Part shown: positions 1 through 35,483 of the stretch, one piece after another
How positions within the stretch are numbered: position 1 is the first letter of the stretch
Layout: every line of letters starts with the position of its first letter
Assembly: GCA_021807265.1 (NCBI GenBank)
Contig: JAKAPH010000008.1
Span: 1 to 35,483 of the forward strand
Length of the DNA: 35,483 bases
Source of the DNA: Actinomycetes bacterium
GTDB taxonomy: Bacteria > Actinomycetota > Acidimicrobiia > Acidimicrobiales > RAAP-2
Direction of reading: 5' to 3'
Notes under the pieces: model-generated
What the model was told of the DNA's origin: nothing
Database searches by the model: none
Seen by the model: only the letters and a program-made list of their open reading frames with translations
Made by a program: the position numbers and the translations under genes

Positions 1-738
1 CTGCACCAGCGCGGGGCGAGCCTGACCCGCCACCGCGCCCTGCTCTCACTCGGCCACGACGAGTACTACTCGCCCGCCATGCGCTCGGCCGTGGTCAACG
101 GAGTCGACCACGGCGTCAACGTGGCGTTCTTCGGCGCGAACTTCTGCTACCGCAAGATCCGCTTCGAGCCGGGTGTCAACGGCGCCGACCGGTTGATGAT
201 CAACTACCGCTCGACGGCCGACCCGATCACCGCGACCAATCCGTCGCTCGCCACCGTGAACTGGAGCCAGTACCCGTCCGACACGCCCGAGAGCACCTTC
301 ACGGGCTCCATCTACGGCGGCGTTGACGGTACCGGATCGCTGACCGTCGTCGACGCGGCGTCGTGGTTCTGGCGCGGCACCGGAGTCCGTGACGGCAGCG
401 TGCTCGCCGGCGCGCTCGGCGGTGAGTTCAACCACTACGACCCGGCCACGACCAACCCGCCGAACGTGCAGATCCTCGCCCACTCCTACGTCGGCGGCGG
501 CATCGGCGACGCCACCTACGTCGCTGAGCGCGGACAGGGCGGCGTCTTCGCGAGCGGGACCGGCCACTGGGTCTTCGATCTGTCCGACGCGCCGAAGCTG
601 GGCGACTTCTGGGTGCCGGCGGCGATCCCCGGGGTCACCAACGTCATCAAGCGCGCGACGATGAACCTCTTCGCGTGCTTCGGCGCCGGACCGGCGGGTG
701 ACTCGACGCCCTCGGTCGCCAACACCAGTCAGTACTAG
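1..738 (+). CDS. Partial protein, N,N-dimethylformamidase large-subunit-like C-terminal domain
   Basis: The reading frame is open from base 1 to a TAG at 736-738, so only the last 245 codons are visible and the start lies outside the window. The segment GHDEYYSPAMR followed by GVNVAFFGANFCYRKIRFE matches what I recall of the C-terminal domain of the large subunit of N,N-dimethylformamidase and its many actinobacterial relatives. Most such relatives have no tested substrate, so amide hydrolysis is not implied. No transmembrane segment is visible in this part; the small-residue and Asn/Tyr-rich composition would suit a secreted protein, but the N-terminus needed to judge export is missing. It is convergent with the lipoate operon, leaving 39 nt between the two stops. 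The family call is fairly firm; the function is unknown. Confidence 0.75.
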   Translation: MHQRGASLTRHRALLSLGHDEYYSPAMRSAVVNGVDHGVNVAFFGANFCYRKIRFEPGVNGADRLMINYRSTADPITATNPSLATVNWSQYPSDTPESTFTGSIYGGVDGTGSLTVVDAASWFWRGTGVRDGSVLAGALGGEFNHYDPATTNPPNVQILAHSYVGGGIGDATYVAERGQGGVFASGTGHWVFDLSDAPKLGDFWVPAAIPGVTNVIKRATMNLFACFGAGPAGDSTPSVANTSQY

Positions 739-777
739 CGAGGCCGGTCGCGCCGCGACCAGAGGCGATGCCTGGCG

Positions 778-2403
778 CTATCGCCGCGACGGCAGCGGCA
801 GCGGGGTCGCCTCGCGCAGCGCCTCGCCCGCGTGGTAGCTCGAGCGCGTGAGCGGCGAGGACTGCACGTGGCCCAGGCCCAGACGTCGGCCCCGGCTCGC
901 CAAGTCCTCGAACTCGGCCGGCTCCCACCAGCGCGCCACGGGCACGTGATCCGCCGTGGGCCGCACGTACTGGCCGATCGTCGCGATCGACACGCCGACC
1001 GCCGCCAGATCCGCCAGGGTCTCTTCGACTTCGTCAGCGGTCTCGCCGAGGCCGACCATCATGCCGGACTTGGTCGTGAGGCCCTGGGCGCCGGCGCGCG
1101 CGAGCACGGTCAAGGAGCGCAGGTAGCCCGCGCTCGGCCGGACGGCCCGTTGGAGCCGAGCGACCGTCTCAATGTTGTGGTTCACCACGTCGGGTCGGAC
1201 GTCGAGGATCAATTGCAGGCTCTCGACGTCGCCCTTGAGGTCGCTGATCAGCACCTCCACGGTTGTCTGGGGCGATCGCTCGCGAATCGCCGTGACCGTG
1301 GCGGCGATCGCGCCGGCGCCGCCGTCGGCGAGGTCGTCGCGGGCCACGCACGTGATGACCGCGTGACTGAGCCCAAGGCGCACCACCGCTTCGGCGACGC
1401 GTTCGGGCTCGGTCGGATCCAGGGGCAGGGGCTTGCGCGTATCGATGAGGCAGAACCCGCAGGCCCTCGTGCACCGCTCGCCGTTCACCATGAAGGTCGC
1501 CGTGCCCGACGCCCAACACTCGTAGATATTCGGACAGCCCGCTTCCTCACAGACCGTCACCAGGCGCAGCCCGTCGGTCAGCTTGCGTAACGACTGATAC
1601 TCCGCACCCATGTGCGCCTCGATGCGCAGCCACGACGGCTTGCGCGAGCGCAGCTCGACCCCGGCGTCGGGGTCAACGCCGGCCTTGCGCAGGCGGCGCA
1701 GCAGGGGCCGCTCCGACGAGGTGGTCGCGCCGCTGCGGTCAACCGCGGCGATCGAACCGCCCCCGCCGAAGGCCGTGTCGAGCGTCGCGCCAAGAAACTC
1801 TTCGACGTCACCGAAACTCGCCTCGAGACCGAGCGAGCGCATCGAGCCCACCGGCTTGTCGGGGATCCCGCATGGCACGATCGCGTCGAACGCCCGCAGG
1901 TCGACGTCCACGTTGAGCGCGACGCCGTGCAGCGTCCGACGAAACCCCGCGCGGTTGCGCTCGGTTCGCACGCCAACGGCCGCGATCTTGACCGGTCGCT
2001 CGTCGAGCCGGGCCCAGACGCCCGGGTAGCCCTCGAGGCGACCCACACGACCAAGGCGGCCCTCGGGGTCGAAGTGGCTCACCGTGGCGATGACCGCATC
2101 CTCTAAGCGACCCACGTGCTCGCGTCCCGCGGCCGGCCCGTCGTCCACTGTCACGATGGCCCACGCGACGACCTGGCCGGGCCCGTGATAGGTGACATCC
2201 CCGCCGCGATCGGCCTCGACGACGTCCGCGTCGAGACTGGACGGCGGAACGAGGAAGTGCTCGGGAACGGCACGGATGCCGAGCGTGTAGGTCGGCGGGT
2301 GCTCCATCACGAGCACGTAGTCGTCGGTCGCCTCCATCCACGCGCGCTGGAGGTCATTCGCCTCGCGGAAGCTGACCCGCCCCACGTGGCGGCGCCGCAG
2401 CAT
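778..2403 (-). CDS. LipB-LipA fusion: octanoyltransferase joined to lipoyl synthase
   Basis: One 541-residue chain carries both steps of endogenous lipoate synthesis. Residues 1-215 are LipB, which moves octanoate from acyl carrier protein to a lipoyl-domain lysine. The RGGDVTYHGPGQ motif is at about 66-77, the catalytic Lys139 lies in KIAAVG and Cys178 in VPCGI. Residues about 225-541 are LipA, a radical SAM enzyme that inserts two sulfurs. The auxiliary-cluster cysteines are Cys285, Cys290 and Cys296 (Cx4Cx5C), the SAM-cluster cysteines are 311, 315 and 318 (Cx3Cx2C), and the C-terminal RSSYHA supplies the conserved serine. Both domains are intact and joined in one frame by a short linker. 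The ATG directly follows the TAG of the E2 gene with no spacer, so translation is probably coupled. LipA and LipB are usually separate proteins. Confidence 0.95.
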   Translation of the reverse strand: MLRRRHVGRVSFREANDLQRAWMEATDDYVLVMEHPPTYTLGIRAVPEHFLVPPSSLDADVVEADRGGDVTYHGPGQVVAWAIVTVDDGPAAGREHVGRLEDAVIATVSHFDPEGRLGRVGRLEGYPGVWARLDERPVKIAAVGVRTERNRAGFRRTLHGVALNVDVDLRAFDAIVPCGIPDKPVGSMRSLGLEASFGDVEEFLGATLDTAFGGGGSIAAVDRSGATTSSERPLLRRLRKAGVDPDAGVELRSRKPSWLRIEAHMGAEYQSLRKLTDGLRLVTVCEEAGCPNIYECWASGTATFMVNGERCTRACGFCLIDTRKPLPLDPTEPERVAEAVVRLGLSHAVITCVARDDLADGGAGAIAATVTAIRERSPQTTVEVLISDLKGDVESLQLILDVRPDVVNHNIETVARLQRAVRPSAGYLRSLTVLARAGAQGLTTKSGMMVGLGETADEVEETLADLAAVGVSIATIGQYVRPTADHVPVARWWEPAEFEDLASRGRRLGLGHVQSSPLTRSSYHAGEALREATPLPLPSRR

Positions 2404-3606
2404 CTAGTGCTCGCTCTCCAGGTCAAGTCCCGCGAGCAGCTCGGCGACCCGCTCGAGGTACGCCGTCGCGGTGAACGGTTCGCAGACGCGGTGGTCGAAG
2501 GACAAGCCGATGACCACGCGACGACCCACGCCGACCGACACGCCGTCGTCGAGCACGATCGGCACTCGGCGAACGGCGCCCATCGAGAGCACCGCCACTT
2601 CGGGCTGGATGATGATCGGATTCGTCCAGAGCGAGTTCGGTCCGGTCGGACCCACGAGGGTGAACGTCCCGCCCATCAGGTCATCAGTGGTGAGCTGGCG
2701 CGTCGAGACCCGTTCGAAGAGCTCGTGCACGCGTCGAGCGAGAGCTCGAAGCGTCAAGCCGGCGGCCGCGTGCACGACCGGCACGAGCATGCCGTCGCGC
2801 AGGACCTCGCGCATGAACCCGAGGTTCACGGTTCGGTGCACGACCAGCTCGTCGCCCGCGAACGTGGCGTTCAGGAATTCGAATTCGCCCAGCGCCCGAA
2901 CAGCGGCCAGGCCCATGACCATCTGGTCCGATATCTCGACACCGTCGCGGGTACGTCGGCCCAGCTCGTCGAGCTGATCGAAGATCGACGCGTCGACCTC
3001 GATCGCCACGAAACCGTGCGGCGTGCTCTGGGAAGAGAGTGTCATGTGCTGGCCCATCCGGCGAAGGCCGTTGGACAGCGGCACCACTTCCTCGTCCGTC
3101 GGACCGTTGGCGACGGCCCGTTCGGCGTCTCGGCGCGTGATTGCGCCCCCCGGCCCCGACCCGTGGACCTTCGTCGGTTCGACCCCGCCGTCGGCGAGGA
3201 TCCGGCGCACGACCGGTGACATCACCACACCGGCGACCCGCTCACCCGGCGCCGCCGGGGCGTCGCTCGTGGGCGCTGGCGCGCTCGGTGCTGGCGCGCT
3301 CGGTGCTGGCGCGGGCACGCTGGGCGCGCTCGGCGCTGCCGCCGCCGGCGGCGCCACGGAACCCGCTACGGCGTTCTCGTCGATGACGGCCACGCGTGAC
3401 CCGGTCTCAACCGTGTCGCCTTCGGCGGCCAGAATTTCAGTCAGCACTCCCGCTGCGGGCGAGGGCATCTCGGAGTCGACCTTGTCGGTCGAGACCTCAA
3501 AGAGCGGCTCGTCACGGGCGACCGAGTCGCCAACCTTCTTGAACCACCGAGTAATGATCCCCTCGGTAACCGATTCGCCCAGTGACGGCAGCGTGACATC
3601 AGCCAA
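2404..3606 (-). CDS. Dihydrolipoamide acyltransferase, E2 of a 2-oxoacid dehydrogenase complex
   Basis: The 400-residue protein has the E2 order of parts. A lipoyl domain occupies residues 1-77, with the modified Lys42 in STDKVDSE. An Ala/Pro linker spans about 80-125, a peripheral subunit-binding domain about 128-165 (SPVVRRILAD, GPGGAITRRD), and a catalytic acyltransferase domain about 170-400. It would carry acyl groups on lipoyl-lysine from E1 to CoA and is reoxidised by the E3 encoded just upstream. One oddity: the catalytic HxxxDG motif reads H372-R-V-C-E376-P377, keeping His but changing Asp-Gly to Glu-Pro. No E1 gene is in the window, so pyruvate, 2-oxoglutarate and branched-chain 2-oxoacids remain possible substrates. 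It overlaps lpd by 8 nt and abuts lipBA. Confidence 0.9.
   Translation of the reverse strand: MADVTLPSLGESVTEGIITRWFKKVGDSVARDEPLFEVSTDKVDSEMPSPAAGVLTEILAAEGDTVETGSRVAVIDENAVAGSVAPPAAAAPSAPSVPAPAPSAPAPSAPAPTSDAPAAPGERVAGVVMSPVVRRILADGGVEPTKVHGSGPGGAITRRDAERAVANGPTDEEVVPLSNGLRRMGQHMTLSSQSTPHGFVAIEVDASIFDQLDELGRRTRDGVEISDQMVMGLAAVRALGEFEFLNATFAGDELVVHRTVNLGFMREVLRDGMLVPVVHAAAGLTLRALARRVHELFERVSTRQLTTDDLMGGTFTLVGPTGPNSLWTNPIIIQPEVAVLSMGAVRRVPIVLDDGVSVGVGRRVVIGLSFDHRVCEPFTATAYLERVAELLAGLDLESEH
3275..3313. repeat. 15-bp tandem repeat, 2.6 copies, in the E2 linker
   Basis: The unit gctggcgcgctcggt occurs at 3275-3289 and 3290-3304, with a partial third copy at 3305-3313. It lies in frame within the E2 gene and encodes repeated Ser-Ala-Pro-Ala-Pro in the flexible interdomain linker. 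Its copy number could vary between strains without breaking the frame. Confidence 0.85.
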
Positions 3607-5014
3607 CGTGGAGCCCCCTCCCAGCTAGCGCCAACAGCGTCTCGCCGAAGGTCTCCGACAACGACGGGTGCGGCTGAATCAGCGCGGCGGCCTCTTCGGC
3701 CGTCGCCTCCCAGTTCACGGCGTAGTAGCCAGCGCCGAGCTGCTCGGTCACCCACGGCCCCGCCATGTGCACGCCGAGGATCTGTCCGGCCGTTCCGTCA
3801 GCGCGCTTCTCAGCGATGATCTTGACGACCCCTTCAGTCTCGCCAATGATCTGGGCGCGGCTGTTGCCACCGAAGGGGTCCTTCTTCACGACGACGTCGT
3901 AACCCCGCTCCTTGGCCGCGGCCTCGGTCAGGCCGACGAAGGCGACTTCGGGGTTCGAGTAGATCGCCCACGGTACGCGGTCGTAGTCCACCGGTACCAC
4001 CGGCTCGCCCAGGATCGTCTTGATCGCCACGATCGCCTCGGCGAAGCCCACGTGGGCGAGCTGGGGGGTGTTGGCGACGATGTCGCCGATGGCGTAGACG
4101 TTGGGGTTCGCGGTGCGCATCGAGGAGTTCGCGACGACGAAGCCCCGGTCGTTGATTTCGACACCGGTTCCGTCACCGAGCAGGCCCTCACTGCGCGGGC
4201 GCCGGCCGACGGCGAGCACCACGACCTCGACGACGACGTCGTCGCCGCCCTCGACGTGCACGGCCGTCTTACCCTTGGCGGGCGTGTGGCCGGTGACGTT
4301 CACGCCAGCGCGCACCTCGATCCCGCGCTTCTTGAAGGAGCGCTGCACGACGCTCACCACTTCGCTGTCACAGCCCGCGAGAATCGTCGGCAGACCTTCG
4401 AGGACGGTCACCGTCGCGCCCATGTCCGACAGCATCGAGGCGAACTCACAGCCGATCGCCCCGCCGCCGATCACCGCGGCGCTCGCGGGCAGGGTGTCGA
4501 GGTCCAAGAACTCGTCTGAGGTCAGTACGACCTTGCCGTCGACGTCAAAGCCGGGCAGGGTCCGCGGGACCGAGCCCGCCGCCAGGATGACGTTGGTCCC
4601 CTTCGCCTCGACGCCGGCGTCGGCCCCGTCGAGCACGCGAACGACCTGGTCCGCGTCGAGTCGCGCGGTACCTTCGAAGATGGTCACCTTGCGACCCTTG
4701 AGGAGGCCCGACAGGCCCTTGTGCAGCTTGTCGACGACCTCGTTCTTGCGAGCCTGGCTCACCGAGAAGTCCACCGACACCGCGCCGGTGCCGATGCCGA
4801 AGTTGCTGGCGTGTTCGATCGTGCGGCGCACGTGGGCCGTCTCGAGGAACTCCTTGGCCGGTACGCAGCCCCGGTGCAGGCAGGTCCCGCCGACCTTGTC
4901 CCGCTCGATGAGTGCAACATTGAGTCCCGCCGCGGCCCCGTAGAGCGCAGCGGCGTAGCCGCCGGGGCCACCTCCGATGATCACAACGTCAAACTGCTGG
5001 ACCTCGTTTGTCAC
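3599..5014 (-). CDS. lpd: Dihydrolipoyl dehydrogenase (E3)
   Basis: The 471-residue flavoprotein reoxidises dihydrolipoamide on E2 with NAD+. The FAD-binding GGGPGGYAAAL motif is near residue 14. The redox disulfide is in GGTCLHRGCVPAK, which has the Cx4C spacing of the family. An NAD-binding GGGAIGCEFA motif and a second flavin motif, YAIGDI, follow. The C-terminal dimer-interface motif HPSLSE carries the catalytic His-Glu pair. Length is normal for the family. The start is GTG at 5014 with AAGGGA 7 nt upstream, so this gene has a leader, unlike many others here. It is the first gene of the lpd-E2-lipBA operon and overlaps the E2 gene by 8 nt. Confidence 0.95.
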   Translation of the reverse strand: MTNEVQQFDVVIIGGGPGGYAAALYGAAAGLNVALIERDKVGGTCLHRGCVPAKEFLETAHVRRTIEHASNFGIGTGAVSVDFSVSQARKNEVVDKLHKGLSGLLKGRKVTIFEGTARLDADQVVRVLDGADAGVEAKGTNVILAAGSVPRTLPGFDVDGKVVLTSDEFLDLDTLPASAAVIGGGAIGCEFASMLSDMGATVTVLEGLPTILAGCDSEVVSVVQRSFKKRGIEVRAGVNVTGHTPAKGKTAVHVEGGDDVVVEVVVLAVGRRPRSEGLLGDGTGVEINDRGFVVANSSMRTANPNVYAIGDIVANTPQLAHVGFAEAIVAIKTILGEPVVPVDYDRVPWAIYSNPEVAFVGLTEAAAKERGYDVVVKKDPFGGNSRAQIIGETEGVVKIIAEKRADGTAGQILGVHMAGPWVTEQLGAGYYAVNWEATAEEAAALIQPHPSLSETFGETLLALAGRGLHVG

Positions 5015-5025
5015 GGCGGATTCCC

Positions 5026-5061
5026 TTCGTAGATTTCGTCACTGAGACCTACGAAATCCTA
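5026..5061 (-). promoter_or_regulatory. lpd promoter with compound inverted repeat, candidate operator
   Basis: A perfect 8-bp inverted repeat, GATTTCGT (5032-5039) and ACGAAATC (5051-5058), has an 11-nt spacer. A second overlapping pair, TTCGTAG (5026-5032) and CTACGAA (5049-5055), shares the same region. A -10-like TAGGAT on the minus strand (5056-5061) overlaps the upstream arm, so transcription would begin inside the repeat. This is the geometry of a repressor site controlling lpd-E2-lipBA. The regulator is unknown. Confidence 0.55.
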
Positions 5062-5095
5062 ATGTTTCTGACGCCGCCGCCGTCACGGCCGCGTG

Positions 5096-5533
5096 CTAGC
5101 GCTGTTGGCCCTGTTGACGGTCGGCCGCCGCCGTGGCGAGTTCGTCGACGAATTCGTTCATCGGATCGCCGGCGTGGCCCCGCACCCAGGAGAAGGTGAC
5201 CGTGCGCTCGCCGCGCAGCGTGAGGTCGAACAGGGGCTCCCAGAGATCGCGGTTCGCCACGGGCTGACCCTGGGAGTTCTTCCATCCCCGCCGCAGCCAG
5301 CCGACGTACCAGTGGTCGTTGAAGCACTTCACCACGTAGGTCGAGTCGCTCACGATCTCCACGTCGCCGTCGGGATTGGCCCGCAGGGCCTCGAGGACCG
5401 CGCGAAGCTCCATCCGCTGGTTCGTCGTGCGCGGCTCGGCGCCGCTCGCGTAGCCCTCCACGCCGCGCGCCCACGCCCAGCCGCCCGGTCCGGGGTTGCC
5501 CCGGCAGGCGCCGTCGGTGTGAATCCGGATCAC
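5096..5533 (-). CDS. rnhA: Ribonuclease HI
   Basis: This enzyme cleaves the RNA strand of RNA-DNA hybrids using a metal-binding carboxylate cluster. From the GTG at 5533 the protein is 145 residues, a normal RNase HI length, and starts VIRIHTDGACRGNPGPGGW, holding the first catalytic Asp. Other signature parts are TTNQRMELRAVLEAL (catalytic Glu), VSDSTYVVKCF (Asp), and VRGHAGDPMNEFVDELA (His loop and last Asp). The frame stays open further upstream, but that extension would run antiparallel into the regulator gene and lacks family residues. The GTG overlaps the TGA of the upstream Rrf2-type gene as GTGA, so the two are translationally coupled. Confidence 0.93.
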   Translation of the reverse strand: MIRIHTDGACRGNPGPGGWAWARGVEGYASGAEPRTTNQRMELRAVLEALRANPDGDVEIVSDSTYVVKCFNDHWYVGWLRRGWKNSQGQPVANRDLWEPLFDLTLRGERTVTFSWVRGHAGDPMNEFVDELATAAADRQQGQQR

Positions 5534-5988
5534 AGCTGGCGCGTGATCCACGCGTCCTCGTCGGCGGTGAAGCGCGTTACCGCGGCCGGCAGGTCGCCCC
5601 GCAAGACCTGGCCGAGGGTCACGTGCTCGAGCACCTCGCGCAGCGCCGCACGAACGGCGACCCACACGTCACGCAGGTGTTCGGCGTCGCCGCCGTAGTT
5701 CAGGGTTTCGGGGCGCATCCCGCGGACCCCGGCCATCGGGCCGCTCACCACGCGCAGGATGTCGGCGATCATGATCGCGTCGGGGTCGTAGGCGAGCCTG
5801 AACCCCCCCTCGGGGCCCCGCTGACTGGTCACCAGGCCACCGCGTCGCAGGTCCGAGAGGATCGCCCCCAGGAACTTGGCCGGCAGCTGCTGCTCGGCGG
5901 CCAGATGCTCGGCGCTCACCGACGTATTGCTCGCCGCCAGGGTGAGGAGCGCCCGAATGGCGTACTCGGCCTTCGCGGGAATCTGCAT
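5530..5988 (-). CDS. Rrf2-family transcriptional regulator without cluster-binding cysteines
   Basis: From the ATG at 5988 the protein has 152 residues. It begins MQIPAKAEYAIRALLTLA, the usual opening of Rrf2 winged-helix regulators, and continues with AAEQQLPAKFLGAILSDLRRGGLV (recognition helix region) and the wing RGPEGGFRLA. Rrf2 members such as IscR and NsrR bind an iron-sulfur cluster through three cysteines in the segment after the wing. Here that segment (about residues 75-105) has no cysteine, and the protein has none at all. It must therefore sense something else or act without a cofactor. A CAGAAT hexamer lies exactly 6 nt before the ATG, supporting this start. The gene overlaps rnhA by 4 nt. 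Confidence 0.88.
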   Translation of the reverse strand: MQIPAKAEYAIRALLTLAASNTSVSAEHLAAEQQLPAKFLGAILSDLRRGGLVTSQRGPEGGFRLAYDPDAIMIADILRVVSGPMAGVRGMRPETLNYGGDAEHLRDVWVAVRAALREVLEHVTLGQVLRGDLPAAVTRFTADEDAWITRQL

Positions 5989-5994
5989 GGGTCC

Positions 5995-6000
5995 ATTCTG
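5995..6000 (-). promoter_or_regulatory. Leaderless -10 hexamer of the Rrf2-type gene
   Basis: On the minus strand CAGAAT is followed by 6 nt and then the ATG at 5988. This matches the spacing seen at other genes of the window, with C in place of the first T. Confidence 0.4.
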
Positions 6001-6091
6001 CCCGAGTCGACGGACCCCGCCGGGTAATCGACCGCGGCGACGGGAATCCGGTGGCGCCGTCCGCACAACTCGCGGCGCCCAGCGTCAGCCG

Positions 6092-6097
6092 TAGAGT
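6092..6097 (+). promoter_or_regulatory. Leaderless -10 hexamer of thiE
   Basis: TAGAGT is followed by 6 nt and the ATG at 6104. No Shine-Dalgarno sequence is present, so transcription probably starts at or next to the start codon. Confidence 0.6.
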
Positions 6098-6103
6098 GGG
6101 CGA

Positions 6104-6733
6104 ATGTTCGACCTCGCGACGCGCCGCTTCTACCTGTGCGTGGGTCACCGTGACGATCTCGCGGACTTCTTGCCCGCGGCGTTGCGTGGCGGCGTGGACG
6201 TCGTCCAGCTGCGCGAGAAAGACCTCGACGACGAACAGCGCCGGGTCTCGGGCCGGTTGATGGCCGCAATCTGTCGAGACTTCGGCGTCCCGTTCGTCAT
6301 GAACGACTCGCCGTTCCTCGCGGCCGAGGTGGGGGCCGACGGCGTTCACGTCGGCCAGGACGACGTCAGCGTGGCGTTTTGTCGCGAGCTGCTCGGCCCC
6401 GATGCGATCGTGGGCCTGTCGACCCACGACCCCGAGGAGTTCGCGCGCGCGCTCGAGCAGCCGACCACCTACCGGAGCGCCGGACCGATCGTGGCGACCC
6501 CGACCAAGCCGGGCCGCACGGGCACGGGGATCGAGTACGCGGTCGACTGCACGACTCGAAGCGACCAGCCGGTCTTTGTCACGGGTGCCGTGAACGCCGA
6601 CAACGTCGCGTCACTCGTTCGCGCGGGGCTGCGGCACTTCGTGGTCGTTCGCGCCCTCACGACCGCCTCCGACCCCTACGCCGCGGCGGTCGCGATTCGC
6701 CGCGCCATGGACGAGGCCCTCGACAACGCCTAA
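6104..6733 (+). CDS. thiE: Thiamine-phosphate synthase
   Basis: The 209-residue protein has the TIM-barrel motifs of ThiE, which joins the pyrimidine and thiazole halves of thiamine. It shows VVQLREKDLDDEQ near residues 33-45, FVMNDSPFLAAEVGADGVHVGQDD around 65-88, GLSTHDPEE, and the phosphate-loop strand GPIVATPTKPGR. The late glycine-rich FVTGAVNADN is also in place. Length is normal. No other thiamine gene is adjacent and no TPP riboswitch is visible; the gene appears to be leaderless. Its TAA overlaps the TAG of the converging hydrolase-like gene. Confidence 0.92.
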   Translation: MFDLATRRFYLCVGHRDDLADFLPAALRGGVDVVQLREKDLDDEQRRVSGRLMAAICRDFGVPFVMNDSPFLAAEVGADGVHVGQDDVSVAFCRELLGPDAIVGLSTHDPEEFARALEQPTTYRSAGPIVATPTKPGRTGTGIEYAVDCTTRSDQPVFVTGAVNADNVASLVRAGLRHFVVVRALTTASDPYAAAVAIRRAMDEALDNA

Positions 6734-7476
6734 CGGTGCCGGTCGAGCCAGCCGAGCAGAGTGGCCACCATGCGAGGGTCCGCGCGCAATTGGTGTCCCG
6801 CGCCCTGAATCAGCCGCAGCTCACCGCGGCCCTCGGCCGCGCTCAGCAGGTCCCGCGCGTCACTCGAGGGCACTTCCAGGTCATCGGCGCCGTGGCCAAT
6901 CAGGAGCCGTCGGGGTGGCACCTTCGCGACCGCGCCGATCGGGTCGACGGCCAGCACGTCGTTGCGCAACTCCTCGGCGGGGAGCAGATCCTTCTCGTCA
7001 CCCACGACCCCCGCGCCGATGATCCACTGGCGAAAGGGGACCGCCGCGCCGCACCAGGTCTCCATGTGCGCCGGAGCGGCAAACGTGGCGACACCTCGCA
7101 CGCGCTCGTCGTCGCCGGTCACCGCGAGCGCGAGCGCGCCGCCGAAGCCGAAACCCGCGAGCGAGATCCTGCCACCGTCCTGGTCGATCCGCTCAATGAT
7201 CGCGCCGAGGTCACGACGCCATTGGCTGGCCGAGAAGGTTCCCGTGCTCCCGCCGACCCCCGACAGCGTCCCGGTCGCGACCGTCCAGCCCGACTCACTC
7301 GCCAGGTGCTCGGCGAGCTCGGGCAGCAGGCCGGCGGCCTGGCGGCCCATGCCCATCGCGCGGGGCAGGCCGTGCACCAGCACAAGGACGTGGCCAGCGG
7401 CCGGTCGAGCGCTCGACGTCGCGATGCGCAGGTCGAGCAGCGACGCGCCGCTGGCCAGCTGTTCGTGAACGAGCAC
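6730..7476 (-). CDS. Alpha/beta-hydrolase-like protein lacking the nucleophilic serine
   Basis: The 248-residue protein has the alpha/beta-hydrolase plan: VLVLVHGLPRAMG (HG oxyanion region) near residue 30, a nucleophile-elbow-like segment near 110, LLIGHGADDLEVP (acid loop) near 190 and GAGHQLRADP (catalytic His) near 225. The elbow, however, reads A-G-F-G-F-G-G, so the GxSxG serine is glycine (codon GGC). His and Asp are kept. Ordinary hydrolysis by a serine nucleophile is therefore unlikely unless another residue substitutes. The GTG start lies 6 nt after the stop of the acyl-CoA dehydrogenase, so the two are probably one transcript. I recall related actinobacterial proteins with the same Gly, so this may be a subfamily trait. 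Confidence 0.8.
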   Translation of the reverse strand: MLVHEQLASGASLLDLRIATSSARPAAGHVLVLVHGLPRAMGMGRQAAGLLPELAEHLASESGWTVATGTLSGVGGSTGTFSASQWRRDLGAIIERIDQDGGRISLAGFGFGGALALAVTGDDERVRGVATFAAPAHMETWCGAAVPFRQWIIGAGVVGDEKDLLPAEELRNDVLAVDPIGAVAKVPPRRLLIGHGADDLEVPSSDARDLLSAAEGRGELRLIQGAGHQLRADPRMVATLLGWLDRHR

Positions 7477-7482
7477 GACGCC

Positions 7483-8598
7483 TTAAATACCAAGCTGGGT
7501 GGCGAGCAGCTCGCGATGGTACGCCGGATCGCCGAGGAAGAGCTCCGAGCTCTTGGCCCGCTTGAAGTAGAGGTGGGCGTGGTGCTCCCAGGTGAAGCCG
7601 ATACCGCCGTGGATCTGGATGTTCTCGGCGGCGCAGTGAAAGTAAGCCTCGGAGCAGAACGACTTGGCGAGGCTCGCCGCGATGGGCAGTTCGTCGTTGC
7701 GCTCCTGCGCGGCCCAGGCCGCGTAGTAGGCGGCCGACTTCGCCGACTCCACGTCGAGCAACATGTCGGCGCACTTGTGCTTGATCGACTGGAACGAGCC
7801 GATGGGCCGACCGAACTGCACGCGGTTCTTCGCGTAGTCGACGGCGTTGTTGAGTACGCGCTGGGCCCCGCCGACCTGCTCGGCGGCCAGGGCGGCCGCC
7901 GCGATCTGCAGCGTCGTTGCAAGGCCGGCGAGCGCGCCGCCGTCGGTGCCCACGAGCCGGGCCGGGGCGTCGCGGTACGTGAGACGACTCTGCTTACGGG
8001 TTTGGTCCATGGTGGGCAGCAGCTCGCGCTCGAGCCCGGGGGCACCGGCCTCAACGGCGAACAACGAGAGGCCCGCCTCGGTCATGGCCGGCACGAAGAT
8101 CACCGAGGCGCTCTGGCCGTCCGTGACGAAGCTGTTGACGCCGTTGAGTGTCCAAGCGCCGCTGGTGTTCGCAGCGGTGACCGACGTCGCGGCGAGATCC
8201 CACTGCCCGGCGTCGTCGGTCAGGGCGACCGTCGCAATGGTGTCGCCCGACGCGATACCGGGCAGGAACGCCGCGCGGTCCTCGTCGGAGCCCACCAGCA
8301 GCACGGCGTTGGCCGCCAGGGCCACCGTGGAGAAGTACGGGGCGCACAGCAGCGCCGCGCCCATCTCTTCGAACACGACGTACAGCTCGACGGGGCCGTA
8401 GCCTTGGCCGCCGAATTGCTCGGGGATGCCGAGTCCCTGGAGCGCGAGCTCATCGGCCATCTGGCGCCACACGGCCGGGTCGTAACCCTCATCGGTGGCC
8501 ATCAGCCGGCGGACTTCGGTTTCGGGTGACTTCTCGTCCAAGAACCGCTTGACCATCTTGCGCAGTTCTTCCTGTTCCTCTGAAAAGCCAAAGTTCAT
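7483..8598 (-). CDS. Acyl-CoA dehydrogenase
   Basis: A 371-residue FAD enzyme of the FadE type that oxidises acyl-CoA at C2-C3. The N-terminal helical domain starts MNFGFSEEQEELRKMVKRFL. The middle beta domain is around 120-230, and the C-terminal domain has RVQFGRPIGSFQSIKHKCAD and IQIHGGIGFTWEHHAHLYFKRA. This last pattern resembles subunits of the heteromeric steroid-side-chain or bile-acid-type dehydrogenases, which work with a second subunit. The usual IYEGT catalytic-Glu segment is not seen at the C-terminus, which fits such a subunit, but no partner is adjacent. GAGGG stands 5 nt before the ATG as a ribosome binding site. The alpha/beta-hydrolase-like gene follows at once. Confidence 0.88.
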   Translation of the reverse strand: MNFGFSEEQEELRKMVKRFLDEKSPETEVRRLMATDEGYDPAVWRQMADELALQGLGIPEQFGGQGYGPVELYVVFEEMGAALLCAPYFSTVALAANAVLLVGSDEDRAAFLPGIASGDTIATVALTDDAGQWDLAATSVTAANTSGAWTLNGVNSFVTDGQSASVIFVPAMTEAGLSLFAVEAGAPGLERELLPTMDQTRKQSRLTYRDAPARLVGTDGGALAGLATTLQIAAAALAAEQVGGAQRVLNNAVDYAKNRVQFGRPIGSFQSIKHKCADMLLDVESAKSAAYYAAWAAQERNDELPIAASLAKSFCSEAYFHCAAENIQIHGGIGFTWEHHAHLYFKRAKSSELFLGDPAYHRELLATQLGI

Positions 8599-8676
8599 CG
8601 CCGCCCTCGATCTCCGCTTACTGGTGGGTTACTGCACTTGTGAGACTAGCGAAATCACCCTATCGACGTCGCGTGG

Positions 8677-8682
8677 CATCCT
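8677..8682 (+). promoter_or_regulatory. Possible leaderless -10 hexamer of the MBL-fold gene
   Basis: CATCCT is followed by 6 nt and the GTG at 8689. The hexamer is weak because it lacks the leading T, but the spacing matches other genes here. Confidence 0.35.
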
Positions 8683-8688
8683 GATGGT

Positions 8689-9306
8689 GTGCAGGAGTCG
8701 GCGGTCATCTGGAGCGGTGCCGGGCTGGACGTGCACCGGGTGGTGGTCGGTGCGCTCGCCAACAACGTCTACGTCATCCGGTGCCGGCGCACGGGCGCGG
8801 CGACGCTGATCGATGCCGCCGACGACGTCGATCGGCTCGTGGCCCTGGCCGATGCGCTCGGGGTCACCGACGTCCTCGAGACCCACGGGCACCACGACCA
8901 CGTGGGCGCCATCCCCGGGCTTCGCGCCTCGGGGCGGACCGTGTGGGGCCACCCCGACGACGAGACGCTCTTCCCCGCCCTTGACCGGCACCTGCACCAC
9001 GACCAGCTCGTCGAGGTTGGCGAAGTGCGCGTGCGCGTCATCCACACGCCGGGCCACACGCCGGGTTCGACCTGCTTTGCCATCGAGGGGAGCCCCGTGC
9101 TGTTCAGCGGCGACACCCTCTTTCCCGGCGGACCCGGGGCCACGTCCTTCGAGGGCGGCGACTTCGCCCAGATCATCTCGTCGATCGACCTGCGGCTCCT
9201 GCGACGCTTCGAGGACGAGGTCCTCGTCCTGCCGGGCCACGGCGCGCCCACGACCATTGGCGTCGAGCGACCGCACCTCGACGAGTGGGTCGCGCGGGGC
9301 TGGTGA
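8689..9306 (+). CDS. Metallo-beta-lactamase-fold hydrolase, glyoxalase II-like
   Basis: The 205-residue protein has the metal-binding motifs of the MBL fold: THGHHDHVG (HxHxDH) near residue 65, HTPGHTPGS near 115-123, SGDTLFPGG near 139-147 and LPGHG near 183. This set is shared by hydroxyacylglutathione hydrolase-like enzymes that cleave thioesters with two metal ions. The substrate cannot be told from sequence, and actinobacteria often use mycothiol instead of glutathione. The protein is cytoplasmic, with no signal peptide. It ends 38 nt before sufC1, which has its own promoter, so co-transcription with suf is possible but not needed. The GTG start at 8689 is in frame with the conserved region and follows a possible -10 hexamer by 6 nt. 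Confidence 0.88.
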   Translation: MQESAVIWSGAGLDVHRVVVGALANNVYVIRCRRTGAATLIDAADDVDRLVALADALGVTDVLETHGHHDHVGAIPGLRASGRTVWGHPDDETLFPALDRHLHHDQLVEVGEVRVRVIHTPGHTPGSTCFAIEGSPVLFSGDTLFPGGPGATSFEGGDFAQIISSIDLRLLRRFEDEVLVLPGHGAPTTIGVERPHLDEWVARGW

Positions 9307-9307
9307 C

Positions 9308-9325
9308 CGGCCGAAAATCTGGCCG
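9308..9325. promoter_or_regulatory. Small inverted repeat upstream of sufC1
   Basis: CGGCC (9308-9312) and GGCCG (9321-9325) flank an AT-rich 8-nt spacer. The repeat falls in the -35 region of the sufC1 promoter (-10 at 9333-9338). It could be an operator or chance in GC-rich DNA. Confidence 0.25.
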
Positions 9326-9332
9326 TGAACGA

Positions 9333-9338
9333 TAGGCT
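9333..9338 (+). promoter_or_regulatory. Leaderless -10 hexamer of sufC1
   Basis: TAGGCT is followed by 6 nt and the GTG at 9345. No Shine-Dalgarno sequence is present. Confidence 0.6.
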
Positions 9339-9344
9339 CGCTTT

Positions 9345-10103
9345 GTGTCTGACCCGTTGCTCGAACTTCGAAATGTCCACGCCGTAGCCGAAGACACCGT
9401 CATCTTGCGCGGTGTGGACCTGACCATCAACCCCGGCGAGGTTCACGCGCTCATGGGGCCCAACGGCGCGGGCAAGTCGACCCTGGCGAGCGTGGTCATG
9501 GGCCACCCTGGCTACACGGTGACCGGGGGCCAGATTCTGCTCAACGGCGAAGACATCGCTGCCTGGTCCCCCGACCAGCGGGCCCGCGCGGGGATCTTTC
9601 TCGCCTTCCAGTACCCCGAGGCGATCAGTGGCGTCTCGGTGATCCAGTTCCTGCGACAGGCCATCGTCGCGCGCAAGGGGCTGAGCGAACTGTCGGTGCT
9701 CGAAGTTCGCCTGGATCTCGCCGAGTGGATGGACCGCCTGGGCATGGACCCGGCCTTTGCCGAACGGCACCTCAACGACGGCTTCTCCGGTGGCGAGCGC
9801 AAGCGCAACGAAGTGCTGCAAATGGCCCTGCTCGAACCCGTGGTCGCCCTCCTCGACGAGACTGACTCGGGACTCGACATCGACGCGCTGCGCATCGTGG
9901 CCCGCGGTGTGCGCACGGTGCGCAGTGAGAACCCGGCGATGGGCGTCGTCGTGGTGACCCACTACGTCAAGCTGCTCGAGGAGATCGAGCCCGACCGCGT
10001 CCACATCCTCGTCGACGGACAAATCGTTCACAGCGGCGGCGTCGAGCTCGCCGCGGCCATCGAGCAGGACGGCTACGACGCGTGGCGAGGAGTGCTGCGG
10101 TGA
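9345..10103 (+). CDS. sufC: SufC ATPase, copy 1
   Basis: The 252-residue ABC ATPase powers the SufBCD scaffold that builds iron-sulfur clusters. Walker A is GPNGAGKST near residue 39, the Q-loop LAFQYPEAISGV, the signature FSGGERKRNEVLQ, Walker B VALLDETDSGLD, and the switch His is in VVTHY. The ERKR-N-E signature and DSGLDIDAL are specific for SufC among ABC ATPases. All catalytic residues are intact. It leads a plus-strand operon with sufS and sufU but lies away from sufB and sufD, and a second intact sufC sits with those at 13179-13907. The start is GTG behind a leaderless hexamer. Its TGA overlaps the sufS GTG. Confidence 0.93.
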   Translation: MSDPLLELRNVHAVAEDTVILRGVDLTINPGEVHALMGPNGAGKSTLASVVMGHPGYTVTGGQILLNGEDIAAWSPDQRARAGIFLAFQYPEAISGVSVIQFLRQAIVARKGLSELSVLEVRLDLAEWMDRLGMDPAFAERHLNDGFSGGERKRNEVLQMALLEPVVALLDETDSGLDIDALRIVARGVRTVRSENPAMGVVVVTHYVKLLEEIEPDRVHILVDGQIVHSGGVELAAAIEQDGYDAWRGVLR

Positions 10104-11335
10104 GTTCCTACAACCCCCGTCAAGTGCGCGTCGACACGCCGCTGCTGGAGCGCGAGATCAATGGCCGCCCGATCACCTACCTCGACTCGGCGTCCTCCAC
10201 GCTGCCGCCGAGACCCGTCATCGAGGCGATGACCCGGTACTACGAGTTGCGCCACGCCAACGTGCACCGCGGGGTCTACCAGACCGCGGTCGAGGCGACC
10301 GACGTCTACGAAGGCGCCCGGGAGGCCACCGCGCGCTTCATCAACGCGCCCCAGGGCCTCGACGAGATCGTCTTCACCAAGAACACGACCGAGTCGTTCA
10401 ATCTGCTCGCCAAGTCGTGGGGCGCGGCGAATCTCAAGGCGGGCGACGTGGTCCTGGTCACGGAGATGGAGCACCACGCCAACATCGTGCCCTGGTTCCA
10501 GCTGCGCGAGCAGGTGGGCATCGAGGTGCGCTTCGTGCCCGTGACCGACGACTTCCGCCTCGACCTGAGCGACTTCGAGCGCCTGCTCGACGGCGTGAAG
10601 CTGTTCTCCTTCACCGCCGCCTCCAACGTGCTCGGCACCCGCAACCCGGTCAAGGAGCTGACCCGGATCGCCCACGACCACGGGGCCCTCGTCGCCGTTG
10701 ACGCCGCCCAGTCGGTCGGCCATCAGCCGACCGACGTCGTGGACCTCGACGCCGACTTCTTCTGCTTCTCCGCCCACAAGATGCTCGGGCCGACCGGCCT
10801 GGGCGTCCTGTGGACGCGCGCGGCGATCCTCGAGTCCATGCCCCCGTTCCTCGGTGGCGGCGGCATGATCGCCGACGTGCGCATGGACGGCTACGTGCCC
10901 GCTAGCGGCCCGACCCGCTTCGAGGCCGGGACCCCGCCCATCGCCGAGACGGCCGGGCTGGCCGCGGCCATCCGGTACCTGGAGGGCCTCGGACTGGCGA
11001 ATATCGCCCGACACGAGGACGAGCTCACGGGTGACGCGCTCAAGCGCCTGGCGAATGAGTTCGACGGACGGGTCAGGGTCATCGGCCCGTCGGACACCGC
11101 CGACCGCGGCGGCGTCCTGAGCCTCGACGTCGACGGGGTCCACCCCCACGACGTCGCCCAGGTGCTCGACCAGTTCGGCGTCTGCGTGCGACCCGGACAC
11201 CACTGCGCCAAGCCCCTCATGCGCCGCTTCAACCTCGCGGCCACCGCGCGGGCCTCCTTCGGTCCGTATTCGCTGACCTCGGACACCGATGTCCTGCTGG
11301 AGGCGCTCGCCAGCGCCGTGAAGATGTTCGGGTAG
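10100..11335 (+). CDS. sufS: Cysteine desulfurase SufS
   Basis: The 411-residue PLP enzyme takes sulfur from cysteine as a persulfide. Visible parts are YLDSASSTLPP near the N-terminus, FTKNTTESFNLLA, EMEHHANIVPW, the PLP-binding lysine in SAHKMLGPTGLG, and the active cysteine in VRPGHHCAKPLM near residue 370. The RxGHHCA loop marks group II desulfurases (SufS), which hand sulfur to SufU. The GTG at 10100 overlaps the sufC1 TGA as GTGA. The frame is also open 6 codons further upstream, but the overlap start matches the coupling seen elsewhere in the window. sufU begins 3 nt after the stop. Confidence 0.95.
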   Translation: MSSYNPRQVRVDTPLLEREINGRPITYLDSASSTLPPRPVIEAMTRYYELRHANVHRGVYQTAVEATDVYEGAREATARFINAPQGLDEIVFTKNTTESFNLLAKSWGAANLKAGDVVLVTEMEHHANIVPWFQLREQVGIEVRFVPVTDDFRLDLSDFERLLDGVKLFSFTAASNVLGTRNPVKELTRIAHDHGALVAVDAAQSVGHQPTDVVDLDADFFCFSAHKMLGPTGLGVLWTRAAILESMPPFLGGGGMIADVRMDGYVPASGPTRFEAGTPPIAETAGLAAAIRYLEGLGLANIARHEDELTGDALKRLANEFDGRVRVIGPSDTADRGGVLSLDVDGVHPHDVAQVLDQFGVCVRPGHHCAKPLMRRFNLAATARASFGPYSLTSDTDVLLEALASAVKMFG

Positions 11336-11338
11336 GCC

Positions 11339-11797
11339 ATGGCGAATCTGGACGACCTGTACCGCGAGATCATCCTCGACCACTACCGCACGCCGCGCAA
11401 CCGCGGCGAGCTCACCTCGCCGTCGACGATTCGCACCGAGGGCTTCAACCCGCTCTGCGGCGACGAGCTCGTCGTCTACCTGGACGTCCAAGACGGCGTG
11501 ATCGTGGACATCAAGCTCACCGGACATGGCTGCTCGATCTCCCAGGCGTCGTCGTCGATGATGAGCGCCGCGGTGAAGGGCAAGACCGTCGACGAGGCGC
11601 GGGCCACAATCGAGCGGTTCAAGCAGCTGATGACCGTGCACGAATCGACCCTCGACGGCAACGGCGAGGCGCCCGTCGCCGACATTCGCACCATGGGCGA
11701 GCTCGCCGCGCTGCAGGGCGTAGTGAAGTTCCCCGTTCGCATCAAGTGCGCGACGCTGGCCTGGAACACGCTCAGCCAGGGGCTCGACGAAGCCTGA
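11339..11797 (+). CDS. sufU: SufU, zinc-dependent sulfurtransferase partner of SufS
   Basis: The 152-residue protein accepts persulfide sulfur from SufS and passes it to SufBCD. It starts LDDLYREIILDHYRTPRNRG, typical of the IscU/SufU fold. The zinc and sulfur ligands are the cysteine and Asp in NPLCGDEL, the cysteine in GHGCSISQAS and the cysteine in RIKCATLAW. A segment of about 20 residues between the second and third cysteines (around MTVHESTLDG) is the insertion that separates SufU from IscU. It is the last gene of sufC1-sufS-sufU, and its stop is 3 nt from the stop of the converging LCP gene. Confidence 0.94.
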   Translation: MANLDDLYREIILDHYRTPRNRGELTSPSTIRTEGFNPLCGDELVVYLDVQDGVIVDIKLTGHGCSISQASSSMMSAAVKGKTVDEARATIERFKQLMTVHESTLDGNGEAPVADIRTMGELAALQGVVKFPVRIKCATLAWNTLSQGLDEA

Positions 11798-11800
11798 CGC

Positions 11801-13153
11801 CTAGGGCGTACAGGGGACCGGGTCGAAGTACGGCACGACCGCCGTCGGGTTCGTCGGGGTCTTGGCGCCGGTCGCGGACTTGGTCGTCGAGGTGGCGGGC
11901 CGGGTCGTGGACGGCGGGACGATCGTCGTGGTCGTGGTGGTCGTCGCCACCACCGGCGGCAGCGGCGTCTGCAAGAGCGCGTTGGGCGGCGGGTTAGTCG
12001 GTGTGAGCAGCGATGAGCCGAAGATGTTCACGAGCAGCTGCTGGGCCTCGGGCTCTTGGGTGAAGAGCACGTCGCCCACCGGCGCGACCGTCGCCGCGAC
12101 CGTGGGCAGGGTGTAGGTGAGCATGTTCGACGGGTTGAAGCTGTGGAACTTGACCGCGAAGGCGATCAGCTCATTGAGTGTGAAGCCGCTGTCGAGCGTG
12201 ATGCCCTGGGGGATCTTGGCGAGGAACGAGTTGATCGTCAGGGGGTTGTACAGGCTCTTGGCCCGGCTGATCATCGCGCGCAGGAAGGCGTTCTGGCGAT
12301 CGATACGACCGAAGTCACTCGTACCGTCGTAGTTCCAGACGCCGTTCTGGAACCACTGGTAGTGGCGGCTGCGCGCGACCGCCAGCGCCTGGAAGCCCGT
12401 GATGAGCTGGCAGCCCGGGTGGGGGATGTTGAGCCCCGAGTAGGCGTCCTTGGCCGGGTACGGGAAGTCGAGGTAGACCCCGCCGATGGCCTCCGCGGCG
12501 TTGATCAGGCCCGCGAAGCTCACCTGGATCACGTGGTTGATCGGGATGCCGAAGTTCGCCGTGATCGTCTGGGCGAGCAGTGACGGGCCGTTGCCGTAGT
12601 TCACGTTGATCCGGTTGAACTTGCCAAAGAGGGCCTGGTTGGCAAGCAGCGTGACCATAGTGTCGCGCGGAATCGAGAGGATCGTGATCGTGTCCGTCGT
12701 CGGGTCAACGTGCATGATCTTCACCACGTCGCTGCGCTGGCCGGCCACCGAGTTGGTCGAGGCGCCCGTCTGGCGGGCCACCTGGCCGGTCAGGCCCGCG
12801 CGCGAGTCCGAGCCGATCTCGAGGATGTTGAAGGGCCGACCCGAGAGCTGGGGCAGCTCGCCCACGACGTTGACCTTGGGGATCTGGCCGAAGCGCCACT
12901 GCGCGTAGAGGTAGCCCCCGCCAACGAGCGCGACCAGCAAGGCGACCACGACGATGCTCGAGATGATGGCGATCCGCCGTCCGCGGTGGCTACGTCGCGC
13001 TTTGGCGGTGCGCACGGCACGTCCGGGGTGGGCCCGCTGCTCGACCGCCTGTCCGAGAGCGCGAAGGCGCTCCTCGTTTGCCAGCGAGCCCTTGTTCGCC
13101 TCGGATCGTCGGTTCCCGCGGCCCCGCGAGGCGCTGTGACGTCCGTCAGCCAT
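11801..13153 (-). CDS. LytR-CpsA-Psr (LCP) family membrane protein
   Basis: LCP proteins attach glycopolymers to peptidoglycan outside the membrane. The 450-residue protein has a basic, Arg/Lys-rich cytoplasmic N-terminus (1-60), one membrane helix at about 61-85 (IAIISSIVVVALLVALVGGGYLYA) and an extracytoplasmic LCP domain. The domain shows NILEIGSDSRAG, RSDVVKIMHVDP, ITILSIPRDT, ALAVARSRH and DFGRIDRQNAFLRAM, including the Asp and Arg residues that bind the pyrophosphate of the lipid donor. The C-terminal 60 residues are a Thr/Pro/Ser-rich tail with a run of Thr. TACAGT stands 6 nt before the ATG, so the gene appears leaderless. It lies between the two suf half-operons but has no evident role in them. 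Confidence 0.92.
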   Translation of the reverse strand: MADGRHSASRGRGNRRSEANKGSLANEERLRALGQAVEQRAHPGRAVRTAKARRSHRGRRIAIISSIVVVALLVALVGGGYLYAQWRFGQIPKVNVVGELPQLSGRPFNILEIGSDSRAGLTGQVARQTGASTNSVAGQRSDVVKIMHVDPTTDTITILSIPRDTMVTLLANQALFGKFNRINVNYGNGPSLLAQTITANFGIPINHVIQVSFAGLINAAEAIGGVYLDFPYPAKDAYSGLNIPHPGCQLITGFQALAVARSRHYQWFQNGVWNYDGTSDFGRIDRQNAFLRAMISRAKSLYNPLTINSFLAKIPQGITLDSGFTLNELIAFAVKFHSFNPSNMLTYTLPTVAATVAPVGDVLFTQEPEAQQLLVNIFGSSLLTPTNPPPNALLQTPLPPVVATTTTTTTIVPPSTTRPATSTTKSATGAKTPTNPTAVVPYFDPVPCTP

Positions 13154-13159
13154 CGGTTA

Positions 13160-13165
13160 ACTGTA
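13160..13165 (-). promoter_or_regulatory. Leaderless -10 hexamer of the LCP gene
   Basis: On the minus strand TACAGT is followed by 6 nt and the ATG at 13153. It lies in the 25-nt gap after the sufC2 stop, so the LCP gene can be expressed apart from suf. Confidence 0.6.
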
Positions 13166-13178
13166 CTCCCCGACCCCG

Positions 13179-13907
13179 TTACAGCGGCGCCGACTCGCGG
13201 AAGGGTTCGTACCCGTCTCGCTCGAGTACCTCGGCGAGTTCGGGACCGCCCGTCGCCACGACGCGGCCGCCACTCACCACGTGAATCACGGACGGCGTCA
13301 GCTCGTGCAGTAGGCGACGGAAGTGGGTGATCGCGAGCACGCCGCACCCCCACTCGTCCGTCGAGGCCGCCAGACGGCGCGCCACGGCACCGAGCGCGTC
13401 GACGTCGAGGCCCGAGTCAATCTCGTCCAGGACGGCGAAGCGGGGCCGCAGGATACCGAACTGGACCATCTCGGCGCGCTTGCGCTCGCCGCCGGACAGG
13501 TCCACGTTGACGAATCGCTCGAGGAGCTCGGGGCGCAGGTCGACGCGCCGCACCTCCCAGGCCATGCGCTCGTGCAGCCCGGCGCGCTCGGCGCCCGCTG
13601 CCTCGAGCACGTCGATGAGCCGCACGCCCGGTACTTCCATCGGCTGCTGCATCGCCAGGAAGAGCCCCGCGCGCTCGCGGTCGGTCGCCGAGAGCGACAG
13701 CAGCTCGACGCCATCGATCGTGACGGACCCGTCGAGCACCTCGTAGGCCGGGTGGCCTGAGAGCGCGTGGGCGAGCGTGGACTTGCCCGAGCCGTTCGGG
13801 CCCATGATCACGTGCACCTCGCCCGAGTGCATGGTCAGGTCGAAGCCCCGCAGGACCTCCTTGCCACCCACGGCCACGCGCAGCCCCGAGATCGTCAAGG
13901 TCGTCAT
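13179..13907 (-). CDS. sufC: SufC ATPase, copy 2
   Basis: The second SufC-type ABC ATPase, 242 residues. Walker A is GPNGSGKST, the Q-loop LAMQQPMEVPGV, the signature LSGGERKRAEMVQ, Walker B FAVLDEIDSGLD and the switch His is in ITHFRRLLHEL. It is complete and differs clearly in sequence from copy 1, so the two are not a recent duplication. It is the last gene of the sufD-Rieske-sufC2 string, and its ATG overlaps the Rieske TGA as ATGA. By position it is the expected partner of SufB and SufD in this cell; which SufC actually enters the complex cannot be told from sequence. Confidence 0.92.
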   Translation of the reverse strand: MTTLTISGLRVAVGGKEVLRGFDLTMHSGEVHVIMGPNGSGKSTLAHALSGHPAYEVLDGSVTIDGVELLSLSATDRERAGLFLAMQQPMEVPGVRLIDVLEAAGAERAGLHERMAWEVRRVDLRPELLERFVNVDLSGGERKRAEMVQFGILRPRFAVLDEIDSGLDVDALGAVARRLAASTDEWGCGVLAITHFRRLLHELTPSVIHVVSGGRVVATGGPELAEVLERDGYEPFRESAPL

Positions 13908-14218
13908 GGGATTGTCACCTCCACCCGTCCATCGCGCACCGCCACGTCGTAGCGCGCGACCGGCCGGGTCGCGGGAAACGACTGGGGCGTGCCGTCAGTG
14001 AGGTCGAACATCGCACCGTGGCGAGCGCACTCGATCGTCCGGTCCTCGGCGTCAACTTCGCCTTGGGCGAGGCTGTAGTCCTCGTGGCTGCACCGGTCGT
14101 CGAGCACGTAGAAGTCGTCCTCGATGCGAACGATGACCAGCGTGCGCGCGCCGACTCGAATCTGGCGGGCCTCGCCGCTCGCGAAGTCATCGGCCGCGCC
14201 CACATCCTGGCCGCTCAC
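13904..14218 (-). CDS. Rieske-type ferredoxin in the suf operon
   Basis: A 104-residue soluble [2Fe-2S] protein. The Rieske ligands are C-S-H in DRCSHEDYSL and C-A-R-H in IECARHGAMFD. The spacing and the following GxxFDLxxG pattern match ferredoxin subunits of ring-hydroxylating dioxygenases and NirD-like proteins. The GTG at 14218 overlaps the sufD TGA as GTGA, and the gene overlaps sufC2 by 4 nt, so all three are tightly coupled. As I recall, a similar ferredoxin sits between sufD and sufC in many actinobacteria; it may bring electrons or serve as a cluster acceptor, but its role is not established. The frame is open further upstream but that part is the sufD antiframe. Confidence 0.9.
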   Translation of the reverse strand: MSGQDVGAADDFASGEARQIRVGARTLVIVRIEDDFYVLDDRCSHEDYSLAQGEVDAEDRTIECARHGAMFDLTDGTPQSFPATRPVARYDVAVRDGRVEVTIP

Positions 14219-15453
14219 GCGATCACCGGGACGGACTGGAGCGCGAGCGCGACGTCGCCCTCCACCAAGCGGGCGAGCGCCGGGGGCAGGGCGTCGAGCA
14301 TCTCGAGGAAGAACCCCTGGATCATCAGCCGCTCGGCGTCGCTTCGGGTCACACCGCGTGACTCGAGGTACCACCGCTGCAGGGCGTTGAGCGGACCCAC
14401 GCTCGACGCGTGCGCGCAGACCACGTCGTTCTCGCGGATGTCGAGGTTGGGCACGCTGTCGGCGTGGGCGTTCGGCGAGAGCAGGAGGTTGTGATTGGTC
14501 TGACGCGCGTCGGTTCGCTTGGCGCCCTTTTCGATCTCGATGAGCCCGGTGTAGACCGAGCGCGCCGTGTCCGCGACGGCGCCCTTGGAGAGCAGCGTCG
14601 AGCGGGACCGCGGCGCCCGGTGGAACTGGTGGGTGCGAAAGTCGTGCACCTGGGAACCCGAACCGAAGAACGTGGTGCGCAGTTCGTTCTGCGCGCCCGT
14701 CGCGCGAAGGTCCGCGTCATTGCGCGACCGGTCGTAGTGAGCACCCATGCCGAGCACGGCCTGGCTGAGGCGACCATCGCGCTCGAGGAGTCCCGTGGTG
14801 CGAGCCACGTGCCAGGTCGTGGCGTCGAGACGCTGGTAGGTCACCAGTCGCAGCGACGCGTTGTCCGCGACGCGGTACTCGCTCACCGGCACGACGATCG
14901 CGCCGGCGCCGCCCTCGTAGTACTCGACGACCGTCGCGTTCGCGCCCCGCTCGAGCACGAGGTGCGTGCGAGGGAACGACGCCGTCGCGTTGGCCGAGTG
15001 GATGATGACGATCGGCCCGTCCACGACCGTGTTCGCCGCCACCGTCACGACAACCGTCGCCGGGCACAGTGCGGCGTTGGCGAGGGCGAACGCGTCACTG
15101 GCGTAGCGCTCGACGGGGTCATCACCGGCGATCGTCAACGAGGTGGGGTTCAAGTCGACCGTGACGCCGTCGATCGGATCACCGATGTCAACGAGGAAGC
15201 CGTCGACCACCCGCACGACGCTCGCGGCCAATGCCCCGAGGGCGATCGCGAAGTCCGACGCTGGTGCGAGGGTTGGCGTCGCGGGCACGGCGAAGCGGTC
15301 GAGGTCGAGCTCGGCGAGCGGCGCGTAGCGCCAGACCTCGTCGGTCGTGGTGGGCAGCCCGATCGATTCGAAGTTGGACCAGGCGCGTCCGCGCTCCTCC
15401 GAATCCGGGCGACTACTGATAAATGAGGTTGCGGATTCAGCGAAGGTTGTCAT
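14215..15453 (-). CDS. sufD: SufD scaffold subunit
   Basis: The 412-residue protein pairs with SufB and SufC to assemble iron-sulfur clusters. It begins MTTFAESATSF and shows the beta-helix core typical of SufB/SufD: VVDGPIVIIHSAN, LVLERGANATVVEYYEGG, FFGSGSQVHDFRTHQFH, and SVYTGLIEIEKGAKRTDARQTNHNLLLSPNA. The conserved ENDVVCAHASSVG holds the histidine that lies near the cluster-forming site. The final PPALARLVEGDV region is normal. The frame is open far upstream, but the SufD-like sequence begins at the ATG at 15453. No clear Shine-Dalgarno sequence precedes it. It is separated from sufB by the crotonase gene on the other strand. Confidence 0.93.
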   Translation of the reverse strand: MTTFAESATSFISSRPDSEERGRAWSNFESIGLPTTTDEVWRYAPLAELDLDRFAVPATPTLAPASDFAIALGALAASVVRVVDGFLVDIGDPIDGVTVDLNPTSLTIAGDDPVERYASDAFALANAALCPATVVVTVAANTVVDGPIVIIHSANATASFPRTHLVLERGANATVVEYYEGGAGAIVVPVSEYRVADNASLRLVTYQRLDATTWHVARTTGLLERDGRLSQAVLGMGAHYDRSRNDADLRATGAQNELRTTFFGSGSQVHDFRTHQFHRAPRSRSTLLSKGAVADTARSVYTGLIEIEKGAKRTDARQTNHNLLLSPNAHADSVPNLDIRENDVVCAHASSVGPLNALQRWYLESRGVTRSDAERLMIQGFFLEMLDALPPALARLVEGDVALALQSVPVIA

Positions 15454-15507
15454 AGTTAAGAGCGTTAGCAGTGTAATGGGCCGGTCGACCACGTCGATCT
15501 CCCGGTC

Positions 15508-15513
15508 TAGTCT
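15508..15513 (+). promoter_or_regulatory. -10 hexamer of the crotonase gene
   Basis: TAGTCT is followed about 10 nt later by the Shine-Dalgarno AGGGAGG (15524-15530) and the ATG at 15536. This gene therefore seems to have a short leader. Confidence 0.4.
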
Positions 15514-15535
15514 TCGATCGGACAGGGAGGACGAC

Positions 15536-16351
15536 ATGGCATTCACCTCGACGGTGCTGACCATCGAGCACATTGGCGCCGTGGCCACGCTGTGGCTCGA
15601 CCGGGTCGAACAACGCAACGCAATGGGTCGGGCGTTCTGGGAGGACCTGGCGCGCGCGGCCGCGGCGATCCGCGCCGACGGCGAGGTGCGCGTGCTAGTG
15701 ATCGCGGCCAAGGGCCCGCATTTCACGGTTGGCCTCGATCTGAAGGAGATGGCCGGCGGCCTCATGGGCAGCAGCGACGCATCGTCGCCCGCGAAACGCA
15801 ACGCCGCACGATACGAGGCGGTGCGCGTCATGCAAGACGCCATCAATTCGATCGCCGACCTCCCCTTCCCGGTGATCGCCGCGGTGCACGGGTACTGCAT
15901 CGGCGGCGGGGTCGACCTGATCACGGCCTGTGACATTCGCCTCGCCGATCCCTCGGCCACGTTTTCGGTCCGTGAGACCAAGGTCGCCATCGTCGCCGAC
16001 CTGGGAACGCTCCAGCGCCTGCCGCGGATCATCGGGGCCGGGCACGTCGCCGAACTCGCCTACACGGGCATGGACATCGACGCCGCGCGCGCGGCCGCGA
16101 TTGGCCTCGTCAACCGCGTCGCCGACGACGTGCTCGCCGACGCGTACGAGCTCGCCGAGCGGATTGCCGCGAACTCACCGCTCGCGGTCCAGGGCACCAA
16201 AGCGGTGCTCGCGGCCAACGACGGGCGCACCGTGGCCGAGGGCCTCGAGTTCGTCGCCAACTGGAACACGCTCTACCTGCGAAGCGATGACCTCACCGAG
16301 GCGATGACCGCCTTCGTCGAACGCCGCCCGCCCACCTTCACGGGCAGCTAG
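15536..16351 (+). CDS. Crotonase, delta3,5-delta2,4-dienoyl-CoA isomerase-like
   Basis: The 271-residue protein is of the enoyl-CoA hydratase/isomerase superfamily. CIGGGVDLITACDIRLAD and FSVRETKVAIVADLGTLQRLPRIIG carry the Asp, Glu and Asp that correspond to the three acidic residues of mammalian dienoyl-CoA isomerase. A plain enoyl-CoA hydratase would have Glu at two of these places. The likely role is moving double bonds during oxidation of unsaturated fatty acids, though substrate choice in crotonases is hard to predict. A strong AGGGAGG stands 5 nt before the ATG. It is inserted between sufB and sufD on the opposite strand. Its TAG and the TAG of the converging four-cysteine gene share the tetramer CTAG at 16348-16351. 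Confidence 0.88.
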   Translation: MAFTSTVLTIEHIGAVATLWLDRVEQRNAMGRAFWEDLARAAAAIRADGEVRVLVIAAKGPHFTVGLDLKEMAGGLMGSSDASSPAKRNAARYEAVRVMQDAINSIADLPFPVIAAVHGYCIGGGVDLITACDIRLADPSATFSVRETKVAIVADLGTLQRLPRIIGAGHVAELAYTGMDIDAARAAAIGLVNRVADDVLADAYELAERIAANSPLAVQGTKAVLAANDGRTVAEGLEFVANWNTLYLRSDDLTEAMTAFVERRPPTFTGS

Positions 16352-16695
16352 CGGCGCCAGAAACGCCAGTTGCGCCGGTTGCGGCGCTCCTCCTCGTCGA
16401 GCTGGCGACGCCGCTCGTTCACCAGCTCGGGTGCGACGGCGTTGACGATCTCGCTCGCTTGATCGAGCAGCGCCCGTCGGTCATCGAGGGGCACGTCGGT
16501 CTCGGGCGGCGCCTCGACCGGGCGGTCCACCAACGAACCGTGGGCCCACCCGACGTCGGCGAACCGGCGCTCGTAGGTCACGCACCCCTCGGGGCACGAC
16601 CACGGCTGATCGGGCGCGTTGCCGAGCACGCAGAACCTCGCGACCTCGCCCGAGCGGTACGTACGGCTCTGAAAGTGCTTGCACTCCTCGCGCAT
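16348..16695 (-). CDS. Small four-cysteine protein downstream of sufB
   Basis: I do not recognise this 115-residue protein. From the ATG at 16695 the N-terminal 40 residues hold four cysteines, Cys5, Cys22, Cys34 and Cys38 (Cx16Cx11Cx3C, the last pair in CPEGC), plus His7. This could bind zinc or an iron-sulfur cluster. The middle is Pro/Asp/Glu-rich. A helical segment (DDRRALLDQASEIVNAVAPELVNERRRQLDEEE) is followed by a very basic Arg/Trp tail ending RNRRNWRFWRR. It begins 41 nt after the sufB stop on the same strand and is probably co-transcribed. A GTG two codons upstream is an alternative start. Position and cysteines suggest a suf-related role, which is inference. Confidence 0.75.
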   Translation of the reverse strand: MREECKHFQSRTYRSGEVARFCVLGNAPDQPWSCPEGCVTYERRFADVGWAHGSLVDRPVEAPPETDVPLDDRRALLDQASEIVNAVAPELVNERRRQLDEEERRNRRNWRFWRR

Positions 16696-16736
16696 CCCCA
16701 CCGGATCATCCTTCCACGGCCGCCGAGGGTCGGCGC

Positions 16737-18137
16737 CTAGCCGACGGAGCCTTCCATCTGCAGTTCGATGAGGCGCGACCACTCGACCGCGTACTCCATG
16801 GGCAGCGTGCGCGTGACGGGCTCGATGAACCCGTTGACGATCATGCCCATCGCCTGGCTCTCGGTCAGGCCGCGGCTCATGAGGTAGAACAACTGGTCGT
16901 CGCCGATCTTCGAGACCGTCGCCTCGTGGCCGATCGAGGCGTCCTGCTCGCCAACCTCCATGTAGGGCTTGGTCTCGGACGTCGAGAACTCGTCGAGGAT
17001 GAGCGCGTCACAGCGCACGAAACTCTTCGCGCCGGTCGCGCCCTCGTCGACCTTCACCAGTCCGCGGTAGGTCGTGAGTCCCCCGTCCTTGGAGATCGAC
17101 TTCGACACGATCGTCGAGGTCGTCTCGGGCGCGGCGTGCACCATCTTGGCCCCGGCGTCTTGAACCTGGCCTGGTCCCGCGTAGGCGACCGACAGCACCT
17201 CGCCTGAGGCCTTGGGTCCCATCAGGTACACCGACGGGTACTTCATCGTGAGCCGCGAACCGATATTGCCGTCGATCCATTCGACGTGGGCCTCGGCCTC
17301 GGCGCGTGCTCGCTTGGTGACCAGGTTGTAAACGTTGTTCGACCAGTTCTGAATCGTCGTGTAGGTGATCCGTGAGCCCGGCAGGGCGACCAACTCGACG
17401 ACCGCCGAGTGCAGCGAGTCCGTCGAGTACACCGGCGCCGAGCAGCCCTCGACGTAGTGGACCTGGGACCCCTCGTCGGCGATGATCAGCGTGCGCTCGA
17501 ACTGGCCCATGTTCTCGGTGTTGATCCGGAAGTAGGCCTGCAGCGGCTGGTCGACCTTCACGCCCGGCGGCACGTAGATGAACGACCCACCGCTCCACAC
17601 CGCCGAGTTGAGCGCGGCGAACTTGTTGTCGTTGGGCGGGATGACCGTGCCGAAGTACTTGCGCACGAGGTCGGGGTACTCGCGCACCGCGGTGTCCATG
17701 TCGCAGAACAGCACGCCGAGGCGCTCGAGGTCCTCGCGGTTACGGTGAAAGACCACTTCGGACTCGTACTGTGCCGTGACCCCGGCGAGGTACTTGCGCT
17801 CGGCCTCGGGGATGCCGAGTCGCTCGTAGGTGGTCTTGATGGCGTCGGGCAGGTCCTCCCAACGATCGACCCGACCCTCGGTCGGCTTGATGTAGTAGTA
17901 GATGTCGTTGAAGTCGAGGTCCGGCATGCGGTCGGCGAACCAGGGCAGCATGGGCTTCTTCTCGAAGCGCTTGAGCGCGGCGAGGCGGAAGTCGCGCATC
18001 CACGACTCTTCGTTCTTGATCCCCGACATCTCGCGCACGATGGCCTCGTTGATGCCCTTCTTGGGCTTGAAGACCGGGATCTGCTCGTCAGACCATCCGA
18101 GCTGGTACCGACTGAAGTCCAGATTGTCAATCGTCAT
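16737..18137 (-). CDS. sufB: SufB scaffold subunit
   Basis: The 466-residue protein is the core scaffold on which SufBCD builds clusters. It has [68 protein letters not shown] and the C-terminal [21 protein letters not shown]. Cys376 and Glu405 (in GHEATVSKI) match the residues needed for cluster formation in E. coli SufB. Length is typical. A good Shine-Dalgarno, GAGGAG, stands just before the ATG, so unlike the leaderless genes here sufB has a leader. That leader contains a 21-bp palindrome. It is the first gene of the minus-strand suf set and is divergent from the oligopeptidase gene. Confidence 0.96.
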
Positions 18138-18147
18138 GTCGCTCCTC

Positions 18148-18168
18148 TGGGCATTATCCCTATGCCCA
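18148..18168. promoter_or_regulatory. 21-bp palindrome in the sufB upstream region, candidate operator
   Basis: TGGGCAT (18148-18154) and ATGCCCA (18162-18168) form a perfect 7-bp inverted repeat with a 7-nt spacer. It starts 11 nt before the sufB ATG, just upstream of the GAGGAG ribosome site, and its far edge touches a TACTAT-like -10. A repressor bound here could block sufB transcription. Neither an IscR/SufR-type box nor the same palindrome was seen elsewhere in the window. Confidence 0.5.
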
Positions 18169-18208
18169 TAGTACTAACTACCGTCCTCGCCCTGTCAGAA
18201 AATACTGG

Positions 18209-18214
18209 CAGAGT
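18209..18214 (+). promoter_or_regulatory. Leaderless -10 hexamer of the oligopeptidase gene
   Basis: CAGAGT is followed by 6 nt and the GTG at 18221. There is no Shine-Dalgarno sequence. Confidence 0.45.
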
Positions 18215-18220
18215 GGGACG

Positions 18221-20377
18221 GTGCCCAACACCCCTTCGGTTCCCCAGCGCCCCTTTGCCATCACCCGTCACGGCGACACCCGCGACGACCCCTACTACTG
18301 GCTCATGGACCGTGACAACCCCGACGTCATTGCGCACCTGCGAGCGGAGAACGATTTCCTCGCCTCGTCCCTCGAGCACCTCGCCCCGCTCGAGGCCACG
18401 CTCTTTGACGAGATCAAACGACGGATCGAAGAGACCGACATCTCGGTCCCGGTCCGCCGCGGCGCGTGGTGGTACTTCGAGCGCACGCGCGAGGGCCTGA
18501 ACTACCCCATCAGTTGCCGCGTCCCCGTCGACGTCGACGACCCGACCCCGCCCGTGGTCGACCCCCTCGTCTCGTTCGCCGGCGAGCAGGTGATCCTCGA
18601 CGAGAATGACGAGGCGCAAGGTCACGACTTCTTGTCGGTCGGCGTGCTCGACGTGAGCCCAGACGACGCGTGGGTCGCGGTCGGCGTGGACTTCGAGGGC
18701 AACGAGCGCCACCGGGTCACGGTTCGCTCGCTCACGAACGCCGCCCCCCTGTCCGACACCCTCGAAGGCGTGTACTACGGCTTCGCGTGGTCGAGCACCA
18801 GCGACTACTTCTTCTACACCCGCGTCGACGACGCCATGCGGCCGTGGCAGGTCTGGCGCCACCGACTGGGCGCGGACGCCGCCGAGGACGTGCTCGTCTA
18901 CCAGGAAGACGACGCGCAGTTCACCGTCTCGGTGGGCCGCTCGCGCGACGACGAAGTGATCGTCATCGCCATCGCGTCGTCCACGACGACCGAGGTTCGC
19001 TACGTGGCGGCCGACCGGCCAACAGAGGCCTTGCGCATCCTCGAGGAGCGACGCACCGGGATCGAGTACGGCGTCGAGCACCTGGTCGCCGCCGACGGCA
19101 CGCGCTGGTGGCTGAAGATCACCAACGAGGACGCGACCGACTTCCGCCTGCTCGGACGGCCCGTCGCGGGCGACGAGTGGCGTGAGCTCATCGCCCATCG
19201 GCGGGGCACGCGGATCGACGGCGTCGACGCCTTCTCGAAGTGCCTGGCGATCAGCGAGCGTGAGGACGGCTGCGCCACCGTGCGCGTCGTCCCGCTGGAC
19301 GGTCCGGACCCCTTGGGCGGCGACCTCCTCGAGCGGTCCTGGCTGGTCGACGGGGTCGATCGGCCGAGCACGGTGGCGCTCGGCGTCAACCCGACCTACG
19401 ACTCGGACTCGCTGCGCGTGGCTATCACCTCGATGGTGACACCGGTCTTCATCGCGGACGTCGACCTCGCCACCCACGAACTGCTCATTCGAAAGCGCCA
19501 GGTCGTTCGCGGCGGGTACGACCGTGACGCCTACGTGACCGGCCGCCACTGGGTCGAGGCCAGCGACGGGCAGCGCATCCCCGTCTCGATCGTCGCGCGA
19601 CGCGACGTCGTGCAGTTGAACGACGACGGCTCCATCAGTCCAATCGGGCCGGCCCCCATGCTGCTCTACGGATACGGCAGCTACGAGATCTCCATCGACC
19701 CCGGCTTCTCATCCATCCGCCTCTCGTTGCTCGAGCGCGGCGTGATCTTCGCGATCGCCCACGTCCGCGGTGGCGGGGAGATGGGGCGCTCGTGGTACGA
19801 GATGGGCAAGCTCGCCCAGAAGCCGACCACCTTCAGTGACTTCGTCACCGTCGCGCGCGACCTGGTCGAAGGCGGCTGGACCGAGCCGCGACGCCTGGCC
19901 ATCCGTGGGGGCTCCGCGGGCGGGCTGCTGATGGGTGCGGTGATGAACCTCGCCCCGGACCTGTTCCGTTGCGTCGTGGCCGAGGTCCCCTTCGTCGACG
20001 CGCTGACGACGATGCTCGACGCGTCACTCCCGCTCACCGTGGGCGAATGGGAGGAGTGGGGCGACCCCGACGCGAGCGCCACCACGTACCGGATCATGAA
20101 GTCCTACTCGCCCTACGACAACGTGCGCGCGACCAATGACGACGGCAGCGCGAGGGTCTACCCGCACCTCTTCGCCGCCGGCGGCCTCAACGACTCGCGG
20201 GTCGGGTTCTGGGAGCCGATGAAGTGGGTGCTGCGGCTGCGCGACGCGAACCCCGAAAACGTCGCGTATCTCAAGACCGAGCTCGGCGCCGGCCACGGCG
20301 GTCCGTCGGGGCGCTACGACTCGTGGCGCGACGAGGCGCAGATTCTCGCCTTCGTCATCGACGAGATCGGCGCCTGA
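18221..20377 (+). CDS. Prolyl oligopeptidase family serine peptidase, oligopeptidase B-like
   Basis: The 718-residue enzyme would cut short peptides in the cytoplasm, in oligopeptidase B after basic residues. The N-terminus DDPYYWLMDRDNPDVIAHLRAEN and the following beta-propeller (about residues 70-410) are typical, with YYGFAWSSTSDYFFYT as one blade. The catalytic alpha/beta-hydrolase domain has LLYGYGSYEIS, IFAIAHVRGGGEMGRSWYEMGK, the nucleophile in RGGSAGGLLMGAV near residue 565 and the catalytic His in GAGHGGPSGRYD near 690. No signal peptide is visible. The start is GTG with a hexamer 6 nt upstream. It is divergent from sufB, with 83 nt between the starts. Confidence 0.93.
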   Translation: MPNTPSVPQRPFAITRHGDTRDDPYYWLMDRDNPDVIAHLRAENDFLASSLEHLAPLEATLFDEIKRRIEETDISVPVRRGAWWYFERTREGLNYPISCRVPVDVDDPTPPVVDPLVSFAGEQVILDENDEAQGHDFLSVGVLDVSPDDAWVAVGVDFEGNERHRVTVRSLTNAAPLSDTLEGVYYGFAWSSTSDYFFYTRVDDAMRPWQVWRHRLGADAAEDVLVYQEDDAQFTVSVGRSRDDEVIVIAIASSTTTEVRYVAADRPTEALRILEERRTGIEYGVEHLVAADGTRWWLKITNEDATDFRLLGRPVAGDEWRELIAHRRGTRIDGVDAFSKCLAISEREDGCATVRVVPLDGPDPLGGDLLERSWLVDGVDRPSTVALGVNPTYDSDSLRVAITSMVTPVFIADVDLATHELLIRKRQVVRGGYDRDAYVTGRHWVEASDGQRIPVSIVARRDVVQLNDDGSISPIGPAPMLLYGYGSYEISIDPGFSSIRLSLLERGVIFAIAHVRGGGEMGRSWYEMGKLAQKPTTFSDFVTVARDLVEGGWTEPRRLAIRGGSAGGLLMGAVMNLAPDLFRCVVAEVPFVDALTTMLDASLPLTVGEWEEWGDPDASATTYRIMKSYSPYDNVRATNDDGSARVYPHLFAAGGLNDSRVGFWEPMKWVLRLRDANPENVAYLKTELGAGHGGPSGRYDSWRDEAQILAFVIDEIGA

Positions 20378-20395
20378 GCCACGAACTCGTCGCGG

Positions 20396-20923
20396 CTACC
20401 AACGTGACGGAACAACGGGTGACCACCGACCGGCCGGGCGCGCCGCGCTGATCAGTGCCGCGTGGGTCACCGGGGCACCCACCTTCGAAGGCGACCACGG
20501 GTGGCGCGCCAGCAGCAGCGCGCCCGCGATCACCACGACCACGACGACGAGCACGACCATTACACGCCGACGGTACGCGAAGGGGCTGCGGTGCGCTGAT
20601 CGTTCGAGCGCCCACTGCACGTCGTGGCGATGCGGACCGACTGAGGCGATCTCCTCAGCGCTCGTCAGCTCGGCCTCGCCGAACACGTACTCGTGGTCGG
20701 ACTCGAGTCGCAAGGGGGCTGGCTCGTGGGGCGGCGTCGGTGCGTCACCGTCGAGGAGCCGGAACCGTTTCGCCGGCTGGTAGGGCGACGGCGGCGGGCC
20801 GATCAGGGTTCCCGACGTGCTGAGGCGATGCTCGTCGCGGCGGATCTTTCGCCAGCGCAGTACGCCCACCGCGATCAGCCCAGCGGCGACGATCGCCACC
20901 ACCACCCCAATCGCTACGGACAT
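20396..20923 (-). CDS. Small two-helix membrane protein of unknown function
   Basis: Not recognised. From the ATG at 20923 the 175-residue protein has a membrane helix at about residues 2-23 (VAIGVVVAIVAAGLIAVGVL) followed by RWRKIRRDEHR. A polar Pro-rich middle comes next, then a second helix near residues 123-142 (VMVVLVVVVVVIAGALLLA). A GGAG lies 4 nt before the start. The frame is open much further upstream, but that part is the antiframe of the flavin reductase gene. The start lies 72 nt past the reductase stop on the same strand, so co-transcription is possible. The composition looks like real coding sequence, but no function can be given. Confidence 0.65.
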   Translation of the reverse strand: MSVAIGVVVAIVAAGLIAVGVLRWRKIRRDEHRLSTSGTLIGPPPSPYQPAKRFRLLDGDAPTPPHEPAPLRLESDHEYVFGEAELTSAEEIASVGPHRHDVQWALERSAHRSPFAYRRRVMVVLVVVVVVIAGALLLARHPWSPSKVGAPVTHAALISAARPAGRWSPVVPSRW

Positions 20924-20994
20924 TGGACTCCGCTCATCAGCGTCGCAGTCGGCCACGGTGGCCCACCACGAAAAAGCGTAGTGACTCGACGGTG

Positions 20995-21468
20995 CTACGC
21001 GAGTGCGCTGAAGCCCGCGCGATAGAAGACCAGGGGCTCGCCGTCGTAGACGGCCACGAAGTCGGCCTGCACGATCGCCACCTCGTGGTCGCCGTGGGCG
21101 CGCACCGCAACGATCGGTCCCTCGACGTGCGCGATAGCGCCTACCAGCAGCGGTGAACCGGCGGGGCCCGTCGTCCACTCCCCCGATCCGAATCGGTCTG
21201 CACCGGTGGTGGCGAATCGGCGCGCCGCCTCGACCTGGTCGCTGGCGAGGATGTTGATGCCCACGACGCCGTGGGCACGCACCTGGGACCACGACCGGCC
21301 ATCGACCGCCGCGGCGAAGGTCACGAGCTGTGGCTCGAGCGACAGCGAGCCGAAGGTCTGGCACGTGAAGCCGGCCGGTCCGTCGGGCGTCTGGGCGGTC
21401 ACGACCACGACGCCGGTGGCGAAGCGGCCCACCGCGTCCTTGAACTCGCTGATCGAAGGAGTGCTCAC
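20995..21468 (-). CDS. Flavin reductase-like, FMN-binding protein
   Basis: The 157-residue protein belongs to the split-barrel flavin reductase family, which supplies reduced FMN or FAD to two-component monooxygenases using NAD(P)H. It shows FKDAVGRFATGVVVVTAQ, AGFTCQTFGSLSLEPQLVTF, WSQVRAHGVVGINIL and HGDHEVAIVQADFV. The GDH with preceding HVEG region matches HpaC- and HsaB-like reductases. No monooxygenase is adjacent. In place of the TCNSFxSVSL often seen, the sequence is CQTFGSLSL, which is a minor change. The start is GTG at 21468, placed 6 nt after a TAGTGT hexamer. Confidence 0.88.
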   Translation of the reverse strand: MSTPSISEFKDAVGRFATGVVVVTAQTPDGPAGFTCQTFGSLSLEPQLVTFAAAVDGRSWSQVRAHGVVGINILASDQVEAARRFATTGADRFGSGEWTTGPAGSPLLVGAIAHVEGPIVAVRAHGDHEVAIVQADFVAVYDGEPLVFYRAGFSALA

Positions 21469-21474
21469 ATCGGG

Positions 21475-21480
21475 ACACTA
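21475..21480 (-). promoter_or_regulatory. Leaderless -10 hexamer of the flavin reductase gene
   Basis: On the minus strand TAGTGT is followed by 6 nt and the GTG at 21468. Confidence 0.6.
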
Positions 21481-21490
21481 CCGGGGGCGC

Positions 21491-22369
21491 TCAACGAGTC
21501 CGCTCCCGTGGATCGCCGGCCAGGCGCACCTCGCCCTTGGCGCGCTCCACCAGCCCGTCGGCGATGAGCGACGCGACCAGCACTTCGACGCGCGCCTGTG
21601 GCTCGTCGACGTGCGCGACGACGACGTCGAGACGGGCCGGTCCCTCGCGCAACAACGCCACGATCCGGCCGCGCAGCTGGCGGTCCGATCCCGCGAAGGC
21701 GCTCTGGCGTACCGAGACGGCCGCGCTGTGCCGGGCGGGGTCATCGCCGCCTTCGGCCCGCCACGCGCAGCGTCGCGCCAGGGGGCACGTCACACAGCGC
21801 GGCGTGGCCGTGCAGAACTGGGCGCCGAGGTCGAGCATCGCCTGATTGTGCGCGGCGCTCGCGACGCCCCGCACCAGTTCGTCGGCGAGCCGTTGGGCCT
21901 CGGCCCGGCCCAGCGGGCGATTCGCGATCGCTCGCGCGAGGATCCGCCCCACGTTCGTGTCGAGCACGCCGACCGGGGCGCCGAAGGCGAAAGACGCGAC
22001 GGCGTTCGCGGTGTAGCTCCCCACTCCCGGGAGACGGCGCAGGGCCGCGGGGTCCTCGGGGACGCGCCCCGCGAACTCGTCGACGACGGCACGCGCGGCG
22101 TCGTGGAGGTACCCCGCCCGCCGGTTGTACCCGAGTCCGCCCCACAGACTGATGACCGTCGACCGCGGCGCCACCGCGCAGGCGCCCGGCGTGGGCAGCG
22201 CCTCGAGGAAACGGCGCCAGGGCTCGATGACCCGCGGGGCCTGGGTCTGCTGGAGCATGACCTCGCTCACGAGCACCGCCCACGGGTCGCCGACGCCAAT
22301 CCACGGGAGGTCGCGCGCGATCGACGGCGCGCACGCCCGCAGCGAGCGGGCGAAGGGGTGCGCCGTCAG
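21491..22369 (-). CDS. mutY: A/G-specific adenine glycosylase MutY
   Basis: MutY removes adenine paired with 8-oxoguanine. Conserved parts are LPW, SEVMLQQTQAPRVIEPWRRFL (catalytic Glu), LWGGLGYNRRAGYLHDAA, the helix-hairpin-helix LPGVGSYTANAVASFAFG and VLDTNVGRIL (catalytic Asp). The [4Fe-4S] cysteines lie in FCTATPRCVTCPLARRC, spaced Cx5Cx2Cx5C where Cx6 is usual for the first gap. No ATG or GTG precedes the conserved LPW segment in frame. The first such codon, GTG at 22276, would cut off the first 31 residues. I therefore infer a CTG start at 22369, overlapping the TGA of the upstream hydratase gene as CTGA. From there the protein has 292 residues, near the actinobacterial length, with no Nudix-like C-terminal domain. 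Confidence 0.9.
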   Translation of the reverse strand: MTAHPFARSLRACAPSIARDLPWIGVGDPWAVLVSEVMLQQTQAPRVIEPWRRFLEALPTPGACAVAPRSTVISLWGGLGYNRRAGYLHDAARAVVDEFAGRVPEDPAALRRLPGVGSYTANAVASFAFGAPVGVLDTNVGRILARAIANRPLGRAEAQRLADELVRGVASAAHNQAMLDLGAQFCTATPRCVTCPLARRCAWRAEGGDDPARHSAAVSVRQSAFAGSDRQLRGRIVALLREGPARLDVVVAHVDEPQARVEVLVASLIADGLVERAKGEVRLAGDPRERTR

Positions 22370-22878
22370 TCCCAGACGGACTCGTCGTACGGGCGCTGTC
22401 GCACCGGCGCGAAGTCCCGCTTCCAGACCATTACCTTGCGCCGAAAGTAGCAGACCTCGCGGCCGTCTTGGTTGAAGCCCTTCGTCTCGACCCGTACAAT
22501 CCCCCGGTCGGGCTTGGACGTCGACTCGGTGACGTCCAGGACCCGGGTCTCGGCGTAGATCGTGTCGCCATGGAACGTCGGAAACCGGTGGATGAGGCTC
22601 TCGACCTCGAGGTTGGCGATGGCCGAGCCGGACACGTCGGGCACGCTCATGCCGAGCACAAGTGAGTAGACCAAGTTGCCCACCACCACGTTGCGACCCT
22701 GGACGCTTTCGTGTTCGGCGAACCAGGCGTTGGTGTGCAGGGGGTGGTGGTTCATCGTGATCATGCAGAACAGGTGATCGTCGGCCTCGGTGATCGTCTT
22801 GCCGGGCCAGTGTCGCAGCACGTCACCGGGCGTGAAGTCTTCGAGGTAGCGACCAAAGGGGCGGTCGAACGTGGTCAT
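22366..22878 (-). CDS. MaoC-like hydratase, probable mesaconyl-CoA hydratase
   Basis: The 170-residue hot-dog-fold protein begins GRYLEDFTPGDVLRHWPGKTITEADDHLF, then MNHHPLHTNAWFAEH, with the Asp and His of the MaoC active site. It continues VVGNLVYSLVLGMS and ETRVLDVTES. In the ethylmalonyl-CoA pathway such a protein hydrates mesaconyl-CoA to beta-methylmalyl-CoA. The actinobacterial version is a single domain of this length, while the proteobacterial Mch is twice as long. The context supports this: methylsuccinyl-CoA dehydrogenase, which makes mesaconyl-CoA, and a beta-methylmalyl-CoA lyase lie nearby. AAGGAG stands 9 nt before the ATG. The gene sits 30 nt after the upstream small gene and overlaps mutY. 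Confidence 0.82.
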   Translation of the reverse strand: MTTFDRPFGRYLEDFTPGDVLRHWPGKTITEADDHLFCMITMNHHPLHTNAWFAEHESVQGRNVVVGNLVYSLVLGMSVPDVSGSAIANLEVESLIHRFPTFHGDTIYAETRVLDVTESTSKPDRGIVRVETKGFNQDGREVCYFRRKVMVWKRDFAPVRQRPYDESVWD

Positions 22879-22908
22879 GGCACCTATCTCCTTGGCTCGC
22901 GAGAACGG

Positions 22909-23337
22909 CTATTCACTCGGCAGCGGACGAGTCGTGAAGGACGCGGTCGCTCCAGGCAGACTCTCGCCATTGATCACCATGCGCCAGGTGAACCGCTGGC
23001 CGGGCGCGAGCGGAATCGGTCCGAAGTTGACCGCGATCGGCACGTCGACCGGGGTGCCGTGGGGCACGCCAACCGGCTCACTCGCCGAGAAGTCCCCGCG
23101 CACCTCGATGCCCTGCATGCCCTCGGGGGTCTCGAACTGGACCAGACGGCCGTCTGCGTCTTCGAGAAACAGTTCCCAGTGGTGGTTGGCGTCGAACTCG
23201 TGGGCGTCGACACTGACCTTGACCGCGACGGCGGAGGGCACCGGGTCAGGCCCAGTCACGGACCAGCCGCCACCGAGGATGTACAACTTGCCGTCGGCCA
23301 CCTGCGCCGAGTCCGCCAAAAGCATCGTCACGTCCAT
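22909..23337 (-). CDS. Conserved actinobacterial protein of unknown function, DUF6941-like
   Basis: The 142-residue protein begins MDVTMLLADSAQVADGKLYILGGGWSVTGPDPVP, which I recall as the opening of a domain family of unknown function (DUF6941) common in actinobacteria. It appears to be an all-beta soluble domain: FTWRMVINGESLPG and HHWELFLEDADGRLV are consistent with a sandwich fold. There are no cysteines or catalytic-looking clusters. The ATG at 23337 has TAGGCT 6 nt upstream. It heads the minus-strand set DUF-hydratase-mutY and is divergent from the methylsuccinyl-CoA dehydrogenase gene, with 57 nt between the starts. Confidence 0.75.
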   Translation of the reverse strand: MDVTMLLADSAQVADGKLYILGGGWSVTGPDPVPSAVAVKVSVDAHEFDANHHWELFLEDADGRLVQFETPEGMQGIEVRGDFSASEPVGVPHGTPVDVPIAVNFGPIPLAPGQRFTWRMVINGESLPGATASFTTRPLPSE

Positions 23338-23343
23338 CGGCCC

Positions 23344-23349
23344 AGCCTA
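23344..23349 (-). promoter_or_regulatory. Leaderless -10 hexamer of the DUF6941-like gene
   Basis: On the minus strand TAGGCT is followed by 6 nt and the ATG at 23337. Confidence 0.6.
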
Positions 23350-23382
23350 ACGTCGCTTCTCGACCAGCCCAGTGCCAGCCGG

Positions 23383-23388
23383 TAGTTT
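23383..23388 (+). promoter_or_regulatory. Leaderless -10 hexamer of mcd
   Basis: TAGTTT is followed by 6 nt and the ATG at 23395. An ATG at 23391 is out of frame. Confidence 0.55.
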
Positions 23389-23394
23389 GCATGT

Positions 23395-24975
23395 ATGTCA
23401 ACGCCCCCCAACCTGGACACGCTCGCCGACCTCGTGACCCGCGCGCAGGCCGTCATCGATGGCGCGACGACGCGACTGCGCGAGCTCGGCGGTCCCGACG
23501 AGGAGCAGTCGCTCGCCTATGACCTGGCGCACGCGGCGAGCGCCATCGCTACCGCTCGGGCCAACCTCGCCTACGCGACCTACGGCGAGACCGAGGCCAA
23601 CCTGGCGACCGCCTTCCTCGGACTCGCCCTCGGCGACTTGGCCCAGCGCGTCCTCGGACGCGAGGACCGGTGGGGAGTAGCCGGCGACTGGTTCGAGCCG
23701 TTCCGGTCCTTTGTCTCCGAGCAGCGTGACCCCAGCCGTCTCGCCGCGCTCGCCGAGACACCGGGCGACAGCCACCTGGGCGAGGACTTCGAGATGGTCC
23801 GGGACTACTTCCGACGCTTCGCCGACGATCAGATCCGCCCGCACGCTGAGCACATCCACCGCACCAACAGCGACATCCCCGAGTCGGTGATCGAGGGACT
23901 GCGCGACCTCGGTGGGTTCGGCCTCTCGATCCCCACGGCCTACGGTGGCGACGCGACCGGCGGCGCCTCGGAGTACGTCGCGATGGTGGTCGCCACCGAG
24001 GAGCTCTCGCGGGCGAGCCTCGGCGTCGGCGGCTCCCTAATCACCCGGCCCGAGATCCTCACGCGCGCCCTGCTCGCTGGCGGCACCGAGGAGCAGAAGC
24101 AGCGCTGGCTGCCCCACGTGGCCAACGCCTCAGTGCTGGCGGCGATCGCCGTGACCGAGCCGGACTACGGCAGCGACGTCGCCAACATCACGACCACGGC
24201 CACCAAGACCGACGGCGGGTGGCTCATCAACGGGACCAAGACCTGGTGCACCTTCGCCGCGCGCGCCGACGTGCTCGTACTGCTCGCGCGCACTGACCCC
24301 GACCGGTCCAAGGCGCACCGCGGCCTGTCGCTGTTCCTCGTCGAGAAGCAGCGCGGCGACAGCCACGGCTTCGTGCTCGCTCAGGACAGCGGCGGTCGAC
24401 TGGAAGGTCGACCGATCGACACCCTCGGCTATCGCGGCATGCATTCCTACGAGGTGAGCTTCTCGGGTTGGTTCGTGCCCGACGAGAACCTCGTCGGTGG
24501 CGAGGCCGGACTCGGTCGCGGCTTTTACTACCAGATGGCGGGCTTCGAAAACGGGCGAATCCAGACGGCGGCGCGCGCCGTGGGTGTGATGCAGGCGGCC
24601 TACGAGGCCGCGTTGGCCTACGCGCGCGAGCGGCGGGTCTTTGGCGCGCCCATCATCGAATACGAGCTCACCCAGGCGAAGCTCGGCACGATGGCCACCA
24701 TCATCCAGAGCGCCCGCCAGTTCGCCCTTACGGTCGCGCGCCAGATGGGCGACGGCGGCGGCTCGATGGAAGCATCGATGGCCAAGGCGTACGTCTGTCG
24801 GGCGGCCGAGTGGGTTACCCGCGAGGCCCTGCAGATCCACGGCGGTATGGGCTACGCGGAGGAGTACCCCGTCAGTCGATACTTCGTGGATGCGCGGGTC
24901 CTGTCGATCTTCGAAGGGGCCGACGAGACGCTCTGTCTCAAGGTCGTCGCACGCAGATTGCTCGAAGAGAACTGA
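23395..24975 (+). CDS. mcd: (2S)-methylsuccinyl-CoA dehydrogenase
   Basis: The 526-residue flavoenzyme oxidises methylsuccinyl-CoA to mesaconyl-CoA in the ethylmalonyl-CoA pathway. It is about 140 residues longer than ordinary acyl-CoA dehydrogenases because of an N-terminal helical extension (1-130, with SLAYDLAHAASAIATARANLAYA), a hallmark of this enzyme. The dehydrogenase core has FRRFADDQIRPHAEHIHRTN, VTEPDYGSDVANI, NGTKTWCTFAARADVLVLLARTDPDRS, MHSYEVSF and FYYQMAGFENGRIQTAARAVG. The C-terminal IFEGADETLCLK holds the catalytic Glu. These segments match closely what I recall of Rhodobacter and Methylobacterium Mcd. The start is ATG behind a leaderless hexamer. It ends 1 nt before the stop of the converging permease gene. 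Confidence 0.92.
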   Translation: MSTPPNLDTLADLVTRAQAVIDGATTRLRELGGPDEEQSLAYDLAHAASAIATARANLAYATYGETEANLATAFLGLALGDLAQRVLGREDRWGVAGDWFEPFRSFVSEQRDPSRLAALAETPGDSHLGEDFEMVRDYFRRFADDQIRPHAEHIHRTNSDIPESVIEGLRDLGGFGLSIPTAYGGDATGGASEYVAMVVATEELSRASLGVGGSLITRPEILTRALLAGGTEEQKQRWLPHVANASVLAAIAVTEPDYGSDVANITTTATKTDGGWLINGTKTWCTFAARADVLVLLARTDPDRSKAHRGLSLFLVEKQRGDSHGFVLAQDSGGRLEGRPIDTLGYRGMHSYEVSFSGWFVPDENLVGGEAGLGRGFYYQMAGFENGRIQTAARAVGVMQAAYEAALAYARERRVFGAPIIEYELTQAKLGTMATIIQSARQFALTVARQMGDGGGSMEASMAKAYVCRAAEWVTREALQIHGGMGYAEEYPVSRYFVDARVLSIFEGADETLCLKVVARRLLEEN

Positions 24976-24976
24976 C

Positions 24977-26173
24977 CTAGTCGTCGATCGTGAAGGGCTG
25001 GTGCACGGCCCCGAGCGTGATGCCCGCCGAGTGCAGATTGACCTTCTCGCCGCGCGCTCGCTGCGCGTGCATGGCCGCGCGCTCCCAGCGCTCTTCGACG
25101 CGGCCGTAGCGCCAGAACCCGAGGGCGCCGAGCCAGATGACGACGAAGAGGCCGACGATCGTGAAGCCGGCCTGGTTGATGTTGAAGGACGCGGCGAAGG
25201 ACCAGAAGCCACCACTGAGCTTCAGCTCACCCACCAACACCTGGGCCAATTCCAGGGTGCCGATGTAGAGCGCCACGAACACACTGAGTCCCGTGATCGT
25301 GATGTTGTAGTACACCTTGCGCACCGGCTTGGAGAACGCCCAGCCGTACGCGAAGTTCATGAACGAGCCGTCAATCGTGTCGAGCAGGCTCATGCCGGCG
25401 GCAAAGAGGATGGGCAGCGACAGGATCGCCCAGAGCGGCAGCCCGGCGGCGACCGAGGTTCCCGCGAGGACGAGGAAGGCCACCTCGGTGGCCGTGTCAA
25501 AGCCCAGGCCGAAGAGCACACCGAGCGGGTACATCTTCCACGGCGCGTCGATGGACCGCGCGAGCGGGCCGAAGAAGCGCATCATGAAGCCTCTCGCGTT
25601 GAGGTGCTTCTCGAGCTCGGAGTCGTCGAACCGGCCCTGGCGCATCGCGATGAAGAGCCGCACGATGCTCACGAGAATGATGAGGTTCAAGATCGCAATG
25701 AGGTACAAGAAGCTGCCCGAGACGACCGTGCCGATCAGTCCGCCGTAGTGGTGCAACGGCGAGTGGGTGTTTCGGACCTGCGAGCCCAGCGCGCGGGCGC
25801 CCAACCCGAGCAGCACCGTCAGCGCAAAGACCACCGACGAATGGCCGAGGGAGAAGAAGAAGCCGACCGACAGTGGTCGCTTGCCGTCGGCCATGAATTT
25901 GCGCGTCGTGTTGTCGATGGCGGCGATATGGTCCGCGTCAAAGGCGTGGCGCATACCCAGGGTGTACGCGAGGACACCCGTGCCGACGCCGAGGGTCTTG
26001 CCCGAGTCGATCCCGAAGTGTCGCGTGGCGGCCACTAGCAACAGCGTGAAACCCACGACGTGCAACAGCGCGACGACGCCGAACATCGACGCCATGCGGC
26101 GGCGCTCGAGTCGCGAGAACGACGCGCGCACTCGCCCCAGACGAGTGCCTTCAGTGGTGGGCGCAGTCGACAC
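24977..26173 (-). CDS. NiCoT-family nickel/cobalt permease
   Basis: A 398-residue inner-membrane protein with about eight hydrophobic helices that imports Ni2+ and/or Co2+. The family signatures are present: HAFDADHIAAIDN (HX4DH, metal site in helix II), SLGHSSVVF, LGFDTATEVAFL and FAAGMSLLDTIDGSFMNFAYGWAF. The long loop after helix IV (RLFIAMRQGRFDDSELEKHLNARG) and the extended C-terminal tail are normal for the family. Nickel or cobalt preference cannot be read from sequence. It lies among ethylmalonyl-CoA-pathway genes whose mutases need B12, so cobalt is a reasonable guess. No cobalamin riboswitch is visible. The start is GTG at 26173, with its own promoter and a candidate operator; it lies 38 nt after the lyase stop. 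Confidence 0.93.
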   Translation of the reverse strand: MSTAPTTEGTRLGRVRASFSRLERRRMASMFGVVALLHVVGFTLLLVAATRHFGIDSGKTLGVGTGVLAYTLGMRHAFDADHIAAIDNTTRKFMADGKRPLSVGFFFSLGHSSVVFALTVLLGLGARALGSQVRNTHSPLHHYGGLIGTVVSGSFLYLIAILNLIILVSIVRLFIAMRQGRFDDSELEKHLNARGFMMRFFGPLARSIDAPWKMYPLGVLFGLGFDTATEVAFLVLAGTSVAAGLPLWAILSLPILFAAGMSLLDTIDGSFMNFAYGWAFSKPVRKVYYNITITGLSVFVALYIGTLELAQVLVGELKLSGGFWSFAASFNINQAGFTIVGLFVVIWLGALGFWRYGRVEERWERAAMHAQRARGEKVNLHSAGITLGAVHQPFTIDD

Positions 26174-26179
26174 GCCGTC

Positions 26180-26205
26180 ACCTTAGTAGGAAGGTCTCCT
26201 AATAA
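26180..26205 (-). promoter_or_regulatory. NiCoT promoter with overlapping inverted repeat, candidate metal-responsive operator
   Basis: On the minus strand TAAGGT (26180-26185) lies 6 nt before the GTG at 26173. Overlapping it, TTAGTAGGA (26183-26191) and TCCTAATAA (26197-26205) form an inverted repeat with 8 of 9 pairs matching and a 5-nt spacer. The repeat covers the -10 and the space upstream of it, as expected for a repressor. The TTAGG/CCTAA flavour recalls DtxR-family sites, but the assignment is a guess. Confidence 0.5.
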
Positions 26206-26211
26206 GACCCC

Positions 26212-27150
26212 TTACTTTGAGGAGCGCTTCAGCCCCGCTCGTTCCCCTCTGGTCAGGAATTTCGTCGCCATCTTGCGACTCGCCTCGTCGATCATCTCAT
26301 CGCCGAACATGACGGCCCCGGTGTTGTTCTCGTCGGTCGCCACGCGGTACGCCTCGAGGATGTCCCAGGCCTTGTCGAACTGCTCCTGGGTGGGCGAATA
26401 GACCTCGTTCAGCACCAGCGCCTGGTCCGGGGTGAGCGCCCACTTGCCGTCGTACCCGAGCACCCGGGTGCGCTGGGCGAAGTCGCGCAGCGAATCAAGC
26501 TCGCGGATCTTGAGGAATGGACCGTCGATCACCTGCAGGCCATTCGCGCGGCCGGCCATGAGGATCCGCGAGAACACGTAGTTGAAGTGGTCGCCGGGGT
26601 ACTCGGGGATGGCGACGCCACCGGTCAGGACCGGCATCTCGATGGAGGCCGCGAAGTCGGCGGGGCCGAAGATGATCGTCTCGAGCCGCGGCGACGCGGC
26701 ACAGATCTCGTCGACGTTGATGAGCCCGCGCGCCGTCTCGATCTGCGCCTCGATGCCAATGTGGCCAACGGGCAACCCCGCGTTGCGCTCGACCTGGGTC
26801 AAGAGCAAGTCCATGGCCACGACCTCGGCCGCCGACTGCACCTTGGGCAGCATGATCTCGTCGAGGCGCTCACCGGCGTTGCCGACGACATCGATGACGT
26901 CGCCGTACGTCCAGGGCGTATCCCACGCGTTCACGCGTACGCACAGCACCCGCTCGCCCCAGTCCTGCTCGCGGATCGCCTTGACGACCTTGGCGCGCGC
27001 GGCGACCTTCTCGTTGGGCGCGACGGAGTCCTCTAGATCGAGGAACGTCATGTCGGCGACCGCGGTCGGTGCCTTGGCGAGGAACCGGTCCGAAGACCCT
27101 GGGGTGGATAGGCACGAGCGTCGAGGAAGGTTGCGTGAGCGTAGGGACAT
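26212..27150 (-). CDS. CitE-like lyase, probable beta-methylmalyl-CoA/malyl-CoA lyase
   Basis: The 312-residue protein is of the HpcH/HpaI aldolase and citrate-lyase-beta family. It shows RRSCLSTPGSSDRFLAKA, FLDLEDSVAP (acidic metal ligand), VRVNAWDT (substrate-binding Arg), IMLPKVQSA, GIEAQIETARGLINVDEI (metal-binding Glu), IIFGPADFAASI and GYDGKWALTPDQALVLNEVYSP. In the ethylmalonyl-CoA pathway such an enzyme splits beta-methylmalyl-CoA into glyoxylate and propionyl-CoA, the step after the hydratase encoded at 22366-22878. The CitE-like type is the one linked to this pathway in Streptomyces, as I recall. TAGGCT stands 7 nt before the ATG. The NiCoT gene follows after 38 nt on the same strand. 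Confidence 0.86.
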   Translation of the reverse strand: MSLRSRNLPRRSCLSTPGSSDRFLAKAPTAVADMTFLDLEDSVAPNEKVAARAKVVKAIREQDWGERVLCVRVNAWDTPWTYGDVIDVVGNAGERLDEIMLPKVQSAAEVVAMDLLLTQVERNAGLPVGHIGIEAQIETARGLINVDEICAASPRLETIIFGPADFAASIEMPVLTGGVAIPEYPGDHFNYVFSRILMAGRANGLQVIDGPFLKIRELDSLRDFAQRTRVLGYDGKWALTPDQALVLNEVYSPTQEQFDKAWDILEAYRVATDENNTGAVMFGDEMIDEASRKMATKFLTRGERAGLKRSSK

Positions 27151-27157
27151 GGCAGAG

Positions 27158-27163
27158 AGCCTA
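27158..27163 (-). promoter_or_regulatory. Leaderless -10 hexamer of the CitE-like lyase gene
   Basis: On the minus strand TAGGCT is followed by 7 nt and the ATG at 27150. Confidence 0.55.
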
Positions 27164-27279
27164 TTTCTAGGCCGCCGCGGGCCGCGACCACGTCAGAATC
27201 GGAAATCAAAGAGTACCGATGATCAGGTATGTTGCCCGATTTTTCGACAAAGACCGGGTCGACGGCGTTGGCGAGCCGG

Positions 27280-27285
27280 TAGCGT
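27280..27285 (+). promoter_or_regulatory. Leaderless -10 hexamer of the NlpC/P60 gene
   Basis: TAGCGT is followed by 7 nt and a GTG at 27293, which decides the start chosen for this gene over the ATG at 27362. Confidence 0.5.
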
Positions 27286-27292
27286 GGTGCGC

Positions 27293-28390
27293 GTGACTGA
27301 CGTCGAGCGCCTTGCGCGCCACTCGACGCTACGGCCGACACGAGGGCTAAAGCGGCTACCGATGCGGGGACTGATGGTCGCCGCGGCGATGGTAGCGACG
27401 ACGGCGCTGCCGGTTCCGGCGGGCGCCTCCGGATTGACCAACGCCCGCTCCGAGGCGGCGACGCTCTACCGACAGATTCAGACGATCGACAACCGCGTCG
27501 GCTACCTCGGCCAGAAGTACGACATGACCTTGATCACGCTGCACCACATCACCAACGTGATCGCGAACACCAAGTCGATCGTCGCTCAGATCCAGCGCGA
27601 CCTCGCCAAGGGCAACAGCCAACTCCAGGCGGACGCGATCTTCGCGTACGTGACCAACGGGTCCGCCGCGAGCAACAATCCCCTCTTCTCGAAGAACGCG
27701 TCGAACATCGGTGCCACCAACGTCTACAACCAGCTCGCCGCCGGCAACGTCTCGACCACGCTCGCGAATCTCAAGAGCTACCGAATCAAGCTGACCCAGG
27801 AACGCTCGATTCTCGCCGCCGAGGACCGCAAGGCGGCCAACGCCGCGCGCACGGCGGCGCGCGCCTTCCACGAATCCAAGATCCTTCAGGCGACGCTCCA
27901 GAACACGCTGAGCAAGGTGAAGGGCCAGATCGCCTACTTCATCAGTCAGCAGGAGGCGGCCGCGGCCGCCCAGTCCGCCAGCGCGCTGCGTAACGCCCAG
28001 CCGCAGGCGAACTTCCCCGCGCCGCCGCCGGACTCGCGCGCCAACATCGCGATCCGGGCCGCGATGTCGTTCCTCGGCGTCCCCTACGTCTGGGGCGGCG
28101 CATCGCGCTACGGCGTGGACTGCTCGGGACTCGTCATGCTCGCCTACGCGGCGGCCGGTATCTTCCTGCCCCACTACTCCGGCGCGCAGTTCGCCGACAC
28201 GATGCGCGTCCCGCTCATCGACATCCAGCCCGGCGACCTGTTGTTCTACGGCTACGACGGCGACCAGCACGTGGCCATGTACATCGGCCACGGCGAGATG
28301 ATCGAAGCGCCGTCGGCCGGCTACACGGTGCACATCACGCCGGTGCGTCTCGGTTACGGCTTCGCTGGTCTCGGTCGGCCGCGCGCCTAA
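27293..28390 (+). CDS. Secreted NlpC/P60 (C40) peptidoglycan peptidase
   Basis: The 365-residue protein would cut peptide cross-bridges in the cell wall. From GTG at 27293 it has a basic n-region of about 24 residues, then the hydrophobic segment GLMVAAAMVATTALPVPAGASG, a signal peptide ending near residue 46. Residues about 50-230 are an Ala/Gln-rich helical and probably coiled-coil region, as in RipA-type proteins. The catalytic NlpC/P60 domain is at 250-365, with Cys277 in YGVDCSGLV, His326 in DQHVAMYIG and GEMIEAP near the third active position. An ATG at 27362 (residue 24) would give a more compact signal peptide and is the alternative start. It ends 3 nt before the Lgt-like gene, so the two are an operon. 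Confidence 0.9.
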   Translation: MTDVERLARHSTLRPTRGLKRLPMRGLMVAAAMVATTALPVPAGASGLTNARSEAATLYRQIQTIDNRVGYLGQKYDMTLITLHHITNVIANTKSIVAQIQRDLAKGNSQLQADAIFAYVTNGSAASNNPLFSKNASNIGATNVYNQLAAGNVSTTLANLKSYRIKLTQERSILAAEDRKAANAARTAARAFHESKILQATLQNTLSKVKGQIAYFISQQEAAAAAQSASALRNAQPQANFPAPPPDSRANIAIRAAMSFLGVPYVWGGASRYGVDCSGLVMLAYAAAGIFLPHYSGAQFADTMRVPLIDIQPGDLLFYGYDGDQHVAMYIGHGEMIEAPSAGYTVHITPVRLGYGFAGLGRPRA

Positions 28391-28393
28391 GGC

Positions 28394-29194
28394 GTGAGCG
28401 CCTTCCCGACGTCCTTTCACGTCGGACCGCTCACGTTCCACGTCTACGGCTTCGGCCTCGCGATCGCGGCCTACGTCGCGTACCTCTACAGCCGCAAACG
28501 TCTGGAGCGCGCCGGCTTCGACGTGGGCCGCTACGGCGCGTTCGCTGGCGCGCTCGTCGTCGCCGCCCTGATCGGTGCCCGGGCCGCGCACATCGCGACG
28601 AACTGGGGCTACTACGCCGGACACCCCGGACGATGGATCGCGCTCTGGCACGGCGGCCTCGCGAGCTTCGGCGGCATCGGCGCAGCCGTACCCGTCGCGC
28701 TGGTACTGCGACGGCGCTGGTGGCCCGGGACCTCGCTCGCGCGCTTCGCGGACGCCGTCATTCCGGCGCTGGTCGCCGGCTGGGCGCTCGGCCGACTGCT
28801 CGGCCCCCAGTTCATGGTCCAGGGCGGCGGCCACTTGACCCACCAGTGGTTCGGCATGCACTACGTCGGTCAGGTCGGCAAGCGCGTCCCCGTGCCGATC
28901 ATCCAAGCACTGGAGGATGGTCTGCTCTGGCTCGCCCTGCTGTGGGCGCAGCGCCGCGGCGTGGGCCGCGTCGCCGGTGTCATCTCGGGGATCGCCATGG
29001 TCGTCTGGGGGCTCGTGCGCGCGCTCGACGAGCGGCTCTTGCTCGGCCAGCAGTCGCACAGCGGATCCATCGGCGTGCAGCTCGCCGCGCTCGCGCTCGC
29101 CGCGGTCGGTGCCGTGGTCGTCCTGCGACAGCTGCGCGCGGCCCGGCGCGACCCCGCCGGTCAGCCGATCGGCTCGAAGCGCGCCGTGAAGTGA
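28394..29194 (+). CDS. Divergent prolipoprotein diacylglyceryl transferase (Lgt)-like membrane protein
   Basis: The 266-residue protein has about seven hydrophobic helices and resembles Lgt, which adds diacylglycerol to lipoprotein cysteines. Lgt-like parts are FHVYGFGLAIAAYVAYLYSRKR, IGARAAHIATNWGYYAGHP, WHGGLASFGGIGAA, VPVPIIQALEDGLLW and RALDERLLLGQQSHSGSIGVQ. The diagnostic GRxGNFxN motif is altered: here it reads GWALGRLLGPQFMVQ, keeping Arg but not Asn. It could be an Lgt paralogue with changed activity or a divergent true Lgt. The GTG start lies 3 nt after the NlpC/P60 stop. The last 34 nt overlap the 3' end of the converging tryptophanase gene. Confidence 0.75.
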   Translation: MSAFPTSFHVGPLTFHVYGFGLAIAAYVAYLYSRKRLERAGFDVGRYGAFAGALVVAALIGARAAHIATNWGYYAGHPGRWIALWHGGLASFGGIGAAVPVALVLRRRWWPGTSLARFADAVIPALVAGWALGRLLGPQFMVQGGGHLTHQWFGMHYVGQVGKRVPVPIIQALEDGLLWLALLWAQRRGVGRVAGVISGIAMVVWGLVRALDERLLLGQQSHSGSIGVQLAALALAAVGAVVVLRQLRAARRDPAGQPIGSKRAVK

Positions 29195-30540
29195 CGCAGC
29201 GCCGCGGGCTCGTAGACCATGCGGTAGCCCGACAGTGACGATGCCTCCTTGGCGACCGCCGTCACGACTTCGATGACGTAGTCGATGTGGCTCTGGGTGT
29301 AGGTCCGCCGCGGGATCGCCAGGCGCACCAACTCCATGGCGGCCGGTCGCTCACTGCCGTCGGGCTGGCGCCCGAACATGACGGTACCGATCTCGACTGA
29401 GCGAATGCCGCCCAACTCGTACATCGCGACCGACAGCGCCTGACCGGGATAGTGCAGGGGGTCGATGTGCGACAGCAGTGACTTGGCGTCGAGGTAGACC
29501 GCGTGACCGCCGATGGGCTTGACGACCGGAACGCCAGCCCGGTCGAGCGCGTCACCCAGGTAGGCGGTCGAGCGGATTCGGTAGCGCAGGTAGTCCGGGT
29601 GCACCGCCTCCTTCAGGCCCTGGGCGAGCGCCTCGAGGTCCCGCCCGGCCAGCCCGCCGTACGTGGGGAACCCCTCGGTCAGGATCAGCAGGTTGCGGCA
29701 CCGCTCGGCGAGCGAATCGTCGTTGAGCGCCAACCAGCCGCCAATGTTGCCGAACGGGTCCTTCTTGGCCGACATGGTCATGCCATCGGCGAGCGACGCC
29801 ATCTCGCGCACGATGTCCGCGACGTCGCGGTCGCCCTGGCCCGCCTCGCGCTCGTGGATGAACCACGCGTTCTCGGCGAATCGGCAGGCGTCGAGGAAGA
29901 AGGGCACGCCGTAGCGGTGGCAGACCTCGCTCACGGCGCGCAGGTTCTCGAGGGACACGGGCTGTCCCCCACCAGAGTTGTTGGTGATCGTCACCATCAC
30001 GACCGGCACGTCGTCGCCCCGATCGCGCAGCACGGCTTCGAGCGCCGCCACGTCCATGTTGCCCTTGAAGGGATGGATCAGCGACGCGTCGTGGCCCTCG
30101 GGAATCACGAGGTCGAGCGCCTCGGCGCCCGTTGCTTCGACGTTGGCCCGGGTCGTGTCGAAGTGCGTGTTGTTGGGCACGACCTTGCCCACACCGCCAA
30201 TGGCGCTAAAGAGGATCTTTTCGGCGGCGCGTCCCTGGTGGGTCGGAATGACGTGGCGGAACGGGAAGAGCTCCTTCACCGCGGCCTCGAAACGGAACCA
30301 CGAGGGCGAGCCGGCGTAACTCTCGTCGCCGTGCTGGATGGCCGCCCACTGGTCGCGCGACATCGCCCCGGTCCCCGAGTCGGTCAGCAGGTCAATCAGC
30401 ACGTCCTGCGCGCGCAGGTTGAACAGGTTGTACCCCGCGTCGCGGATGGCCTCGCCTCGCTCGGCCGCCGTGGTCATGCGCAGTGGCTCAACCGAGTGAA
30501 TGCGGAAGGGCTCGATGATCGTTGAAAAAGTGTGCTCCAT
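29161..30540 (-). CDS. tnaA: Tryptophanase
   Basis: The 459-residue PLP enzyme would break tryptophan into indole, pyruvate and ammonia. It has EPFRIHSVEPLRMTT, DVLIDLLTDSGTGAMS, THQGRAAEKI, NNSGGGQPVSLENLRAV and ACRFAENAWFIHERE. The PLP lysine is in SAKKDPFGNIGG (Lys260), followed by EGFPTYGGLAGRD. Tyrosine phenol-lyase is the close alternative. Three features favour tryptophanase. His450 in LRHFTARF is present, where phenol-lyases have Phe. SVEIG replaces the Arg-bearing SMERG of phenol-lyases. The active lysine is in SAKKD rather than SGKKD. The segment after the lysine (DPFGNIGGW) is intermediate between the two. TACGAT stands 7 nt before the ATG. No TnaC-like leader peptide or tryptophan permease is in view. 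Confidence 0.88.
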   Translation of the reverse strand: MEHTFSTIIEPFRIHSVEPLRMTTAAERGEAIRDAGYNLFNLRAQDVLIDLLTDSGTGAMSRDQWAAIQHGDESYAGSPSWFRFEAAVKELFPFRHVIPTHQGRAAEKILFSAIGGVGKVVPNNTHFDTTRANVEATGAEALDLVIPEGHDASLIHPFKGNMDVAALEAVLRDRGDDVPVVMVTITNNSGGGQPVSLENLRAVSEVCHRYGVPFFLDACRFAENAWFIHEREAGQGDRDVADIVREMASLADGMTMSAKKDPFGNIGGWLALNDDSLAERCRNLLILTEGFPTYGGLAGRDLEALAQGLKEAVHPDYLRYRIRSTAYLGDALDRAGVPVVKPIGGHAVYLDAKSLLSHIDPLHYPGQALSVAMYELGGIRSVEIGTVMFGRQPDGSERPAAMELVRLAIPRRTYTQSHIDYVIEVVTAVAKEASSLSGYRMVYEPAALRHFTARFEPIG

Positions 30541-30547
30541 GGATTCG

Positions 30548-30553
30548 ATCGTA
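30548..30553 (-). promoter_or_regulatory. Leaderless -10 hexamer of tnaA
   Basis: On the minus strand TACGAT is followed by 7 nt and the ATG at 30540. It lies in the 40-nt gap after the upstream gene, so tnaA can have its own transcript. Confidence 0.5.
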
Positions 30554-30580
30554 CGCCGACTGCGCCGAGCGCCTATTCGG

Positions 30581-31588
30581 CTACCAGAGCGAGTTCCACT
30601 CCTCGTCGGTCAGTCGTGCCAACTCCGTTACCGGCGTCTCCGATACGTCGATGACTTGACGCTCGTCGCTCACGTACGAGACGTGGTCGAGACCGAGCCG
30701 CCGCCACGGCCCGAACAGCTGACGGTTGGCGAACTGGTTGGAGTAGATCCCGCGCACCAGCAATGTCGACTCGGAGGCGGCCACGACAACCGCGGGCCGA
30801 TGCTTCGCTCGAACGTCGGGCAACGCGGGGTCGATTGAATCGAAGGGGATCTCGACGCTGACGACCGTTCCCGCCTTCACGTGATCGGCGTTGACGAGTT
30901 TCGCTTCGGCGGGCGTCAGCGTGATCCGACGTCGCTCGACGAGCGCCGGCGCGATCGAAACGCTCGCCGGCGGTGTCGCGGCGTCGACGCTGGCCACGGC
31001 ACGAGTCTTGGCGGGGCGAGGGGGCGGCGGCGGCGCCGGCTTCTTCTTGTTCTTGGCCGCCTCTCGCCGCTGACGCCGAGCCTCGCGTACTGCGGGGTCG
31101 ACGTCCTTGGGCGTCAACAGCGAACCCGTCGGCTCCACGACCTCGACCTCGGGCAACGCGAACTCGTCGCGTTCGTCGATGAGTCGGCGACAGTGTTCGG
31201 CGGCGGGAAACTGTTCGCCGACGGCGAATGCGAGCAACGCCGCAAGGTCGGCGTCGGACACGCCCTCAGCTCGCATCGCGTCAACGGCCGCGAGCATCTG
31301 CTCGTAGGTCGGCCGCTCCGAGTGCTCGCCCAGCAGTTCAATGATCCGGTCGAGGTTGCGCGCGACGAGTAATTCGAGCAACGAGCGCACCGCGACCAGC
31401 GGGGCGCTCGCGACGAATGACGTGACGTCGCGGCGCTGCTGGAGTCCGCGCAGCGGCATGCCGACCGCAGGCGAGATCTTGGTGCTCGGGCGTAGGTCAA
31501 GGGAAGTGACCACCTCTAACACCAAGGTCTCGTCGAAACGCGCCAGTCCTCGGCGCAGTGCATCGGCCGGAGTCTGTGCGCTCGTCAT
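30581..31588 (-). CDS. Two-part protein with a possible PemK/MazF-like C-terminal domain
   Basis: I do not recognise the whole 335-residue protein. Residues 1-155 are a soluble helical region with no clear motif (VRSLLELLVARNLDRIIELLG, YEQMLAAVDAMRAEG). Residues 165-200 are a basic, Ala/Pro-rich linker with KNKKKPAPPPPPRP. Residues 235-335 read like a small beta-barrel: AGTVVSVEIPFDSI, then AKHRPAVVVAASESTLLVRGIYS, which resembles the start and the HRPAVV strand of PemK/MazF toxins. The resemblance is weak and no antitoxin gene is adjacent. A GTG directly before the ATG is an equally good start, with GGGGGTGA upstream. The gene follows the only long non-coding region of the window, which holds a 20-bp palindrome. 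Confidence 0.6.
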   Translation of the reverse strand: MTSAQTPADALRRGLARFDETLVLEVVTSLDLRPSTKISPAVGMPLRGLQQRRDVTSFVASAPLVAVRSLLELLVARNLDRIIELLGEHSERPTYEQMLAAVDAMRAEGVSDADLAALLAFAVGEQFPAAEHCRRLIDERDEFALPEVEVVEPTGSLLTPKDVDPAVREARRQRREAAKNKKKPAPPPPPRPAKTRAVASVDAATPPASVSIAPALVERRRITLTPAEAKLVNADHVKAGTVVSVEIPFDSIDPALPDVRAKHRPAVVVAASESTLLVRGIYSNQFANRQLFGPWRRLGLDHVSYVSDERQVIDVSETPVTELARLTDEEWNSLW

Positions 31589-31682
31589 CACGACTCACCC
31601 CCGTGCGTGTGCAGCGACGACACGCTCTGCACGATGATGGGCTTCACACCGTCGGGAGCGGTACGAGGTGATGAATCGCATG

Positions 31683-31702
31683 GCAAATCGTTAACCATTT
31701 GC
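31683..31702. promoter_or_regulatory. 20-bp near-perfect palindrome upstream of the PemK/MazF-like gene
   Basis: GCAAAT and ATTTGC are the outer arms and GTTAAC the palindromic centre; 18 of 20 positions are symmetric, with mismatches only at positions 7 and 14. It lies 95-114 nt before the ATG at 31588. Its length, symmetry and position fit a binding site for a dimeric repressor. Confidence 0.55.
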
Positions 31703-31841
31703 GAAAAACGGTCCCGGGAAAGTGCAGTCATGGTTCACCACTCTACGGCGAGATGCCTACTCGCCTTTTCTCGATTGGTGTCACCTTGCAATCAGTCGAA
31801 CTGGCGATGCATCGCACGACAACGTCAATCTCTTGAATCAG

Positions 31842-31864
31842 ATTTGACCGTCACCGAGTCAAAT
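31842..31864. promoter_or_regulatory. Inverted repeat ATTTGAC-N9-GTCAAAT
   Basis: Perfect 7-bp arms at 31842-31848 and 31858-31864 enclose a 9-nt spacer. No T-tract follows on either strand, so it does not look like an intrinsic terminator. It may be a second protein-binding site in this intergenic region. Confidence 0.4.
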
Positions 31865-32010
31865 TAGCCAGCAGTTGTTCATCTGACATCGAAGCATCAT
31901 GACGCTGGAATCGGTGACAGATGCTCATGTATCGCGAGCAACACCCGATTATGCCCGGTCGAAGCCGCCGGCACCCACGGGTCACCGGGTCCACTGAGAC
32001 TGTGACACTC

Positions 32011-33153
32011 TTACTTCAGCAGGTGCTTGGCGACCACGACGCGCTGCACCTGGTTGGTGCCCTCGTAGATCTGGGTGATCTTCGCGTCACGCATGAACCG
32101 CTCGACGGGGAAGTCCTTGGTGAACCCGTAGCCGCCGAGGAGCTGCACGGCGTCGGTCGCAACACTCATGGCCGTGTCGGACGCAAATGACTTGGCCGCG
32201 GCGGTCAGGTAACTGAGGTTGTGGTCGGGGTCGCCTTCGTCGATCGCGCTGCAGGCGTGGTAGACCATTGCGCGCGCCGCCTCGGTGCGAATCGCCATGT
32301 CCGCCAGCATGAAGCGAAGTCCCTGGAGGTCACTGATCGGCGCGCCGAACGCGCGACGCTGGGTCATGTACTGCGCGGCGTAGTCGATCGCTCCCTGGGC
32401 GATGCCCACGGCCTGGGCGCCGATGGTCGGGCGCGACCGGTCCAGCGTGTGCATGGCGATCTTGAAGCCGTCACCTTCGGCGCCGATGCGGTGCGAGGCC
32501 GGCACGCGCACGTCATTGAAGACGACCTCGCCCGTGGGTGACGCCCGCAGTCCCATCTTGTCCTCGTGCTTGGGGAACTCCACGCCCGGTCCCTTCTCGA
32601 CGAGGAAGCAGCTGATGCCGCGTCCCCGCGCGTCAGGGTCGGTGCTCGCGAAGACCGTGTAGGTGTCCGAGACCCCGGCGTTGGTGATCCAGTACTTCGA
32701 GCCGTTGATGATGTAATCGTCCCCGTCGCGCACGGCGCGCGTGCGCATCGCCGCCACGTCGGAGCCCGCGTCGGCCTCGGACAGGCAGTAGCTCGCCTGG
32801 ATCTCGCCGGTGGCGATGCGTGGCAGGTAGGCCCGCTTGATCTCCTCGGAGGCGAAGTTGATGACCGGCAGCATGCCGAGCTTGGAGATCAGCATCGTCA
32901 CCGACGTCGACGCACAGGCGCGGGCGATCTCTTCGGCCATGATCGCCTGGGTCACCATGTCCGCGCCGGCGCCGCCGTAGGCGGCGGGAACGCCGAGCGA
33001 GGGCAGTTCCATCTCGACGCAGGCGTCGAAGCTCTTCTGGGGGAATACCTGGTCGCGGTCGTACTCGGCGGCGAAGGGCGAGATGCGCTCGTCCACGAAA
33101 CCGTGCATCACGTCACGGAACGCCCGTTGTTCTTCAGTCAGGGTGAAACTCAT
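32011..33153 (-). CDS. Acyl-CoA dehydrogenase, short-chain or branched-chain type
   Basis: The 380-residue enzyme oxidises short acyl-CoAs and passes electrons to ETF. It shows LTEEQRAFRDVMHGFVDERI, SYCLSEADAGSDVAAMRTRA, YIINGSKYWITNAGVSDTYTVFA, KMGLRASPTGEVVFNDVRVP, RRAFGAPISDLQGLRFMLADM, LLGGYGFTKDFPVERFMRDAKI and the terminal IYEGTNQVQRVVVAK with the catalytic Glu. This is the classic butyryl/isobutyryl/isovaleryl-CoA dehydrogenase pattern. It is the last gene of the leuB-ilvE operon, 17 nt after the preceding small gene, and the link with branched-chain metabolism points to isobutyryl- or isovaleryl-CoA. The exact substrate cannot be decided. Confidence 0.92.
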   Translation of the reverse strand: MSFTLTEEQRAFRDVMHGFVDERISPFAAEYDRDQVFPQKSFDACVEMELPSLGVPAAYGGAGADMVTQAIMAEEIARACASTSVTMLISKLGMLPVINFASEEIKRAYLPRIATGEIQASYCLSEADAGSDVAAMRTRAVRDGDDYIINGSKYWITNAGVSDTYTVFASTDPDARGRGISCFLVEKGPGVEFPKHEDKMGLRASPTGEVVFNDVRVPASHRIGAEGDGFKIAMHTLDRSRPTIGAQAVGIAQGAIDYAAQYMTQRRAFGAPISDLQGLRFMLADMAIRTEAARAMVYHACSAIDEGDPDHNLSYLTAAAKSFASDTAMSVATDAVQLLGGYGFTKDFPVERFMRDAKITQIYEGTNQVQRVVVAKHLLK

Positions 33154-33170
33154 TCTGGTCCTCTCAACCG

Positions 33171-33632
33171 TCAGCGAAGGTCCGCGTTGACCAATTCGTC
33201 GGTGTCCACGGCGTCGGCGAAGGCCCGCTGGGCCACGTAGCTGTGGGCGAGACCGGCGAAGGGGCTCGCGAGGTGGTGATCGACCGAGGTGGCGTCGAGC
33301 AGCTTGAAGTGGTCGAGGGCGATCCGCACGTCCGTGACCGTCGGACCGCGGCCGATGGCGCTGGCGCGCTTCGCCGCGATCACGGCAACGCCGACGGCCA
33401 CGTCGTGGCGGTCGTGCTCGTGGTCAAAGGCCAGTTTGGCGACTTCGCGCTCGGCGATGGTGAGCGCGTAACCGCCACCGGGCGCCGGCGTGCCCGCACC
33501 GCTCGTCGCCACCGGGTGCGCGTTGCGCACGAGGCCCGCCTTGGGCTTGCGGGCGAACTCGGGGGTCGGCGTGGGCATCGTCGGACGCACCTCGCCGGCG
33601 GCGGGGACTGGAAGAAACGTCGGTTGAGTCAC
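33171..33632 (-). CDS. Protein of unknown function in the leuB-ilvE operon
   Basis: I do not recognise this 153-residue protein. The first 55 residues are Pro/Gly/Ala-rich and low in order (PTFLPVPAAGEVRPTMPTP, GAGTPAPGGG). The rest is probably helical, with YALTIAEREVAKLAFDHEHDRHDVAVGVAVIAAKRASAIGRGPTVTDVRIALDHFKLLD. It is His- and Asp-rich (FDHEHDRHD), which could bind a metal, but there is no known motif. The GTG at 33632 is 25 nt past the ilvE stop, and the acyl-CoA dehydrogenase follows 17 nt after its own stop, so it is surely in this transcript. It appears to be a real gene from its codon pattern and tight spacing. Confidence 0.7.
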   Translation of the reverse strand: MTQPTFLPVPAAGEVRPTMPTPTPEFARKPKAGLVRNAHPVATSGAGTPAPGGGYALTIAEREVAKLAFDHEHDRHDVAVGVAVIAAKRASAIGRGPTVTDVRIALDHFKLLDATSVDHHLASPFAGLAHSYVAQRAFADAVDTDELVNADLR

Positions 33633-33657
33633 CTCACGACACTACCGCTGAACGCGA

Positions 33658-34584
33658 CTACACCTCGGTGAGCCACCCGTTGTAGCGGTCGAGTTCGCCG
33701 CGTACCGCCTGGAAGTAGGTGGACTGCAGGGTGGTGGTGACCGGTCCCGGCTTGCCCGCCCCGACGACGCGGTCGTCCACCGAGGCGATCGGCACGACCT
33801 CGGCAGCCGTCCCGGTGAGGAACGCCTCGTCAGCGAGGTAGAGGTCCGTGCGGATCAGCGTCTCGAAGCGCACCGTGATGCCGAGGTCGGTGGCGATACG
33901 AACGACCGTCTCCTGGGTGATGCCCGGCAGGGCGCCGGCCTCGGAGGGCGGCGGCGTGAGCACGACCCCGTCGCGCACCACGAACAGGTTCTCGCCCGTG
34001 CACTCCGAGATGCGGCCGTCGGGCCCGAGCATGATGGCCTCGTCGTAGCCGGCCTTGATGGCCTCGACCTTGGCGAGTCCGGAGTTGAGGTACATGCCGG
34101 TCCCCTTGGCCGCGGTGGGCATCGCGTTGGGGTTGTGGCGCTGCCACGAGGCGATCTTCATCCGCACGCCGTTGGCGAGGCCCTCGTCACCGAGGTACGC
34201 GCCCCACGGCCAGGCGGCGATCGCCACGTTCACGGGCGCCGGCAGCGGGTTCACGCCCATCTCGCCGTAACCCAGGTAGACCAGGGGCCGGATGTAGCAC
34301 CCGTTGGGCAGGTCGTTCACGCGCACGGTCTCCACGACCGCGTCGCAGAGCTCGTCGAGGGTGAAGGGCACGTCGATCATCAGGATCTTGCAGCTGCGCA
34401 GCAAGCGGGCCATGTGCTCGCGCAACCGGAAGACGGCGACGCCGCGGGGCGTCTTGTACGCCCGGATCCCCTCGAACGCGCCGGTTCCGTAGTGCAGGCC
34501 GTGGCTCAGGACGTGGGTCTTCGCATCGTTCCAGTCGACGAGCGCGCCGTCCATCCAAATCTTCTCCGTTGGCGTTATGGGCAT
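33658..34584 (-). CDS. ilvE: Branched-chain amino acid aminotransferase
   Basis: The PLP enzyme (308 residues from ATG) swaps amino groups between glutamate and the 2-oxoacids of leucine, isoleucine and valine. Class IV aminotransferase motifs are present: KIWMDGALVDWNDAKTHVLSHGLHYGTGAFEGIRAY, YIRPLVYLGYGEMGV, the PLP lysine in TAAKGTGMYLNSGLAKVEA, EAIMLGPDGRISECTGENLFVV and PGITQETVVRIA. LSHGLHYG and YLGYGEMG point to IlvE rather than D-amino-acid transaminase. The ATG at 34584 overlaps the leuB TGA as TGATG; a GTG at 34587, one codon upstream, is an equal alternative. Pairing with leuB makes leucine the obvious product. Confidence 0.95.
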   Translation of the reverse strand: MPITPTEKIWMDGALVDWNDAKTHVLSHGLHYGTGAFEGIRAYKTPRGVAVFRLREHMARLLRSCKILMIDVPFTLDELCDAVVETVRVNDLPNGCYIRPLVYLGYGEMGVNPLPAPVNVAIAAWPWGAYLGDEGLANGVRMKIASWQRHNPNAMPTAAKGTGMYLNSGLAKVEAIKAGYDEAIMLGPDGRISECTGENLFVVRDGVVLTPPPSEAGALPGITQETVVRIATDLGITVRFETLIRTDLYLADEAFLTGTAAEVVPIASVDDRVVGAGKPGPVTTTLQSTYFQAVRGELDRYNGWLTEV

Positions 34585-35483
34585 CACAACCTCTCTATCA
34601 ATCGTTGGGTGACGGCCGCTGTGCCTCCGGCGACACCGTCGCGTTCAAAGTCTGCCACTGCCGACGCGATGCGCCGTGCAGCGTCGGTCTCGCCCAGGTG
34701 CTCGAGCATCAAAACGGCCGAGGACACCGCCGCCAAGGGGTTGGCCGTGTCGGTCCCGACGATGTCGTGGGCGGCGCCGTGCACCGGCTCGAAGAGCGAC
34801 GCGCCGGTGCGCGCCGGGTTCAGGTTCGCGCTGGCGGCGAAGCCAATACCCCCGCTCACCGCCCCCGCCAGGTCCGAGAGGATGTCGCCGAACAGGTTGT
34901 CGGTAACGATGATCCCGTAGCGCGCCGGGTTCTCCACCAGGTAGATGCAGGCGGCGTCGACGTGGTTGTAGTCCACAGCGACCGTGGGGTACTCGACTTT
35001 CACCTCGTTGACAACTCTCGACCAGAGGTTCCCGGCGAAGGTGAGCACGTTGGTCTTGTGCACGAGGGTGAGCCGCGGCCGCTCCAGCTGGGCGGCCCGC
35101 TCGAAGGCGTAGCGCACGCAGCGCTCGACCCCGAAGCGGGTATTCACCGAGCCCTGGGTCGCCACCTCGTGAGCCGTGCCGTAGCGAAGCACCCCACCCT
35201 CGCCGGCGTAGGGGCCCTCGGTGTTCTCGCGCACGATCGCGAAATCCAGACCGTCGGCGATCGAGCCGGGCACCCCGTGGAAGGGGCGGTAGTTCACGTA
35301 GAGGTCAAGGCCAAAGCGCATGGCGAGCAGCAGGCCGCGCTCCAAGACGCCGCCGGGGATGCGCGTGTCCCCGATCGCCGGGCCCACCGCGCCGAGCAGG
35401 ATCGCGTCGTGGCCGCGCAACGCCTCGAGGGTCTCGTCGTCCAGCACGAAGCCGTCGCGCAGGTACCGGGCCGCCCCCAGGTC
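34584..35483 (-). CDS. leuB: 3-isopropylmalate dehydrogenase, partial
   Basis: The frame is open to the window edge at 35483, so the N-terminus, including the nucleotide-binding start, is missing. The 299 visible residues show DAILLGAVGPAIGDTRIPGGVLERGLLLAMRFGLDLYVNYRP, FAIVRENTEGPYAGEGG, VHKTNVLTFAGNLW, VDAACIYLVENPARYGIIVTDNLFGDILSDLAGAVSGGIGFAAS and FEPVHGAAHDIVGTDTANPLAA. The Tyr of GPYAGEGG and the Lys of VHKTNVL are the catalytic pair, and the Asp residues of DNLFGDILSD bind the metal. The enzyme oxidises and decarboxylates 3-isopropylmalate in leucine synthesis. The form with EGPYAGEGG is the actinobacterial LeuB type. It is coupled to ilvE by overlap. Confidence 0.95.
   Translation of the reverse strand, partial: DLGAARYLRDGFVLDDETLEALRGHDAILLGAVGPAIGDTRIPGGVLERGLLLAMRFGLDLYVNYRPFHGVPGSIADGLDFAIVRENTEGPYAGEGGVLRYGTAHEVATQGSVNTRFGVERCVRYAFERAAQLERPRLTLVHKTNVLTFAGNLWSRVVNEVKVEYPTVAVDYNHVDAACIYLVENPARYGIIVTDNLFGDILSDLAGAVSGGIGFAASANLNPARTGASLFEPVHGAAHDIVGTDTANPLAAVSSAVLMLEHLGETDAARRIASAVADFERDGVAGGTAAVTQRLIERL

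Follow-up and report, generated by a model that had tools for sequence, protein, structure and literature searches.

A lipB-lipA fusion gene that is general in one class of bacteria

The window, by which is meant the whole analysed stretch of 35,483 nucleotides, carries a gene in which lipB and lipA are joined in a single frame, and the same fusion occurs generally across one bacterial class. LipB and LipA are textbook families that normally act in sequence on the way to lipoate. Judging from its sequence, the fused chain is very probably a bifunctional octanoyltransferase-lipoyl synthase that serves several lipoyl carriers. Its parts are ordinary; their joining is unusual, and the evolutionary fixation of the fusion is unusually firm.

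The fused gene, its cluster and its likely carriers

The fusion gene lies at 778..2403 on the minus strand, with an ATG start and a TAG stop, and is read as one unbroken frame of 541 amino acids; the plus-strand reading of the same interval contains stops. The initial annotation had described an uninterrupted LipB-LipA frame without giving a strand, and this frame is borne out on the minus strand. The LipB (octanoyltransferase) half (residues 1-213; 1765..2403, minus strand) scores 114.8 bits against the NCBIfam equivalog TIGR00214, above the cut-off of 83.55, and 88.9 bits against the Pfam family PF21948. The LipA (lipoyl synthase) half (residues 251-531; 811..1653, minus strand) scores 328.3 bits against the NCBIfam equivalog TIGR00510, above the cut-off of 310.25, and for both halves the Pfam assignment agrees with that of NCBIfam. 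A linker of residues 216-250 (1654..1758, minus strand) runs between them. Against a stop or frameshift between the domains, the objection foreseen by the initial annotation, stands the same single frame in 20 of 20 loci of the genus. An assembly error as the source of the fusion is excluded, because 19 further genomes of the genus have the same frame as this genome.

Directly upstream lies the gene for the E2 acyltransferase of a 2-oxoacid dehydrogenase (2404..3606, minus strand, TTG start), in which Pfam recognises one lipoyl domain, an E3-binding domain and a catalytic domain. Its TAG stop (2404-2406) abuts the ATG of the fusion, as had been claimed, the DNA reading GAG CAC TAG ATG CTG across the junction. 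A dihydrolipoyl dehydrogenase (E3) gene lies further upstream at 3599..5014 on the minus strand, with 461.1 bits against TIGR01350 (cut-off 408.8). The neighbourhood was counted over 55 distinct fused loci for which 1.5 kb or more of upstream sequence is available. An E2 gene is present within 4 kb upstream in 48 of these and ends no more than 60 nt away in 44, and an E3 gene is nearby in 52; the seven loci with no E2 within 4 kb have E3 upstream. Since E2 and E3 so regularly accompany it, the fused gene normally forms the end of an E3-E2-lipBA cluster. The window that encodes LipA, an iron-sulfur enzyme, also holds an Rrf2-type regulator (5530-6066, minus strand). A SUF iron-sulfur assembly cluster lies in the same window at 13179-18137 on the minus strand, with two SufB/D-type proteins, an ABC ATPase and a Rieske protein.

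The genome from which the window comes is assembled to 1.64 Mb in 156 contigs and is 82% complete. The initial annotation had proposed a check for stand-alone lipA or lipB genes; a protein search detected no second LipA or LipB in the 82%-complete assembly, and the LipB family model matches it in one place only. A stand-alone gene may have been missed, since the genome is 82% complete. Five biotin/lipoyl domains score above cut-off in this genome, which has a second E2, of the pyruvate-dehydrogenase type, beside an E1 beta gene, and also GcvH. Given these further carriers, and since the searches detected no additional LipA or LipB, at least three carriers are probably served by the fusion, namely the adjacent E2, the second E2 and GcvH, and the earlier description of the neighbouring E2 as the fusion's own substrate is too narrow. 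No full-scoring enzyme of the LplA type was found in the 82%-complete genome. It does encode a diverged LplA-like protein (L224:1192-2109), which scores 24.7 bits against PF21948 (cut-off 27) and is matched by no NCBIfam model.

Distribution and origin of the fusion

When public genomes were scanned more widely, the best 80 loci comprised 61 fused loci, 17 separate ones, one contig with LipA only and one locus (L035) broken by an assembly gap of N inside its LipB half. The 17 separate loci carry labels such as Dietzia, Rhodococcus, Nocardioides, Streptomyces and Tessaracoccus. Among the best 80, many fused loci are labelled Acidimicrobiia, Acidimicrobiales or Acidimicrobiaceae, and from these record labels we infer that the class carrying the fusion is the Acidimicrobiia. 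A sample of the phylum (246 genomes) has the fusion in all 25 genomes of the same class. Across the 221 genomes outside the class, 25 loci were examined, chosen as the best-scoring ones together with those having the longest open frames, and none of them is fused: LipB and LipA occupy separate frames in 18, and seven have LipA with no nearby LipB match. The remaining matched genomes outside the class, about 156, were judged from their match rows, among the matches listed. An independent fusion in another class was considered, and none occurs among the 25 outside-class loci examined. The search for the two-domain architecture that the initial annotation had recommended thus reveals a feature general in one bacterial class, and its novelty is less local than had been implied.

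The fusion is not confined to metagenome bins, because the cultured isolate Acidiferrimicrobium sp. IK (L063) carries it. According to the match rows, each of eight plasmid records matches the query in two pieces, with a coverage of at least 80%, and one phage-labelled record has lipB and lipA in separate frames. A metagenome bin labelled Bifidobacterium breve (L061) is fused and clusters with the fused class in the trees of both LipA and LipB; it is probably mislabelled.

Exceptions within the class are few. A class-wide scan covered 395 genomes, 358 of which have a LipB match; nine of the matches listed have an open frame shorter than 500 aa, and eight of these were examined. Three are fused genes truncated by the edge of their contig, a fourth is a LipB half lying at such an edge, and in a fifth (G469) the frame changes close to where the LipA half begins. 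A truly separate lipB-lipA pair with overlapping stop and start (ATGA) was found in G318 (contig C83, L183). This genome has a fused gene besides, and in the trees its separate pair clusters with other classes, being either a transfer or contamination. In two genomes of one family (G351, locus L185, and G446, locus L186), LipB is followed by unrelated DNA with no LipA beside it. Their LipBs nest among the fused LipBs in the tree, a possible case of splitting of the fusion, and the fusion can be lost, since these genomes have LipB without an adjacent LipA. The LipA of G446 is on another contig, with its start at the contig end, so that either a separate or a fused LipA would be compatible with it. 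Among 20 genomes of the class picked for checking, eight have neither half, through loss or gaps.

Trees were made for LipA and LipB separately, using 62 representative pairs and the odd single genes. The LipA tree divides 49 fused proteins and one LipA-only row from 13 separate pairs with an SH-aLRT of 93, and the LipB tree divides 49 fused proteins and two LipB-only rows from 13 separate ones with a support of 77, both values being below the starred level of 95. The fused or separate label changes twice on each tree, against a mean of about 13 when the labels are shuffled. When the LipB tree is rooted at its midpoint, the separate genes fall within the fused group, and the direction of change, by fusion or by splitting, depends on where the root is placed. 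The simplest account of these sequences would be a single fusion event at the base of the class, followed in rare cases by splitting or loss. In unfused relatives, lipB and lipA are already adjacent. In 21 of the separate pairs examined, 17 of them from a search favouring in-frame pairs and four from the 18 pairs of the phylum sample, the two genes share a frame and are divided by exactly one stop. Since some neighbouring pairs share a frame in this way, loss of one stop codon would suffice, and such a loss between lipB and lipA, as neighbours within an E3-E2-lipB-lipA cluster, may have given rise to the fusion.

Conserved residues, predicted structure and proposed function

Conservation was followed in a set of 127 distinct fused proteins. 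The Cys/Lys pair of LipB, Lys139 (1987..1989, minus strand) and Cys178 (1870..1872, minus strand), is kept in 127 of 127. The catalytic Cys is numbered Cys176 in the LipB described in PMC9307952. Lys139, Cys178 and the RGG motif (residues 66-68) all stand at the positions given by the initial annotation, and the complete LipA that it described, with both cysteine triads and the RSS end, is likewise confirmed. The CX4CX5C motif of the LipA half (C285, C290 and C296; 1516..1551, minus strand), which we take to provide the ligands of the auxiliary iron-sulfur cluster, and the CX3CX2C motif (C311, C315 and C318; 1450..1473, minus strand), presumably providing those of the radical-SAM cluster, are both kept in 127 of 127. 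In the RSS end motif (residues 520-522; 838..846, minus strand), R520 is kept in all 127 proteins and S521 and S522 in 126 each, the lone protein without these serines being a sequence cut by a contig end.

The chemistry of the steps proposed here is established knowledge of both families, and family membership together with the conserved residues suggests that the chain performs both octanoyl transfer and sulfur insertion. The LipB half, aided by Lys139, would load Cys178 with octanoate from acyl carrier protein, forming a thioester, and would transfer the octanoyl group to the lysine in the lipoyl domain of a carrier. Into the octanoyl chain attached there, the LipA half would insert two sulfurs, at C6 and C8, by radical-SAM chemistry, with its auxiliary cluster as the probable sacrificial source of sulfur.

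An AlphaFold model of the 541 residues, based on 81 aligned fused sequences, has a mean pLDDT of 93.3 and a pTM of 0.92, and pLDDT falls below 50 at residues 226-228 only. Because a pTM of 0.92 in a two-domain chain points to a defined relative placement, the LipB and LipA halves are predicted to pack in a defined arrangement. As a structural control, 21 separate lipB-lipA pairs were read through their stop and the first one was modelled, giving a pLDDT of 78.6, a pTM of 0.55 and a disordered joint. With 21 rows against 81, the alignment behind the control is shallower and also less diverse, and the domains themselves are modelled with lower confidence, so that the contrast offers only a hint that the packing is special to the fusion. 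Residues 1-215 of the fusion model match M. tuberculosis LipB (1w66) with a Z of 29.4 and the LipA half matches M. tuberculosis LipA (5exk) with a Z of 42.4; Foldseek agrees in matching the halves to LipB and LipA structures. Since model residues 231-536 align with residues 11-306 of 5exk, the linker's second half probably represents the former N-terminal arm of LipA, which would confine the true joint between LipB and LipA to about residues 216-230.

Measured from BLAST ends in the 127 fused proteins, the linker has a median length of 53 residues and a range of 27-189, and it is poorly conserved overall. A motif within it, R-L-x-x-A-G-V (residues 237-243; 1675..1695, minus strand), is conserved class-wide, and its G242 is present in 94% of the 127 proteins and in 92% of the 92 most distant from that of the window. 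The initial annotation had suggested that fusion holds the two sites close. This idea gains partial support from the defined packing that is predicted (the control alignment having 21 rows and not 81). That the packed halves hand over the octanoylated domain between their two sites is put forward tentatively, and with somewhat more doubt than belief. A stronger form, in which a rigid two-site machine is fixed class-wide, with direct hand-over and the conserved linker motif keeping the sites in register, appears rather unlikely. The chances are about even that the fusion is functional but acts as a tether only, ensuring equal amounts of the two enzymes and saving a start site, while the octanoylated domain leaves and rebinds. 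A simple tether would fit the linker tip at 226-228 being the least confident part of the model, the wide variation in linker length and the persistence of LipB alone in two genomes of the class. However, it does not readily explain the defined packing predicted at a pTM of 0.92, the conservation of the linker motif through the class or the retention of the fusion, its catalytic residues all intact, in every one of the 127 proteins.

The chain might also be cut after translation, or an internal start might yield a separate LipA, so that the usual two proteins do the work. The linker is indeed the least conserved and least confident stretch, as such processing might lead one to expect, but no fused locus has a stop between the halves, and the linker is partly conserved and predicted to be ordered, which makes this explanation improbable. 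Candidatus Actinomarina/OCS155 records (L078, L085, L088 and L092) are fused and have a strongly diverged LipB half, with 27-31% identity to that of the window. It is highly improbable that one half is a relic, the chain being in effect only LipA or only LipB with another enzyme taking the other step: the divergence of LipB in these single-cell records and the presence of the weak LplA-like protein speak for it, but that protein falls below the Pfam cut-off with no NCBIfam match, and all tested catalytic residues of LipB and LipA are kept in 127 of 127 proteins, on which basis neither half looks like a relic.

Relation to known systems and significance

The bifunctional chain resembles known enzymes in each of its parts. 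Its first half shares with LipB (TIGR00214; M. tuberculosis LipB 1w66) a score above the cut-off, the Cys/Lys pair, the RGG motif and the fold, but known LipB is a separate protein of about 215-230 residues, whereas here it is joined to LipA. The second half shares with LipA (TIGR00510; M. tuberculosis LipA 5exk and human LIAS) the score, both cysteine triads, the RSS motif and the fold, but in the fusion a whole octanoyltransferase precedes the N-terminal arm. The adjacent lipB and lipA genes of Dietzia, Rhodococcus, Streptomyces and Nocardioides have the same order and belong to the same families. In contrast to the fusion, these and other actinobacterial pairs encode two proteins, whose read-through model reaches the lower pTM noted above from a shallower alignment.

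The nearest named fusion is NF053790 of NCBIfam (bifunctional lipoate-protein ligase/lipoyl synthase), in which an attachment enzyme is likewise fused before LipA. However, the front half of NF053790 is an ATP-using LplA ligase, whereas here it is a LipB, which would draw on acyl carrier protein. The window protein fails as a member of this LplA-LipA family, scoring 344.2 bits against a cut-off of 800 and matching profile positions 329-605 (the LipA part) only, with its front half unmatched; the NF053790 cut-off was passed by none of 60 genomes of the phylum. Automatic protein databases are likely to flag LipB-LipA two-domain chains. No description of the LipB-LipA fusion was found in the open-licence articles searched. 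The fusion is not named in the accessible parts of PMC10332631, PMC6067878, PMC12246082, PMC3904984 and PMC9307952, the first of which treats other fusions, of LplA with LplB.

For the class, the fusion provides a marker character, and gene counts that expect separate lipA and lipB can misread its genomes. Whether octanoyl transfer and sulfur insertion are physically coupled is a question asked earlier of the separate enzymes. A natural, class-wide fusion of apparently single origin would be a ready substrate for testing the coupling of the two steps, and may also serve as a template for joining them in lipoate production.
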